Of a stretch of DNA of 64,000 nt, positions 1-64,000 are shown one piece after another. Every line of letters begins with the position of its first letter. Positions within the stretch are counted from its first letter, which is position 1. The notes under the pieces are model-generated. The model was not told where the DNA came from, made no database searches, and saw only the letters and a list, made by a program, of their open reading frames with translations. The DNA lies in NCBI GenBank assembly GCA_913030805.1, contig CAJWDL010000003.1, positions 1 to 64,000 on the forward strand, read 5' to 3'. Origin of the DNA: an uncultured Candidatus Pelagibacter sp. GTDB lineage: Bacteria; Pseudomonadota; Alphaproteobacteria; Pelagibacterales; Pelagibacteraceae. A program made the translations under genes and the position numbers.

Positions 1-745
<745 letters not shown>

Positions 746-746
<1 letters not shown>

Positions 747-1147
747 TGGAAGATACTTATAAAATTGAAATTGTCAGTCCTGAGAAAGTGATTTTTTCAG
801 ATAAAAATGTACAGGAAGTGATATTGCCATCTTACGAAGGAGAAATGGGTATACTAAAAGATCATATATCGATAGTTTCATTTTTAAGACCCGGCATAGT
901 TAAAATTTTAAAGTCCTCTGAAGATGTAAGTAGTTTTTTTTTACAAGATGGAATAATTGAATTTTATAATAACAATTTAACAATTCTATCGAGTAAAATA
1001 ATCAACATAAAGAATTTAAACAAGGAGAAAATTGAACAGCTGATAACAGAAACGGAAAAAATTTTGAAAGATGAAAAACTAAATGACGACAATAGATATT
1101 TAGCCAACCATAAGATTAACACACTGCGATCATTGAATTTAAATTAA
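746..1147 (+). CDS. atpC: F1F0 ATP synthase subunit epsilon
   Basis: YKIEIVSPEKVIFSD...PSYEGEMGILKDHISIVSFLRPGIV; start overlaps the atpD stop (TAATG). Confidence 0.93.
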
Positions 1148-1623
1148 TTTAATAAAATATTTAGTTCTTTTACAATAGATTTATAAACATCAAGCTTGAA
1201 ATCAATGACAACATTTAAGAGCTGATTTGCATCAATCCATTTCCATTCTAAAAATTCTGCATTTTTTGTTTTAATATTTATTTCTTCTTCATTTCCTACA
1301 AATCTCATAATAAACCATTTTTGTTTTTGACCTCTATACTTACCTTTCCATATTTTTCCCAAAAGATTTTTTGGAAGCTCATAAGTCAGCCAATTATCAA
1401 TTTCTTTGATAAATTTAATACTTTCAACACCGGTTTCTTCTTTTAATTCTCTATTTGCTGCGCACAAAAGATTTTCGTTGTCATTTACCCCTCCCTGGGG
1501 CATTTGCCAAAAGTTTACTGGATTATCTATTCTTTTACCTACAAAAACTTTATTGTCAGAATTTAATAAAACAACTCCTACTCCTAATCTTAAAGGTAGG
1601 CTTTTAGATTTATTTAATGACAT
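1144..1623 (-). CDS. rppH: RNA pyrophosphohydrolase (Nudix)
   Basis: Nudix box GGVNDNENLLCAANRELKEETGV; WQMPQGG motif. Confidence 0.9.
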   Translation of the reverse strand: MSLNKSKSLPLRLGVGVVLLNSDNKVFVGKRIDNPVNFWQMPQGGVNDNENLLCAANRELKEETGVESIKFIKEIDNWLTYELPKNLLGKIWKGKYRGQKQKWFIMRFVGNEEEINIKTKNAEFLEWKWIDANQLLNVVIDFKLDVYKSIVKELNILLN

Positions 1624-2768
1624 TAGCCATTAAATAGTTTCACAGCAAAATTTAATTGATTATCATTTGCTGTATTTATTGCAAAATCTTCAGCGGTCTC
1701 TTCTTCTACTTCAAAATCTGGGATTACGCCTACTTCGGAAATAGATTTACCCGAAGGCAAATAATATTTTGAAATTGTTAATCTGATGGCTCCTTGATTT
1801 TTTAAGGGTATTATTGATTGAACTGATCCTTTTCCATAACTGTTTTCACCAATTAGAATTGCTCTTTTATGATCTTTTAGCGCCCCAGCCACAATCTCAG
1901 ATGCGGATGCTGATCCATAATTAATTAGCACTATAAGAGGCTTGCCATTGATTTGATCACCTTTTTTTGCAAACCATTTTCTATTCTCTCTCTTGTTTCT
2001 TCCTCTTGTTGATACAATTTCTCCGTCATCCAAAAAGAAATCAGAAATTTTGATTGCTTGAGATAGCAAGCCACCCGGATTATTTCTTAAATCTAGGATA
2101 AATTTATCAATTTCATTGTTAGTTTTAAATTCATCCATTTTACTTTTTAGTTGCTGCCCGCTATTTTCATTAAATGCACTTAATCGAAAATACCCAATAC
2201 TTTTGTCTATAATTTTTGCTGTAACAGATTTTATTTGTATTATTTCCCTAACTATTTTCACTACGATCGCTTTTTTTTCACCTTTTCTTCTAATGGTTAT
2301 CTCAATCGGAGCTCCCGGTGGTCCTCGCATCAAATTTACTGCTTCCATTAAAGTTTTGCCCTGTACCTGGGTGTTATCAATGCGAACAATATAATCACCA
2401 GCCTTAACACCTGCTCTGGAAGCTGGTGTATCATCAATTGGAGATATTACCTTAACAACTCCAGCCTCCATTCCAACTTCAATACCGAGACCTCCAAACG
2501 CACCCTTTGTTTCGGTTTCCATACTATCAAGCATTTCTTGGTTCATATAAGCCGAATAAGGATCAAGAGATTGTAACACTCCATTAATAGCGGCATCCAT
2601 TACTTCCGCTTGATCTACGTCATCCACGTAATCTTCCTTAATTTTTTCTAAAACCTCACTAAAAAGATCAATTTTTTGGTAAAGCTCATCAGAATTTTCT
2701 GGAAAAGCATACCTGTTATAAAATAAGAAAAGGAATAGTATAATTAGAAATATTTTTATTTTTTTCAT
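1623..2768 (-). CDS. ctpA: Carboxy-terminal processing protease, S41 family with PDZ domain
   Basis: PDZ-like GGLGIEVGMEAGVVKVISPIDDTPASRAGVKAGDYI; catalytic NYGSASASEIVAGALKDHKRA and GENSYGKGSVQ; N-terminal signal sequence. Confidence 0.92.
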   Translation of the reverse strand: MKKIKIFLIILFLFLFYNRYAFPENSDELYQKIDLFSEVLEKIKEDYVDDVDQAEVMDAAINGVLQSLDPYSAYMNQEMLDSMETETKGAFGGLGIEVGMEAGVVKVISPIDDTPASRAGVKAGDYIVRIDNTQVQGKTLMEAVNLMRGPPGAPIEITIRRKGEKKAIVVKIVREIIQIKSVTAKIIDKSIGYFRLSAFNENSGQQLKSKMDEFKTNNEIDKFILDLRNNPGGLLSQAIKISDFFLDDGEIVSTRGRNKRENRKWFAKKGDQINGKPLIVLINYGSASASEIVAGALKDHKRAILIGENSYGKGSVQSIIPLKNQGAIRLTISKYYLPSGKSISEVGVIPDFEVEEETAEDFAINTANDNQLNFAVKLFNG

Positions 2769-3115
2769 ATCATTAATCTTTCCTTCGGAAGGAGTTCAGA
2801 CCACATTTTTTCTAAATTATAAAACTTTCTCTTTTCAGGATTAAAGATATGAATAATTATATCGATACCATCGATGAGTTTCCATTCATTACTATCTTTT
2901 CCCTCAAGGTGACAATTAGAGATTCCTTCTTTTTTAAGTTTTTCAAGTATAATTTCCGATAGAGCTTGTAAATGTCTTGACGAGGTGCCGCTGGCAACGA
3001 TCATATAATCAGCTATCGAACTTTTGTCTTTGAGATCAATTGAACTTACATCAATTGCTTTATTATCATTTAAGATTTGTTCTATTGTTTTTTTGAGATG
3101 AAGCACTTTTTCCAT
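2765..3115 (-). CDS. rsfS: Ribosome silencing factor RsfS
   Basis: DLKDKSSIADYMIVASGTSSRHLQALSE and EWKLIDGIDIIIHIFNPEKRKFYNLEKMWSE. Confidence 0.92.
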   Translation of the reverse strand: MEKVLHLKKTIEQILNDNKAIDVSSIDLKDKSSIADYMIVASGTSSRHLQALSEIILEKLKKEGISNCHLEGKDSNEWKLIDGIDIIIHIFNPEKRKFYNLEKMWSELLPKERLMI

Positions 3116-3133
3116 TAGTTAAATCTAAGATTA

Positions 3134-3670
3134 TCAAATTTTTCTAATTTGGGAAGATGAAATGTTAACTTTTTTTAATTTAATAAATTTCCATCTGTCT
3201 TTATGCATTTTCTTGGCCGCCGTGGAATTATGTGATTTTGATTTATATCCCTGTCTATCGAAAACTAAAATTTTGGCTAATTTTACAATTTCTTTCCACC
3301 TATTCCATTTATGAAATTTGATTAAATTGTCGGCGCCCATTATAAAAAAAATATCTAATGTGGTATTTATTTTTTTTAAAAATCTTATCAAATCGATGGT
3401 TTTTTTTGAATTTATTTTATGTTCGAGAAATTCAATTTTAATAAACCTATCTTTTTTTGTAATTTTTTTGGAAATTTTAATTCTTTTTTCAATATCAGTT
3501 TTAGGCCGTTTCTTGAATGGATTTTTTTGAGTTATGGACCAAATAATATAATTAAGTTTAATTTTTTTTTTTGCTATCCTTGAAATTACCAAGTGTCCTT
3601 TGTGTGCTGGATCAAAGGTTCCGCCCAATATACCAATTTTAATATTTTTTTTTTTTAAATAATTTAACAC
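3134..3670 (-). CDS. nadD: Nicotinate-nucleotide adenylyltransferase
   Basis: IGILGGTFDPAHKGHLVIS nucleotidyltransferase motif; adjacent to rsfS. Confidence 0.88.
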   Translation of the reverse strand: MLNYLKKKNIKIGILGGTFDPAHKGHLVISRIAKKKIKLNYIIWSITQKNPFKKRPKTDIEKRIKISKKITKKDRFIKIEFLEHKINSKKTIDLIRFLKKINTTLDIFFIMGADNLIKFHKWNRWKEIVKLAKILVFDRQGYKSKSHNSTAAKKMHKDRWKFIKLKKVNISSSQIRKI

Positions 3671-3673
3671 AAA

Positions 3674-4936
3674 CTATTTTCTTATTTGTCCCTTTCCTTC
3701 CAAAATGTACTTATAAGTGGTGAGTTGATCGATGCCGACCGGACCTCGGGGATGAAGTTTGCCGGTTGATATGCCAACTTCGGCACCAAAACCAAATTCT
3801 CCACCATCAGCAAACTGCGTCGAAGCATTATGGATGGCTATAGAACTTTTAATATTTGATAGAAATTTTTTTGCCGTTTTTTTATTTTTTGTCACTATGG
3901 AATCTGTGTGAGAAGAACCGTATTTGTTTATATGATCTATGGCTTCTTCTACTCCATTTACAACTTTTACAGAAATTGTAGGAGAAAGATATTCTGTCTC
4001 CCAGTCTTTTTTTGTTGCAATTATTGTTTTACTAGAAATAAATTTTCTTATTATTTTATCTCCTATGATTTTACATCCTAATTTGGATAGCTGATCCAAT
4101 ATAGGTTTACAATGAGTGTTTAGGCACATTTTATCTATCAACAAAGTTTCGGCAGCCCCACAAATACTAACATTTCTCATTTTTGAATTTTTAACAACTT
4201 TAATTGCCATATATAAATCTGCTTCTCGATCTACATAAACATGACATATGCCCTCATAGTGTCCAATAAATGAAATTGTGGATTTTTTTAGAACTTTCTT
4301 AACCAAACTTTTTCCTCCTCTAGGAATGATTACATCGATGTAATTTTTCATACTTGTTAAAAGATAATCAACATGATTTCTATTTTTACTTTCGATAAAT
4401 TGAACACAATTTTCATCACATTTTTTCTTTTTGAGAGCTTTTTTGAAAAGCTTGGCTAATATTTTATTAGAGTAAAAAGCTTCCGATCCTCCGCGTAAAA
4501 TTACCACATTGCCAGTTTTAAAACATAGAGCAGAAACATCCGAAGTAACATTTGGTCTGCTTTCATAAATTACACCGATTACTCCAATCGGTATAGATAC
4601 TCTTTTTATAAATAAGCCATTTGGCCTCTTCCAAGAAGATAAAGTTTTTCCTAAAGGATCTTTAAATTTTATTATTTCCTCTATCGAATTTCTAATTTGT
4701 GCAATTTTTTTATTGTTTAATTTGAGCCTGTCAATCATGCTATCTTTAATTTTTTTAGACTTTGCTCTACATATATCTTTTTTATTTGAATTTAGAATTA
4801 ATTGTGAATTGGTTTTTAAATATTGACTAAATTGTTTTAAAACAGAATTTCTTTTTTCAATATTTACGTTGGATAAATGCAGAGAAGCAAGTTTTGCTTT
4901 TTTACCTATTTTTTCCATGTATAAATTTTTAGACAT
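3674..4936 (-). CDS. proA: Glutamate-5-semialdehyde dehydrogenase
   Basis: PIGVIGVIYESRPNVTSDVSALCFKTGNVVILRGGSEA; HPRGPVGIDQLTTYKY. Confidence 0.96.
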   Translation of the reverse strand: MSKNLYMEKIGKKAKLASLHLSNVNIEKRNSVLKQFSQYLKTNSQLILNSNKKDICRAKSKKIKDSMIDRLKLNNKKIAQIRNSIEEIIKFKDPLGKTLSSWKRPNGLFIKRVSIPIGVIGVIYESRPNVTSDVSALCFKTGNVVILRGGSEAFYSNKILAKLFKKALKKKKCDENCVQFIESKNRNHVDYLLTSMKNYIDVIIPRGGKSLVKKVLKKSTISFIGHYEGICHVYVDREADLYMAIKVVKNSKMRNVSICGAAETLLIDKMCLNTHCKPILDQLSKLGCKIIGDKIIRKFISSKTIIATKKDWETEYLSPTISVKVVNGVEEAIDHINKYGSSHTDSIVTKNKKTAKKFLSNIKSSIAIHNASTQFADGGEFGFGAEVGISTGKLHPRGPVGIDQLTTYKYILEGKGQIRK

Positions 4937-4938
4937 TT

Positions 4939-6054
4939 TTATACTTTCACCAAGTCATCTTTATGAATTACTTCATCTTTGCTTGAATAACCTAGTATTT
5001 TTTTTATTTGATTGCTTTGACAACCTTTAATTTTATTTATTTCTTCGGAAGAAAAAGAGCTTAATCCTCTAGCATGTTCCTTATTATTGAGATCTAAAAT
5101 TTTTATGTGATCACCTTTTTCAAATTTTCCATCTATAGTTTTTATTCCTACGGGCAATAAACTTTTTCCATTTCTAATGGCCTTAATAGCTCCATTATCA
5201 ATTATCAAGGCTCCCTTTGGAGATATTGATCCAATAATCCATTTTTTTCTTGCATCTAATTTAGATACCCTTGGAATAAACCAGGTGCAATTATTTTTCT
5301 CCAAAATTTCCTTTATAGGTCTTAGTTTCTTTCCGTTTGCGATGGCCATATAGCATCCCGACAATTGACAGATTTTTGCGGCCTCAATTTTTGTAACCAT
5401 GCCTCCAGAGCCATATTTATTAATTGAATTATTAGTGGAAAATTTTTCTATTTCTTTATCTATAATATTTACTGTTTTGATTAAAGTTGTTTTTTTATTT
5501 AATTTTGGATTCACCGTATATAAACCATTTACGTCAGATAATAAAATTAAGCAGTCCGAATTTATTATTTGAGCCACTCTAGATGCTAGTCTGTCATTAT
5601 CACCATACTTGATTTCTGTGGTTGCAGTAGTGTCATTTTCATTAACAATGGGTATAATTCCCATTGAAAGTAAATTTTCTATAGTTCTTCTTGCGTTAAG
5701 TGATCTTCTTCTTTTTTCAGTATCCTCTAAAGTCAAAAGTATTTGAGAGATCTTTATTTCGTTTTTATCAAAAGTTTTTTTGTATAAGTTCATTAATTCT
5801 ATTTGTCCTATCGATGCGATAGCTTGGCTTTTGTCAAGTTTTAGTGAGCTTTTACTGATGTTTAAAAGATTGCATCCTAATGCGATAGCACCAGAGGATA
5901 CAATGATAACTTTTTTATTTAATTTAATTAGTAAAATTATATCCTTTATAAATTCGTTAAGCCATTTTTTTCTAACCTTTCCATTTTCACCCACCAAGAT
6001 AGATGAGCCAATTTTTATAACTATTTTTTTGGATTTATTTATATACATTTGCAA
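4939..6054 (-). CDS. proB: Glutamate 5-kinase with PUA domain (translation may start at the second Met, MYINKSKK)
   Basis: KIVIKIGSSILV, VSSGAIALG, IPIVNENDTTATTEIKYGDNDRLASRVA, GSGGMVTKIEAAKIC. Confidence 0.95.
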   Translation of the reverse strand: MQMYINKSKKIVIKIGSSILVGENGKVRKKWLNEFIKDIILLIKLNKKVIIVSSGAIALGCNLLNISKSSLKLDKSQAIASIGQIELMNLYKKTFDKNEIKISQILLTLEDTEKRRRSLNARRTIENLLSMGIIPIVNENDTTATTEIKYGDNDRLASRVAQIINSDCLILLSDVNGLYTVNPKLNKKTTLIKTVNIIDKEIEKFSTNNSINKYGSGGMVTKIEAAKICQLSGCYMAIANGKKLRPIKEILEKNNCTWFIPRVSKLDARKKWIIGSISPKGALIIDNGAIKAIRNGKSLLPVGIKTIDGKFEKGDHIKILDLNNKEHARGLSSFSSEEINKIKGCQSNQIKKILGYSSKDEVIHKDDLVKV

Positions 6055-7021
6055 TTAGAGATTTCTTTAAATCTTCGAGTCCTTTTTTTTTGGTTGTAGA
6101 AATCAGATATATTTTGCTTTTAATAATTTTTTTTAACTCATTGGTTTTGTTTGGTATATTTTTTTTATCGATTAAGTCTGTTTTATTTAATACGATTATT
6201 TCCTTCTTTTTTATCAATTTTTTACTATATTTTTTTAACTCTTTTCTTACTTGTGAATAACATTTGATCAGGTTTTTTTGGTTAATATCAATTAAATGTA
6301 AAATGTTTTTACACCTTTCAATATGTCTTAAAAATTTATCACCCAAACCAACACCTTCATGAGCTCCTTCAATTAATCCTGGAATATCTGCTAAAGTTAA
6401 TTCTTTATCGTCGTAATTTGTTACACCAAGATTTGGATTGATTGTTGTAAATTGATAATTAGCAATTTTAGGTTTTGCTCTTGTTAAAACTGCTAATAAA
6501 CTTGATTTTCCAGCATTTGGCATTCCTACAATTCCTATATCAGCTATTGTTTTTAACTGTAGCCATATCCAAAATTCTTCTCCCAGTTGACCTTTGGTTA
6601 TTTTTCTTGGAGCTCTATTAGTTGAGCTTTTAAATCTAATATTTCCAAGTCCACCTTTTCCTCCACTGGCGACAATAAAAATTTGGCCAGTTTTTGTAAA
6701 ATCGAAAATCAATGTATTGTTATCTTCTTCGAATACTTGAGTACCGATTGGAACTTTAATAGTTAGATCGGATCCATTTTTTCCTGTTTGATTTTTACTT
6801 TTGCCATCTCGTCCTCTTTCTGCTTTATAATGCTGCTGATATTGAAAATCGATTAAAGTATTTAAATTTTTATCTGAGGACAATACAACAGATCCACCTC
6901 TGCCTCCGTCACCGCCATCAGGCCCTCCAAATTCAATAAACTTTTCTCTTCTAAAGCTGGCTAAACCAGAACCACCATTACCAGCCTTAATATAAACTTT
7001 TGCTTGATCTAAGAATTTCAT
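6035..7021 (-). CDS. obgE: GTPase Obg/CgtA
   Basis: Obg fold KFIEFGGPDGGDGGRGGSVV; G1 GMPNAGKSS; DIPGLIEGAHEGVGLG; NKTD. Confidence 0.97.
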   Translation of the reverse strand: MKFLDQAKVYIKAGNGGSGLASFRREKFIEFGGPDGGDGGRGGSVVLSSDKNLNTLIDFQYQQHYKAERGRDGKSKNQTGKNGSDLTIKVPIGTQVFEEDNNTLIFDFTKTGQIFIVASGGKGGLGNIRFKSSTNRAPRKITKGQLGEEFWIWLQLKTIADIGIVGMPNAGKSSLLAVLTRAKPKIANYQFTTINPNLGVTNYDDKELTLADIPGLIEGAHEGVGLGDKFLRHIERCKNILHLIDINQKNLIKCYSQVRKELKKYSKKLIKKKEIIVLNKTDLIDKKNIPNKTNELKKIIKSKIYLISTTKKKGLEDLKKSLIANVYK

Positions 7022-7057
7022 AATACATCCCCTTATAAGTTAATAAAGTTGGGGAAT

Positions 7058-7312
7058 TTAATTGGGCTTTACAGATACGAATGTTCTGTTAGATTTTATT
7101 TTTTTAAATTCTACTTTTCCTTCAATCAAGGAATAGATTGAATGATCTTTTCCCATACCAACGTGATTTCCAGGATGAATTTTTGTTCCTCTTTGTCTAA
7201 CGATTATATTACCTGGAAAAACTACTTGGCCTCCATATTTCTTTACTCCAAGTCTTCGTCCAGCACTATCTCTGCCGTTCCTTGATGATCCGCCTGCCTT
7301 TTTTGTTGCCAT
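7058..7312 (-). CDS. rpmA: 50S ribosomal protein L27
   Basis: [28 protein letters not shown]...[24 protein letters not shown]. Confidence 0.98.
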
Positions 7313-7336
7313 TATCTATACCTTATAAATATCCTA

Positions 7337-7798
7337 TCATTTTTTTTTACTTATAACATATTTCTTTTTTACGTTTGTAATGATTTTTTTAGGTTTTTCT
7401 TCTTTATTTTCTGGTGCGGATTTTCTTACTATATTTGCAGTAATTTTTTTTGGCGTTTCTGCTTCTGCAATAATTTTTCCTTCTTTCGAAAAAATCTTAG
7501 TAATTCTAATTATAGATATAGGTTGTCTATGACCATATTTTTTTCTTGAATTTTTTCTTCTCCTTTTTTTGAAAACTAAGACAGTTCTATTTTTAGTATT
7601 TTTTAGAATGGTTGCTTCAACTTTGGCACCTTTAATAATCGGATTACCTATTTCCGTATTTTTATCATCATTTAAAAACAGAATGTTTTTAAACTCGATG
7701 GTTTTACCTACTTGACTATTAAGTTTTTCGATCTTAAGAATTTCACTTGCTGAAACCTTATATTGCTTTCCACCTGTTTGAATAACTGCGAAGGACAT
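7337..7798 (-). CDS. rplU: 50S ribosomal protein L21 with a lysine-rich C-terminal extension
   Basis: FAVIQTGGKQYKVS...KRRRKNSRKKYGHRQPISIIRI; next to rpmA. Confidence 0.96.
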   Translation of the reverse strand: MSFAVIQTGGKQYKVSASEILKIEKLNSQVGKTIEFKNILFLNDDKNTEIGNPIIKGAKVEATILKNTKNRTVLVFKKRRRKNSRKKYGHRQPISIIRITKIFSKEGKIIAEAETPKKITANIVRKSAPENKEEKPKKIITNVKKKYVISKKK

Positions 7799-7828
7799 TG
7801 TTTTAGTTTCATATTTGAAAATATGGGC

Positions 7829-7856
7829 AATATAACTTTCTACATAGTCAAGTCAA
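7829..7856 (-). promoter_or_regulatory. Putative sigma-70 promoter for rplU-rpmA
   Basis: On the minus strand: TTGACT (7856-7851), 16-nt spacer, TATATT (7834-7829), upstream of rplU. Confidence 0.5.
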
Positions 7857-7869
7857 GTTTTAACAACAA

Positions 7870-8631
7870 TTAAAAATTATCTTTTAGATCTCTAATTTTT
7901 CTAAAAACTTCGTAATCATCTTGGTTTTTCATGTTTAATTTGGTTTTTAAATCGTTTTGATCACATTTTAGAAAAATATTTGACCTCAACTCGTCCTCCA
8001 AGTCCGTTGGAAGTGTAGGCAAGTTATTCGATCTTAACTGTTTTATTTTTTCAAATTTTTTTTTAAGATCAATATTGCCATTATCGTATTTCATACAAAA
8101 CTCTGCATTTTTGTAAGAATATTCATGACCACAGTAAATCTTTGTGTTCTTAGGAAGTTTTTTTATTTTATTTAATGATCTTAGCATCTGTTTGTGGTCG
8201 CCTTCGAAAATTCTTCCACATCCAAGAGAAAACAATGTATCACCAGTAAAGGCAATTTTTTCATTTTCAAAGAAAAAACATATATGACCCAAAGTATGTC
8301 CGGGAATATGTAATATTTTAACCGATGATTCCCCAAAGTTCCATTTTGCATTATCTTCGAGCGCTATATTGATGCCAGGAATTCGATGTTTGTCACCAAC
8401 GAAACCAACTACCTTAGCATTATATAATTTTTTTAGTTCAGCATTTCCTCCTATATGATCATAGTGATGATGCGTGTTTAATATATAATTTAATTTTAGA
8501 TTTTTTTTTTTAAGAAAAGCAATAACCGGCAAAGCTTCTGCGGGATCAACTACACCTACTGTTTTAGAAACATAATCATTAATGATATACGAATAATTAT
8601 CAGTTAAACATGGTATGAGATTTACATGCAT
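7870..8631 (-). CDS. gloB: Hydroxyacylglutathione hydrolase (glyoxalase II)
   Basis: Metallo-beta-lactamase motif THHHYDHIGG; GHTLGHICFF; FTGDTLFSLGCGRIFEG; YCGHEYS. Confidence 0.93.
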   Translation of the reverse strand: MHVNLIPCLTDNYSYIINDYVSKTVGVVDPAEALPVIAFLKKKNLKLNYILNTHHHYDHIGGNAELKKLYNAKVVGFVGDKHRIPGINIALEDNAKWNFGESSVKILHIPGHTLGHICFFFENEKIAFTGDTLFSLGCGRIFEGDHKQMLRSLNKIKKLPKNTKIYCGHEYSYKNAEFCMKYDNGNIDLKKKFEKIKQLRSNNLPTLPTDLEDELRSNIFLKCDQNDLKTKLNMKNQDDYEVFRKIRDLKDNF

Positions 8632-8637
8632 AACTGA

Positions 8638-9231
8638 TTATTTTATAAGAAATATTCCAAGTTGTGAAAAGATATTTTTATATAACATATTGCCGCTTGT
8701 AATCTCTGAAATTCTTTCATTTGTTAAGCATAAAGATCTATCAATTTTTATATTTTTTTCTTTGCAGAAATTAACAAAATCTTGAATTGTGCACATATGT
8801 AAATTTGGGGTATTATACCATTCATTGGGTAAATTTTTTGTTAATGGCATTGTTCCCTTAAATAATAAGTGTAAACGAATTTTCCAATATCCAAAATTAG
8901 GAATTGAAACAATCGTTTGTTTTCCAATTCTAAGTAATTGCTTTAAAACTTTTTCAGGAAAAAGAAAAGCCTGAAGTGTTTGACTTAGTATAGCGTAGTC
9001 AAATGATTTGTCGGGAAATTGAACCAATTCTTTTTCTGCATCACCTTCAATAACCGAAAGACCTTTTGCAATACATTTTTGCACGAGATCTTTTTGTGGT
9101 TCTAGACCCCTAACATCATTCTGTTGATTGAATTTTAAATATTCCATAAGCGTTCCATCCCCACAACCGATATCTAACACTCTTTTGTTATTTTGAATTA
9201 TTTGTGATATTACTTCAAATTCTTTTTTCAT
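8638..9231 (-). CDS. metW: Methionine biosynthesis protein MetW (ORF extends to 9267; the MKKEFEVI start at 9231 is preferred)
   Basis: [18 protein letters not shown]-binding motif; [24 protein letters not shown]...[15 protein letters not shown]; downstream of metX. Confidence 0.92.
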
Positions 9232-10354
9232 TATTAATTTCTTTGTAAGTTGAATTAAGAAATTCACTCAATGTTTTTAATAATTTTGGTACGTTCAATA
9301 AAAAAGAATCATGGCCTTTGTCTGAATTAATTTCAACAAAACCAACATTGGCACCACAAGCATTTAAGGCCATAACTATTTCTTTGTTTTCAATTGTTGG
9401 ATAAAGCCAATCAGATGAAAATGAAATTACACAAAACTTAGATTTTGTATTTTTAAATGCTGAAGACAAATTACCATTAAATTGTTTTTCCAGATCAAAA
9501 TAATCCATAGCTCTAGTAATGTATAGGTAACTGTTAGCATCGAATCTATCTACAAACTTTGTTCCTTGATGACGCAGGTAGCTTTCTATCTGAAAATCTG
9601 CATCAAAACTAAATTTTAGACTTCCTGTATCCTGTAGCTTCCTTCCAAATTTTTCTTGTAAACTTTTTTTTGAAAGATAAGTAATATGAGCTGCCATTCT
9701 TGCTACTGCCAAACCCTTATCTGGAGATAAATTTGTCTTAAAGTAATTTCCATTATTCCAGGTGGGGTCAGCCATGATTGCCTGTCGCCCCAACTCATTC
9801 AATGCAATATTTTGCGCTGAATGACTTGCGCTACAAGCTATTGGAATAGCAGAGTGTGCTTTATTGGGATATAATGAAGCAAATTGTAAAACCTGCATAC
9901 CCCCCATTGATCCACCAGTGATTGAAAGTAGTTTATCAATACCCAAATATTCTAATAAGTAAATTTGGGCCTTGACCATGTCTCTGATTGTAATAACAGG
10001 AAACGTGGTTCCAAATAATTCATTAGTGTCAGGATTTATTTCTTTTGGTCCAAAACTACCCATGCATCCACCCAAAACATTTATACAAATAACAAAATAT
10101 TTATTTGTATCGATTGCTTTTCCAGGTCCTACAGCGGTTGCCCACCATCCTTCTTGTTTGGTAATCGGATTAATATTTGTGACAAACTGATCTCCGCTTA
10201 AAGCATGGAAAGCTAATATTGCATTACTCTTACTTTTATTCAAAGTTCCATATGTTTCATAAGCTATAGGAAAATTTTTAATTATCTTTCCACAGTCAAG
10301 TTCGAGTGATTGATTAACAATCAATTTTTTTATATTTTTTACTTCTTTATTCAT
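9215..10354 (-). CDS. metX: Homoserine O-acetyltransferase (start [10 protein letters not shown]; the longer ORF to 10396 reads through a terminator hairpin)
   Basis: Alpha/beta hydrolase: [36 protein letters not shown]; partner metW; SAM-II-like leader. Confidence 0.95.
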
Positions 10355-10367
10355 TGTTTGTTTCAAA

Positions 10368-10394
10368 CAAAAAAAAAGCCCAGCTAAACCGGGC
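10368..10394 (-). terminator. Intrinsic terminator between the SAM-II-like aptamer and metX
   Basis: Minus-strand RNA GCCCGGUUUAGCUGGGC (10394-10378) followed by a run of about nine U. Confidence 0.8.
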
Positions 10395-10400
10395 AAAAAA

Positions 10401-10455
10401 ACCTTTTTTAGCTGTTTTTTTCAAGCGCTCGCAATTAAGTTAAATCAGCGCTAAT
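10401..10455 (-). promoter_or_regulatory. SAM-II-type S-adenosylmethionine riboswitch upstream of metX
   Basis: Minus-strand RNA AGCGCUGAUUUAACUUAAUUGCGAGCGCUUGAAAAAAACAGCUAAAAAAGGU matches the SAM-II layout (GCGCUGAUUUAAC ... GCAAGCGC ... AGCUAAAAAGG), compared from memory. Confidence 0.88.
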
Positions 10456-10457
10456 CT

Positions 10458-10486
10458 TTTGTACTAAAAAGTACCCCTTTTGTCAA
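10458..10486 (-). promoter_or_regulatory. Putative sigma-70 promoter driving the riboswitch-metXW transcript
   Basis: On the minus strand: TTGACA (10486-10481), 17-nt spacer, TACAAA (10463-10458), just upstream of the aptamer. Confidence 0.65.
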
Positions 10487-10559
10487 TTTAGGTTGTATTT
10501 ATTTTGCTACCTAACGGCGTATATAGTATCTACCGATACAAGTTATATTAGTATTAATT

Positions 10560-11639
10560 ATGACTCTACCAAAGCCAAGAAAAATTCAGTTTGAAAGATA
10601 TACAGAAGGATTATCTCAATTTAAAAAAATTAATAATCCAATTAAATTATCAGCAAATGAGTCAGCTTTAGGACCAAGTCCAAGAGCAATTGAAGCACTT
10701 GAAAGAGAAAAGAACAAAATTTTTAAATATCCAGAATCTGACTCTTCTTCACTGCGAGATGTTATATCTAAAAAATTTAATATTGATTCTGAGAGAATTA
10801 TTTGTGGAGCAGGATCGGATCAGATATTTGATTTGATTTGTCAATTATTTATAGAGCCTGGTGATGAAGTTGTGATTACAGAATATGGATTTATTATGTA
10901 TAGGATTTATGCATCACTTTATAGGGCCAAAGTTCTATTAGCCAAAGAAAAAAACTTTAAAGCATCAATTGATGAGATAATAAATAAGGTTACTGATAAA
11001 ACCAAAATCGTATTTATTGCTAATCCTAATAACCCAACCGGTACTTATTTGTCCAAGAATGAAATGTTCAATTTAAGACAAAGGCTTAGAAGCGATATTC
11101 TTCTAGTTGTTGATGATGCATACTTTGAATTTCTAGATAAAGATGACTTTACTTCAGGCTTAGATCTTTTCAAAGATGAAGCAAATGTTTTAATTACCAG
11201 GACTTTTTCCAAGATTTATGGACTTGCTGGCTTAAGATTGGGTTGGGGTTATTCTTCGAAAGAAATTATTGATACAATGTATCAAATTAAACCTCCTTTT
11301 AATGTAAATAGAGCGGCCCTTTGTTCAGGTATTGAGGCCCTTAAAGATAAAGAATGGATAAAAAAAGCAATTGAACATAATACATTATGGTCAAAAAAAA
11401 TATTTTCTGTTTTAAAAGAATATAAAATTCAAACAAACGAACCAACAGCAAATTTCTTTTTAATGAATTTTAATGAAACAAAAATTAACTCTGATGAAGT
11501 TTTTGAAAAATTAGTTAATGATCGTCTTCTTTTAAGAAAGATGAAACAATATAAAGTACCCAATACTTTACGATTAACCATTGGAGACAAAGAATCAAAC
11601 GAACTCTTTGTCGAAAGTATTAGAAGTATTTTTAAATAA
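10560..11639 (+). CDS. hisC: Histidinol-phosphate aminotransferase
   Basis: Fold-type I aminotransferase: KLSANESALGPSPRAIEA, NPNNPTGTYLS, TRTFSKIYGLAGLRLGWGY; next to tyrA. Confidence 0.9.
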   Translation: MTLPKPRKIQFERYTEGLSQFKKINNPIKLSANESALGPSPRAIEALEREKNKIFKYPESDSSSLRDVISKKFNIDSERIICGAGSDQIFDLICQLFIEPGDEVVITEYGFIMYRIYASLYRAKVLLAKEKNFKASIDEIINKVTDKTKIVFIANPNNPTGTYLSKNEMFNLRQRLRSDILLVVDDAYFEFLDKDDFTSGLDLFKDEANVLITRTFSKIYGLAGLRLGWGYSSKEIIDTMYQIKPPFNVNRAALCSGIEALKDKEWIKKAIEHNTLWSKKIFSVLKEYKIQTNEPTANFFLMNFNETKINSDEVFEKLVNDRLLLRKMKQYKVPNTLRLTIGDKESNELFVESIRSIFK

Positions 11640-12535
11640 TGTTTAAAAAAATTTGTATAATTGGATGTGGTCTAATCGGATCATCTTTGGCAAGAGCAAT
11701 CAAAAAATATAATCTTTCTGAAAAGATAGTTTCTTCCAATAGATCGAATATTGTAAATAAAAAAGTACTTGAACTAAAAATGGTAAACGATTCAAGTTCG
11801 GACACCCAAAAAATGGCTAAAGATTCTGATCTAATTATAATCGCTACTCCGTTGAGTAGCTATGAAAACGTAATTTTAAAAATCAAAAATTCTTTAAAAA
11901 GTGGAACGATATTAACCGATGTAGGATCAGTTAAAGAAAGAGTTATTAGTTTAGTAGAAAAGTCTATTCCTAAAAATGTTTCATGGATTCCATCCCACCC
12001 GATTGCTGGTACAGAAGAAAGTGGTCCTGAAGCTGGATTTTCGGAACTTTTCAAAAATAGATGGTGTATTCTTACGCCAAGCAAAAAAGCAAAAGAGAAA
12101 GATATTGATACACTTAAATCATTCTGGAAAAAAATAGGAAGTAAAGTAGATATTATGGATGCAAAACAACATGACTATATTTTATCAATTACGAGTCACA
12201 TTCCACACTTAGTGGCATACAATATAGTGAGTACATCAATTAATATTCAAGAAGAAAAACAATCTGCTATTATCAAATATAGTGCTGGTGGCTTAAGAGA
12301 TTTTACAAGAATTGCAGCATCTAACCCAATAATGTGGCGAGATATATTCATCCAAAATAAAGCAAATATATCGAAAGAGATAGAAACATTTATTGCAAAT
12401 CTTGAAGATTTAAAAAATGCAATAGAAAATGAAGATGGCAAAAAATTAGAAGAAATTTTTATAAAAACTAAAAAAATTAGAAAAGAAATCATTAAAGCCG
12501 GACAAGATGTGAGCAAACCTGACTTTGGAAGGTAA
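11639..12535 (+). CDS. tyrA: Prephenate/arogenate dehydrogenase
   Basis: IIGCGLIGSSLARAIK Rossmann; TDVGSVKE; IPSHPIAGTEESGPEAG. Confidence 0.92.
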   Translation: MFKKICIIGCGLIGSSLARAIKKYNLSEKIVSSNRSNIVNKKVLELKMVNDSSSDTQKMAKDSDLIIIATPLSSYENVILKIKNSLKSGTILTDVGSVKERVISLVEKSIPKNVSWIPSHPIAGTEESGPEAGFSELFKNRWCILTPSKKAKEKDIDTLKSFWKKIGSKVDIMDAKQHDYILSITSHIPHLVAYNIVSTSINIQEEKQSAIIKYSAGGLRDFTRIAASNPIMWRDIFIQNKANISKEIETFIANLEDLKNAIENEDGKKLEEIFIKTKKIRKEIIKAGQDVSKPDFGR

Positions 12536-12536
12536 A

Positions 12537-14102
12537 CTATTTTTCCAGAATTTTAAACATAGGCAAGAGCTCATTCTTGTAATTTTGCCATGATTTTACA
12601 GAATTTTTATAAATAGGTTTTCTAGCTTGCGCAAAACTGGCTGTAACAATTCCTCTTTTATTTCTATAAAAAGTAAGACAATTTTTATCCCAATCCAAAT
12701 TACAAAAATCTAATAATTTTCTTGATTCAAATTCTTGATTTTCCACTAACTTTTCATACGAGATATCGTAAATAAAATCTGGAAGTAATTGTTTCCAAAA
12801 TTCCATAAGATTTTGATATAGTTTATAATATTTGGCGGCCTCTTCTAAATTATAAGAAAAATTAAGCTCACCCTCAAAAAAGTTTTTAAATAGAGATAAA
12901 CAGGTATCCTTAGGATCTCTTGTACAATGAATTATTTTAGATTTAGGAAGGATTAATTTTATTAAACCGATCCATTTAAAGTTCAGTGGTGCTTTGTCCG
13001 TGATATAATTTTTATTTGTATTATATCTATCTAAATTTTCTAAATATTTTGTTCCCATATTACTAAAAAAGTTTTGATCTTTAATATTAAATTTTTCGGG
13101 AAATTTTATTTTATTGTTAACTAAGAAATTTTCTTTAATGATTTGCGTCAAGTCTCTTAGTTCACCTGCACCATACACACTTTTATGGTTTGCGATTATT
13201 TGTTCTACCAAAGTTGTTCCAGATCTAGGCATTCCTAGAATAAAAATCATTTTATTGCTTTTGTTACCTACATTTTCAAGATTTTGAAAATCAATACTTG
13301 AAAAATAATTTTTAATATTTTCGAATAATTTAACATCATCATTTATTTGATATTTTATGGCATCTCTTTTTATTTTGTTACCTAACTTATAATTTTCGAA
13401 TGATTTCTCATAATTCTTAATGTCTTCATAAGCTTTACCAAGACCAAAATGCAATTCCATTTTTTGAAAATTATTTAATGATCGATCTTTTATTTTGTTT
13501 TCCATGATTTTTAGATGAGGATTGTTGATGTCATATTTTAATGACATACCTAAACTTCGATCGGCTCTAGTAAATTTAGGGTTGATTTTTAAAACTGATT
13601 CAAAACATTTTTTTGACTCTTCAAACTTTCCAAGAGCCTGATATGCCAATCCCAAGTTATTAATTACTATATAGAGCTTGTCATCAATACTTAGTGCAAG
13701 CTTATAGTATTTAATTGCTTCCTCACAATTATTTAATTCCTTCTTTACATTTCCTAAATTACTTATTGGATGCGTAAATTTAGGATTTATTTCTATTGCT
13801 CTTTCATAATAGTGTTGAGCATTTTTTAAGTCATGCATATTATGATACGTGAGGCCCAAGTTATTTATGGCAACAAAAAAATTAGGATTATTTCGGATAG
13901 CGATTTTGTAATATTTTATCGCTTCTTGGAATTTTTTTTGTGACTGCAAACATAAACCGAGGAGATTATAAAGTGCTTGGAAATTTGGAAATTTTTTAAT
14001 AAGCTTCTTAGCTTTTACTTCAGCTGACATATAATCTTTCGCTTTAAAATAATTTAAGATTATTTGTGCCTCTCTTTCCGCTTCTATTTTTAAATTGTTC
14101 AT
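12537..14102 (-). CDS. TPR-repeat protein with C-terminal sulfotransferase domain
   Basis: Several TPRs (e.g. AINNLGLTYHNMHDLKNAQHYYERAIEINP); PAPS-binding ILGMPRSGTTLVEQIIANH; HCTRDPKDTCLSLFKNFFEG. Confidence 0.9.
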   Translation of the reverse strand: MNNLKIEAEREAQIILNYFKAKDYMSAEVKAKKLIKKFPNFQALYNLLGLCLQSQKKFQEAIKYYKIAIRNNPNFFVAINNLGLTYHNMHDLKNAQHYYERAIEINPKFTHPISNLGNVKKELNNCEEAIKYYKLALSIDDKLYIVINNLGLAYQALGKFEESKKCFESVLKINPKFTRADRSLGMSLKYDINNPHLKIMENKIKDRSLNNFQKMELHFGLGKAYEDIKNYEKSFENYKLGNKIKRDAIKYQINDDVKLFENIKNYFSSIDFQNLENVGNKSNKMIFILGMPRSGTTLVEQIIANHKSVYGAGELRDLTQIIKENFLVNNKIKFPEKFNIKDQNFFSNMGTKYLENLDRYNTNKNYITDKAPLNFKWIGLIKLILPKSKIIHCTRDPKDTCLSLFKNFFEGELNFSYNLEEAAKYYKLYQNLMEFWKQLLPDFIYDISYEKLVENQEFESRKLLDFCNLDWDKNCLTFYRNKRGIVTASFAQARKPIYKNSVKSWQNYKNELLPMFKILEK

Positions 14103-14104
14103 AA

Positions 14105-14854
14105 TTAATTTGTCCTTCTTATACCAATTACTTTTAAATTTGCAGTTTTTTCAATTCTCTTAATAGCGTAATTTATATTCATAATTGAGACTTTTTTTGA
14201 CGGTCCATAAGCGTGTATTAGTTTACTTCTAGACAAGGCAATTGCAATATGACCTTTCCAAAAAAATAAATCATTTTTTTTTACATTCTTTCTTTGAATT
14301 TTTTTTTTCAAATATTTAAATTGATCTTTAGAATCTCTAGGAAAATATTGATTATTAAAAGTAAAGCATAGTTGAACTAGTGCGGAACAATCTATGCCCC
14401 GATAACTCTTGCCTCCCCATTTATATTTTGTTCCATTAAAAATTTTTATTTTTTCAAAAATACTATTTGTTTTGTAACTTATTGGTTTTATATCTGAAAT
14501 TTTGATCCACTTATTTTTTTCAAACTCAATAAAAGACTTTGATTTACTGATATGTGATATTTTAGACGAAAATAGAATTTTTTTTTTTATTTTTTTTTTG
14601 ACTGATGGGGCATTATAAACATTAGCTTTTAAAGAACTTACTTTATAATAATAAGTAATTTTTTTTTTAAATTTTTTCTTTTTAATAAAGCCTATATATT
14701 TATCTTCAATTAATTTGATTTTCCACCAATCTCCATTTTTTTTTATTATTTTAAATTTTTCCCCATAGAGCATCTGGGTTGTCAAACCAGATGATACAGA
14801 ATTATTTTTATATACGTTAATTGAGGTATAATTATTGTAATAACTATTTTGCAC
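14105..14854 (-). CDS. SH3-domain NlpC/P60 family peptidoglycan endopeptidase
   Basis: KYKWGGKSYRGIDCSALVQLCF (catalytic Cys) and FFWKGHIAIALSRSKLIHAYGPS; N-terminal SH3-like region. Confidence 0.85.
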   Translation of the reverse strand: MQNSYYNNYTSINVYKNNSVSSGLTTQMLYGEKFKIIKKNGDWWKIKLIEDKYIGFIKKKKFKKKITYYYKVSSLKANVYNAPSVKKKIKKKILFSSKISHISKSKSFIEFEKNKWIKISDIKPISYKTNSIFEKIKIFNGTKYKWGGKSYRGIDCSALVQLCFTFNNQYFPRDSKDQFKYLKKKIQRKNVKKNDLFFWKGHIAIALSRSKLIHAYGPSKKVSIMNINYAIKRIEKTANLKVIGIRRTN

Positions 14855-16622
14855 GAAGTTTTAATTTGTCTTTAATAAACCATAAACAAATCAAAGATGG
14901 AATAACCATTACAGCAGTTAAAATGAAAAATGTTCCCCAGTCTCCGTTTAACCAATCAACTAGTGCTCCCGAAGATGAAGCAAGCGTTGTTCTTCCTGCG
15001 GTTCCGATAGATGCAAGCAACGCATACTGAGTTGCAGTATAAGTTCTATTAACCAACAGTGATATGAAAGCAACAAATGCTACAGTAGCAAATGCAGCAG
15101 CTATATCATCTAAAGCTACCGCCGCTCCAAAAACTAACTGGTGATTGGAAGTTACTATGTGCCATGTCCAAAAATAAAAATTAAGATCAAATTCATAAGA
15201 AACTAAAGGTATTGCTTGAACATACCAATTAAGATAAGAAAATAAAAGATTTGTTACAGCCATCAATATTCCTGCAATGAACATTGTTTTTACAGACCCA
15301 GATCTCATTGCAAATATTCCACCCAGCAATGTAAAAACAACAGTTGTTATCCAACCAACACCTTTTGAGAAAATAGCTATTTCTGATTTAGAAAATCCAA
15401 TTTCTTTATAAAAAACAATAGACATACGTCCAAGAAAAGCTTCTCCAACTTTAAACAAGAAAACAAAAGCTAAAATTCCTATAGCGATGGATAGACCATT
15501 GTTTTTAAAAAAAGTTACTAAAGGTCCACCAATTCTGCCACTAATCCAACTAGCTGTTCTTTGACCCCAATCTCTTTCTGCATTTAATAATGCAATTCCT
15601 AAAATTCCCAAAATAAGTGATACAATTACAAAAGATAATAAAATTTTGAAAAAAAATACAAACACAATAAAGACTGAAGTGAAGATTAAAGCATTACGTT
15701 TAATAAAAAAGTACGATAAACCTCCCACTAGAATTGATATAATTATGTAATGCATTATATTTAATGGTAGAAATGGGAATAAATTTTTTGTTTTCGAAAA
15801 TTCCGGCAAAAGTTCCAAAATGGAAAAGATAAGTAATATACCTCCTAAAATCCTTAAATAATTTCTTTTTGCAGAACCCAAGTCTTTTTCTATAATTTGG
15901 TCACTTATCCTTTGATTTTCTTGTCTTTTATTACTCAGCGTTTCATGAACAAACATTAAACCTATATTCATTAAAATAATTACTACTCCTAAAACTAAAA
16001 AAGTAGTCTGCCAGTAATCTTCAATACCCATATTTTCAAAATATTCTGCTGTGAATAAAGCAATTACTCCTCCTAACTTATAACCTGTCCACCAACCAAC
16101 CACTGCCATTGCTGCTCCAGCAGCCATAGACTTTCCTTCATTTTCATTAATTTGTTCAATTCTTAATGCATCAACGGTTATGTCCTGAGTAGCAGATGCT
16201 ATTGCAATAATTAATCCGACAGCAATTAATATGTAAAGTCCTGACACTGTATATATTCCAATAAATGTAAAGTTTTCTGTTGGGTTAATAAAACTCCAAA
16301 CTACCAAGCTTAGTAAAATTACAATTTGCATTAAAACTATCCATCCTCTTCTATGGCCTAGTTTTTTCGTTAAAAACGGTATTTGAATTCTGTCGATTAT
16401 TGGTGCCCAAAGAAAATTGATAGCATATACACCAAAAATTAGACCTGCCCATCCTATTGTTGATCTGCTAAGTCCTTCTTCTTTTAGCCAAAGAGATAAA
16501 CTGGAGGCAATTAGTACCCAAGGAAAACCACTTATTGCTCCAAGAAGCAAAATTCTGACCATCCTTATGTCCTTGTAGACCATAAGTGAATCAATCCAGC
16601 TTTGTTTTTTTTCTATTTCCAT
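14844..16622 (-). CDS. AmpG-like MFS transporter (muropeptide permease family)
   Basis: Polytopic; LLLGAISGFPWVLIASSLSLWLKEEGLSRSTIGWAGLIF, SATQDITVDALRIEQI, LGHRRGWI; next to an NlpC/P60 gene. Confidence 0.85.
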   Translation of the reverse strand: MEIEKKQSWIDSLMVYKDIRMVRILLLGAISGFPWVLIASSLSLWLKEEGLSRSTIGWAGLIFGVYAINFLWAPIIDRIQIPFLTKKLGHRRGWIVLMQIVILLSLVVWSFINPTENFTFIGIYTVSGLYILIAVGLIIAIASATQDITVDALRIEQINENEGKSMAAGAAMAVVGWWTGYKLGGVIALFTAEYFENMGIEDYWQTTFLVLGVVIILMNIGLMFVHETLSNKRQENQRISDQIIEKDLGSAKRNYLRILGGILLIFSILELLPEFSKTKNLFPFLPLNIMHYIIISILVGGLSYFFIKRNALIFTSVFIVFVFFFKILLSFVIVSLILGILGIALLNAERDWGQRTASWISGRIGGPLVTFFKNNGLSIAIGILAFVFLFKVGEAFLGRMSIVFYKEIGFSKSEIAIFSKGVGWITTVVFTLLGGIFAMRSGSVKTMFIAGILMAVTNLLFSYLNWYVQAIPLVSYEFDLNFYFWTWHIVTSNHQLVFGAAVALDDIAAAFATVAFVAFISLLVNRTYTATQYALLASIGTAGRTTLASSSGALVDWLNGDWGTFFILTAVMVIPSLICLWFIKDKLKLRAK

Positions 16623-16643
16623 AAAGCAAATTATTAAGTTTTT

Positions 16644-18092
16644 TTAGTTTTTCCAAAAGCCTGGAAAGAACAATACTAACAAAGTAAATATCTCCAGTCT
16701 ACCCAATAACATTGCAAAGCTTAAAATCCATTTTGCAAAATTGGATAATTCACTGAAGTTTCCGCTTGGTCCTATCATGTCACCAAGCCCGGGGCCAACA
16801 TTTGAAATTGCTGTTGCTGCGCCAGAAAAAGAAGTAATAAAATCTAATCCGGTAAAAGACAATAGCATCGCAACTAGAAAAAAAATCAAAAAATACAAGA
16901 ATATGAAAGATATGATCGGGGAAATAAAGCGTTTATCGATCTTTTCTTTATTGTAAGATAAGGGAAAAACTCCTCTTGGATAAACGGATTTTTTTATTTC
17001 ATTAATTATGAATAACCATAAAATTTGTATTCTGAAAACTTTAATACCACAAGCTGTTGATCCGGCGCATCCTCCAATAAACATTAATAGTAGAAAAAAT
17101 ACTAAAGAAAAATTACCCCAAAGATTAAAGTTTGTAGTTACATAACCTGTACCAGATAAAATCGAAACTACATTAAAAGCTGATAATCTTAAATTAGAAA
17201 AAAAATTTCCATGCTCTTTGATTAACAAGTTTAGCGTTATTATAATTATGGATATTAGACAAATATAAATTAAACCTTTAATTTGAGTATCTTGAAAAAA
17301 AATTTTTTTATTTCCATCAAGATATTTTAAATAAGCTATGAACGGTATACTTCCTGATATTATAAAAATGATTGATACAATTTCTATTTTTGGGTTTTGA
17401 AAATATCCTATTGATTCACTGTAAGTCGAAAATCCTCCTGTTGCGATAGTTGTCATTGCATGAGCAATGCTATCAAAAACATTCATTCCAACAAAAAAAT
17501 AAGAAACTGCACAAACTGAGCTAAGAAAAAAATAGATTAAAATAATTTTAAAAGCTATTTCCCTAGTTCTAGGTAGAATTTTTTCAGTTGTATCTCCACT
17601 TTGTAATTTAAATAGCTGCATTCCACCAACATTCAATAAGGGTAACACTGTAATTGCCATTACAACAATACCTATTCCGCCTAGCCACTGCAGTAGTGAT
17701 CTCCATATAAGAATAGCTTTAGGAACGTTACTTAAATCTCCTATAACGGTAGATCCAGTGGTTGTTATTCCAGACATGCTTTCAAAAAAAGCATCACTAA
17801 ATGTCAATTCAAGATCTGAAAGAATAAATGGCAAAGATCCGAAAATAGCAATACCAATCCAGGATAGAGAAGTTAATAAGAAGGCTTGTTGTAAATTTAA
17901 TTTTCTGTCTTGATCCAAATTTGAAAGCAAAAAAAGGATACCCATAAATATGGTTACTATAGAGGAATAAACAAAAGTTCCATCAAGTCCATCTTCATAA
18001 ATTAGCTGAACCATTATTGGAGCAATCATGAAAAATCCCAAAATAATTAATAAAATTCCAAGTACGAAAAAAACTGTTTTATAATTAGTCAT
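16644..18092 (-). CDS. trkH: TrkH-family potassium uptake protein
   Basis: SMSGITTTGSTV, AMTTIATGGFSTY, LSGTGYVTTNF, GGCAGSTACGIKVFR selectivity and scaffold motifs. Confidence 0.93.
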   Translation of the reverse strand: MTNYKTVFFVLGILLIILGFFMIAPIMVQLIYEDGLDGTFVYSSIVTIFMGILFLLSNLDQDRKLNLQQAFLLTSLSWIGIAIFGSLPFILSDLELTFSDAFFESMSGITTTGSTVIGDLSNVPKAILIWRSLLQWLGGIGIVVMAITVLPLLNVGGMQLFKLQSGDTTEKILPRTREIAFKIILIYFFLSSVCAVSYFFVGMNVFDSIAHAMTTIATGGFSTYSESIGYFQNPKIEIVSIIFIISGSIPFIAYLKYLDGNKKIFFQDTQIKGLIYICLISIIIITLNLLIKEHGNFFSNLRLSAFNVVSILSGTGYVTTNFNLWGNFSLVFFLLLMFIGGCAGSTACGIKVFRIQILWLFIINEIKKSVYPRGVFPLSYNKEKIDKRFISPIISFIFLYFLIFFLVAMLLSFTGLDFITSFSGAATAISNVGPGLGDMIGPSGNFSELSNFAKWILSFAMLLGRLEIFTLLVLFFPGFWKN

Positions 18093-18189
18093 TTTGATGG
18101 AAACAATATTTTATGGTGTATAAATTTCAACACAATAAGGAATAAATTTATCTATATTTTTTAATGTAAATTTTATAAATCTGTTAATC

Positions 18190-19752
18190 GTGATTGATAA
18201 ATCCATAATTGAAAAAACCACTTCATGGCCTTTTGTTGAAGCTCGAAAATTGATTAAAGATAGGGAAAGTAATTTAAAAAAAAAAGGGAAAATTACTTTG
18301 CAAACTGGCTACGGACCCAGTGGACTTCCACATATAGGAACTTTTGCAGAAGTCGCGAGAACAAGCATGATGGTTAATGCAATTTCTCATTTAACAGATA
18401 TTCCAACTGAAATAATTACTTTCTCTGATGACATGGATGGATTAAGAAAGATTCCTGACAATATCCCTAACTCGAAAATATTAGAGCAAAATTTAAATAA
18501 ACCTTTAACCAATATTCCAGACCCATTTAAAAAATATTCAAGCTTTGGCGAACATAATAATGAAATGTTAAAAAGTTTTTTAAACAAATTTAATTTTAAT
18601 TATAATTTTAAAAGTTCAACTCAATTATACAAATCGGGAAAATTTAATGATGTTTTAGTGCTGATACTGAATAAATACCAAGAAATTATAAATATTGTTA
18701 TTCCAACACTTGGAAAAGAAAGACAAAAAACTTACAGTCCTTTTCTTCCTATTTGCCCAGAGACAGGAAAGGTGTTGGAGATTCCAATGCTGGAAATTAT
18801 TAAAGATAAAAAAAAGATTGTGTTTGATAATAAGGGAGAAAAAATTGAAGTAAGCATTCTAGATGGTAACTGCAAGCTTCAATGGAAAGTAGATTGGGCT
18901 ATGAGATGGTACGCTTTAGACGTCGATTATGAAATGTATGGAAAAGATTTAATAGAGAGTGCGGCTATATCTCATAAAATTTGCAAAGTTTTAGGAAAAA
19001 AAAGTCCAAACGGTTTTCCATATGAATTATTTTTAGATGAGAAAGGTGAGAAGATCTCTAAATCCAAAGGCAATGGTATTACAATCGAAGATTGGCTCAA
19101 ATATGCTTCTCCTGAAAGTTTATCATTATTTATGTATCAAAATCCTAAAAGAGCAAAAAAGCTATATGCTGATGTTGTTCCAAAAGCCGTTGATGAATAT
19201 TTAACTTGTATAGATAAATTTGATCAGCAAGATGCTCAACATAGGCTACTCAATCCTGTTTGGCATGTTCATAACGGAAATCCTCCAAAAGAAAAATCTA
19301 TTATGCCATTTTCGGTCTTATTAAACTTGGTTGGGACAAGTAATGCCACAGATAAAGAAGTATTATGGAAGTTTATAAAAAAATATAAAAAAGATATTAA
19401 AGTTTCAGATCATCCAATTTTAGACAGTTTAGCTAAATATGCTTTAAAATATTTTGTGGACGTAATTAAACCAAAAAAAAAATATAGAAAACCAAATGAG
19501 AAAGAAAAAAAAGCTCTGAAAGATTTAGTAAATAGATTAAAGTCTTGCAAAGACCAGATGGACCCTGAAGCTATTCAAACAATTGTTTATTCAGTGGGTA
19601 AAGATAATGGATATAAAGAAAACTTAAGGGAATGGTTTAAAGCAATTTACGAAATAATTTTTGGAGATCAAGACGGTCCAAGAATGGGATTTTTTATAAG
19701 CTTTTTGGGTATAGAAGAAAGTATGGAACTGATTAATAAGCATATTAAATGA
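18190..19752 (+). CDS. lysK: Lysyl-tRNA synthetase, class I
   Basis: HIGH-like GPSGLPHIGTFAEVART and KMSKS-like EKISKSKGNG; class I LysRS layout. Confidence 0.93.
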   Translation: MIDKSIIEKTTSWPFVEARKLIKDRESNLKKKGKITLQTGYGPSGLPHIGTFAEVARTSMMVNAISHLTDIPTEIITFSDDMDGLRKIPDNIPNSKILEQNLNKPLTNIPDPFKKYSSFGEHNNEMLKSFLNKFNFNYNFKSSTQLYKSGKFNDVLVLILNKYQEIINIVIPTLGKERQKTYSPFLPICPETGKVLEIPMLEIIKDKKKIVFDNKGEKIEVSILDGNCKLQWKVDWAMRWYALDVDYEMYGKDLIESAAISHKICKVLGKKSPNGFPYELFLDEKGEKISKSKGNGITIEDWLKYASPESLSLFMYQNPKRAKKLYADVVPKAVDEYLTCIDKFDQQDAQHRLLNPVWHVHNGNPPKEKSIMPFSVLLNLVGTSNATDKEVLWKFIKKYKKDIKVSDHPILDSLAKYALKYFVDVIKPKKKYRKPNEKEKKALKDLVNRLKSCKDQMDPEAIQTIVYSVGKDNGYKENLREWFKAIYEIIFGDQDGPRMGFFISFLGIEESMELINKHIK

Positions 19753-20798
19753 TGTTTTCTATCTTAAGGCCATTTTTGTTTAACATAGATCCAGAAACTG
19801 CTCATGATTTAGCCATTAAATCACTTAAGTTTAATCCTCTTCCTAGCAAAATGTTTGAGGTTGAAGATGAACAAATGTTAAAAGTTCAGTTACTAGGAAA
19901 AAATTTTCCCAATCCTATCGGCTTGGCTGCAGGTTTTGATAAAAGTGCCGAAGCTTATAATTCGCTATTAAGATTAGGGTTTGGATTTGTAGAAGTTGGC
20001 ACAGTTACCCCATTAAAACAATTTGGAAATCCAAAACCACGAATATTTAGACTTAAAGACGATGATGCTTTAATTAATAGGTTGGGATTCAATAATGATG
20101 GAATCGAAATAATAAAAAATAGAATCAAATTAAATGATAAGAAAGGTATAGTGGGCGTTAATATTGCACCTAACAAGGAAACCAAAGATCAAAAAAATGA
20201 CTTTTGTTTAGGATTAAAAAACTTTTTTGATATAGCGGACTATATTACTGTAAATATTTCTTCGCCAAATACTGAAGGTTTAAGAGATTTTCATGAACAA
20301 GAAAAACTTAAAAATCTTTTACTAGCTCTTAATAAAATAAAAAAAGAAAACAAAACAGATATTTCGCTATTATTAAAAGTTTCTCCAGATATTGAAGATA
20401 ATCATATTTCCGAAATTGTAGATGCGGCAACGAATAATGATATTGCTGCGATTATACTTACGAACACTACAAATGGTAACAGAGATAATTTGAGAAGCAA
20501 AATTAAGAAGGAAAAAGGTGGGCTTTCGGGAAAACCTTTGCAGGAAATATCAACTAATATGATTAAAAAATTTTATAAACAACTAAATGGTAAAATTCCT
20601 ATTATAGGAGTAGGTGGTGTTGATTCAGGCAAATCCGCTTACGAAAAAATTACTGCGGGAGCATCATTGTTACAACTTTATACTGGTTTTATTTACAAAG
20701 GACCATCAGTAGTAAAAGATATCAAAAAAGGATTAATTCAAATTTTAAAAGCCGAGGGATTAAATAATATCAAAGAAGCCATAGGTAAAGGTGCATAA
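19749..20798 (+). CDS. pyrD: Dihydroorotate dehydrogenase (quinone)
   Basis: NPIGLAAGFDKSAEAYNSLLRLGFGFVEVGTVTP; NISSPNTEGLRDF; GKPLQEIST; IIGVGGVDSG. Confidence 0.95.
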   Translation: MMFSILRPFLFNIDPETAHDLAIKSLKFNPLPSKMFEVEDEQMLKVQLLGKNFPNPIGLAAGFDKSAEAYNSLLRLGFGFVEVGTVTPLKQFGNPKPRIFRLKDDDALINRLGFNNDGIEIIKNRIKLNDKKGIVGVNIAPNKETKDQKNDFCLGLKNFFDIADYITVNISSPNTEGLRDFHEQEKLKNLLLALNKIKKENKTDISLLLKVSPDIEDNHISEIVDAATNNDIAAIILTNTTNGNRDNLRSKIKKEKGGLSGKPLQEISTNMIKKFYKQLNGKIPIIGVGGVDSGKSAYEKITAGASLLQLYTGFIYKGPSVVKDIKKGLIQILKAEGLNNIKEAIGKGA

Positions 20799-20800
20799 TG

Positions 20801-21514
20801 TTATCCTATATTACCCAATGAAGGAAAATATTCTAATATAAAAAATCCTAAAACTTGTAATTGACCAGTCAAAATTGTTACTCCAGTTAATAATAAAATG
20901 GCTCCGCCTACTTTTGTGATTGTTGATATGTATTTTCTAAAACTTTTAGAAAAAAACAAAAATTTATCTATTAAAACTCCAGAGATAATAAAGGGTATTG
21001 CTAAACCCAATGAATAAAACGAAAGTAATAATATACCTTTGTTAATGTTTTCTTCTATCGCAGCTAAAGCTAAAATTGATCCTAAAATTGGTCCAATGCA
21101 AGGAGTCCACCCAAAACCAAATGCCATACCAACAATAACCGGGAAAATTAAATTATTTCTATAATTTTTCGTAAAAAATCTTGCTTCAGAGTTTAGTATT
21201 TTTAAATTAATTAATCCAATCAGCTGTAAAGAAAATAAGATTATTATTAAACCAGCTATAATTCTTAATTGATTTGAATGATTAATCAAAAACTTTCCGA
21301 TGAAGGAGGCAGTTATTCCAAAAGAAATAAAGACAATTGAAAATCCCACTGAAAAAAATATTGTTTTTAGCAAAACTGATTTATTGTCCCCAATAATTTC
21401 ATCCAATGTTTGACCTGAAATGTAAGAAATATAACCTGGAATTAAAGGTAAAACACATGGAGATAAAAAACTTATAAAACCAGCTGAAAAAGCTATTAAT
21501 AAATTTAAAATCAC
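20801..21514 (-). CDS. ccdA: Cytochrome c biogenesis protein CcdA
   Basis: AGFISFLSPCVLPLIPGYISYISG; AFGFGWTPCIGPILGSILALA. Confidence 0.92.
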   Translation of the reverse strand: MILNLLIAFSAGFISFLSPCVLPLIPGYISYISGQTLDEIIGDNKSVLLKTIFFSVGFSIVFISFGITASFIGKFLINHSNQLRIIAGLIIILFSLQLIGLINLKILNSEARFFTKNYRNNLIFPVIVGMAFGFGWTPCIGPILGSILALAAIEENINKGILLLSFYSLGLAIPFIISGVLIDKFLFFSKSFRKYISTITKVGGAILLLTGVTILTGQLQVLGFFILEYFPSLGNIG

Positions 21515-22602
21515 CTAGCTGCTTTTTTGGATGAAAGTTTTTTCTTATATTTACTTAAAGATCTTCTAGAGAAGGAAGCTAAAATTCCTAGCCCAACTGC
21601 AAGAAAAATGCAAAACAAACCATAGGAAGCTGGAAAAGAATTTGATAGCTCTATTAGTGTTTCATAAAATTGATTTATTTCAATTGGACTTGAATTGTTA
21701 TTACTTAATATTTCTTTGTGATTTTTAAAAAAGGTATTATAAGCAACCGCAATACCAACTGCTAGAAAAAGAATTGCCATTAAAGTTTTTAACTCTGAGG
21801 ATTTTAAATATTCACTAACTTTAATTCCTAACTGGATTCCAATAATAGAACCAACTATTAATATAACTACCAAAACTATATCAATCGATTGATAGTTAAA
21901 AGCATGTAAAATTGTTACAAAAGCTGTGACAAATATAGTTACAAAGAGAGAAGTTCCCGGTACTAATTTTGCCGGCATTCCAATAATGTAGATTAGCGCA
22001 GGTACTAGTAAAAATGCACCGCCTACTCCCATAATTGATGCAATAAACCCTACAAGCAAACCTAATATAATAGGTGCTAATGCACTTTCGTAAAGTTTAG
22101 ATTTTTTAAATCTTATTCTAAATGGTAAACCATGTATCCAATAATGAGAATGTAATTTTTTTTTTAAGAAAATCTTTTTTCTCGTCCTGTCTATTTCTGC
22201 AACTCCTTCGATTAACATTAAAGTTCCAATTGTTGCTAAAACGTACATGTAAGCAAGTGAGATAATTAAGTTTATTTTTCCGATTTCTTTAAAATAAGTG
22301 AAGGTAAATATTCCAATAATTGTTCCAACTATCCCACCCAAAACTATCATGAAACCCATCTTGTAATCTAAGGTATTTTTAAACCAGTGTGTTAAAGAAC
22401 CCGAGGTAGAAGAAGCCAAAATGTTGTTAGCCTCATTTGCTACAGCATAAGTAGGAGGGATTCCTAAAAAAATTAAAAAAGGGGTCATTAAAAAACCACC
22501 CCCAACACCAAAAATTCCTGACAAAAAACCTACAACGAAACTTAAAAATAATATTGCAAATATATTTATTGAGACTTCAGCTATTGGTAAATAAACTTCC
22601 AT
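21511..22602 (-). CDS. TauE/SafE family sulfite exporter-like permease
   Basis: FVVGFLSGIFGVGGGFLMTPFLIFLGIPP and LLVGFIASIMGVGGAFLLVPALIYIIGMP duplicated motifs. Confidence 0.9.
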   Translation of the reverse strand: MEVYLPIAEVSINIFAILFLSFVVGFLSGIFGVGGGFLMTPFLIFLGIPPTYAVANEANNILASSTSGSLTHWFKNTLDYKMGFMIVLGGIVGTIIGIFTFTYFKEIGKINLIISLAYMYVLATIGTLMLIEGVAEIDRTRKKIFLKKKLHSHYWIHGLPFRIRFKKSKLYESALAPIILGLLVGFIASIMGVGGAFLLVPALIYIIGMPAKLVPGTSLFVTIFVTAFVTILHAFNYQSIDIVLVVILIVGSIIGIQLGIKVSEYLKSSELKTLMAILFLAVGIAVAYNTFFKNHKEILSNNNSSPIEINQFYETLIELSNSFPASYGLFCIFLAVGLGILASFSRRSLSKYKKKLSSKKAAR

Positions 22603-22664
22603 TACATTGATATTTTTCGATAATTAATCCTGTAAAATATTTATGTCAATGTTAATTTATAAAC

Positions 22665-22693
22665 TTGACGTAAATAAAGACAGCATCTATACC
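22665..22693 (+). promoter_or_regulatory. Putative sigma-70 promoter for rpmB
   Basis: TTGACG (22665-22670), 17-nt spacer, TATACC (22688-22693), upstream of the rpmB ATG. Confidence 0.5.
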
Positions 22694-22714
22694 GTCATTC
22701 AATAGAATAGAGTT

Positions 22715-22993
22715 ATGTCAAAAAAATGTGAATTAACAGGAAAATCTCCCCTAAAAGGCCATAAAGTGAGTCATGCCAATAATAAAACTAAAAGGAAATT
22801 TTTGCCAAATTTAAAAAAAGTCACTTTTGTGAGCAATATATTAAAAAAAAATATTAAATTAAATGTAACAAATTCAGCTTTGAGGTCGGTAGATAAAAAA
22901 GGTAGTATAGATTCATTCTTGAAAGATGTAAAATTTGTTAATCTTTCCCCAAAAGTAAAAAAAATAAAAAAATTATTGATAGCAAAGAACTAA
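22715..22993 (+). CDS. rpmB: 50S ribosomal protein L28
   Basis: KKCELTGKSPLKGHKVSHANNKTKRKFLPNLKKV. Confidence 0.97.
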   Translation: MSKKCELTGKSPLKGHKVSHANNKTKRKFLPNLKKVTFVSNILKKNIKLNVTNSALRSVDKKGSIDSFLKDVKFVNLSPKVKKIKKLLIAKN

Positions 22994-23007
22994 TACAAGG
23001 ATCAAAA

Positions 23008-23583
23008 ATGAACAAGCTGTTCTTGGTGTTATCTTTTTTGATGGGGATTGTAGTATTGGCATCAAACTATTTAGTTCAATTCCCAATTAAATATTACGGT
23101 TTGGAGGAATTATTAACTTACGGAGCCTTTAGTTATCCAGTAGCTTTTTTGATCACAGATTTAGCAAACAGAAGATATGGCAAATTAATTGCAAAAAAAA
23201 TTGTTTATTTTGCGTTTTTTTTAGGAGTACTTCTAACACTTTATTTTTCAACAAATTTTTCTGATTTAATTTCAATTAGAATTGCAATAGGATCTGGAAC
23301 AGCTTTTATAACTGCGCAACTTATTGATGTGCAAATTTTCGATAATCTCAGACAAAAAAAATGGTTTATTGCTCCTTTGACTTCATCTTTAGTAGGTTCG
23401 ACAATTGATACTTTTATATTTTTTTCAATTTCCTTTTATGGAACAGGAATAAATTGGATAAGTTTATCGCTTGGTGATTTAGGAGTTAAAATTTTCGTAG
23501 CATTACTAATGCTAATACCATTTAGAATTTTGATGTTTTCAATTACAGATTTTTCTTCCCTAAAAAAAACAATTCGAAATTAA
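23008..23583 (+). CDS. Queuosine precursor transporter (VUT/YhhQ family)
   Basis: Six TM; ELLTYGAFSYPVAFLITDLANRRYGKLIAKKIV and SGTAFITAQLIDVQIFDNLRQKKWFIAPLTSSLVGSTIDTFIFF. Confidence 0.87.
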   Translation: MNKLFLVLSFLMGIVVLASNYLVQFPIKYYGLEELLTYGAFSYPVAFLITDLANRRYGKLIAKKIVYFAFFLGVLLTLYFSTNFSDLISIRIAIGSGTAFITAQLIDVQIFDNLRQKKWFIAPLTSSLVGSTIDTFIFFSISFYGTGINWISLSLGDLGVKIFVALLMLIPFRILMFSITDFSSLKKTIRN

Positions 23584-24458
23584 TTTTTGATAAATCTATA
23601 AGCAAGGATTTTATAAACAAGCTTGGCAGTTAAAAAATTGTAAATATTAAAGCCTTTAATGGGCGCAAGCTCATTTATATCAGCTCCAACTATTCTAGAA
23701 TTTTTTGCTGCAATTTTAATTATTTTTATTGTTTCATCCCAAAATAGTCCTCCTGGCTCAGGAGTTCCAGTAGCTGCCATGATGCTTGAATCAAAAACAT
23801 CAACATCAAAAGTTAAATACACCGTCTTGTTTTTTACTAATTTTTTAAATAAATTTAAATTCCATTTATTTTTATCTTTTGCCCAGAAAATTTTTATTCT
23901 TTTACTATTTTTTTTTAAATAAGAGTTTTCTTTAGCAGAAATATTTCTAATTCCAAAAGATATTACGTTTACATTTTTGTAATCTAGACATCTTCTTATT
24001 GCAGAAGCATGTGAAAATTTATTTTTATTGTAACTTTCTCTTAGATCAGCATGAGCATCAAAATGTAATAAGCAAATATTTTTATACCTTTGAATAAAAG
24101 GAATGAGGCAGCCTTGTGTAATGGAGTGTTCCCCACCCAATACTAAGGGAAAAAGTTTTTGGTTTAGTAGACTATCATTTATTTTGGCAATTTGACTTAT
24201 AGCGTCTTTTATATTTTTTTTTATAGAAAATGGTTTGATAGTTTTTATTCCAATATTTTTATAGGGTTCACAGTTTAAATCTTCATCAAATAATTCTACC
24301 TGATGAGAGGCCTTTATGATTTCTTTTGGTCCGTTTTTTGTTCCCAAACCATAGCTTACTGTTTTTTCTAAACCAAAAGGTACGACCACTGCTTTTGTTT
24401 TACCATTAAACTTATTATCAGTTCCTAAAAAACCTTTTTTGTTTGATAGATATTTCAA
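23580..24458 (-). CDS. speB: Agmatinase/arginase (ureohydrolase) family protein
   Basis: LGGEHSIT, LLHFDAHADLRE, YLTFDVDVFDSS metal-binding motifs; polyamine gene neighbours. Confidence 0.85.
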   Translation of the reverse strand: MKYLSNKKGFLGTDNKFNGKTKAVVVPFGLEKTVSYGLGTKNGPKEIIKASHQVELFDEDLNCEPYKNIGIKTIKPFSIKKNIKDAISQIAKINDSLLNQKLFPLVLGGEHSITQGCLIPFIQRYKNICLLHFDAHADLRESYNKNKFSHASAIRRCLDYKNVNVISFGIRNISAKENSYLKKNSKRIKIFWAKDKNKWNLNLFKKLVKNKTVYLTFDVDVFDSSIMAATGTPEPGGLFWDETIKIIKIAAKNSRIVGADINELAPIKGFNIYNFLTAKLVYKILAYRFIKN

Positions 24459-24461
24459 TTT

Positions 24462-25505
24462 TTATCTGAATAGCTGTGAGAAATTTTTTCTTTCTCTTTG
24501 CTTCCAATGTCCTCGATGATATGCATCACTTGCAATTAATGGTAGCACGCTCGTTGCTTCTGCAAAAACCATTTGTTCTTTGGAAATGTCAACTTTGCCC
24601 CAAGAACTTGCTTCTTTTAGAGTAGAACTACTGCAGGCGCCATCTCTGGTATCGGCAACTGTTATTTGTACAGCATATTTATGCATACTTACCTTTTTAC
24701 CTAATAGTTCAGCACAAATAACTGTATCTTGAATAAAGTTTTTTGGAACTCCTCCGCCAATCATTAGTAACCCTGAAGTTTTTGATTTAATTTTTATTTC
24801 AGTAAGTTCCCTAAATTCTCTTACCGAATCAATGGTTATATGATTATTGGGATTTTTTTCTTGATGCATCACCAAACCAAATCCTGCGCTCGAATCTGTA
24901 AATGCTGGACAAAAGATTGGAACATTGTTGTCATAAGCGGTCTCGATAAGGGAATTTTTCTTTTTTGAGCTAGTTTTTAAATATTTGCCAATTTCTCTTA
25001 TAAATTCTCTAGATGTATAAGATTTTGGCTCTAAATTATCAGCAATTTCACAAATGGTCTTATCACAAATTTGTAATTGTTCTTCATCAATATAAGTATC
25101 ATAAATTCTATCGATGCAATTATCTCGAAGCACAGTATCATCCTGAAATTGAGAACCTTGATAATGCTTGAATCCCAAAGCTTCAAAAAAATCCATATCG
25201 ATTATAGAAGCTCCAGTTGCAACTATAGCATCTACCATATTGTACTTAGCTAAATCTGAGTAAATTTGCATACAGCCCCCCGCAGAAGTTGATCCCGCAA
25301 GTGTTAAAAAAATTGAACATTCTTTATCTTTAAGCATTTCACCAAATATTTCCGAAGCTTTAGCAGTATCTCTGGAAGCAAAAGACATTTTGCCCATAGA
25401 ATCTATAATTTTTCTGGAATCAAAAGATGTAATATCTATGTGTTCAACTGGCTTATCTAGGAAGTTTTTTTTATTATGACCAATCTTCGATTTTGGATTG
25501 ACCAT
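24462..25505 (-). CDS. Deoxyhypusine synthase family protein
   Basis: FLTLAGSTSAGGCMQIYSDL, MIGGGVPKNFIQDTV, conserved Lys context EASSWGKVDIS. Confidence 0.85.
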   Translation of the reverse strand: MVNPKSKIGHNKKNFLDKPVEHIDITSFDSRKIIDSMGKMSFASRDTAKASEIFGEMLKDKECSIFLTLAGSTSAGGCMQIYSDLAKYNMVDAIVATGASIIDMDFFEALGFKHYQGSQFQDDTVLRDNCIDRIYDTYIDEEQLQICDKTICEIADNLEPKSYTSREFIREIGKYLKTSSKKKNSLIETAYDNNVPIFCPAFTDSSAGFGLVMHQEKNPNNHITIDSVREFRELTEIKIKSKTSGLLMIGGGVPKNFIQDTVICAELLGKKVSMHKYAVQITVADTRDGACSSSTLKEASSWGKVDISKEQMVFAEATSVLPLIASDAYHRGHWKQRERKNFSQLFR

Positions 25506-26683
25506 TAGGCAACGAGATATTTTTTGGTATCTTCTTTTTCATACATTGACATTATTGCCTTGTCTTCTACTTCAAATATTTGATCAGAAAAAAATCCATT
25601 AAATTTTGTTCTAAACGTAATGCCATAAGCACCAAGCTGTCCTAATTCTATGTAATCATTCTCTTTAATATTATTTGGAAGTATAAAGGGGCCTTTCATG
25701 TAATCCATACTATCACATGTAGGACCATAAAAATTAAATGCTGTAAGTTTTTTTGAAATTATTCTTCCATTTTGAATCATTCTAGCCGGAAACACAATAT
25801 TTGGAAAACCGGCATCAAACAAACTGCCATATGTTCCATCATTAATATAAAGTTTTTGTTTCTTTCTTAAAACCACTTTAACAATTGTAGATCCACTTTC
25901 TGCAACCAAGGCTCTTCCTGGTTCGCACATTAACGCAGGCTGCTTCTCTAATTTTAGATTATTCAAAGCTTTTTTTATTTCGAATATATAATTATTCAGT
26001 GATTGCGGTCTCAAATCTGGGTAAATAGTTGGAAAACCTCCTCCAATATTTATAAAATCTGGAATTATATTTGTTTTTTTTATGATATTTCCCATTTCGC
26101 CAATTCCTTTTGTATATGATATTGGGTGCATGCATTGAGAACCTACGTGAAAACTTAATCCTACTTTTTTAGAATGAGCCTTTGTTAGTCTAAAAAGACC
26201 TAAAACCTCAGAACTAAGAGCTCCAAACTTTTTGGACAAATCAATCTCAGCATGTTCATTTGAAATAGAAATTCTTACAAATAAATTTAAATCTTGAGCA
26301 TTCTCTGTAGCTTCAATTATTTTTAATAATTCATCTTTAGTATCTAGAGCATAGTTTTTAATATTGTAGTTAAAGTATGCTTCTCTAATATGCTCTCTGC
26401 TTTTAATAGTATTCATATAAAAGCATTCTGCATCAGGAACAATTTTTTTGATTATTTTAATTTCTTCTATGGAGGCAATATCGAATTTATCAATTCCACC
26501 ATTTTTTATTTCTTTTATGACTTCTTCATGCGGATTAGTTTTAACCGCGTATAATACTTCTCCAGGAAAATTTTTATTAAACCAATTACAAGCTGTTTTG
26601 ATTGAGTTTTTCCTTATACAGTAAACTGAATCTACGGGCCTTAATTCACTAACTACGTCGTCAACACTTTTAAATTTTCGCAT
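25505..26683 (-). CDS. Ornithine/lysine-type decarboxylase, alanine racemase-fold (PLP group IV)
   Basis: PLP-lysine context VLYAVKTNPHEEVI; SFHVGSQC; GGGFPT; CEPGRALVAESG; FYGPTCDSMDYM catalytic Cys motif. Confidence 0.9.
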   Translation of the reverse strand: MRKFKSVDDVVSELRPVDSVYCIRKNSIKTACNWFNKNFPGEVLYAVKTNPHEEVIKEIKNGGIDKFDIASIEEIKIIKKIVPDAECFYMNTIKSREHIREAYFNYNIKNYALDTKDELLKIIEATENAQDLNLFVRISISNEHAEIDLSKKFGALSSEVLGLFRLTKAHSKKVGLSFHVGSQCMHPISYTKGIGEMGNIIKKTNIIPDFINIGGGFPTIYPDLRPQSLNNYIFEIKKALNNLKLEKQPALMCEPGRALVAESGSTIVKVVLRKKQKLYINDGTYGSLFDAGFPNIVFPARMIQNGRIISKKLTAFNFYGPTCDSMDYMKGPFILPNNIKENDYIELGQLGAYGITFRTKFNGFFSDQIFEVEDKAIMSMYEKEDTKKYLVA

Positions 26684-26883
26684 CTCATGTGCCCCCTAAA
26701 AAAAGTTACACTAAAGTATCTAAAAAATTTATTAAAATTTTTCTCTTTTTTTTTCAATTAAAGTAATAGTTACTCAATGTAAAGAAAAAATTTTATCCTT
26801 GAGTTGAGAATAAATATTTCTATTTACGAACCAATATGAGTTCGAGTAATATGGCTTGCCAAACTTTTGAAATAATTAAAAAA

Positions 26884-27420
26884 ATGAACGATTTTATAGA
26901 CAAATCACTGCTTATAGTGGATGATGATAATCCTTTTAGGGATAGATTGGCTCGTGCTATGGAAAAAAAAGGATTCAAAGTTACGCAAGCCGAAGGTGTA
27001 AAATCTGCTATTCAGAAAGTTAAAGAAAATAAACCCGCATTTGCAGTGATCGATTTAAGGTTGGGAGACGGCAATGGACTAGAAGTTGTAAATGAGATTC
27101 AGAAATTAAAAAAAGAAAGTAGAATCATTATGCTCACAGGTTACGGAAATATCCCAACAGCAGTAGCCGCTATTAAAGCCGGAGCAATTGACTATCTTGC
27201 TAAACCGGCAAATGCCGAAGATATAGAAGCGGCCCTATTGGCTGATCCTGCTAAAAAGGCTTATCCTCCAAAAGATCCAATGTCCGCTGACCGAATAAAA
27301 TGGGAGCATATCCACAGGGTATTTGAGCTATGTAATAGAAACGTTTCAGAAACTGCTAGACGTTTAAAAATGCATAGAAGGACTCTTCAAAGAATATTAT
27401 CCAAGAAATCGCCTAGATAA
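26884..27420 (+). CDS. regA: RegA/PrrA/ActR-type response regulator (ORF opens at 26836; MNDFIDKS start at 26884 preferred)
   Basis: Receiver SLLIVDDDNPFRDRL, FAVIDLRLGDGNG; C-terminal Fis-type HTH NRNVSETARRLKMHRRTLQRILSKKSPR. Confidence 0.92.
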   Translation: MNDFIDKSLLIVDDDNPFRDRLARAMEKKGFKVTQAEGVKSAIQKVKENKPAFAVIDLRLGDGNGLEVVNEIQKLKKESRIIMLTGYGNIPTAVAAIKAGAIDYLAKPANAEDIEAALLADPAKKAYPPKDPMSADRIKWEHIHRVFELCNRNVSETARRLKMHRRTLQRILSKKSPR

Positions 27421-27964
27421 TTTTTTTTAATTTTTTAATATAAGGAGATAAAATTACAAGAAGCAATAATTTGAATAATTCTGCTAGCAAAAAAGGCTGA
27501 GCTCCAAATTTAAAAATTGGTTTGTCCCAACCAATTAAATAACCTAGCCAAAGTAAACCAAATATATAAATAAAACTTACTGCAAATAATAGTTTAGTAA
27601 AAATATATATAAAATTTTTTTCGTATTTAAAATAACCTGCCAAAAAAACTGCTATTAAAAATCCAATAAGGTAACCCATCGTAGGACCGGTGAAATATAT
27701 GAGGCCAATTCCTTTTTCTGGCGAATTGGCAAATACTGGTAAACCAACAATTCCTTCAAACAAATATAAACTTACCGTAAGTAAACCAATTTTATAACCG
27801 AATGCCATACCAAGAAATAATACAACAAAAGTTTGCATTGTCATTGGTACTGGATAAAAAGGAATTTTAACTTTTGCAGAAATTGTTAAAAGTAAAGTTC
27901 CCAATATTGTTATTGAAATGATTTTAACAAGTTTATCTATTTGGTATTTCTTTATTGCTTCCAT
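27413..27964 (-). CDS. bioY: Biotin transporter BioY
   Basis: AKVKIPFYPVPMTMQTFVVLFLGMAFGYKIGLLTVSLYLFEGIVGLPVFA; GPTMGYLIGF. Confidence 0.93.
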   Translation of the reverse strand: MEAIKKYQIDKLVKIISITILGTLLLTISAKVKIPFYPVPMTMQTFVVLFLGMAFGYKIGLLTVSLYLFEGIVGLPVFANSPEKGIGLIYFTGPTMGYLIGFLIAVFLAGYFKYEKNFIYIFTKLLFAVSFIYIFGLLWLGYLIGWDKPIFKFGAQPFLLAELFKLLLLVILSPYIKKLKKII

Positions 27965-27995
27965 AGTTAATTATTACAACTATCTTATAAGAAAT

Positions 27996-28925
27996 CTAGT
28001 TTTTTGTTAACTGAATAAATACATCTTCTAGATTGCCATCTTCGGTTGATATGTCAATTATTTCAACTTCTTCGCTTTTAATTATATTAATTATATCTTC
28101 AATTTTATGCTTATTTCTTTCATAAGATATTATTATTTCATTGCTTACATTTGATGAAAAAGAAAGACCACTTATTTTTTTTTTCGATAAATCAATTGGT
28201 TTGTTGATTTTAAATATAATTTTTTTTGTTTTTATTCTATTAAGTAAATTTTTTGTTGTATCATGTGCAACAAGATCTCCTTTATTTAAAATTGCAATTC
28301 TGTCGCACATTTCTTGAGCTTCAAATAAATAGTGTGTTGTTAATATAATAGTTACACCTTGTTTATTTAAATTCTTTACATTCTCCCATAAGTTTTGTCT
28401 TAACTCTACATCTACTCCTGCCGTTGGTTCATCCAAAACTAAAATGGGAGGTTGATGTACCATTGCTTTAGCAATTAATAATCTTCTTTTCATTCCACCA
28501 GATAAACTTCTTGAATAGCTATTAGCTTGTTTTTCAAGAGATACCATTTTTAGTACTGCATCAGTTATCCTATTTTTTTTGGGAACACCATAAAGTCCTG
28601 CTTGTAGCTCAAGAAGCTTCTTAGGGCTAAAGAAAGCATCGAGATTTACCTCTTGAGGAACAATTCCAATAGAAGCTCTTACTTGTCTTGGATTTTTGTC
28701 TATATCAAATCCCCAAACATTTACGATACCCTTTGTTTTGATAACTGTGCCAGATAAAATATTTATAAAAGTAGTTTTGCCAGCGCCGTTAGGACCAAGA
28801 AGCCCAAATATTTCTCCTTCTTTCACCTCTAAGTTTAATTCATTTAGAGCTACAACTGAATTAAGAGAATTTTTTGCATAAATTTTTGTTAATTGATTTA
28901 CCGAAACAGCATTTTTTTTAGTCAT
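27996..28925 (-). CDS. ABC-2-type transporter ATP-binding protein
   Basis: Walker A GLLGPNGAGKTT; signature YSRSLSGGMKRRLLIAKAM; Walker B ILVLDEPTAGVD. Confidence 0.92.
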   Translation of the reverse strand: MTKKNAVSVNQLTKIYAKNSLNSVVALNELNLEVKEGEIFGLLGPNGAGKTTFINILSGTVIKTKGIVNVWGFDIDKNPRQVRASIGIVPQEVNLDAFFSPKKLLELQAGLYGVPKKNRITDAVLKMVSLEKQANSYSRSLSGGMKRRLLIAKAMVHQPPILVLDEPTAGVDVELRQNLWENVKNLNKQGVTIILTTHYLFEAQEMCDRIAILNKGDLVAHDTTKNLLNRIKTKKIIFKINKPIDLSKKKISGLSFSSNVSNEIIISYERNKHKIEDIINIIKSEEVEIIDISTEDGNLEDVFIQLTKN

Positions 28926-28977
28926 AAATATTTTAAAACAAATACAACACTTATTTAATTTAGGATAATATTATTTT

Positions 28978-31749
28978 ATGAGTTCAATAAAAAAAACTGA
29001 TCATTTTTATTTAATTGATGGTTCGGGTTATATTTTCAGAGCCTATTATGCCTTACCTCCTTTATCTAGAAAAAGCGATGGATTACCTACTGGAGCAGTA
29101 AGTGGATTTTGTTCTATGTTATTTAAGTTATTAGAAGATTCAAGATCGGATGACTCAATTCATAGACCAACACACTTTGCTGTAATTTTCGATTCTGCAA
29201 GAAGAAACTTTAGAAATGATATTTATAGCGAATATAAAGCTAACAGAAGTGAAGCGCCTGAAGATTTGGCTCCTCAGTTTGAATATATTAGAAAGTCGGT
29301 CGAAGCATTTAATTTGCCATCAATAGAATTATCTAACTATGAAGCTGATGATCTAATAGCAACTTACACAAAACAAATTATTAAAGTAGGCGCTAAAGTT
29401 ACGGTTATTTCATCAGATAAAGATTTAATGCAATTAGTTTCCGACAAGGTCAGACTTTACGATCCAATGAAAAGTAAAGTTTTAGGAGAGAAAGAGGTTG
29501 TTGAAAAATTTGGAGTAAAACCTGTTCAAGTTATAGATGTTCAGTCATTAGCAGGAGACTCTTCAGATAATATACCGGGCGTTCCAGGCATAGGTATAAA
29601 AACAGCATCTGAACTTATTAATAAGTACAAAACTTTAGATGTTTTATTAAAAAAAGCTGATGAGATTCCTCAAAATAAAAGAAGAGAAACTTTATTGGCA
29701 AATAAAGATAAAGCTCTTTTAAGCAGACAATTGGTTACCCTTAAAGACGACGTTCCAGTTAAAGACAAACTAAGTAGCCTTCTTTTAAAAGAAGTTCAAA
29801 AAGAAAAACTTTATGATTTTTTAAGAAAGATGGAATTTAATAAATTATTAAGCAGAGCGATAAGTTTTTATGGTGAAACAGGAAAAAAAAAATCAGAATT
29901 GAATACTACAAAAACACAATCATCTAAAATTAATACAAAAGCTTACGAAGGCATTATCAACGAAAAAAGTTTAGATAAATGGCTAAAAATTTTAAACGAA
30001 CAATCAGTTATTGCTGTTGATACAGAGACATCTTCTTTAAATCCACTAGAGGCTGACCTAATTGGCGTTTCATTTAGCTATGCGCCTAATAAAGCTTGTT
30101 ACATACCATTAGCTCATAAAAATATTAAAAGTTTAAAAAAAAAATTGGTATTAGAAAAAATTAAACCAATATTAGAAGATCCAAGTATAAAAAAAATTGG
30201 TCAAAATATTAAATTTGATTTTACTGTTCTTAAACAAAACGGAATTGAAGTTAATCCCATCGAGGACACGATGTTAATTTCATATACTCTAGATGCTGGT
30301 AGTAATAGACATAATCTAGATACACTTTCTGAAATTCACTTAGAACATAAAACCATCTCTTATAAAGAATTAGTTGGCACAGGAAAAAATAAATTAAATT
30401 TTTCTGATATTGAACTAGATAAAGCAACGGAATATGCCGCAGAGGACGCAGATGTAACACTAAGACTTTATAATCATCTTAAGTCAAAACTTAATGAGGA
30501 AAAATTAAATAAAGTTTACGAGTCTTTTGAAAAACCAATGGTACAATTACTTTCAAAAATGGAATTTAATGGTATTAAGGTTGACGATTTATATCTTAAA
30601 AAACTTTCTAAAAAGTTTGAAGATAAAATAAGAAAAATAGAAAAAGAAATATATTCAATAGCTGGCAAAGAATTTAATATTGGTTCACCAAAACAACTTG
30701 GAGGAATAATTTATAACGAACTTAAAATTGCTAAATCGAAGAAAACAAAAAAAGGGAGTCTAGCTACAAATGCGAAAATCCTCGAAGACCTTGCTCTTAC
30801 AGAGCACAAATTTCCTAAATTAATATTAGAATGGAGACAAATTTCAAAGCTTAAAAACACTTATTCAGATGCTCTACAAGATCACATAAGTAAAAAAACA
30901 AAAAGAGTACACACCTCCTTTTTGTTGGCAGCCACAAATACTGGTAGATTAGCTTCAAGCGATCCAAATTTACAAAATATTCCAATTAAATCAGAAGAAG
31001 GAAGAGAAATTAGAAAAGCCTTCATTGCTGATAAAAAAAATATTTTGATTTCTGCTGATTATAATCAAATAGAAATGAGAATTTTGGCTGACATAGCTGA
31101 TGTGAAAGAACTAAAAAGAGCTTTTAAAAACAATGAAGATGTTCATTGCCTGACTGCAAGTCAGGTTTTTAATGTACCAATTAATAAAGTTAATGACGAT
31201 CTTAGAAGAAAAGCTAAAACAATTAATTTTGGTATTATTTACGGAATCACTCAATATGGTTTAGCCAAACAAATTTCTGCATCAAATCAAGAAGCTTTAG
31301 ATTTTATAAATTCTTATTTTAAAAATTTTCCTGAAATAAAAGATTATATGAGTTCAACAATAAGCATTTGTAGGAAACAAGGTTATGTCAGTAATATTTT
31401 TGGAAGAAGAATTCACCTTAGAGGCATTAATGATAAAAATTTTAGTATTAGAAGCTTTCAAGAGAGAGCAGCAATTAATGCTCCAATCCAAGGTTCTGCT
31501 GCAGACATTGTTAGACTGGCTATGATTAAGATAAATAAATTAATTGAAAATGATAAAAAGCTGCAAACAAAAATGTTGTTACAAATTCATGATGAACTTA
31601 TATTTGAATGTTTAGAAAAAGATGCAATGTATATTAAAAAAACTATTAAAGAAGCAATGATATCAATTTCAAATTCTGAATATCATATGTTTTCAATTCC
31701 ATTAGATGTTCATGTAAATTCAGGATATAATTGGGGTGAAATACATTAA
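28978..31749 (+). CDS. polA: DNA polymerase I with intact 5'-3' and 3'-5' exonuclease motifs
   Basis: LIDGSGYIFRAYYALPPL; ExoI AVDTETSS; ExoII GQNIKFDF; ExoIII YAAEDAD; ISADYNQIEMRILA; RRKAKTINFGIIYG; QIHDELIFE. Confidence 0.97.
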   Translation: MSSIKKTDHFYLIDGSGYIFRAYYALPPLSRKSDGLPTGAVSGFCSMLFKLLEDSRSDDSIHRPTHFAVIFDSARRNFRNDIYSEYKANRSEAPEDLAPQFEYIRKSVEAFNLPSIELSNYEADDLIATYTKQIIKVGAKVTVISSDKDLMQLVSDKVRLYDPMKSKVLGEKEVVEKFGVKPVQVIDVQSLAGDSSDNIPGVPGIGIKTASELINKYKTLDVLLKKADEIPQNKRRETLLANKDKALLSRQLVTLKDDVPVKDKLSSLLLKEVQKEKLYDFLRKMEFNKLLSRAISFYGETGKKKSELNTTKTQSSKINTKAYEGIINEKSLDKWLKILNEQSVIAVDTETSSLNPLEADLIGVSFSYAPNKACYIPLAHKNIKSLKKKLVLEKIKPILEDPSIKKIGQNIKFDFTVLKQNGIEVNPIEDTMLISYTLDAGSNRHNLDTLSEIHLEHKTISYKELVGTGKNKLNFSDIELDKATEYAAEDADVTLRLYNHLKSKLNEEKLNKVYESFEKPMVQLLSKMEFNGIKVDDLYLKKLSKKFEDKIRKIEKEIYSIAGKEFNIGSPKQLGGIIYNELKIAKSKKTKKGSLATNAKILEDLALTEHKFPKLILEWRQISKLKNTYSDALQDHISKKTKRVHTSFLLAATNTGRLASSDPNLQNIPIKSEEGREIRKAFIADKKNILISADYNQIEMRILADIADVKELKRAFKNNEDVHCLTASQVFNVPINKVNDDLRRKAKTINFGIIYGITQYGLAKQISASNQEALDFINSYFKNFPEIKDYMSSTISICRKQGYVSNIFGRRIHLRGINDKNFSIRSFQERAAINAPIQGSAADIVRLAMIKINKLIENDKKLQTKMLLQIHDELIFECLEKDAMYIKKTIKEAMISISNSEYHMFSIPLDVHVNSGYNWGEIH

Positions 31750-31816
31750 TAGTTCTAATGCTTGCCCAATTTAAGACAATTTAGTATTTCTATATTGGTA
31801 ATCTTTATAACCAATT

Positions 31817-32515
31817 ATGACTCAGACAATTGCATTAGTAGATGATGATAGGAATATCTTAACTAGTATTAGTATGGCTTTAGAAAGAGAGGGTTTTAAA
31901 GTTCAAACATATATTGATGCAGAGACAGCATTAGTTGGAATTAGCAGAACTCCGCCCGATTTAGCAGTAATAGATATTAAAATGCCAAGAATGGACGGGG
32001 AAGAGTTATTAAAGCGTTTAAGAAAAAAAACTTCTATACCTATAATTTTTTTAACATCCAAAGACGAAGAAATCGATGAACTACTTGGATTAAAGCTTGG
32101 TGCGGATGATTTTATTAAAAAATCAGGGGGTTTTTCAATCAAAATTCTTATTGAAAGAATTCGCGTACAGCTTCGAAACAAAAATATAAGTTTGGAAGAA
32201 AATAAAAATTTGATTTCTCATGGAAAACTCAAATTGGATCCTTCCCAGCTAGAATGCGAATGGGATGGTAAACCTTTGCCAGATAAATTAACTACAACTG
32301 AATTTTTAATTGTAAGGGAATTAGCAAAAAGACCTGGCGTTATCAAAGAACGATCACAATTAATGGATATTGCTTATAAAGAAAATACTGATATTGAAGA
32401 TAGGACTATCGATAGTCACGTAAAAAGAATAAGAAAAAAATTTAAAAAAATTGATTCTAATTTTTCTGCAATTGAAACAAGATATGGCAGTGGGTATAGA
32501 TGGAACGTAAGTTAG
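31817..32515 (+). CDS. chvI: ChvI-type OmpR-family response regulator
   Basis: ALVDDDRNILTSISMALEREGF, DLAVIDIKMPRMDG; winged-helix DRTIDSHVKRIRKKFKKID; followed by a HK gene. Confidence 0.9.
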   Translation: MTQTIALVDDDRNILTSISMALEREGFKVQTYIDAETALVGISRTPPDLAVIDIKMPRMDGEELLKRLRKKTSIPIIFLTSKDEEIDELLGLKLGADDFIKKSGGFSIKILIERIRVQLRNKNISLEENKNLISHGKLKLDPSQLECEWDGKPLPDKLTTTEFLIVRELAKRPGVIKERSQLMDIAYKENTDIEDRTIDSHVKRIRKKFKKIDSNFSAIETRYGSGYRWNVS

Positions 32516-34068
32516 TGCTAAATTTTTTTGGAAAAAATCCATCAATTCTAAAAAAATTTTTACTTATAAATTTTATTATTTTTTCTGTTATTGGTTTATT
32601 TACAGTATTTTATCTAACGGCAATTGAACCCAACTTAGTTAAAAAAAAAACTTCAAAACATGCCCAAATAATTGATAACACTATTAATCATATTGAAAGA
32701 CTAAATATAAAATTTGAAAAAGATGAAATTGGTAGATTTTTATTATCAACAAGGTTTCTATTCCAAAGTTTAGATAGAGTTCAATTTTTTGATAATGATC
32801 TAAATCTACTTGGTGATACAAATGTGTTAGATTTAGATCCGAGATCATTTTCTAAGAAATTTAAAGTAACGGAACTTGAAATTGGAGAAATTGAGGTAAA
32901 ATCAAAATTAGACAAAGCTTCAAAAAAAATTCAAACACAAAATGAAATTTTTATAATTGAAAATATTATTTTAAAATATAAGACTTCACGAAATTTTGGA
33001 AATCCATTTACGGTAAATAGTAAAATTAATAATAACTATATCGTTTCAACAATCAAAAATGTTAATATCAAAGATAAGAACTTGGGTTACCTTGTCATTT
33101 CAGAGTTATCCAACGAAATAATAATAGCTGTCGAAGAAAGAAAAAATTTTATTCTACGAACGGCACTGGTAGTTGCTTTAGTTATTTTTGTTTTTTCAAT
33201 TTTTTTAAACAAATATTTCTTAAGGCCAATTAAAAGTTTGGTTGATTATACTAGGTCAATAAAAGATAAAGATATCAAAACGGACACTATTGAAAAATTT
33301 TTTAAACGCAAAGATGAAGTGGGACTGTTGTCTAATTCTTTAAATAGTATGACACAGGATTTGTATAAAAGAATAAATATCGCTGAAACTTTTTCAACTG
33401 ATTTAACACATGAAATTAGAAATCCTTTGGCATCACTAAAGGGGGCGTCTGAGTTATTAGATACTACAAATGAGCCTGAAAAAAGATCAAAACTTTTAAA
33501 GATAATTTCACATGATATTATAAGAATCGAAAGACTCATTACTGACTATTCTCAAATGTTGAAAGACGAAGCGGCATTATCTAGAGAAAAAATGAAAAAA
33601 ATTGATATTACTTCTATTGTAAGATCGGTGATCGATGATTTCAATAGTGATTTATTAAACTCTAAAAAAAATATTAATATAAAGTTTGATGCAATTTCTG
33701 ACAATAAAACTAAGCCTAATATATTGGGTGTAGAAAGTCGTGTAGAACAAGTACTGGCAAACTTGCTGGATAATTCAATTTCGTTTAGTCCTCCGAATAG
33801 CGAAATAAAGGTTTTGGTAAAATCTGAGGACAAAAAAGTTAATCTTGCAGTTGAAGATCAAGGTTCAGGATTTAATGAAAAAGATATAGGTAAAATTTTT
33901 AATCGATTTTATAGTAACCGACCCGAAAAATTCGGAGAACATACAGGTCTTGGGTTAAATATTGTTAAGAACATTATTGAATTACATGGTGGTACTATAA
34001 ATGCATTAAATAGTACTAAGGGTACAGGCGCTAGAATTAATATAAATTTTCCCGAATATTCAGTTTGA
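32500..34068 (+). CDS. chvG: ChvG-type sensor histidine kinase
   Basis: Two TM and HAMP; H-box FSTDLTHEIRNPLASLKGASELL; N-box LLDNSISFSPP; G-boxes DQGSGF, GLGLNIV. Confidence 0.9.
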   Translation: MERKLVLNFFGKNPSILKKFLLINFIIFSVIGLFTVFYLTAIEPNLVKKKTSKHAQIIDNTINHIERLNIKFEKDEIGRFLLSTRFLFQSLDRVQFFDNDLNLLGDTNVLDLDPRSFSKKFKVTELEIGEIEVKSKLDKASKKIQTQNEIFIIENIILKYKTSRNFGNPFTVNSKINNNYIVSTIKNVNIKDKNLGYLVISELSNEIIIAVEERKNFILRTALVVALVIFVFSIFLNKYFLRPIKSLVDYTRSIKDKDIKTDTIEKFFKRKDEVGLLSNSLNSMTQDLYKRINIAETFSTDLTHEIRNPLASLKGASELLDTTNEPEKRSKLLKIISHDIIRIERLITDYSQMLKDEAALSREKMKKIDITSIVRSVIDDFNSDLLNSKKNINIKFDAISDNKTKPNILGVESRVEQVLANLLDNSISFSPPNSEIKVLVKSEDKKVNLAVEDQGSGFNEKDIGKIFNRFYSNRPEKFGEHTGLGLNIVKNIIELHGGTINALNSTKGTGARININFPEYSV

Positions 34069-34119
34069 ATATTTAAGTTAGTTGATTAAAAAGAATTAAA
34101 TTGTTAGAAAATCCGATCT

Positions 34120-35409
34120 ATGAATCAAGATTTTAAAGTTAAAGATATAAAACAGGCTGATTTTGGTAGAAAAGAGATTTCAATTGCAGAAACAGAAATG
34201 CCTGGATTAATGGCATTACGGAAAGAGTACAAAGGGAAAAAACCCCTTAAAGGAGCAAAAATTTTGGGGTGCCTGCATATGACAATACAAACTGCGGTTT
34301 TAATTGAAACACTTGTTGAATTGGGTGCAGAAGTAAGGTGGTCTTCCTGTAATATTTTTTCAACACAAGACCATGCAGCTGCCGCAATTGCTGAACAGGG
34401 TATACCGGTATATGCATGGAAAGGAGAAACTGAAAAAGAATATATTTGGTGTATTAAGCAAACTATAGAAGCCAAGAAAGATTGGAAACCAAATATGCTT
34501 TTGGATGATGGAGGAGATCTTACTGCTTTAATGCATAAAGAATATTCTGAACTTCTTAAAGATGTCAAGGGATTATCAGAAGAAACTACCACAGGAATAA
34601 AAGCACTCGAAAAAATGGAAGCAGAAAAAACTTTGTTGATTCCAGCAATTAACGTGAATGATTCGGTAACAAAATCAAAATTTGATAATTTATATGGATG
34701 TCGGGAGAGTTTAATTGATGGAATTAAAAGAGCAACAGATGTCATGATTTCTGGAAAAACAGCAATAGTTGCAGGTTATGGAAATGTAGGTAAAGGAAGC
34801 GCAGCTTCCCTCAAACAAAACGGCGCACGTGTTATGATTACAGAAACTGACCCCATATGCGCACTACAAGCTTCGATGGAAGGATTTGAAGTTGTACTAA
34901 TGGACGATGCTATAGGATTAGCTGATATTGTTGTTACGGCCACTGGAAATAAAGATGTAGTTACTGCTGATCACATGAGAAAAATGAAAGACAGATCTAT
35001 TCTTTGTAATATTGGTCACTTTGATAATGAAATTCAGGTGGATGCTTTAAGAAATTATAAATGGACAGAAATTAAACCTCAAGTTCATGAAATTGAATTT
35101 CCAGATAAAAAAAGAATTTTATTATTGGCAGAAGGCAGGCTGGTAAATCTTGGATGTGCTACGGGACATCCGAGTTTTGTTATGAGCGCTTCATTTACCA
35201 ACCAAGTAATAGCCCAAATAGAGCTTTGGAATAATTATGAAAAATATCAAAAAAAGGTTTATGTTTTACCAAAACATTTAGATGAAAAAGTTGCCACTCT
35301 CCATTTAAGCAAGGTAGGAGCAAAACTAACAAAATTATCAAAGGAACAGGCAGAATATATTAGCGTTGACGTTAAAGGTCCATTTAAAACGGATATTTAT
35401 CGCTACTAG
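34120..35409 (+). CDS. ahcY: S-adenosyl-L-homocysteine hydrolase
   Basis: [50 protein letters not shown]-terminal KTDIYRY. Confidence 0.97.
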
Positions 35410-35420
35410 TTAGTAGCTAG

Positions 35421-35879
35421 ATGAAATTAAATTCACTAGAAGATACTTTTAATTTATCAAAAAAAATAGGAAAATTATTATCCAATGGAGACATGATTTT
35501 TCTTTATGGAGAAATAGGAGTTGGAAAAACAACTTTTGTTAGAGGTTTGATTAATAATTTAGAAGTTGAAAAAGGAATAGACGAAAGTCAAATATTAAGT
35601 CCAACTTTTAATATTGTCTTTGATTACAAGATTAAAAATCTAACAATAATGCATTACGATCTTTACCGTTTAAAAAATAGTAAAGATGTAAATGAATTAG
35701 GAATATTTGCTGAAATCAATGATCATATAACCTTAATTGAGTGGCCTGAATTAATTGAAAAAAAACCAGATAGCCGTATTGAAATTTTTTTTGGTTATTT
35801 GGATGAAGACTTTGAGAAGAGAAATCTTAAAATCAAAGGTTATGGTAAATGGAGCAATTATGACTTTAAAAAAATTTAA
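35421..35879 (+). CDS. tsaE: tRNA threonylcarbamoyladenosine biosynthesis ATPase TsaE
   Basis: FLYGEIGVGKTTFVRGLI Walker A; SPTFNIVFDY; HYDLYRL; LIEWPEL. Confidence 0.92.
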   Translation: MKLNSLEDTFNLSKKIGKLLSNGDMIFLYGEIGVGKTTFVRGLINNLEVEKGIDESQILSPTFNIVFDYKIKNLTIMHYDLYRLKNSKDVNELGIFAEINDHITLIEWPELIEKKPDSRIEIFFGYLDEDFEKRNLKIKGYGKWSNYDFKKI

Positions 35880-36846
35880 ATTGTCGTCCATATCTGGTGA
35901 TGCATCATTTAGACAGTATTATAGAAAATTTAACACTAAAAAAAACCTAAGTTCACTTATTGTAATTTCAAAAAAAGAAAAAAAAAGAAATTTATTAGTC
36001 TATACTGCCATTAATCAATTTTTATTGGATCATAATATTAGAGCTCCACGACTATTGGCAGAAAATTACAAAAAAGGTTTTATCGAAATAGAAGATTTTG
36101 GAAATATCACAATCCACAATATTCTAAAAAAAAGTAAAAAAAAATTTCATATTTATAAAAAAACTGTTGATCTTTTAATTAGATTACAAAAAATTAAATC
36201 AAGGATAATTAAAAATTTTTATGGAAAATCTTATAAATTGGAAAATTATTCTGTAAAAAATTTGCACAAGGAATCAGATTTGTTTTTTGATTGGTATTTA
36301 CCGTTAATTATGAAAAAAAATAAGGCTCTAAAAATAAAAAAAGTTTTAAAAAAGGAATTACAAATACTTTATAAAAAATTAAAGTTCAAAGATAAAATAT
36401 TTGTGCATCGCGACTTTCATGTTTCGAATTTAATGAAAATTAATTCTAGAATTGGAGTAATCGATTCTCAAGATGCAATTATTGGAAATCCTACCTACGA
36501 TTTAGCATCACTTATTGATGATGTAAGAATAGAAACTTCTAATCAATTGAAAAAAAATATTTTTAACTATTATTTAAATAAATGTCCCAAAATATATAGA
36601 AGAAAAAAAAATGAATTTATTCATGATTTTAATATTTTATCTGTGCAAAGGAATCTTAAAATAATTGGAATTTTTTCAAGACTTTTTAAAAGAGACAAAA
36701 AAAAGCAGTATTTGAAATTAATTCCTTATACTTGGAAGTTATTAGAAATAAGATCAAAGGACAAAATGTTTAGTAAAATTAATACTATTTTAAATAAGTT
36801 TATTCCTTCAAAAACTAGAGCAAAAAATAAATTTTATGCAAATTAA
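35860..36846 (+). CDS. amgK: Aminoglycoside phosphotransferase-fold kinase, likely MurNAc/GlcNAc anomeric kinase AmgK (ORF from 35755; start MTLKKFKL at 35860 preferred)
   Basis: FVHRDFHVSNLMKI and IGVIDSQDAIIGNPTYDLASLIDDVR kinase motifs; between tsaE and murU. Confidence 0.8.
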   Translation: MTLKKFKLSSISGDASFRQYYRKFNTKKNLSSLIVISKKEKKRNLLVYTAINQFLLDHNIRAPRLLAENYKKGFIEIEDFGNITIHNILKKSKKKFHIYKKTVDLLIRLQKIKSRIIKNFYGKSYKLENYSVKNLHKESDLFFDWYLPLIMKKNKALKIKKVLKKELQILYKKLKFKDKIFVHRDFHVSNLMKINSRIGVIDSQDAIIGNPTYDLASLIDDVRIETSNQLKKNIFNYYLNKCPKIYRRKKNEFIHDFNILSVQRNLKIIGIFSRLFKRDKKKQYLKLIPYTWKLLEIRSKDKMFSKINTILNKFIPSKTRAKNKFYAN

Positions 36847-37534
36847 AAGGGCTATTATTTTATCGGCAGGATATGGAAAGAGATTAAATCCATTAACTCT
36901 ATCCAAACCAAAACCTCTTCTTGAAATAAATAATAAAACTTTATTGGAAAATACAATTTATCTTTTAGAAAAATTTGGAATTGAGGAAATTATGATTAAT
37001 ACGCACTACCTTTCAGATCAAATCAGCACATTCATCGATAATAAAAAATTTAGTTCAAAAATCTTTCTTATAAAAGAATATGAACGAATTTTGGATACTG
37101 GTGGAGGAGTATTAAATGCGGCAAAAAAATTTAATAAAGATCCTTTTTTTGTTTTTAATCCTGATACTATTTGGTCCCAATCTTATCTAGAGGACTTTAA
37201 GTGTATGGAGGAACAATATTTTAGCAGTAATTACAAAAGCATTTTATTAGTTGTCGACAAAACAAAGAGTTTTGACAAAACTATGAGTGGAGACTTCAAT
37301 TTAAAAAAAAACATTATTGATAGAGAAGGTAATGAAAAAAAATATATTTATACAGGTTCTCAAATATTAAATAATTCTGTGTTTAAAAATAAAAAAATCG
37401 AGCCATTTTCAATGAACTTAATTTGGAATATTTTGATGAAAAATAAACAGTTGTTGGGCGTTGAAAGCAAGCAAGAGTTTTTACACGTAACTAATATAAA
37501 AACCTATAAAGAATTAATTGAGAAAAGATTTTAA
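36836..37534 (+). CDS. murU: Nucleotidyltransferase, likely MurNAc-1-phosphate uridylyltransferase MurU
   Basis: AIILSAGYGKRLNPLTLSKPKPLLEINNKTLLENTI; DTGGGVLNA; FVFNPDTIW; overlaps the amgK-like gene. Confidence 0.82.
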   Translation: MQIKRAIILSAGYGKRLNPLTLSKPKPLLEINNKTLLENTIYLLEKFGIEEIMINTHYLSDQISTFIDNKKFSSKIFLIKEYERILDTGGGVLNAAKKFNKDPFFVFNPDTIWSQSYLEDFKCMEEQYFSSNYKSILLVVDKTKSFDKTMSGDFNLKKNIIDREGNEKKYIYTGSQILNNSVFKNKKIEPFSMNLIWNILMKNKQLLGVESKQEFLHVTNIKTYKELIEKRF

Positions 37535-38259
37535 AATTTAACCAATAAATCTCTTGATCTACTACTATCAAGATAATAGCTATCATCAATTTTTAAATTT
37601 TCATTGAACTTAACAAAAAGAGGATTTCCGGTTGGTATTTCTAATTTTGAAATGTTTATATTTGAAATATTAAATAATTTTTTGCAGAGCGCCCTTATTG
37701 AATTACCATGAGCTGAAATTAGTATATTTTTTTTATTTTGGATCAATGGTTCAATATTCTTAAGATAGAAAGGAATTACCCTTTCATAGGTATTTTTTAA
37801 AGATTCAGTATCAGGAATTTTATCTTTAGGAATGTTTTTGTAAATTTCCATATTTAAAGGATGATATGGATTTTTTTTATCTAACGGTGCAGGAGATATA
37901 TCCCAAGATCTTCTAAAAATATGGATTTTTTTTTCCCCATAGACTTTTTTCATTTCATTTTTATTCAATCCCGTTAATTCTCCATAATGTCTTTCATTTA
38001 ATTCCCACGCTTTAATGATTTGATTTGGCTTATCACTAAGAGTGTTTAAAATTAAGTTTAGAGTATCAATTGCTCTTTTTTGATAAGAACAAAAAAATTT
38101 ATTAATTATTAAATCCTTTTTTTTTATTAATTCACCGGCCTTACAAGCTTCTAGCTTTCCTTGTTCTGATAATTCTATATCAACCCAACCTGTAAATCTT
38201 TTTTCGAGATTCCAAACGCTCTGTCCATGCCTTACTAAAATTAAATGATTCATTTGCAA
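37531..38259 (-). CDS. gpmA: 2,3-bisphosphoglycerate-dependent phosphoglycerate mutase
   Basis: LILVRHGQSVWNLEKRFTGWVDIELSEQG; LNERHYGELTGLNK; ISAHGNSIRAL. Confidence 0.95.
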   Translation of the reverse strand: MQMNHLILVRHGQSVWNLEKRFTGWVDIELSEQGKLEACKAGELIKKKDLIINKFFCSYQKRAIDTLNLILNTLSDKPNQIIKAWELNERHYGELTGLNKNEMKKVYGEKKIHIFRRSWDISPAPLDKKNPYHPLNMEIYKNIPKDKIPDTESLKNTYERVIPFYLKNIEPLIQNKKNILISAHGNSIRALCKKLFNISNINISKLEIPTGNPLFVKFNENLKIDDSYYLDSSRSRDLLVKF

Positions 38260-38294
38260 TAATTAGTCTAAATATAGTATAAACAAAATATATT

Positions 38295-38612
38295 ATGAAG
38301 AATATTAAATTTTTTTATATTACAACTTCTAATAAAAAAGAAGCAGAACGAATAGCCAAAAAACTCTTAAATAAGAAATTGATTGCCTGTGCGAATATTA
38401 TTAGTAACGTGAATTCCTATTTTGTTTGGAAAAACAAAGTTCGGAATTCAAAAGAAATAATTATTTGTGGCAAGACAACCTCAAAAAATCAAAAAAAAAT
38501 TATTCAAATTGTAAAAAGTTTACATTCATATTCTGTGCCATGTATAATTTTTTTTGACATTAAAGGTGGCAACAAGGATTTTTTAAAATGGATAAAGCGG
38601 TCGGTTACTTAA
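38295..38612 (+). CDS. cutA: Divalent-cation tolerance protein CutA
   Basis: FYITTSNKKEAERIAKKLLNKKLIACANIISNVNSYFVWKNKV; HSYSVPCI. Confidence 0.9.
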   Translation: MKNIKFFYITTSNKKEAERIAKKLLNKKLIACANIISNVNSYFVWKNKVRNSKEIIICGKTTSKNQKKIIQIVKSLHSYSVPCIIFFDIKGGNKDFLKWIKRSVT

Positions 38613-38968
38613 GAATATTATTTCATATTTTAATTTTGATATTAATTATTCTTTCGCTATATCCAGGAAGTATTATAGGTTTTCTGTTTTATGGAGATTT
38701 TAAACAGCAACCTCAGATTACAAAAGATTTTTCATATATTTCCTCTCAACATCTTTATGCTTATCTTCTTGTTTCTGCGCTTGGTTTTTTTTTTTACTTA
38801 AGAGATGAAAAATTTAATTTAGTTGTTATATATTTATTTTTTTTATCAATCATATTAGAAGTTGCACACTTTGTAATTTCTGTAAGATCTTTTCAAATAG
38901 AAGATCTTACTGGCAATATTTTAGGTGTATTAATTGTCTATATAATAGTATTAATTTATAAATTTTGA
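38588..38968 (+). CDS. VanZ-like small membrane protein
   Basis: Hydrophobic helices; FQIEDLTGNILGVLIVYII resembles the VanZ (E)D..xN.xG motif. Confidence 0.6.
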   Translation: MDKAVGYLRILFHILILILIILSLYPGSIIGFLFYGDFKQQPQITKDFSYISSQHLYAYLLVSALGFFFYLRDEKFNLVVIYLFFLSIILEVAHFVISVRSFQIEDLTGNILGVLIVYIIVLIYKF

Positions 38969-38977
38969 AGAAGGTAA

Positions 38978-39292
38978 ATGAGCAAATTTGATGAAAGAGA
39001 GAAAGGTTTTGAGAAAAAGTTCATCAGAGATGAAGAACTTCAGTTTAAAGTTAATGCAAAAAGAAATAAGTACCTAGGGGAATGGGCAGCAGAAAAGTTG
39101 GGTAAATCGGACGTTGATAAAGAAGCATATGTTCAAGAAGTTATTAAATCTGACTTTGCCGAACCAGGAGATGAAGATGTGTTTAGGAAAATTCAAGGTG
39201 ATTTTAAAAAGGCATCGATAGGTATACCTGATTCAGAAATAAGAGAACAAATGAGTTCTTTGCTAGAATGTGCAAAAAAAGATTTATTATAA
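38978..39292 (+). CDS. DUF1476 protein (alphaproteobacterial F1-ATPase inhibitor zeta-subunit family)
   Basis: SKFDEREKGFEKKFIRDEELQFKVNAKRNKYLGEWAAEKLG is characteristic of the family. Confidence 0.88.
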   Translation: MSKFDEREKGFEKKFIRDEELQFKVNAKRNKYLGEWAAEKLGKSDVDKEAYVQEVIKSDFAEPGDEDVFRKIQGDFKKASIGIPDSEIREQMSSLLECAKKDLL

Positions 39293-39776
39293 AATTTTAA
39301 TTTTTTATATTATTTTTTTTTTTCAACAAAATAGTTTTGCCGCAATTTTTGAGGGAATTCCAAGAATTATTGATGGAGATTCATTGGAAATTAATAATAA
39401 TAAAATTAGATTATTTGGCATAGATGCACCGGAAAAAAAGCAAATTTGTAAAAAACCGCACCTAATTATTTCTTTTTTAAATTTTCAAAGAAATTATGAA
39501 TGCGGATTAATGGTTACAAATCAACTAAAGAAATTTATTAATAATAGAACAATTAAATGTATCTCAGAAGGCAAAGATCGATATAATAGATATTTATCTA
39601 TTTGTTACTTAAAAAATAAAGATATTAATTCTTGGCTTGTGAAAAATGGTTATGCTATTGCCTACAGAAGATACTCAAAAAAATATGTTCTAGAGGAACA
39701 ACATGCTGAAAAAAATAAATTAGGAATTTGGCAAGGAACATTTCAAAATCCCGAAGAGTGGAGGAAAAAAAATTAA
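39270..39776 (+). CDS. Secreted staphylococcal-nuclease-like (thermonuclease family) protein
   Basis: Signal-like N-terminus; RIIDGDSLEINNNKIRLFGIDAPEKKQIC; GKDRYNRYLSICYL; ending in EWRKK. Confidence 0.85.
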   Translation: MQKKIYYKILIFYIIFFFQQNSFAAIFEGIPRIIDGDSLEINNNKIRLFGIDAPEKKQICKKPHLIISFLNFQRNYECGLMVTNQLKKFINNRTIKCISEGKDRYNRYLSICYLKNKDINSWLVKNGYAIAYRRYSKKYVLEEQHAEKNKLGIWQGTFQNPEEWRKKN

Positions 39777-39817
39777 TTACTATTTATTGTTAAGATATTT
39801 TTATGTAAGTTAATCTC

Positions 39818-40423
39818 GTGATTCGCTTAATCCAAAAATATTTTATCAATTTTTTTGTTTTAGTTGTTTTATCATCTTGTTCTTCGGTACCTGTAAATAC
39901 AAAAAATAGTTGCGATATTTTTTCTGAAAAATATTTTTGGTATAAACATGCAAAAAAAACAGAGAAGAAATGGGGTGCTCCTATTCATATTCAGTTGGCA
40001 TTCATAAAAAAAGAATCCAATTTTGATTGGTTAGCAAAACCTGAACGATTAAAATTATTTAAAATAATTCCCTATAAAAGAAAATCCAGTTCCTTTGGTT
40101 ATTCTCAAGCTGTAAAGGGAACTTGGGATCAGTATAAAAAGGAGACGAGCAATCGCTTAGCAACCAGAGCAAGATTCAAAGATAGTGTTGATTTCATTGG
40201 GTGGTATATTGATAAAACAGAGAAACTCCTAAAAATTCCAAAAAGCGATGCTTACCGACAATATATTGCTTACCATGAAGGTTGGGGCAATTATAAAAAT
40301 TACAAAAAAAATAAAAAAGTAATTCTTTTTGCAAAAAAAGTTAAGGAACAAGCTAGTCAATACCGAAAACAGCTATCTAAATGTCAAAAAAGATTGAATA
40401 GAAACAAATATATTATTTTTTAA
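39818..40423 (+). CDS. Putative lipoprotein with transglycosylase SLT-like domain
   Basis: Lipobox LVVLSSCSS; HIQLAFIKKESNFDW; SFGYSQAVKGTWDQYK; AYHEGWGNY. Confidence 0.75.
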   Translation: MIRLIQKYFINFFVLVVLSSCSSVPVNTKNSCDIFSEKYFWYKHAKKTEKKWGAPIHIQLAFIKKESNFDWLAKPERLKLFKIIPYKRKSSSFGYSQAVKGTWDQYKKETSNRLATRARFKDSVDFIGWYIDKTEKLLKIPKSDAYRQYIAYHEGWGNYKNYKKNKKVILFAKKVKEQASQYRKQLSKCQKRLNRNKYIIF

Positions 40424-43400
40424 GTTGTTTACTTAGCTCAAGGTCAACAGCATCAATCCTTTTAGTATTTTTTGTAAGCAAGATGTACATGGTTGGGGTT
40501 ACATACAGTGTAAAAAAGGTAGAAATTAACATACCTCCAAAAATCGTGGCTCCAACGGCCATACGTGATCCTTCACCTGCACCGGGACCGATATTTCCTA
40601 CAATCAATGGCACCATTGCTATCATTGTACTTAAACTAGTCATAATTATTGCACGAAATCTAAGCCGGCAAGCCTCAAGTACAGCACTTTGAATATTTTT
40701 CCCGGCTCTTCTCAGTTGATTTGCCCAGTCCACAATCAAAATCGAGTTTTTTGTAGATATTCCAATTAGTATTACCAGTGCAATCTGTGAAAATATATTA
40801 ATCGAATTGTTGAACAATAATAAAAAAATAATTCCTCCAAGAACACTTAGGGGAACCGTCAACATAATAACCGCAGGATGTATAAAGCTGTTAAACATAG
40901 CACACATCACTAGATAGGCTGTTAGCAAGGCTAAAGCAAAAATAATAAACATTTCATTGCTTGCTTCCTGCAGTTCTTCAGATTTTCCTTTCCATTCAAT
41001 TCCTGCTTTTGGAATATTTTCTCTAACAGTTTTCTTAAGAAAAACTATGGCTTCACTAAGTGTATAATCTCCTACTAATCGTGCGGAAATTGTAACGGCT
41101 CTTTGTCTGTTATATCTTGCTAAAATTTTTGCTGATCCTTCTTCTTTGAATTCAACAAGATTAGCTAGAGATATGAGTTTGCCTGTATCATCAGATCTTA
41201 CAAAAATTTTGCCTAAACTATCATTATTTTTTCTGTTTTTTATATCTGCTTGAAGAATAATAGGATATTCCTTACCGAGCTGATTATATTTCGTTACTGT
41301 TTTGCCGCCATAAAGCATTTCTACCGTCTTTCCTATGGATTGTGTAGATACGCCCAAATCGGTGGCTTTTTTTTGGTTTATTGTAAGTTTTATTTCAGGT
41401 TTATTTCGCGAATAGTCTGATTCAATTGCGGCCAAATTTTTATTTTTTCTTAACTCTCTCATTATTATTTGTTGCCATCTTTCAAGTTCTTCGTAACTTT
41501 TACCTAAAAGTACCATTTGAACCGGTTTGTTAAAACTTGATACTCTGATAGATTGTGGAGAAATTGGAAAGGCAAGAGTTTGCGGTACAGACATAATTTT
41601 TCCCATCGCTTTTCTCATAATTATTTTTGCACTTTGATCTCTCTCTTTCCAATCATCTAGTGCTGCAATAATTATGAAACTATTATAAGATTTACTTGCT
41701 CTTCCAAAACCAGGCACCATCATCACAATTCTTTTATAAGATTCATCCTCTTTTTTAATCAATGGAATCAATTTTTTTTCGATTTTCTCTGCTTTATCAG
41801 CCGTGTATTGAAATGAGCTTCCTTCGTCCGTTTTTCCAATAACAAGATAAACTCCCCGATCTTCCATTGGAATCAATTCTTTAGATGTAAACTTGTAAAG
41901 CACAGCAGATGAAGCAAACACCATGAGTATAAATATTATTACAGTTTTGTTTTTATTGATCCAATAGTTCAGCGTTTCCGCGTAAAATTTTGAAAATGAT
42001 TTAAACAATTTTTCAAATTTTAAAACTATTTTAGTTTTTTGCATATTTTTGCTTAAAAATTTACTTCCAAGCATAGGTGAAAGAGTAAGTGCTACAAACG
42101 AAGATACGATTATAGCGAAAGATAATGTAATTGCGGTCTCACGAAACAAAACTCCAGAAATACCCTTAATAAAGACTAAAGGAATAAAAACTGCCACAAG
42201 AATTAAAGTAGTGGCAATGATTGCAAAGGTTATTTGTCTTGAACCCAAAGTTGCAGCAACTAGTGAAGTTTCCCCATTTTCTTCTATACGACGATAGATA
42301 GCATCAGTCATGATGACACTGTCATCGGTGATTATTCCGATGGCAAGTATAAAACTTAAAAGTACAAAAATATTTATTGATAGACCAAATAGATAAATGC
42401 CAAGGAATGATGCAATTAGACTAACAGGGAGCGCTACCGCCGGAACAACAACAGCTTTTAAATTGCCTAAAAACAGATAAATAATTAAAACAACTAATAT
42501 AAAGGCAATAAACAACGTTTTATATACTTCCCAAATTGCTGTGTTGATATATGTCGCTCGATTAAAAGCAACTCCTATCTTTAATCCACCAGGTAAGGTT
42601 TTTTGAACTTCCCCAACCCTTTTTTTAACTCTTTTAGATAGCTCTACAGTAGACGCTCCACTGCGTGCATAAATTCCTATACCTACTACCTTCTCATTAA
42701 ATCCATCTGTGCTTTGTGCTTTAAAAAGCGTTTTTTGTGATACAGGACCAAATTCTAATCGGGCTATATTTTCCAATCGAATGACACTGTTTTTTATTTT
42801 TTTAACAGGCAATTGTTTAATAGTATTTATATCTTTATAGGCCTTATCTAAGTTGATTGTTAAATCAATATTATTTGCTTCCAATGTTCCAGCCGGCAAA
42901 CTAATGTTTTCTTTTTTCAATGCCTGTTCTACTTCCTGAATGGTAAGGTCATTTGCTGCAAGCTTTATTGGATCAATCCAAACACGTATGCTTAGTTCAC
43001 GTATGCCTCCAACCATAATTCTTCCGACGTCCCGAATACTTGAAAAGCTGTCAACGAGATATCGTTCAGCATAATCTCCAAGCTCCAAGTCACTCCACGT
43101 TGTTGATGATAAAGAAATCCACATGGTAGTAGTAAATCCTGCAGCTTGTTTTAAAATTTCTGGAGCTTTTGCATCTTCAGGCAAGTTGTCGGTAATACGA
43201 CTTACACGATCACGGACATCATTAGCAGCTGAGTCTAAATTTATATCAGTTTCAAATTCAATTCGGATAGTACTACGTCCGTTTTCTGAAGTAGAATCGA
43301 TACTTCTGATTCCCTCCGCTCCACCCACCACATCTTCTATAACTTGAGTGATTTCCTGATCTATAATAGGTGCTGACGCAGATTGATAATCAACTTGTAT

Positions 43401-43541
43401 CTGAACGACAGGGGGCTGAAGTCCCGATGGCAGTTCCCTTACCGGAAGTTTCCAGAAAACAAATAAGCCGAACAATACCAACATCAGTGAAAAAACTGCT
43501 GATACCACAGGTCTTCGAATACTTAGATCGGTTATGAACAT
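40413..43541 (-). CDS. RND efflux transporter permease, HAE1-like
   Basis: FITDLSIRRPVVSAVFSLMLVLFG; TDDSVIMTDAIYRRIE; ISTKNSILIVDWANQLR. Confidence 0.93.
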   Translation of the reverse strand: MFITDLSIRRPVVSAVFSLMLVLFGLFVFWKLPVRELPSGLQPPVVQIQVDYQSASAPIIDQEITQVIEDVVGGAEGIRSIDSTSENGRSTIRIEFETDINLDSAANDVRDRVSRITDNLPEDAKAPEILKQAAGFTTTMWISLSSTTWSDLELGDYAERYLVDSFSSIRDVGRIMVGGIRELSIRVWIDPIKLAANDLTIQEVEQALKKENISLPAGTLEANNIDLTINLDKAYKDINTIKQLPVKKIKNSVIRLENIARLEFGPVSQKTLFKAQSTDGFNEKVVGIGIYARSGASTVELSKRVKKRVGEVQKTLPGGLKIGVAFNRATYINTAIWEVYKTLFIAFILVVLIIYLFLGNLKAVVVPAVALPVSLIASFLGIYLFGLSINIFVLLSFILAIGIITDDSVIMTDAIYRRIEENGETSLVAATLGSRQITFAIIATTLILVAVFIPLVFIKGISGVLFRETAITLSFAIIVSSFVALTLSPMLGSKFLSKNMQKTKIVLKFEKLFKSFSKFYAETLNYWINKNKTVIIFILMVFASSAVLYKFTSKELIPMEDRGVYLVIGKTDEGSSFQYTADKAEKIEKKLIPLIKKEDESYKRIVMMVPGFGRASKSYNSFIIIAALDDWKERDQSAKIIMRKAMGKIMSVPQTLAFPISPQSIRVSSFNKPVQMVLLGKSYEELERWQQIIMRELRKNKNLAAIESDYSRNKPEIKLTINQKKATDLGVSTQSIGKTVEMLYGGKTVTKYNQLGKEYPIILQADIKNRKNNDSLGKIFVRSDDTGKLISLANLVEFKEEGSAKILARYNRQRAVTISARLVGDYTLSEAIVFLKKTVRENIPKAGIEWKGKSEELQEASNEMFIIFALALLTAYLVMCAMFNSFIHPAVIMLTVPLSVLGGIIFLLLFNNSINIFSQIALVILIGISTKNSILIVDWANQLRRAGKNIQSAVLEACRLRFRAIIMTSLSTMIAMVPLIVGNIGPGAGEGSRMAVGATIFGGMLISTFFTLYVTPTMYILLTKNTKRIDAVDLELSKQLKK

Positions 43542-43561
43542 GGTTTATTTAGTTGAAGTTT

Positions 43562-44437
43562 TCACTTAGGTTTAATTATGGGTTTTATTTTGATACGAGG
43601 TCTAACCTTTGTGAGACCTTCTGCCACCACTTTGTTTCCATTGACTAACCCTGAAAGTAGTTCAATTTTACCCTTATTTCGGCTTCCTGTTGTAACTTCA
43701 ATTTTTTGAACCGTATTGTTTTCTAAAACCTTGTAGACAAATTTTTTATCCCCTTCATAAATGACGCCTGTGTCAGGAATACTTAAAGAATCTCTTTCGT
43801 TATATTTAATTTGAATTTCTAAAAAGGAACCTGGAATAAGTTCTGAATTTTTATTTTCTATTTTTACTCTTGTTAGTATGCTTCTTGTTTGTGCATCAAT
43901 ACGACTTGCGATAGATTCTATATTTCCCCTATAAATTTTATTTTTGTAGGCAGCAAATTTTGCCTCAATGGACAAACCTTTTTTTATGATACCTGCATAA
44001 ACTTCTGGAATTTTTAAATCGGAAAAAATTATGGAAGTATCATCTAAAGTTAAAATTATAGAGTTTCCTGAACCTAAGGTACTTTCAGAAATACCTCTTT
44101 TTCCCAACATTCCAGAAAAGGGCGCAATTACATTTCCTGTTTTTAATTTAGCAATTATATCTCCTTTTTTTACTTTTTGATCAAAATTTATGGACTCTAA
44201 TAATTCGGTTTTTTTTATTCTAAACGAAGTTGTTTTATTCGATAGTGCTGTGCCATAGGTTTCTAGTTTTTGATAAAAATTTTCATTCTTTACTATTGCG
44301 ACAATTACTGCAGGAGGTGGTCTTTTGCCGAATTTTTTTTGGAAGTGAATCTTCATTGCATAACGTCCTCCAATCACTGCTGCTATAATTATAAAAAATA
44401 TAATTATTATCGTTGTTATTTTTGTTGATCTTTTCAT
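43562..44437 (-). CDS. RND efflux periplasmic adaptor (membrane fusion) protein
   Basis: N-terminal TM; KVKKGDIIAKLKTGNVIAPFSGMLGKRGISE; LVNGNKVVAEGLTKVRPRIKI; upstream of the RND permease. Confidence 0.9.
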   Translation of the reverse strand: MKRSTKITTIIIIFFIIIAAVIGGRYAMKIHFQKKFGKRPPPAVIVAIVKNENFYQKLETYGTALSNKTTSFRIKKTELLESINFDQKVKKGDIIAKLKTGNVIAPFSGMLGKRGISESTLGSGNSIILTLDDTSIIFSDLKIPEVYAGIIKKGLSIEAKFAAYKNKIYRGNIESIASRIDAQTRSILTRVKIENKNSELIPGSFLEIQIKYNERDSLSIPDTGVIYEGDKKFVYKVLENNTVQKIEVTTGSRNKGKIELLSGLVNGNKVVAEGLTKVRPRIKIKPIIKPK

Positions 44438-45256
44438 TTATTTAATTTTACCATATTCGCTCCATGATCCATCGTAAATAATAGGTGAATAATTATCATT
44501 TACTAAACGGAATGCTAGAGATAAAACTGTTGCAGTAACACCAGAGCCGCAGGTAAATATTGGATTTTTTGATTCATCAACACCAGCTTTTTCAAAAATT
44601 TTAATCAAATTTTCTTTACTTTTAAAAGTATTATCTGTTTTATTTATACACTCAACAAAAGGAAGATTTTTAGATTTTTCTATGTGGCCGTTTCTTAAGC
44701 CTGGTCTAGGCTCGGGCTCCAATCCTTCAAAACGCTTTTTATTTCTTGCGTCTATGACTTCAAATTTTTGATCTGCAATGTTTTTGTTAATATCGTCTAT
44801 ATTTTTAACTAAATTTTTTTGTTCATTAACGATATAATTGCTTTTCTTAGGTAGTTCATTCGTTTTCGAAATACTTTTATTATCCAACTTCCATTTTTTT
44901 AATCCGCCATTAAGAACTGCTAATTTTATTGGATCATGTCCGAAATAAAAAAAAGTAAACCAACATCTGCAGGCAGAAAATACGTCAGAATTATCGTAAA
45001 AAATAATTTTATCTTCGTTAGTAATTCCAAAATTTGAAATTACTTCTTGAAAATAAGAAGACTTTGGAAGCATGTGGGGTAGATCGGTATTAGGCTCAGA
45101 GTTTTTATCTAAGTCAAAGAAAAGGGCGCCCGGAATATGTCCTTTTAAATATTCTTCATAACCATCTTTTTCAGTTGATGGCATGTGCCACGTGCAATCT
45201 ATAATTTTTACTTTACTTAAATTTTTGTCAAGCCAATGAGTGGAAACTAATGTCAT
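44438..45256 (-). CDS. sseA: 3-mercaptopyruvate/thiosulfate sulfurtransferase, tandem rhodanese
   Basis: LVSTHWLDKNLSKVKIIDCTWHMP; GHIPGALFFDLD; active-site loop PIFTCGSGVTA. Confidence 0.92.
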   Translation of the reverse strand: MTLVSTHWLDKNLSKVKIIDCTWHMPSTEKDGYEEYLKGHIPGALFFDLDKNSEPNTDLPHMLPKSSYFQEVISNFGITNEDKIIFYDNSDVFSACRCWFTFFYFGHDPIKLAVLNGGLKKWKLDNKSISKTNELPKKSNYIVNEQKNLVKNIDDINKNIADQKFEVIDARNKKRFEGLEPEPRPGLRNGHIEKSKNLPFVECINKTDNTFKSKENLIKIFEKAGVDESKNPIFTCGSGVTATVLSLAFRLVNDNYSPIIYDGSWSEYGKIK

Positions 45257-45705
45257 TAACGATTTCTTTTTTGAAAATATTTTTGATGAAATTCTTCTGC
45301 TTTACAATAATTCTTTTCTTTAGATATTTTCGTGACCACCATTCCTTTGAATTTTTTATTCTGTTCGTTGAAAATTTTTTCTGCCACTTTTTTTTGATCT
45401 TCTGAAGTATAGAATATTTCGCTTCTATAATTGGTTCCAATATTTAAGCCTTGACCATTAAGTTGTGTTGCATCATGAAAATCATAAAAAAATCTCATTA
45501 TATCTTCATAGGAAATTGTGTTTTCATCGTATTCAAGTTTGACTACTTCAGCATGGTTAGTGAAACCACTACATACTTCTTCATAAGTGACATTAGGGCT
45601 GTTGCCTCCACAGTAGCCTACTTCGGATGAGGCTATTCCTTTTATTTTATGAAACTTCTCTTCCGGTCCCCAAAAACAACCAAGAGCTAGAATAGCTTTT
45701 TGCAT
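45256..45705 (-). CDS. msrA: Peptide-methionine (S)-S-oxide reductase
   Basis: AILALGCFWGPEEKFHKIKGIASSEVGYCGG; YEEVCSGFTNHAEVV; AEEFHQKY. Confidence 0.95.
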   Translation of the reverse strand: MQKAILALGCFWGPEEKFHKIKGIASSEVGYCGGNSPNVTYEEVCSGFTNHAEVVKLEYDENTISYEDIMRFFYDFHDATQLNGQGLNIGTNYRSEIFYTSEDQKKVAEKIFNEQNKKFKGMVVTKISKEKNYCKAEEFHQKYFQKRNR

Positions 45706-45750
45706 AATTTTTTTATATTTAGAGAATAAAATATAAATTAATATAATAAA

Positions 45751-46635
45751 ATGAGCAAAAACATTTTGGGTGCATTATGTATGGTGGTAAGCGTTACTTT
45801 TTTTGCTTTGATGGATGTATTGGTTAAGGTTACGCATGATTATGCTGTTGGTGAAATACTTTTCTTTCGCGCATTATTCGGCTTTATTCCAATTTTTTTT
45901 TTAATTCCTAAAAAGCGTTTAAAAGATTTTTATAAAACTCAAAGATGGGGTCTTCATTTTTTTAGATCATTGTTTGGTGCTAGTGCAATGGCAGCTATAT
46001 TTATAGCTTTAAGAAATTTACAATTAGCCGAGGTTACCGCTATGACTTTTGCTGGTCCAGCATTTGTAACACTACTGAGTATTTTCTTTTTAAATGAAAA
46101 GGTTAGAGCAAAACGCTGGATTGCTGTAGGCTTGGGATTTATGGGAGTTTTGTTTATTAGCAAACCAGGATTTGAAACTATGAATTATTATTACATATTT
46201 CCAATTATTTTTTGCATAGGATTTGCTGCGGTTTGCATTTTTATTCGCAAACTTACTCTCTATGGAGAAAATGTATGGTTGATCGCATTTTATTTCACAT
46301 TAACTTCTGGATTATTTGGACTTGCAACGTTTCCCTTTGGAGGATGGTTAATGCCCTCAATGAACGATTTTATATTATTGGTATTAATTGGCATTTTTGG
46401 TTCCGTAGCAAACCTTCTTCTAACGCAGTCTTATAAATTAGCAGAGGTTAGCCTGACCACTCCTTTAAAATATCTATCACTTGTATTTGCTATCGTGTTT
46501 GGATTTTTTATTTTTCAAGAAATTCCATCAACATGGACAATATTTGGGGCATTATTAATAGTTATTTCTTCTCTTATAATTTTTACAAGAGAACATGCGC
46601 TTAAAAAATCGGTAATTATGCCAAGGCAACAATGA
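45751..46635 (+). CDS. EamA/DMT-superfamily transporter
   Basis: About 10 TM helices; duplicated EamA units (VSVTFFALMDVLVKV; LTTPLKYLSLVFAIVFGFFIFQEIPS). Confidence 0.88.
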   Translation: MSKNILGALCMVVSVTFFALMDVLVKVTHDYAVGEILFFRALFGFIPIFFLIPKKRLKDFYKTQRWGLHFFRSLFGASAMAAIFIALRNLQLAEVTAMTFAGPAFVTLLSIFFLNEKVRAKRWIAVGLGFMGVLFISKPGFETMNYYYIFPIIFCIGFAAVCIFIRKLTLYGENVWLIAFYFTLTSGLFGLATFPFGGWLMPSMNDFILLVLIGIFGSVANLLLTQSYKLAEVSLTTPLKYLSLVFAIVFGFFIFQEIPSTWTIFGALLIVISSLIIFTREHALKKSVIMPRQQ

Positions 46636-47258
46636 GCAAACCCCCAGTTTATTGGTATAAAGCAAAAAAAATATTATCAAGAAGGGATCCAGTATTAAAA
46701 AAAATAATAAAAAAATTTAATAAAGGTTTTTTGACCACCAGAGATGATCCATTTTTTTCATTGTGTCGAACAATTGTAGGACAGCAAATTTCTACAAAAG
46801 CAGCTGATTCAATTTGGTTAAAATTTGAAAAAAAAAGCAAGAAACGCATTAGACCTCATATAATACTGAAATTGCCCTCAAGATCTTTAAAAAAAGTAGG
46901 TCTATCTCGTCAAAAAATTAGTTACTTAAAAAATATAGCCAAGAGTTTTAAAAATAAATCTTTTGAAATTGAAAAACTTAAAAAAATGAGTGATGAAGAA
47001 TCAATAAATTATATAACAAAATTGAGAGGACTAGGAGTTTGGAGTGCCCAGATGTTTTTAATGTTTAATTTGAATAGACCAGACATATTCCCGACCACAG
47101 ATATTGGACTTCTTAAATCTATATCAAAAAATTATAAAGTTTCTTATCCACCCAGCAAAAGATTTCTAAACAAAATTTCCAAACTTCATTTTGGCCATAG
47201 AACTATTTTTACCTGGTATATGTGGAGATCAATAGATTCTAGTGAGGTTGAATATTAA
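46632..47258 (+). CDS. DNA-3-methyladenine glycosylase II (AlkA-like HhH-GPD)
   Basis: FFSLCRTIVGQQISTKAADSIW; HhH-GPD LRGLGVWSAQMFLMFNLNRPDIFPTTDIGL. Confidence 0.88.
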   Translation: MSKPPVYWYKAKKILSRRDPVLKKIIKKFNKGFLTTRDDPFFSLCRTIVGQQISTKAADSIWLKFEKKSKKRIRPHIILKLPSRSLKKVGLSRQKISYLKNIAKSFKNKSFEIEKLKKMSDEESINYITKLRGLGVWSAQMFLMFNLNRPDIFPTTDIGLLKSISKNYKVSYPPSKRFLNKISKLHFGHRTIFTWYMWRSIDSSEVEY

Positions 47259-47269
47259 TATTTTCAAAT

Positions 47270-48160
47270 TTAATCCAACCAGAATTTATATTTTTCAATA
47301 TTTTTTTGAACATATTTGGGTAAGAGTTTTAAATCTATTGTCGTCAATTTTTGTCCCTTATCAAATTTGGATACACGTTGATCCACTTTAAGGTCATAAA
47401 TAGTTTTTTTTTCCTTAATAATATTATCAATTTTTTCAACGCTTAAAGGCTTAATATCAAACTCTCTATGATGTAAATACGATTTAAGTTTTTCTTCTAA
47501 CGCCTTTGCATTTTTTATGTTGGTAAAATGCCATCCTCCATCATTTACAAAATAAATATTTTGATATTTTATTTTTGAAAACAAGGCATCTATTCGCCAA
47601 AAAGGATAAGTTCTATCTTTAATATTTCTTAACCACTGAGGAGAAATTAAATCTTTTTTTTTGCAAACCTTGGTACCAACCCAATCAAAGGAATCCATAC
47701 ACAAATTTAGCTTGTAATAAAATATTTTTTGTTGAAAAAAAATTAACTTACTTTTTATTTTTTTTAGATCCAACTTTTCAAGATTTGGAATTTCGTCAGC
47801 ATCAGATACCATGATGAAATCTTCAGGATCTGCTTCCTTGAGACCTGCAACAATATAATTTCTATGATAATTTTCTCTTTTAATAGCATTAAAAATATAT
47901 TTGTGAGATTTTAAATTCTCATCATCTTTGTCATTTACAACATCTATTCCACCAGGTTCATGGTCTAAAACAAAGTAACTTATTTTATTTTTAAATTGAT
48001 TAAATTTATTAATATCAAATAATAAATTTCTTTTTTTACCGCTGTGGGTAAACTTACTTTCAACAATTATAAATTTATCGACGTAGGGATCTAAACAATT
48101 GAGACGAATATCAACAACTGTATCTTCGTCATAGTACATAAAACAATCATAAACTTTCAT
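47270..48160 (-). CDS. Family 17 glycosyltransferase (beta-1,4-GlcNAc transferase-like)
   Basis: VYDCFMYYDEDTVVDIRLNCLDPYVDKFIIVESKFTHSG; DFIMVSDADEIPN; GWHFTNI. Confidence 0.85.
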   Translation of the reverse strand: MKVYDCFMYYDEDTVVDIRLNCLDPYVDKFIIVESKFTHSGKKRNLLFDINKFNQFKNKISYFVLDHEPGGIDVVNDKDDENLKSHKYIFNAIKRENYHRNYIVAGLKEADPEDFIMVSDADEIPNLEKLDLKKIKSKLIFFQQKIFYYKLNLCMDSFDWVGTKVCKKKDLISPQWLRNIKDRTYPFWRIDALFSKIKYQNIYFVNDGGWHFTNIKNAKALEEKLKSYLHHREFDIKPLSVEKIDNIIKEKKTIYDLKVDQRVSKFDKGQKLTTIDLKLLPKYVQKNIEKYKFWLD

Positions 48161-48168
48161 AGGTTAAA

Positions 48169-48675
48169 TTATTTTATATTTATTTTATTTAAACGTAAAT
48201 TAGCAATCTTACATACTTGTGAGATTGCTTCTTTAAATTCATCATCAGCACTATTGAGAATTCTTTTTTTAAATTTATTTAAAATTTCTGTCTTGTTTTT
48301 ACCTTCAACAGCAAGAATAAAAGGGAAACCAAATTTTTTTTTATACTCATTATTCAAATTTTTAAATTCTCTAAATTCTTTTTCTGAACATTGATCCAGT
48401 CCCGCCCTGTTTTGTTCATTACGAGAATCTATATTAAGCAAACTAATCTTTGTTTTATCAGCTAAATCGGGATGTGCTCTGATAATTTTCAACTGATTTT
48501 TTTTACTAGTGGTCCTAAAAATTTCCAATATTTTCGAACACAAATCTTCAAAACTATTAAAAGGTTTTTGATTATATAATTTTTCTGCAATCCATTTGGT
48601 TTTTTCAAAAATATTAGCGAAAATTTCGTTAAATCTAATTTGTGACAAATTATTAATTTTATTGATCAAAATCAT
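48169..48675 (-). CDS. uraD: 2-oxo-4-hydroxy-4-carboxy-5-ureidoimidazoline (OHCU) decarboxylase
   Basis: RAHPDLADKTK; SRNEQNRAGLDQCSEKEFREFKNLNNEYKKKFGFPFILAVEGKNK. Confidence 0.92.
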   Translation of the reverse strand: MILINKINNLSQIRFNEIFANIFEKTKWIAEKLYNQKPFNSFEDLCSKILEIFRTTSKKNQLKIIRAHPDLADKTKISLLNIDSRNEQNRAGLDQCSEKEFREFKNLNNEYKKKFGFPFILAVEGKNKTEILNKFKKRILNSADDEFKEAISQVCKIANLRLNKINIK

Positions 48676-48708
48676 TTAGTTAATTATTGTACAATATATA
48701 CATATCTT

Positions 48709-49056
48709 ATGACAAAATTAACTACGCATGTTTTAGATACTTACACTGGAAGACCAGCCGGAGGCGTTAAAGTTGAGGTTTATTATATTTCAAATAAACG
48801 AAATAAACTAAATAGTATTTTGCTAAATAATAATGGACGAGCAGACGAATCTTTAGTTGAGGGAAATAATTTCAAAGAAGGGAAATACGAACTTGTATTT
48901 TTTGTAGGTGACTATTTTAAAAAAATAACCAACTTACCAAAAACTCCATTTTTGGGTGAAGTAATTATTAAATTTGGAGTATCTAATCCAAAAGAACATT
49001 ACCATGTTCCTTTGCTAGTTTCTCCTTGGAGCTATTCGACTTATAGAGGAAGTTAA
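48709..49056 (+). CDS. uraH: 5-hydroxyisourate hydrolase
   Basis: LTTHVLDTYTGRPAGGVKVEVYYI; HYHVPLLVSPWSYSTYRGS (C-terminal YRGS). Confidence 0.95.
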   Translation: MTKLTTHVLDTYTGRPAGGVKVEVYYISNKRNKLNSILLNNNGRADESLVEGNNFKEGKYELVFFVGDYFKKITNLPKTPFLGEVIIKFGVSNPKEHYHVPLLVSPWSYSTYRGS

Positions 49057-50496
49057 ATGACTTCCGGTACCATTAGGTTTATTCACAAAAATAAAGTTTT
49101 ATCAATTCATAATCCAGATCCCAACGAAACCATACTTAATTTTGTAAGAGCTAAGCTAGGAAAAACTGGAACCAAGGAAGGTTGTGCGGAAGGAGGCTGT
49201 GGAGCATGCACAATAGTATTAGGTGAGTTAAAAAAAAGCAAAATCATTTATAAGGCAATCAATGCTTGCATTGCATTTGTTCCAACATTAGCTGGTAAGC
49301 AGCTTATACTTGTGGAAGATTTAGTTTCTGGCGACGGTTCTTTGCACCCAATACAAAAGGCAATAATTGATTATCATGGTTCACAATGCGGCTTCTGCAC
49401 ACCAGGGTTTGTAATGTCTTTGTTTGCAATGTACAAGAATTATTCTTTTTATAAAGATGATATTATTAGAGATTCAATTTCTGGAAATTTATGTAGATGC
49501 ACAGGTTATCGACCCATAATAGATGCTGCTAAAAGTTTAAATAAAATCAGTAAATTTGATTTTTTTAAAAGAAACCAGCAATTATCCATTTCTCTTTTAA
49601 AAAAAATAAAACTGAAAAGCATTGTTATATCGAATAAAAATAGAAAATATTTTGCACCCAAAAATGTGAATGAGCTAAAAAAAATTCTTAAACAATATCC
49701 AAATTCTAAATTATTAAGCGGAGGAACCGATGTTTCTTTAGTTGTTACTAAAGAAAGAAAAGATCTAGATTCTTTAATTTATATGAATTCAATTGATGAA
49801 TTAAATTATATCAAAAAAAATAAAAATTACATTGAAGTTGGGGCAACAACGCCTTTAATAGATTTTGAATTATTTATAAAAAAATATTTTCCTGATTTTG
49901 CACAAATACTTAAAAGATATGGCTCTACTCAAATTAGAAATATCTGCACAATTGCAGGCAATATAGCAACGGCAAGCCCTATTGGTGACACTCTTCCATT
50001 ATTGTTGTCACTTGATTCACAAATAATTATTAAAGATAAAGATAAAACTAAAATTTTACCTCTAAATGGGTTTTTTATAAACTATCGTAAAACAAAGCTT
50101 AAAAAAGGACAATTTATCCATTCAATAAGAATTCCTTTACTATTAAAAAGTATTTTTAAAGCTTATAAAATTTCAAAGAGAATTGATGATGACATCTCAT
50201 CAGTTTGTGCTTCTTTTAATGTTGAACTAAAAAATAATAAAGTAAAAAAAATAAGAGTTGCCTATGGCGGAATGGCAAATATTCCAAAAAGGGCTATTTA
50301 TTGTGAAAAAATACTCCTTAATTCTTCTCTGTCAGATAACATAATCAATAAAGCTAAGAAATCCCTAGAAAAAGATTTCAAGCCTATTACGGATGTTAGA
50401 GCCAGTCAAAAATATCGTATGGAAGTAGCAAAAAATTTGCTGGAGAAATGTTTTCTGGAAATCAAGCAAAAAAAATTAATAAGAATAAATACTTAA
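49057..50496 (+). CDS. xdhA: Xanthine dehydrogenase small subunit (2Fe-2S plus FAD domains)
   Basis: GTKEGCAEGGCGACTIVLGE; CGFCTPGFVMSL; GNLCRCTGYRPI; FAD-domain LLSGGTDVSLVV, TIAGNIATASPIGD. Confidence 0.94.
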   Translation: MTSGTIRFIHKNKVLSIHNPDPNETILNFVRAKLGKTGTKEGCAEGGCGACTIVLGELKKSKIIYKAINACIAFVPTLAGKQLILVEDLVSGDGSLHPIQKAIIDYHGSQCGFCTPGFVMSLFAMYKNYSFYKDDIIRDSISGNLCRCTGYRPIIDAAKSLNKISKFDFFKRNQQLSISLLKKIKLKSIVISNKNRKYFAPKNVNELKKILKQYPNSKLLSGGTDVSLVVTKERKDLDSLIYMNSIDELNYIKKNKNYIEVGATTPLIDFELFIKKYFPDFAQILKRYGSTQIRNICTIAGNIATASPIGDTLPLLLSLDSQIIIKDKDKTKILPLNGFFINYRKTKLKKGQFIHSIRIPLLLKSIFKAYKISKRIDDDISSVCASFNVELKNNKVKKIRVAYGGMANIPKRAIYCEKILLNSSLSDNIINKAKKSLEKDFKPITDVRASQKYRMEVAKNLLEKCFLEIKQKKLIRINT

Positions 50497-50497
50497 A

Positions 50498-52795
50498 ATG
50501 AAAGTCGATTCTTTTGTCATGGAAAATAGACCACACGAGAGCGCGGCTAAACATGTCAGCGGATATGCTAATTATATAGATGATATTGTTGAACCAGAGG
50601 GCACATTATATGGTGCCATTGGATATAGTAAAAAAGCACATGCAATCATAAAAAAATTAGATTTAAGAGATGTATGGAAGAGTGAAGGTGTAGTTTCTGT
50701 TGTGACCTCATCAGATATTCCAGGACGTAACGATATAGGCGCTGTTTATGATGGTGATCCAATTTTTCCAAAAAAGGTTGAATATTTTGGTCAGCCACTA
50801 TTTGCTGTAGCGGCAACCTCAACTGAACTTGCAAGAAAAGCTCTTCAAAAGGTTAAAATAACCTACAAAAATTTAAAACCGGTTATCGACATAAAAGAAG
50901 CACTAAGAAAAAAACTTTATGTTTTAAAAGGAAGAAAAATAAAAAGAGGAGATCCATTAAAAAAAATTAGTAAAGCAAAAAATTATTTAAAAAATTCTTT
51001 TTCACTGGGAAGTCAAGAACATTTTTATCTTGAAGGTCAAATTGCATTTGTTATTCCACAAGAAGATAGTGATTTTAAAATTTTTTCTAGTACTCAGCAT
51101 CCAAGTGAAACACAGCAAATTATAGCAAAGATGCTTAATCAAAAAAATAACACTATTAATGTTGAAGTAAGAAGAATAGGGGGTGGATTTGGAGGCAAAG
51201 AAACTCAAAGTTTAATTTTTGCAGCAATATGTACTCTTTTATCAAAAAAAACAAAACTTCCAGTTAAGCTTAGAATGGATCGTGATGATGACATTATAAT
51301 AACTGGTAAACGTCACGATTTTTACTCTGATTATGAGGTGGGTTTTAATGATAAAGGAGTTGTTGAAGGTGTGAGAATAAAACTTGCATCAAGATGCGGA
51401 ATTTCACCTGACTTATCCGAAGCAATTAATTCTAGGGCCTTGTTGCATATTGATAGCGCGTATTATCTTTCGGATGTTTCTGTTGAGAACTATCTTTGTA
51501 AGACAAATACATCTTCTGCTACTGCTTTCAGGGGGTTTGGTGGAAATCAAGGAATGATGATCATCGAAAACATTGTAGATAATGTTGCAAGATATTTGAA
51601 AAAAGACCCGGCAAAAATAAGAAAAGTAAATTTTTATCAAAAAAATAAAAAAAATATCACTCATTATGGCATGAAAATCGAGGACAATGTTATCAATGAA
51701 ATTTATAGTAAGTTAATTAAATCTTCGAATTACAAAAATAGAAGGCTAAATATTAAAAAATTTAACTTAAAAAATAAATATTTAAAAAAAGGATTGAGCT
51801 TTACACCTGTGAAGTTTGGGATAAGTTTTACTACACGTCATCTAAATCAAGCAGGAGCTTTGGTACATATTTATTGTTCAGATGGAAGTGTTCATGTGTC
51901 AACTGGTGCAATTGAAATGGGGCAAGGTACTTACACAAAAATTGCCATGTTAATTTCCAACGAATTAGGCTTGTCTTTTGATAAAATCAAAGTTTTTTCT
52001 ACTCGTACAGATAAAGTTCCAAATACATCAGCATCAGCAGCGAGCTCAACAACAGATCTTAATGGAGCAGCGGCAATTAATGCTGTAAATAAAATTAAAC
52101 AAAATTTAGCATTATTCGTAAAACGTAAATACAAGGTAAAAAGCAATAAAGCTATTTACAAAAATGGTATGGTTAAATTTAAAGGTAAAACTTTTTCATT
52201 TAAATCATTAATTAAAGATGCTTATCTTAACAGAGTTTCGTTGTCATCTTCTGGGTTTTATTCAACTCCAAAAATACATTTTGATAGTAAAACTTTTCTT
52301 GGGAGGCCTTTTCTCTACTTTGCTTACGGTGCAGCAGTTTCTGAAGTACTAATTGACACTTTAACTGGTGAAAATAAAATTTTACGTGTAGATATACTCC
52401 ACGATCAAGGCAGAGCAATTAATCCTGCAATTGAAAAAGGTCAGATCGAAGGAGGATTTGTGCAGGGAGCGGGTTGGTTAACAATGGAAGAAGTGAATTG
52501 GAAATCAAATGGAGAGTTAACTACTCATTCGCCTTCCACTTATAAAATACCAGCTGTAAATGATACGCCAGAAAAATTTAATGTAAAAATATTTAAAAAT
52601 TTAAATAAAGAAAACGTAGTAAATAAATCAAAAACAACTGGTGAACCACCTTTGATGCTGGGAATGTCAGTATTTTTTGCAATTAAAGATGCCATTGCTT
52701 CAGTAGTTAACTACAAAATCATTCCAAATTTCAATGCTCCAGCTACTCCTGAAGCAATTTTATTAAGCATAAATGACATAAAGAAAAAATTATGA
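50498..52795 (+). CDS. xdhB: Xanthine dehydrogenase molybdopterin-binding subunit
   Basis: HESAAKHVSGYANYIDDI; RRIGGGFGGKETQ; TAFRGFGGNQGM; GAIEMGQGTYTKIAML; TTGEPPLMLGMSVFFAI. Confidence 0.95.
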   Translation: MKVDSFVMENRPHESAAKHVSGYANYIDDIVEPEGTLYGAIGYSKKAHAIIKKLDLRDVWKSEGVVSVVTSSDIPGRNDIGAVYDGDPIFPKKVEYFGQPLFAVAATSTELARKALQKVKITYKNLKPVIDIKEALRKKLYVLKGRKIKRGDPLKKISKAKNYLKNSFSLGSQEHFYLEGQIAFVIPQEDSDFKIFSSTQHPSETQQIIAKMLNQKNNTINVEVRRIGGGFGGKETQSLIFAAICTLLSKKTKLPVKLRMDRDDDIIITGKRHDFYSDYEVGFNDKGVVEGVRIKLASRCGISPDLSEAINSRALLHIDSAYYLSDVSVENYLCKTNTSSATAFRGFGGNQGMMIIENIVDNVARYLKKDPAKIRKVNFYQKNKKNITHYGMKIEDNVINEIYSKLIKSSNYKNRRLNIKKFNLKNKYLKKGLSFTPVKFGISFTTRHLNQAGALVHIYCSDGSVHVSTGAIEMGQGTYTKIAMLISNELGLSFDKIKVFSTRTDKVPNTSASAASSTTDLNGAAAINAVNKIKQNLALFVKRKYKVKSNKAIYKNGMVKFKGKTFSFKSLIKDAYLNRVSLSSSGFYSTPKIHFDSKTFLGRPFLYFAYGAAVSEVLIDTLTGENKILRVDILHDQGRAINPAIEKGQIEGGFVQGAGWLTMEEVNWKSNGELTTHSPSTYKIPAVNDTPEKFNVKIFKNLNKENVVNKSKTTGEPPLMLGMSVFFAIKDAIASVVNYKIIPNFNAPATPEAILLSINDIKKKL

Positions 52796-53256
52796 AAAAT
52801 GAATTTATGAAAAGAGCTATAGAGCTTTCTATCGAAAGCATCAATAGTGGTGGTGGGCCGTTTGGTTCAGTAATAGTTAAAGATAACAAAATAATTTCAG
52901 AAGGGATGAATCGAGTGACAGTGAATAATGATCCCACTGCCCATGGTGAGATTGTAGCCATTAGAGCAGCAACAAAAGTTTTAAATGATTTTAATCTTAA
53001 AGGATGTGAACTGTACACATCAACTGAACCATGTCCGATGTGCTATTCGGCAATTTTTTGGTCTCGTATTGATAAAATATATTATGCCAACACAAAAGAA
53101 GATGCTCAACGAGTTGATTTTGATGATTCATTAATTTATTCAGAACTTCAACAAAGTATTAATAAAAGAAAAATTCCAATGATCCAATTGATGAGAAAAG
53201 AAGCTTTGGTAGCTTTTGAATTATGGGATAAAAAGACAGACAAGGTTGAATATTAA
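52792..53256 (+). CDS. guaD: Guanine deaminase (cytidine-deaminase fold)
   Basis: TAHGEIVAIRAA and TSTEPCPMCYSAIFWSRID zinc-binding motifs; purine catabolism neighbours. Confidence 0.88.
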   Translation: MKNEFMKRAIELSIESINSGGGPFGSVIVKDNKIISEGMNRVTVNNDPTAHGEIVAIRAATKVLNDFNLKGCELYTSTEPCPMCYSAIFWSRIDKIYYANTKEDAQRVDFDDSLIYSELQQSINKRKIPMIQLMRKEALVAFELWDKKTDKVEY

Positions 53257-54077
53257 TGGAACTAGATATTTCTAAATGGATCCAGATTCTACTCCGATTT
53301 GGTCACGTGTTTTTTGCTTTTTTATGGGTGGGCACATCATTTACCTTCAATTTTTTAGATAACAAATTACCAAAAAATCAAAAAGAGGAAAGCATAGAGG
53401 CGAGCGGAATATTGCAGCATAGTGGTTATTATTATAATCTTACAAGATTTCACGGAGCGCCCAAGGAAATTCCCAAGAATGTGATTATTTGGAAGTACAC
53501 GTCGTATCTAACCTTTTTATCGGGGTTAGCTTTATTAATAATGATTTATTACATGAACGCAGGCATTTTAATGGTTGATAAAAGAGTAAATGATATTTCT
53601 TCTTTTCTTGCTATAGCAATTTCGTTGCTATCTATAATTTTATCTTGGTTTATTTACCATTTTATCTGTAAATCTAAATTAATAAATTACAAAATTGCGT
53701 TTCCAGTATTACAATTAATTATCGGAATTATTATTTCATTTGTTTTAACTAAAATTTATGGTCCACGATTTGCTTTTTTACAAGTGGGTATCATTTTGGG
53801 TAGCATAATGACCTTTAATGTGTTTTTTGTTATAGCGCCTAATGGTAGGAAGAACGCATTAAACGAAAAATTTGATTTAAATCTTGCAGTTAAAGCAAAG
53901 ACAAGATCAGTTCACAATAATATTGTTACACTCCTAGTTTTGTTTATTATGTTAAGTGGACATGCTTCTTTTATCTGGGCTAGCAAATACAACTGGTTGA
54001 TCCTAGCTTTACTAGCAGTAATTCTTGGATTAATTCAATATTATGTTAATTGGAAGAATAAAAAAGAAAGTAATTAA
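53256..54077 (+). CDS. PuuD-like membrane urate oxidase family protein, membrane domain only
   Basis: RFGHVFFAFLWVGTSFTFNFLD; HSGYYYNLTRFHGAPKEIPKNVIIWKYTSY; RSVHNNIVTLLVLFIMLSGH; no CxxCH in the ORF; inside the urate pathway cluster. Confidence 0.82.
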   Translation: MELDISKWIQILLRFGHVFFAFLWVGTSFTFNFLDNKLPKNQKEESIEASGILQHSGYYYNLTRFHGAPKEIPKNVIIWKYTSYLTFLSGLALLIMIYYMNAGILMVDKRVNDISSFLAIAISLLSIILSWFIYHFICKSKLINYKIAFPVLQLIIGIIISFVLTKIYGPRFAFLQVGIILGSIMTFNVFFVIAPNGRKNALNEKFDLNLAVKAKTRSVHNNIVTLLVLFIMLSGHASFIWASKYNWLILALLAVILGLIQYYVNWKNKKESN

Positions 54078-54364
54078 ACCCCTTCAATAATTTGTAAATT
54101 TCTCTTAACAGAGCCTTTTAAAATATTAATGGCCTCCCTATACACACTGGAATCATAAGCTTGTTTTGCTAGATCAAAAGAAGGAAATTCAACAATAACA
54201 GTTCTAGGTTTGGCGGATCCCTCTAGACAGATATTTTTGCCACCGCGACACAAAAAATTTCCTTGGTGACCTTGAATTGCAATTGTTGCTTTTTTTGCAT
54301 ACTCACTTAGAATTTTAGGATCTTCAATTTTTTCATACACAGATATCCAATATCCTTTTGACAT
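54074..54364 (-). CDS. DUF1330 family protein
   Basis: KGYWISVYEKIEDP...LSEYAKKATIAI...GGKNICLEGSAKPRTVIVEFPSFDLAKQAYDSSVY. Confidence 0.85.
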   Translation of the reverse strand: MSKGYWISVYEKIEDPKILSEYAKKATIAIQGHQGNFLCRGGKNICLEGSAKPRTVIVEFPSFDLAKQAYDSSVYREAINILKGSVKRNLQIIEGV

Positions 54365-54416
54365 AAATTTTCTCCTTTTTAATTAAGCTTTTTTTAACTA
54401 TGATAGCAGAATTAGT

Positions 54417-54944
54417 ATGTCAGAAAAATTAATTGTTAGCTGGGAAGACTATACGAATACGGTAGAAAAATTAGCAATCCAAATTGATGCAAGTGGTTAT
54501 AAACCTGATATTTTAATTGGAATTATGAGGGGAGCGGGTCTTTGCATTGATCTTCTTTCCCGAATATGGAAAATGAAAACTGGTTATTTATCCGTACAAA
54601 GCTATTCAGGAAAAGGAGTAGAAGATACCCAGGGTTCTATAATGTTTTCAAGACAGATAAGTTCTATTGCAGAAGGCAATGACTTTGGAAAAATTTTACT
54701 AATAGACGATTTAAGTGATACGGGCCTAACGCTTAATAAAAGTATAGAATGGTTAAAAAATCACGATCCAATAAAAAATTATATCAAAGAGATTAAAACA
54801 GGTTGTCTATGGAAGAAGAAAAAATCAACCTTTACACCAGACTTTTGCGCTGTAAATTTACCGAACTCGCCCTGGATTGTGCAACCTTTCGAGGCACATG
54901 AAGAAATTAGAATTGAAGATTTAAAAAAGAAACATAACAAATAA
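54417..54944 (+). CDS. Purine (xanthine/hypoxanthine-type) phosphoribosyltransferase
   Basis: VSWEDYTNTVEKLAIQI; PDILIGIMRGAGLCIDLLSR; PRPP motif KILLIDDLSDTGLTL. Confidence 0.82.
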   Translation: MSEKLIVSWEDYTNTVEKLAIQIDASGYKPDILIGIMRGAGLCIDLLSRIWKMKTGYLSVQSYSGKGVEDTQGSIMFSRQISSIAEGNDFGKILLIDDLSDTGLTLNKSIEWLKNHDPIKNYIKEIKTGCLWKKKKSTFTPDFCAVNLPNSPWIVQPFEAHEEIRIEDLKKKHNK

Positions 54945-54949
54945 AAAAA

Positions 54950-54976
54950 GGGCCAGAATAAATCCGGCCCTTTTTT
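54950..54976. terminator. Bidirectional intrinsic terminator between the convergent phosphoribosyltransferase and permease genes
   Basis: AAAAAAA-GGGCC-AGAATAAATCC-GGCCC-TTTTTT. Confidence 0.9.
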
Positions 54977-54998
54977 AAGAAAAGTTTAAATCTTTTAG

Positions 54999-56285
54999 CT
55001 AAGCAACAACAAAACTTATTAAGCTAGCTATTGCAATTACCCAAATAGCTGGGCTTACGTTTGTTTTTCCTGTGCAAACTTTAATAGCTGCATAAGAAAT
55101 AAACGCTAAAGCTATTCCGTGTGAAATTGAGTACGTAAACGGCATTGCAATCATGGCCAGCACGGCGGGCCCAGATTCAGCAATGTCATCCCATTCTATA
55201 TCTACTATGTTACGAACGAAAAGAGTTGCAATATAAACCAATGCGGCTCCATCTATTTCTTTTGGAAGACTTGTTGCTAAAGGTGAAAAGAACAGACACA
55301 ACAAAAATAATATTCCTATTACAAGTGAAGTCATTCCTGTTCGTCCACCAGCTTTTACGCCAGCTCCCGATTCTACATAAGTAGTAACTGTGCTTGTACC
55401 CATCATAGCACCTGCTACAGTTGATACACTGTCAGAAAGCATAGCTTTATCGATGTCTTCTATTTTTCCATCTCGTCCAATTTTGCCAGCAACATTCGCC
55501 ACGCTTGTTAGCGTTCCCGCAGTATCGAAAAAGTCAATGAAGAACAAAGTAAATACTACTGTTACCATTGACGCACTCAAAGCTGCTCCTAAATCAAAAG
55601 CAAATAGGTGTGTCATTGCCGGTGGAGCAGAGGCAACACCGTTAAATTTAGCCAAACCAAAAATCCAGGCAATGATACTAAAAGCAACAATTCCAATGAT
55701 TATGTTCCCTTTGATTTTCATTTTCTCCATTACGATCATTGATATAAATGCCCCAGCACCTAAAAGAAGTAATGGATTGGATAGATCGCCAAGTGTAACA
55801 AGTGTAACTGGATGATCTGCAGTTAATCCCATAATTTCAAATCCAATTACTCCTAAAAACAAACCTATCCCCGCACCAATTCCAAGTTTTAAACTTTTTG
55901 GAATTGAGTTAATAAGCCATGCTCTTATTGGTGTTACTGAAATAATTACGAAGAGTCCACCGGCAACCAGTACAGCTCCAAGAGCTTCGGCTGGTGTGTA
56001 TTTCATACCGAGACACACGCCGTACGCAATAAAGGCATTTATTCCCATTCCAGGCGCCAAGCCAACCGGCCAGGTCTTAGCATAGAATGCTGCTATGAAA
56101 CATGCAAGCGCTGTAGCTAATGCAGTGGCTGTAAAGACGCCTCCAAAATCAAAACCTCCATCCGCAAGAATTACCGGATTCAAGAACATAATATATGCCA
56201 TCGTCAAGAAGGTCGATACTCCTGCAATGACTTCTGTTTTAAAATCCGTTTTGTGTTTTCTATAATTAAAATATTTATCCATCAT
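54999..56285 (-). CDS. NCS2/AzgA-type purine (guanine/hypoxanthine) permease
   Basis: VIAGVSTFLTMAYIMFLNPVIL; FTATALATALACFIAAFYAKTWPVGLAPGMGINAFIAY; FFIDFFDTAGTLTSVA; GTSTVTTYVESGAGVKAGGRTG. Confidence 0.93.
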   Translation of the reverse strand: MMDKYFNYRKHKTDFKTEVIAGVSTFLTMAYIMFLNPVILADGGFDFGGVFTATALATALACFIAAFYAKTWPVGLAPGMGINAFIAYGVCLGMKYTPAEALGAVLVAGGLFVIISVTPIRAWLINSIPKSLKLGIGAGIGLFLGVIGFEIMGLTADHPVTLVTLGDLSNPLLLLGAGAFISMIVMEKMKIKGNIIIGIVAFSIIAWIFGLAKFNGVASAPPAMTHLFAFDLGAALSASMVTVVFTLFFIDFFDTAGTLTSVANVAGKIGRDGKIEDIDKAMLSDSVSTVAGAMMGTSTVTTYVESGAGVKAGGRTGMTSLVIGILFLLCLFFSPLATSLPKEIDGAALVYIATLFVRNIVDIEWDDIAESGPAVLAMIAMPFTYSISHGIALAFISYAAIKVCTGKTNVSPAIWVIAIASLISFVVA

Positions 56286-56310
56286 AAATATTTACCTCCT
56301 AAGTCGAGCA

Positions 56311-56357
56311 AATTAATTGATTCCCTTAATAAAATCTTTATTAAAATCAATTTAATT
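56311..56357 (-). other. Long AT-rich hairpin in the leader of the NCS2 permease gene
   Basis: AATTGATT (56315-56322), CCC bulge, TTAATAAA, ATC loop, TTTATTAA, AATCAATT (56345-56352): 16 bp interrupted by CCC; extends about 4 bp more across a 1-nt bulge. Confidence 0.75.
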
Positions 56358-56365
56358 AAGAAAAA

Positions 56366-56432
56366 TTCAACTTAAAAGTTTGTATTATTTGTATTAGCTG
56401 AGAAATTATGTGTTATTCTATGTTAAGTTGAA
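56366..56432. repeat. Perfect 10-bp inverted repeat TTCAACTTAA...TTAAGTTGAA
   Basis: TTCAACTTAA at 56366-56375 and TTAAGTTGAA at 56423-56432, the latter ending 3 nt before the lipoprotein ATG. Confidence 0.75.
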
Positions 56433-56435
56433 ATT

Positions 56436-56747
56436 ATGAAAAAAATCTTTTTGCTAACCATTGTGTTTAATATTTTATTAGTTTCGTGTCAGCATATCGA
56501 AAAAAAAACTTCAGCTATACTTGAAAAAGAGGAAGCACTAGAGAAATGGATAGGCCAGCCAAAATCAGAATTACTGGAAGTTTATGGTCTTCCAACTGAA
56601 GTTAGAAAAGATGATCAAGGAATTGAATATTTAATATATACCTCAAAAAAGTTTGGAATTATTAAGTGTCAACGTGAATTTGCAATAGGATTAAATGGCA
56701 TGATCGATGGTTTTTCTTCAAGGGGCTGTATTGACAAACCATTGTAG
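56436..56747 (+). CDS. Small lipoprotein of unknown function
   Basis: Signal peptide with lipobox LLVSCQH; short soluble domain WIGQPKSELLEVYGLPTEVRKDDQGIEYLIY. Confidence 0.75.
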   Translation: MKKIFLLTIVFNILLVSCQHIEKKTSAILEKEEALEKWIGQPKSELLEVYGLPTEVRKDDQGIEYLIYTSKKFGIIKCQREFAIGLNGMIDGFSSRGCIDKPL

Positions 56748-56776
56748 GAATAAAAATATAATTATTTAAAACATAG

Positions 56777-57430
56777 ATGGTTCACAGAAATTGCAGAGCG
56801 TTATTATTTTATTTCATCACATTATTAATAGTTACGTTCTGTTCCATCCTTCCCACTTTGGCAGAAGCTCCAAAAAATTATTTAAAGGGCAAATTTTATA
56901 GTAGCGTTGAAGATCATTTTTTAGTCGCAACAGAAAAAATGACAGACGATAGATTTAAAAAGACAGTAATCGTTATGTTGGATAATGACGAAGAGGGTGC
57001 CTGGGGACTTGTGATCAATAAGCCAATAGGCAAAGTACCTCTGCGATTTTTGGTAAATACACTACAAGATCAAAAAAATGAAAAAAAGGAATTATACAGT
57101 ATGGAGATTCCAATATTTTGGGGTGGGCCGGTTGATGAAAAACAAATATATATTTTACATTCAAAAGAATATAAAAATGACACTACTAAAAGTTACAAAG
57201 GTATATCAATAACTAGAGATTATAAAATTTTGTTTGATATAGCTGAAAACAAAGGTCCCCGAAGATATTTAATTATTCTAGGGTATTCAGGATGGGCGGA
57301 TGGTCAACTTGAGGGAGAGATGGAAATAGACCACTGGATTTTATCAGAACTTGAACCTCAAATAGTTTTTGAAGAGAAATCAAAAAACAAATGGCCAAAA
57401 GCATATGAGAATAGCTTTATTCGTTTGTGA
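56777..57430 (+). CDS. YqgE/AlgH (DUF179) family protein with N-terminal signal-like segment
   Basis: DHFLVATEKMTDDRFKKTVIVMLDNDEEGAWGLVINKPIG; IFWGGPVDEKQIYILH; LGYSGWADGQLEGEM; hydrophobic N-terminus LLFYFITLLIVTFCSILPTLAEA. Confidence 0.88.
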   Translation: MVHRNCRALLFYFITLLIVTFCSILPTLAEAPKNYLKGKFYSSVEDHFLVATEKMTDDRFKKTVIVMLDNDEEGAWGLVINKPIGKVPLRFLVNTLQDQKNEKKELYSMEIPIFWGGPVDEKQIYILHSKEYKNDTTKSYKGISITRDYKILFDIAENKGPRRYLIILGYSGWADGQLEGEMEIDHWILSELEPQIVFEEKSKNKWPKAYENSFIRL

Positions 57431-57441
57431 GAATTTTAAAA

Positions 57442-57513
57442 TGATCCCGGCAGGAATCGAACCTGCATCTGATCCTTAGGAGGGATCCGTTATATCCATT
57501 TAACTACGGGACC
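57442..57513 (-). tRNA. tRNA-Arg (anticodon CCU), CCA not encoded
   Basis: Minus strand GGTCCCGTAGTTAAATGGATATAACGGATCCCTCCTAAGGATCAGATGCAGGTTCGATTCCTGCCGGGATCA folds as a cloverleaf; anticodon loop CUCCUAA; T-arm GCAGG-UUCGAUU-CCUGC. Confidence 0.95.
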
Positions 57514-57548
57514 ATAATAAAATTTAGCATTTTTAATCTAAAATTTAA

Positions 57549-58184
57549 ATGAAATTTAAAAAAGTATTATCAATCAAGGACATTAAAAAATTAGAAATTC
57601 AGGAATTTAAAAGAAGAGGCAATTCTTTTTCACTGATGAAAAGTGCAGGGACAGCTGCGGCCAAAATCATATTAAAGTTAATAAAAAAACAACCAATAAT
57701 TGTTGTTTGTGGTCCAGGAAACAATGGTGGTGATGGGTTTATCTTGGCAGAACACTTAAGAAAAAAGGGTTACAAAGTCGATGTATTCTGTTTACAAAAA
57801 AAATATTATAAAGGTGATGCGCTAAAGGCACTAAATCAATTACAAATCAAAAGCAAAAATATTTTAGATCTTAAAATAAAAAAAAAATCAGTCATAATTG
57901 ATTGTTTATTTGGAACTGGAATCAGTAGAAATGTTTCTGGTTTTTTAAGAAAAGTGATATTGAAGATTAACAAATCAAAACAAAAAACTATTTCAATTGA
58001 TATACCCTCAGGCATACATGGAGATACAGGAAAAGTTTATGGTTACGCAATTAGGGCCAACGTAACATTGGCACTTCATTCAAAAAAAACCGGTCACACT
58101 CTATATCCTGGTAGAAATTATTGTGGAAAAATTATTGTTGCAGACATAGGAATGTCTAAAAAATTTAACAATTATATTGAATAA
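57549..58184 (+). CDS. nnrE: NAD(P)H-hydrate epimerase, YjeF N-terminal domain only
   Basis: VVCGPGNNGGDGFILAEHLRKKGYKVDVF; IIDCLFGTGISRNVSG; SIDIPSGIHGDTGKVYG; no dehydratase domain. Confidence 0.9.
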   Translation: MKFKKVLSIKDIKKLEIQEFKRRGNSFSLMKSAGTAAAKIILKLIKKQPIIVVCGPGNNGGDGFILAEHLRKKGYKVDVFCLQKKYYKGDALKALNQLQIKSKNILDLKIKKKSVIIDCLFGTGISRNVSGFLRKVILKINKSKQKTISIDIPSGIHGDTGKVYGYAIRANVTLALHSKKTGHTLYPGRNYCGKIIVADIGMSKKFNNYIE

Positions 58185-58196
58185 TAAATTTTGGAT

Positions 58197-58223
58197 ACTT
58201 GCGGAGATTGTATCTCCACAAGT
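58197..58223. other. Stable dyad between convergent nnrE and hsp20
   Basis: ACTTG-C-GGAGAT-TGT-ATCTCC-A-CAAGT (5+6 bp around one mismatch, 3-nt loop), no flanking T-run. Confidence 0.7.
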
Positions 58224-58236
58224 AAGGCTTTAGAAA

Positions 58237-58683
58237 TTACTTAATTGGTATAAGTTTTCTTTTCTTCTGTTCTGGAACGATTTTTTCACAGTTAATCGTC
58301 AATAGACCATCCTTGATTTCAGCGCCTTCCACTTTTATATCGTCTGCAATTGTGAAAGATCTTGAAAATGATCTTTGAGAAATACCTCTGTGAATAATCT
58401 CTCCATCCGTATCTTTTTCAACAGCTTTATCTACTTTTTTTGTCTTAACTGTTAAAAGATTATCTTCATACTCAACCTCAACATCATCCTTGTTAAAACC
58501 AGCAACCGCTACTTCAATAGCGTATTTGTCTTTACCAGCTTTTCTGATGTTATATGGCGGGTAGTTAGACTGTGTCGACAAACCACCATCATCTAGTAAC
58601 GACTCAAATTGATCAAACATATTGTCAAAACCAATTGAGAATGGTCTAAGCGAGTTAAAGATTGATAGATCCTTACCTGTCAT
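58237..58683 (-). CDS. Small heat-shock protein Hsp20/IbpA family
   Basis: YPPYNIRKAGKDKYAIEVAVAGFNKDDVEVEYEDNLLTVKTKK; IHRGISQRSFSRSFTIADDI; EIKDGLLTINCEKIVPEQKK. Confidence 0.95.
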   Translation of the reverse strand: MTGKDLSIFNSLRPFSIGFDNMFDQFESLLDDGGLSTQSNYPPYNIRKAGKDKYAIEVAVAGFNKDDVEVEYEDNLLTVKTKKVDKAVEKDTDGEIIHRGISQRSFSRSFTIADDIKVEGAEIKDGLLTINCEKIVPEQKKRKLIPIK

Positions 58684-58735
58684 AATAATATCCTCCTTTC
58701 ATAGCAAGGTTATTTTTTTGTAAGCCCCATTAGGC
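58684..58735 (-). promoter_or_regulatory. ROSE-like RNA thermometer in the hsp20 5'UTR (two hairpins)
   Basis: Minus RNA AAUAA-CCUU(G)CU-AUGAA-AGGAGG-AUA-UUAUU-AUG: SD AGGAGG pairs with CCUU(g)CU with a bulged G inside UUGCU, lower stem AAUAA/UUAUU abuts AUG; preceding hairpin GCCU-AAUG-GGGC (58735-58724). Confidence 0.75.
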
Positions 58736-58750
58736 GACCTACATTAATTT

Positions 58751-58778
58751 ATGTAGAAACTATTTTTTTAATTTCAAG
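58751..58778 (-). promoter_or_regulatory. Putative RpoH (sigma-32)-type promoter for hsp20
   Basis: Minus strand CTTGAA (58778-58773), 16-nt spacer, CTACAT (58756-58751); resembles alphaproteobacterial RpoH sites. Confidence 0.4.
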
Positions 58779-58784
58779 ACTTAA

Positions 58785-60872
58785 TTAATTTTTTATTCCA
58801 GCTGTTTTTAGAATAAAACTAAATTCTTCGGCAAGTTCTTTAATAGAATTATCCCTGCCACTAGGACCACCATGAGATGCAGCTTTCATTTTGCATTTAA
58901 GTAATTGTAAATTTTTGTCACTTTTTAGTTCTCGTAGCTTAGCTACATATTTGATTGGCTCAGAATACAAAACACGACTATCAAACAAGGATGTTGTAAC
59001 AAGCATAGGAGGATAAGAAGCTCTTCTTAGATTATTGTATGGCGAATAAGATAAAATGGATTCAAAATATTTTTTACTTTTAATTGGATTGCCCCATAAT
59101 TCCCACTCAGATGGGGTGAGTGGTAATTTTTCATTTAACATTGTAGTTAGAGGATCGCAGAATGGAACTAAAAGCAGCATTGAAAAAAATAATTCAGGAG
59201 CCATATTTGCAACTGCTGTACCCGTCAAACCACCCGCTGAGCCACCTAAAAAACAAATTCCACCTTTATAAGTATATTTTTGTTCAATTAAATGATTGGC
59301 AACAGCAATATAATCCAAAAAACTATTTTTCTTACGTTCAAAAAGAGCTTCTTTGTGCCAGTGTTCACCCATCTCACCACCTCCACGAACATGTGCGATT
59401 GCAAATGTTATACCGCGATCAACTAAACAAAATCGTGAAGAACCAAAAGAAACCCCAACCGAATGTTTGTATGCCCCATATGCATAGAGAACCATTTTAG
59501 ATTTACCGTCTAGCAAGATATCTTTTTTCCTAACTAAGGTAATTGGTATCATTCTACCATCATGGGATTTTGCCTTTAATCTTTCTACTACGTATTTGTC
59601 GGGATCATGACCCGAAGGTATTTCAACCATTTTAACAAGTTTTTTTTCTTTAGTTAGAACATCATATTCATATATTTTTCCTTGAGTTGCCATACTCTCC
59701 CAAGCAACTATAATTCTTGTAGTGTTCGTATCTTTTTGCATTAACGAAGCTCCCGGTGAGCCAACTTGTTCATTTGATATCTTAATTTCTTCTTCTTTAT
59801 TTGTTTTTAAATCCCTAATGTAGAGTTTTGGAATAGCATTCGAACTTTCTCCCCTAATCATGTGGTTATCTAGAAAATCAAAACTGCCAATAATGGTTCC
59901 TTTTTTTGCTGGAATATACTCTTCAAATTCATTCAGATTATCTTTTTTACATCGCAAAATTTTATGATCTTCGGCATTCTTATTGGTATGCAAATAAAAG
60001 TATCCGTCTTTCCAGCTATCAATAGAGTAGCGAACATCTTTTTCCCGTGCCAAAAATAGTTTTGGTTTTATTTCTTTTTCATCTACGGGAAAAAAATAAT
60101 TTTCAGTGGTGATATGATCAGAGGTTGAAATTACAAAAAATTTTTCGTCCGAAGTAATTCCTATTCCACAGGTAAAAGTTTCTTCTTTTTCTTCATATAT
60201 TAGTTCATCATTTTCAACTGGGGTATTTAAAATATGTTTATATATTTTTCTTGCACGATGAAATTTGTCTAACTTTGAATAAAAAAAGTTCTTGCCGTTC
60301 AAAGACCATGTAACACTACCACTTGTATTTTCAATCTTTTCATCAAAAATTTTATTTGTAGCTATATCGCGAATGTAAATCGTGTAATATTCGCTGCCAA
60401 CCAAATCTAATGAGTAACTGAGCAATTTATCATTGTAGGAAACATCAACAGTTCCAAGACCAAAATATTCAGATCCGTGTTTCTTTTTTTCTATATCGCC
60501 ATCAAAAATAACTTCCTCAGACTTAGAACCATCGATCAGTTGTCTTAATTTTTTTCCATAATTTCCTTCAGCTGTTGTTTTTGTCCAATAAAAATATCTC
60601 TTATCTTTAAATTTCAATGAGGTGTCATCCAATTTAATCTTGGATTTAATTTCATCAAAAAGTTTTTTCTGTAAATTTTTACTATCAGCAAAATATTGTT
60701 CGGTTATATTGTTATTTTCTTCTATATATTTTTTTACTTCCGGCAATAATTTGCTAGAATCTTTTAAAACTTCCAAAATATCTAGCTGATCTACCCAAGA
60801 GTAATTATCATCTATTGTTATACCGTGGTAATTTTTACTAGCCCTTTGCTTTCGTAATTGTGGTAATTTCAT
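58785..60872 (-). CDS. ptrB: Oligopeptidase B / prolyl oligopeptidase family S9 peptidase
   Basis: YGAYKHSVGVSFGSSR...HVRGGGEMGEHWHKEALFERKKNSFLDYIA; nucleophile GGSAGGLTG; C-terminal AASHGGPSGR. Confidence 0.93.
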   Translation of the reverse strand: MKLPQLRKQRASKNYHGITIDDNYSWVDQLDILEVLKDSSKLLPEVKKYIEENNNITEQYFADSKNLQKKLFDEIKSKIKLDDTSLKFKDKRYFYWTKTTAEGNYGKKLRQLIDGSKSEEVIFDGDIEKKKHGSEYFGLGTVDVSYNDKLLSYSLDLVGSEYYTIYIRDIATNKIFDEKIENTSGSVTWSLNGKNFFYSKLDKFHRARKIYKHILNTPVENDELIYEEKEETFTCGIGITSDEKFFVISTSDHITTENYFFPVDEKEIKPKLFLAREKDVRYSIDSWKDGYFYLHTNKNAEDHKILRCKKDNLNEFEEYIPAKKGTIIGSFDFLDNHMIRGESSNAIPKLYIRDLKTNKEEEIKISNEQVGSPGASLMQKDTNTTRIIVAWESMATQGKIYEYDVLTKEKKLVKMVEIPSGHDPDKYVVERLKAKSHDGRMIPITLVRKKDILLDGKSKMVLYAYGAYKHSVGVSFGSSRFCLVDRGITFAIAHVRGGGEMGEHWHKEALFERKKNSFLDYIAVANHLIEQKYTYKGGICFLGGSAGGLTGTAVANMAPELFFSMLLLVPFCDPLTTMLNEKLPLTPSEWELWGNPIKSKKYFESILSYSPYNNLRRASYPPMLVTTSLFDSRVLYSEPIKYVAKLRELKSDKNLQLLKCKMKAASHGGPSGRDNSIKELAEEFSFILKTAGIKN

Positions 60873-60885
60873 AAAGAATTTTTAT

Positions 60886-61398
60886 ATGAATATTTTTATT
60901 ACTGGAATAATAATTTTTGTAGTAGTTTATTTAATTCTTAATTGGTTTGCAAAGACTAGTGGTCGAAAAGTGACTAGGGGTGCCAGACACTTAATATTAA
61001 TCATATCTCTTATTCTAGCTGTCATAATGCTAATAGGAGGTCGATTATTGATTTCGCTACCGTTGTTTTTTTTGGCAATGAGTGCTTTGAAAATCAAGGG
61101 TCTTACCGCATTCCAAATATGGAATCTTTGGCGCTTCTTGAATTATCTTAGAAGCACTGGAAGATTTTCTTACTTTGGTCAAACCAATCAGACAAGACCA
61201 TCAAGCAACCTATCCTTAGATGAGGCATACAAAATTTTAGGTATAAAAAAAGGGTGTTCAAAAAATGAAGTTATTAAAGCATGTAATAATTTACAAAAAA
61301 AACTGCATCCAGATGCGAATCCCAATTCTAACACTGAGCATTTAAGTAAAATAATAAACGAAGCTAAGGAAAGCGTACTGAAAAGTGACTTTAGTTAA
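60886..61398 (+). CDS. Membrane-anchored protein with C-terminal J-domain
   Basis: N-terminal TM segments; SLDEAYKILGIKKGCSKNEVIKACNNLQKKLHPDANPN with HPD motif. Confidence 0.85.
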   Translation: MNIFITGIIIFVVVYLILNWFAKTSGRKVTRGARHLILIISLILAVIMLIGGRLLISLPLFFLAMSALKIKGLTAFQIWNLWRFLNYLRSTGRFSYFGQTNQTRPSSNLSLDEAYKILGIKKGCSKNEVIKACNNLQKKLHPDANPNSNTEHLSKIINEAKESVLKSDFS

Positions 61399-62333
61399 TT
61401 CATAAGTTCCAAGGTTTTTTTTAAAACTTTATCTACAGTTATTGTTCCTAGTGTATCATGAGTTGTTGTTTCTATTGTTTCACCTTCTGGAACTACGATC
61501 GAAATATTTTTATTGTATAGCCCGTAAGCGGCAGGCGGACTATCGATAAATAACATTAGAGATTTTAATCCAAGCCCTGCCGAGATGTGACCAAATCCTG
61601 TATCATTACTAATGCAATATTTGCAAGCAGCAATAATAGGTATTGTTTCAGCAATGTCCATTCCAGCAAAGGATATACAATTTTTTCCAATAGATGAATT
61701 CATTACGTTTTTTATTAAACCTTCATCATCAGGCCCTCCTGCAAGAAAAAATTTACATTTAAATTTTGAATTAATATTTTCAAACAATTTAATATAGCCA
61801 TTGATATCCCAACGTTTGGTTGGTCCGGAGGCTGAAATTCCACAAACTATATTTTTTGTTTCATCTGCAATATTGTATTTTTTTTTTGCAGCTTCCATAT
61901 CTTTTTTATCGAAATAAATCCTAGATTGAGAATCAACTTTTGTGTTTAAAGTTTTTTCTGTAAATTCTCTTGCAGTTTCAAAGAAATTTTTACCTTTTTT
62001 TGAAAAAAACTTATAATGAAAATTGTTTTTGATACCCGATAATTTTGAAATTAAATAAAGCCTTATCGAATCGCCAAAAATATAAGTTTGATCAAATTGT
62101 TTTGGTTTGATTTTTTTTATAATATTAAAAAAACTTTTTATCTCTTCTTTATCCAAGACAATAACTTCTTCAACATGCGGATCATTTTTTAATATGGCAT
62201 TAGCATGAGTGTTTTTTTGCGCCAAAACTGTGACTGGTTTATTAATTTTCTTACTAATTGCATGTATATTTCCAATAAGAATAACTAAATCTCCAATACC
62301 CATGGATTTTATAATTACTAAAGCTTTACTCAT
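61395..62333 (-). CDS. Glycosyltransferase family 9 (heptosyltransferase-like)
   Basis: IIKSMGIGDLVILIGNIHAISKK; VCGISASGPTKRWDINGYIKLFENI; SNDTGFGHISAGLGLKSLMLF. Confidence 0.85.
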   Translation of the reverse strand: MSKALVIIKSMGIGDLVILIGNIHAISKKINKPVTVLAQKNTHANAILKNDPHVEEVIVLDKEEIKSFFNIIKKIKPKQFDQTYIFGDSIRLYLISKLSGIKNNFHYKFFSKKGKNFFETAREFTEKTLNTKVDSQSRIYFDKKDMEAAKKKYNIADETKNIVCGISASGPTKRWDINGYIKLFENINSKFKCKFFLAGGPDDEGLIKNVMNSSIGKNCISFAGMDIAETIPIIAACKYCISNDTGFGHISAGLGLKSLMLFIDSPPAAYGLYNKNISIVVPEGETIETTTHDTLGTITVDKVLKKTLELMN

Positions 62334-62379
62334 TTTTTTATTTTAATATAATTTCTTAGCAAATAAATTGGTTAAAAAC

Positions 62380-63270
62380 ATGACTTTATTAAAAGGGGTA
62401 TATGCTGCTGGACTAAGCGTTTTAAAAGAAGATCTTTCTCTTGACGTTAAAAAAACCATCGAACACCACGAGCATTTAATTAAGGAGGGACTTAATGGGA
62501 CTTTTTTCTTTGGTTCTACAGGACAAGGTCAATTAATATCAATTGGAGAAAAAAAAAGTTTAATTTCTGAATTAAGCCATAGCAAATATAAAGATAATTT
62601 TTTTTTAGGCACAGGTGTTAATTCATTAAGGGATAACAGAGATTTAATAAATCACTCTTTTAATAATGGGTTTGACACATTTTTGATAATGCCACCCGCC
62701 TATTATGTGAATAATACTCACGAAGGTGTTTACAAATTTTATGCTAACCTTATTCAGCAATTTCCAAAAATTAAAATTATTTTGTACAACTTTCAGAAAC
62801 TTTCACAGTATCTCTTTTCTCCACAAGCCATTGAGAAACTTGTAAAAGATTTTCCAGATGCGATCCGAGCATGCAAAGATTCAAGCTACAACCTTTATGA
62901 AATTTTGAAAATTCCTGGATTTTCAATGTTACCTGGTAGTGAAACAAAGCTCCTTCATGGCTTGCAAAACGGTGCAAGCGGTATCATCTCGGCTGTAACC
63001 AATGTAACCTATCGTTTAGCTATAAAAGTCTATGATGATTTCAAAAATAATAGAGAACAAACGGTAAATGATAAACTTTGTGCGGTAAGAAAAGCATTTG
63101 ATGATACAGGGAATTTAATTTCAGCTCTCCACAGTTTTAAGTCCGTTGAGAATGAAAATTATAAAAGATTGCTACCTCCTTTAACTTTGCCATCAACAGA
63201 AAAGCAAAAAGAATTATTAAATAAACTTAAGGAATTAAATTTTATTCCAAGAAAAGATATTGCGGCATAA
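62380..63270 (+). CDS. Dihydrodipicolinate synthase/N-acetylneuraminate lyase family protein (TTG-initiated extension from 62368 possible)
   Basis: GTFFFGSTGQGQLISIGEKKSLI; ILYNFQKLSQYLF; IRACKDSSYNL; LPGSETKLLHGLQNGASGIISAVTN. Confidence 0.85.
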   Translation: MTLLKGVYAAGLSVLKEDLSLDVKKTIEHHEHLIKEGLNGTFFFGSTGQGQLISIGEKKSLISELSHSKYKDNFFLGTGVNSLRDNRDLINHSFNNGFDTFLIMPPAYYVNNTHEGVYKFYANLIQQFPKIKIILYNFQKLSQYLFSPQAIEKLVKDFPDAIRACKDSSYNLYEILKIPGFSMLPGSETKLLHGLQNGASGIISAVTNVTYRLAIKVYDDFKNNREQTVNDKLCAVRKAFDDTGNLISALHSFKSVENENYKRLLPPLTLPSTEKQKELLNKLKELNFIPRKDIAA

Positions 63271-63273
63271 ATT

Positions 63274-64000
63274 ATGTTATTAGCAAAATTTTTAAATAAT
63301 CTTTTTAAAAAAGAAGGATTTGAATTAATAGATGCAAATTCAAAAAAGCATGTAATTGGAAATCCAAAAGAGGAAAAACCTTTAACATTAAAATTATTTG
63401 ATAAGTCCCTACATTATAAGCTTCTATTTTATCCCGATTTTTATTTTGGCGAAGCTTATACAGAAGGAACTTTAACTATAGAAAATGGAACTCTCACAGA
63501 ATTTTTAAATATGGCGCTGCAAAACATAGGAAGAAAAGAAACTAATTTTTTTAGCGAGATATTAAATAATATTAGGGGATCATATCGATATTTAACAAAC
63601 TTTAATTTCATAAAAAAATCAAAAATAAATGCTGCTCACAGTTATGATATTTCCGATGATTTGTACGATTTATTTCTGGATCCAAAGCGACAATATTCTT
63701 GTGCATATTTTAAGAATAAAAATGATTCTCTTGAAACAGCACAAAATAATAAAATCGAACACATTATAAAAAAATTAATTTTAAAACCAAATCAAAAAGT
63801 ACTTGATATAGGCTCCGGCTGGGGCTCTCTTGCAATAGAGATTGCTAAGAAAACACAATGCCAAGTATTAGGTATTACTTTGTCCAAAAATCAATATGCA
63901 TACAGCAATAAGAAGGCAAAAGAAATGAATATGGATAATCAAGTAGAATTTAGATTATGTGATTATAGAGAAGTTAGAGAAAAATTTGACAGAATAGTTT
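63274..64000 (+). CDS. cfa: Cyclopropane-fatty-acyl-phospholipid synthase family methyltransferase, truncated by window end
   Basis: ATG at 63274 after TAA; translation includes AHSYDISDDLYDLFLDPKRQYSCAYF and VLDIGSGWGSLAIEIAKKT. Confidence 0.9.
   Translation, partial: MLLAKFLNNLFKKEGFELIDANSKKHVIGNPKEEKPLTLKLFDKSLHYKLLFYPDFYFGEAYTEGTLTIENGTLTEFLNMALQNIGRKETNFFSEILNNIRGSYRYLTNFNFIKKSKINAAHSYDISDDLYDLFLDPKRQYSCAYFKNKNDSLETAQNNKIEHIIKKLILKPNQKVLDIGSGWGSLAIEIAKKTQCQVLGITLSKNQYAYSNKKAKEMNMDNQVEFRLCDYREVREKFDRIV

Follow-up and report, generated by a model that had tools for sequence, protein, structure and literature searches.

A SAM-II-type riboswitch upstream of metX as a candidate transcription-attenuation switch in the Pelagibacterales

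SAM-II is among the best studied of the pseudoknot aptamers, yet its control of genes has hardly been tested. The crystallised example (structure 2QWY; sequence in PMC8494917) is a metX aptamer from the Sargasso Sea metagenome. An aptamer with the same core precedes the same gene in the window, a 64,000 nt stretch of DNA whose host group is the Pelagibacteraceae (SAR11), where it is followed by a hairpin and a run of uridines. SAM-II aptamers associated with terminators have been on record since 2005, and many precede one (PMC1273637, PMC2258182); the switch upstream of metX in the window is of that kind. The question this locus raises is how the aptamer might communicate with the hairpin, and whether that connection, rather than a direct effect on the ribosome binding site, would account for the control of metX.

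The metX leader and its aptamer

The elements of the leader and the genes downstream are as follows.

10458..10486, minus strand: promoter, read directly (TTGACA at 10486-10481, a spacer of 17 nt and TACAAA at 10463-10458)
10401..10454, minus strand: SAM-II-type aptamer, with the model scores given below
10451-10447 with 10429-10425, minus strand: aptamer stem P1 (GCGCU with AGCGC), the aptamer also having the GAUUUAA loop, UUGC and the conserved 3' strand GCUAAA
10402..10414, minus strand: 3' strand of aptamer P2, CAGCUAAAAAAGG, the proposed 5' half of an antiterminator, from its conservation in metX leaders
10414-10407, minus strand: segment CAGCUAAA of the aptamer strand, read directly
10378..10394, minus strand: intrinsic terminator hairpin GCCCGGUUUAGCUGGGC, about -10 kcal/mol, predicted from the sequence
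10381..10388, minus strand: UUUAGCUG, the loop and 3' arm segment complementary to CAGCUAAA and proposed 3' half of the antiterminator, from column conservation
10369..10377, minus strand: U9 tract of the terminator, read directly (8 or 9 U in relatives)
9215..10354, minus strand: metX, encoding homoserine O-acetyltransferase, the controlled gene, with its AUG at 10354 (NF001209, 518 bits, cut-off 331)
8638..9267, minus strand: metW, overlapping the end of metX (TIGR02081, 230 bits, cut-off 189.5)

Our reading of the minus strand agrees with a preliminary description of this DNA on where the promoter, aptamer strand, hairpin, U tract and start codon lie. Most relatives likewise have TTGACA and a TAC/TAGTA -10 region at a similar distance 5' of P1, as seen on comparing leaders; the metX promoter was missing from the list produced by a consensus scan because its -10 box lacks the final T. 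As expected of its class, the aptamer lies upstream of a methionine gene: metX and then metW are the neighbours downstream on the same strand, metW probably being part of the same transcript, whilst hisC and a prephenate dehydrogenase gene diverge upstream.

An Infernal search, proposed in the same description, matched the SAM-II models in the right place, but with scores below the Rfam gathering cut-offs for both RF01726 (31.5 bits, E 3e-4, cut-off 44) and RF00521 (22.9 bits, cut-off 36), these being thresholds set by curators rather than structural features. The native locus of the crystallised aptamer also falls under both, scoring 34.1 (cut-off 36) and 18.3 (cut-off 44), hence the Rfam thresholds do not exclude true members in this AT-rich clade. 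By comparison, a model built from 24 relatives, R1, containing no sequence from the genus of the window, gave the window aptamer 75.6 bits (E 4.4e-17), the next match within the window scoring 10.4 bits, which bears out the original assignment to the SAM-II type. The P1 stem, the conserved GAUUU loop, UUGC and GCUAAA are all found in the window aptamer, as are the conserved letters of both strands of the P2 pseudoknot, and there is a compensated change at one P1 pair among relatives. When aligned to the crystallised aptamer, GCGCUGAUUUAAC, AUUGC, AGCGC and AGCUAAAAA are all retained. On the grounds of this homology, the window aptamer would be expected to bind SAM.

A terminator loop complementary to the aptamer

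The 8 nt complementarity between CAGCUAAA and UUUAGCUG, first noticed in the sequence of the window, is present as described, is kept in the metX leaders of relatives and is beyond chance. In the 444 kb surveyed of the genome from which the window comes, 15 terminator-like hairpins reach -6 kcal/mol or below, and TAGCTG occurs only in that of metX; this uniqueness of the loop sequence led us to reject a generic terminator as the explanation. The metX hairpin also ranks first of the 15 for pairing with the aptamer strand, at -11.9 kcal/mol vs -7.4 kcal/mol for the next. Among hairpins given random loops, with the stem either kept or shuffled, the real pairing energy was reached in 0-1.3% (genus means).

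Leaders of metX were gathered from relatives through protein matches, rather than by searching for the pattern itself. Both the hairpin and the aptamer strand in its conserved form were found in 93 of 94 leaders, from the genera g1, g2, g3, g5 and g8; the stem of one of the 93 (L145) contains a mismatch. The 94th (L132) was missed by the script because its start codon is set too far upstream; a pattern search shows the hairpin in its genome. That independent search recovered the arrangement in at least 163 of 397 genomes of the family, from the same five genera, a figure that is a lower bound given the strictness of the pattern and the incompleteness of many genomes. Outside the family it gave no match in a class-wide sample of 380 alphaproteobacterial genomes, and the terminator and complement are missing from three other genera that have the aptamer.

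Within the 93 leaders, GCUAAA is invariant and is preceded by A in 90. Of the columns in the 17 nt hairpin, 2, 4, 6, 9, 11-13, 15 and 16 are invariant, whilst 3, 10 and 14 each vary once; column 8, one pair beside the core of the antiterminator, is variable, being mismatched in most g2 leaders. Hence columns 9-11 (UAG), in or beside the loop, are fixed, though a plain terminator would leave them free. The linker between aptamer and hairpin exists in 32 variants. Pairing in the terminator helix is 99.6%, and one of its pairs shows a compensated change (G-C/A-U); the antiterminator pairing stands at 89.6% across 36 distinct leaders, compared with 18-59% for slid versions of it. Covariation between the two sides had been suggested as a check: the complementarity is conserved in a loop otherwise free to change, but a formal test found no two-sided covariation of the antiterminator within the metX leaders, because the aptamer strand is invariant.

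Recent common descent alone is unlikely to explain this conservation, as the hairpin is common to clades with MetX proteins about 70% identical. In the MetX tree, {g5,g2} and {g1,g3,g8} form separate well supported clades and g4, the metX leaders of which have no terminator at all, is sister to the latter. The hairpin was therefore either ancestral, with a subsequent loss in g4, or acquired on two occasions; that the stem sequence is shared speaks for the former.

Folding order and the proposed switch

When the growing transcript was folded as far as hairpin column 14, 84 of 85 distinct leaders had the antiterminator as their minimum-energy form; with randomised loops it came first in 7-10% of cases. 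With the full stem transcribed, the antiterminator and terminator differ by -1.4 to +4.0 kcal/mol (means by genus), near-equal energies in this model, such as would be expected if a ligand were to tip the switch. The antiterminator extends beyond 8 nt, with nearly the whole 3' strand of P2, including GG(G), able to pair with the 5' arm, the loop and half of the 3' arm of the terminator, in a register that sets CAGCUAAA..(A)GG(G) opposite CC(C)..UUUAGCUG of the hairpin. The folding order and the pairing in relatives thus both uphold the earlier proposal that terminator and antiterminator are mutually exclusive. The P2 pseudoknot is beyond the scope of the nearest-neighbour model used, which cannot represent it, hence the SAM-bound state is taken from the known SAM-II fold.

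These elements suggest how the leader might work. Without SAM, the 3' strand of P2 (CAGCUAAA...GG) would pair with CC...UUUAGCUG in the nascent RNA, such that the terminator could not close and RNA polymerase would continue into metX. With SAM locking the P2 pseudoknot, this strand would be hidden, the GC-rich hairpin would close before the U9 tract and transcription would stop. The predicted direction, with SAM favouring the terminator and so switching the gene off, is that originally put forward, and fits the SAM-II literature. We consider it probable that this riboswitch is a transcription-attenuation OFF switch for metX, and with it metW; what the analysis shows is that the sequence elements are present and conserved, that the two pairings exclude each other and in which order they fold in silico, whereas SAM binding and SAM-dependent termination in the cell are what we infer. 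If so, a leader of about 100 nt may tune methionine synthesis in one of the most abundant groups of ocean bacteria.

The spacing of the leader bears on two other forms of control. In a translational switch, SAM-bound P2 would hide AAGG as a Shine-Dalgarno sequence and so block initiation, the hairpin being secondary; direct occlusion of this sort is the accepted model for the Sargasso Sea aptamer (PMC10907184, PMC6061858), and 27 of 44 g5 leaders have an in-frame AUG immediately after the purine tract. However, the tract abuts that upstream AUG with almost no spacing, and in the window AAGG lies about 47 nt upstream of the metX AUG, a distance from which the preliminary description had already judged direct occlusion improbable. 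An upstream AUG is also found in only one of four g1 leaders and one of 26 in g2, where it is out of frame, and in none from g3 or g8, whilst the terminator is near-universal in these genera. We therefore regard translational control as very unlikely here. Alternatively, the hairpin could both terminate transcription and block initiation at the nearby AUG in transcripts that escape. Terminators close to a start codon have been described as dual platforms (PMC2258182), and in most leaders of g5 and g2 the AUG comes within 0-4 nt of the end of the U tract; in the window it is 14 nt downstream, so any occlusion of initiation by the hairpin should be weaker, and dual control seems unlikely, if less so than occlusion by P2. 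Attenuation of transcription alone is thus the reading we prefer for this leader.

The crystallised aptamer and the same complement on other stems

The exact 52 nt sequence of the crystallised aptamer is present in two Pelagibacteraceae single-cell genomes. Both native copies are followed by GAUGCCCAGUUUAGCUGGGCUUUUUUUUUGGAUG, and in both genomes GCCCAGUUUAGCUGGGC-U9 and the metX AUG lie downstream of the aptamer. Whilst this RNA has been described as a rare translational SAM-II that occludes the ribosome binding site (PMC6061858, PMC10907184), its native context favours transcription attenuation, and the terminator 3' of the exact aptamer is apparently a new observation. The first AUG after the aptamer in these genomes is in frame with metX, which may explain the 'translational' label, but is not conserved among relatives. 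If this is true, the RNA of the crystal structure, which has also been used in much later biophysics, has been read with the wrong expression platform.

Complements of the aptamer strand also recur on different stem sequences. In another family of the order (family 2), the metX leaders have the stem ACCGCC..GGCGGU or ACCACC..GGUGGU, with UUAGUUG or UAGCUG in the loop as a complement of CAGCUAA that includes no more than a single G-U pair; in one leader, L005, the match is shorter. Leaders of bhmT have the stem ACCACCG..CGGUGGU and the loop CUUUAGC, in which the pairing is GCUAAAGCG:CGCUUUAGC, and in ten leaders of this type (L021, L029, L314, L318-L320, L324, L325, L331 and L332) the aptamer strand has its complement in the terminator loop. 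To our mind, no argument for selection of the complement for antitermination is stronger than its recurrence on different stems. When 23 pairs of strand and loop from Pelagibacterales and other Alphaproteobacteria were registered by hand, 53 of 69 flanking cells were paired, relative to a mean of 47.4 when shuffled and with 50 of 5000 shuffles reaching as high, a comparison that counts as weak support rather than proof because the registers were chosen by eye.

This recurrence bears on a further explanation, that the hairpin is a constitutive attenuator which limits metX expression, or yields a small leader RNA, irrespective of SAM. Such an arrangement has a precedent in metA of S. meliloti, where a terminator follows SAM-II and no antiterminator driven by it could be predicted (Scheuer et al., PMC9373788). 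Here, by contrast, there is an explicit antiterminator, which is conserved although its loop is free to vary and which is found again on different stems; we regard a constitutive attenuator as very unlikely. Closer to the SAM-dependent attenuator that we favour is SAM-II upstream of S. meliloti metZ, likened here from its published description (PMC9373788), which shares with the window a terminator, predicted to be SAM-dependent and accompanied by an observed leader sRNA, though in a high-GC genome unlike that of the window.

The SAM-II/SAM-V tandem upstream of bhmT in Ca. Pelagibacter ubique (PMC9481103, PMC11508383) also resembles the window in having SAM-II followed by an intrinsic terminator, but differs in its stem and in the SAM-V switch that comes after. 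A 2024 study found that the bhmT linker abolishes the response of SAM-II to SAM and that anti-linker oligonucleotides restore it, leaving the reason open (PMC11508383). The exact linker of HTCC1062 was not found in the genomes searched, the nearest relatives having 2-3 mismatches in 35; amongst relatives, CGCUUUAG of the loop is complementary to CUAAAGCG of the aptamer in L331, as is CGCUUUAGC to GCUAAAGCG in L021. An antiterminator stable at equilibrium, as deduced from these close relatives, would explain both the inactivation of SAM-II by the linker and its rescue by oligonucleotides. Hence the loop complement may account for the 'linker inactivation' of the tandem, an explanation that is apparently new and, if true, would give this puzzle a simple solution at the level of base pairs. 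The genome of the window itself has a weak SAM-V match (L334, G000:C10:33058-33116) of 27.6 bits, the cut-off being 41.

Different structures follow the aptamer in other genera. In 24 g4 metX leaders (L053-L063, L065, L068, L073-L075, L079, L085, L086, L088, L100 and L185-L187), a U tract is found after the aptamer, together with a conserved CUCACAAUUCA-like element that is complementary, save at one position, to UGAAUUGCGAG of the aptamer, the 5' strand of P2; individual leaders beat 78-100 of 100 shuffles. By its sequence this element may be a different expression platform, targeting the opposite strand of P2. In g9 (L091, L092, L094) and g12 (L089, L096, L097), a hairpin with no long U tract follows the aptamer upstream of metX, and that of g9 can pair with the P1/P2 region.

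Taken across the Pelagibacterales, the strand of SAM-II that takes part in binding the ligand could generally serve as the antiterminator, with its complement held in the loops of several terminator stems. The textbook direct-occlusion RNA would then be an attenuator, inactivation by the bhmT linker would reflect an antiterminator at equilibrium, and a sister genus group would have exchanged the platform for a complement of the opposite strand of P2. We judge the chances of this whole scheme being correct to be evenly balanced. What makes it of interest is that a textbook RNA would be reassigned and that SAM-II terminators of the order would follow a simple pairing rule open to test.

Nine loci in other Alphaproteobacteria (L290, L292, L293, L298, L301, L303-L305 and L308) also have SAM-II terminators, mostly with the stem CCGCC/GGCGG, in which the strand GCAGC or GCGGC has its complement in a segment of the loop, GCUGC or GCCGC; judging from these motifs, the same rule of antitermination may operate in high-GC genomes. 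At other alphaproteobacterial loci, where the strand is AGGUC, inspection places the complement apparently in the 5' arm of the terminator, not the loop. The terminator-aptamer pattern is also matched by six viral contigs. One contig filed as viral (L333, IMGVR_UViG_3300037340_000168) encodes a MetX 58% identical to that of the window, and could be host DNA.
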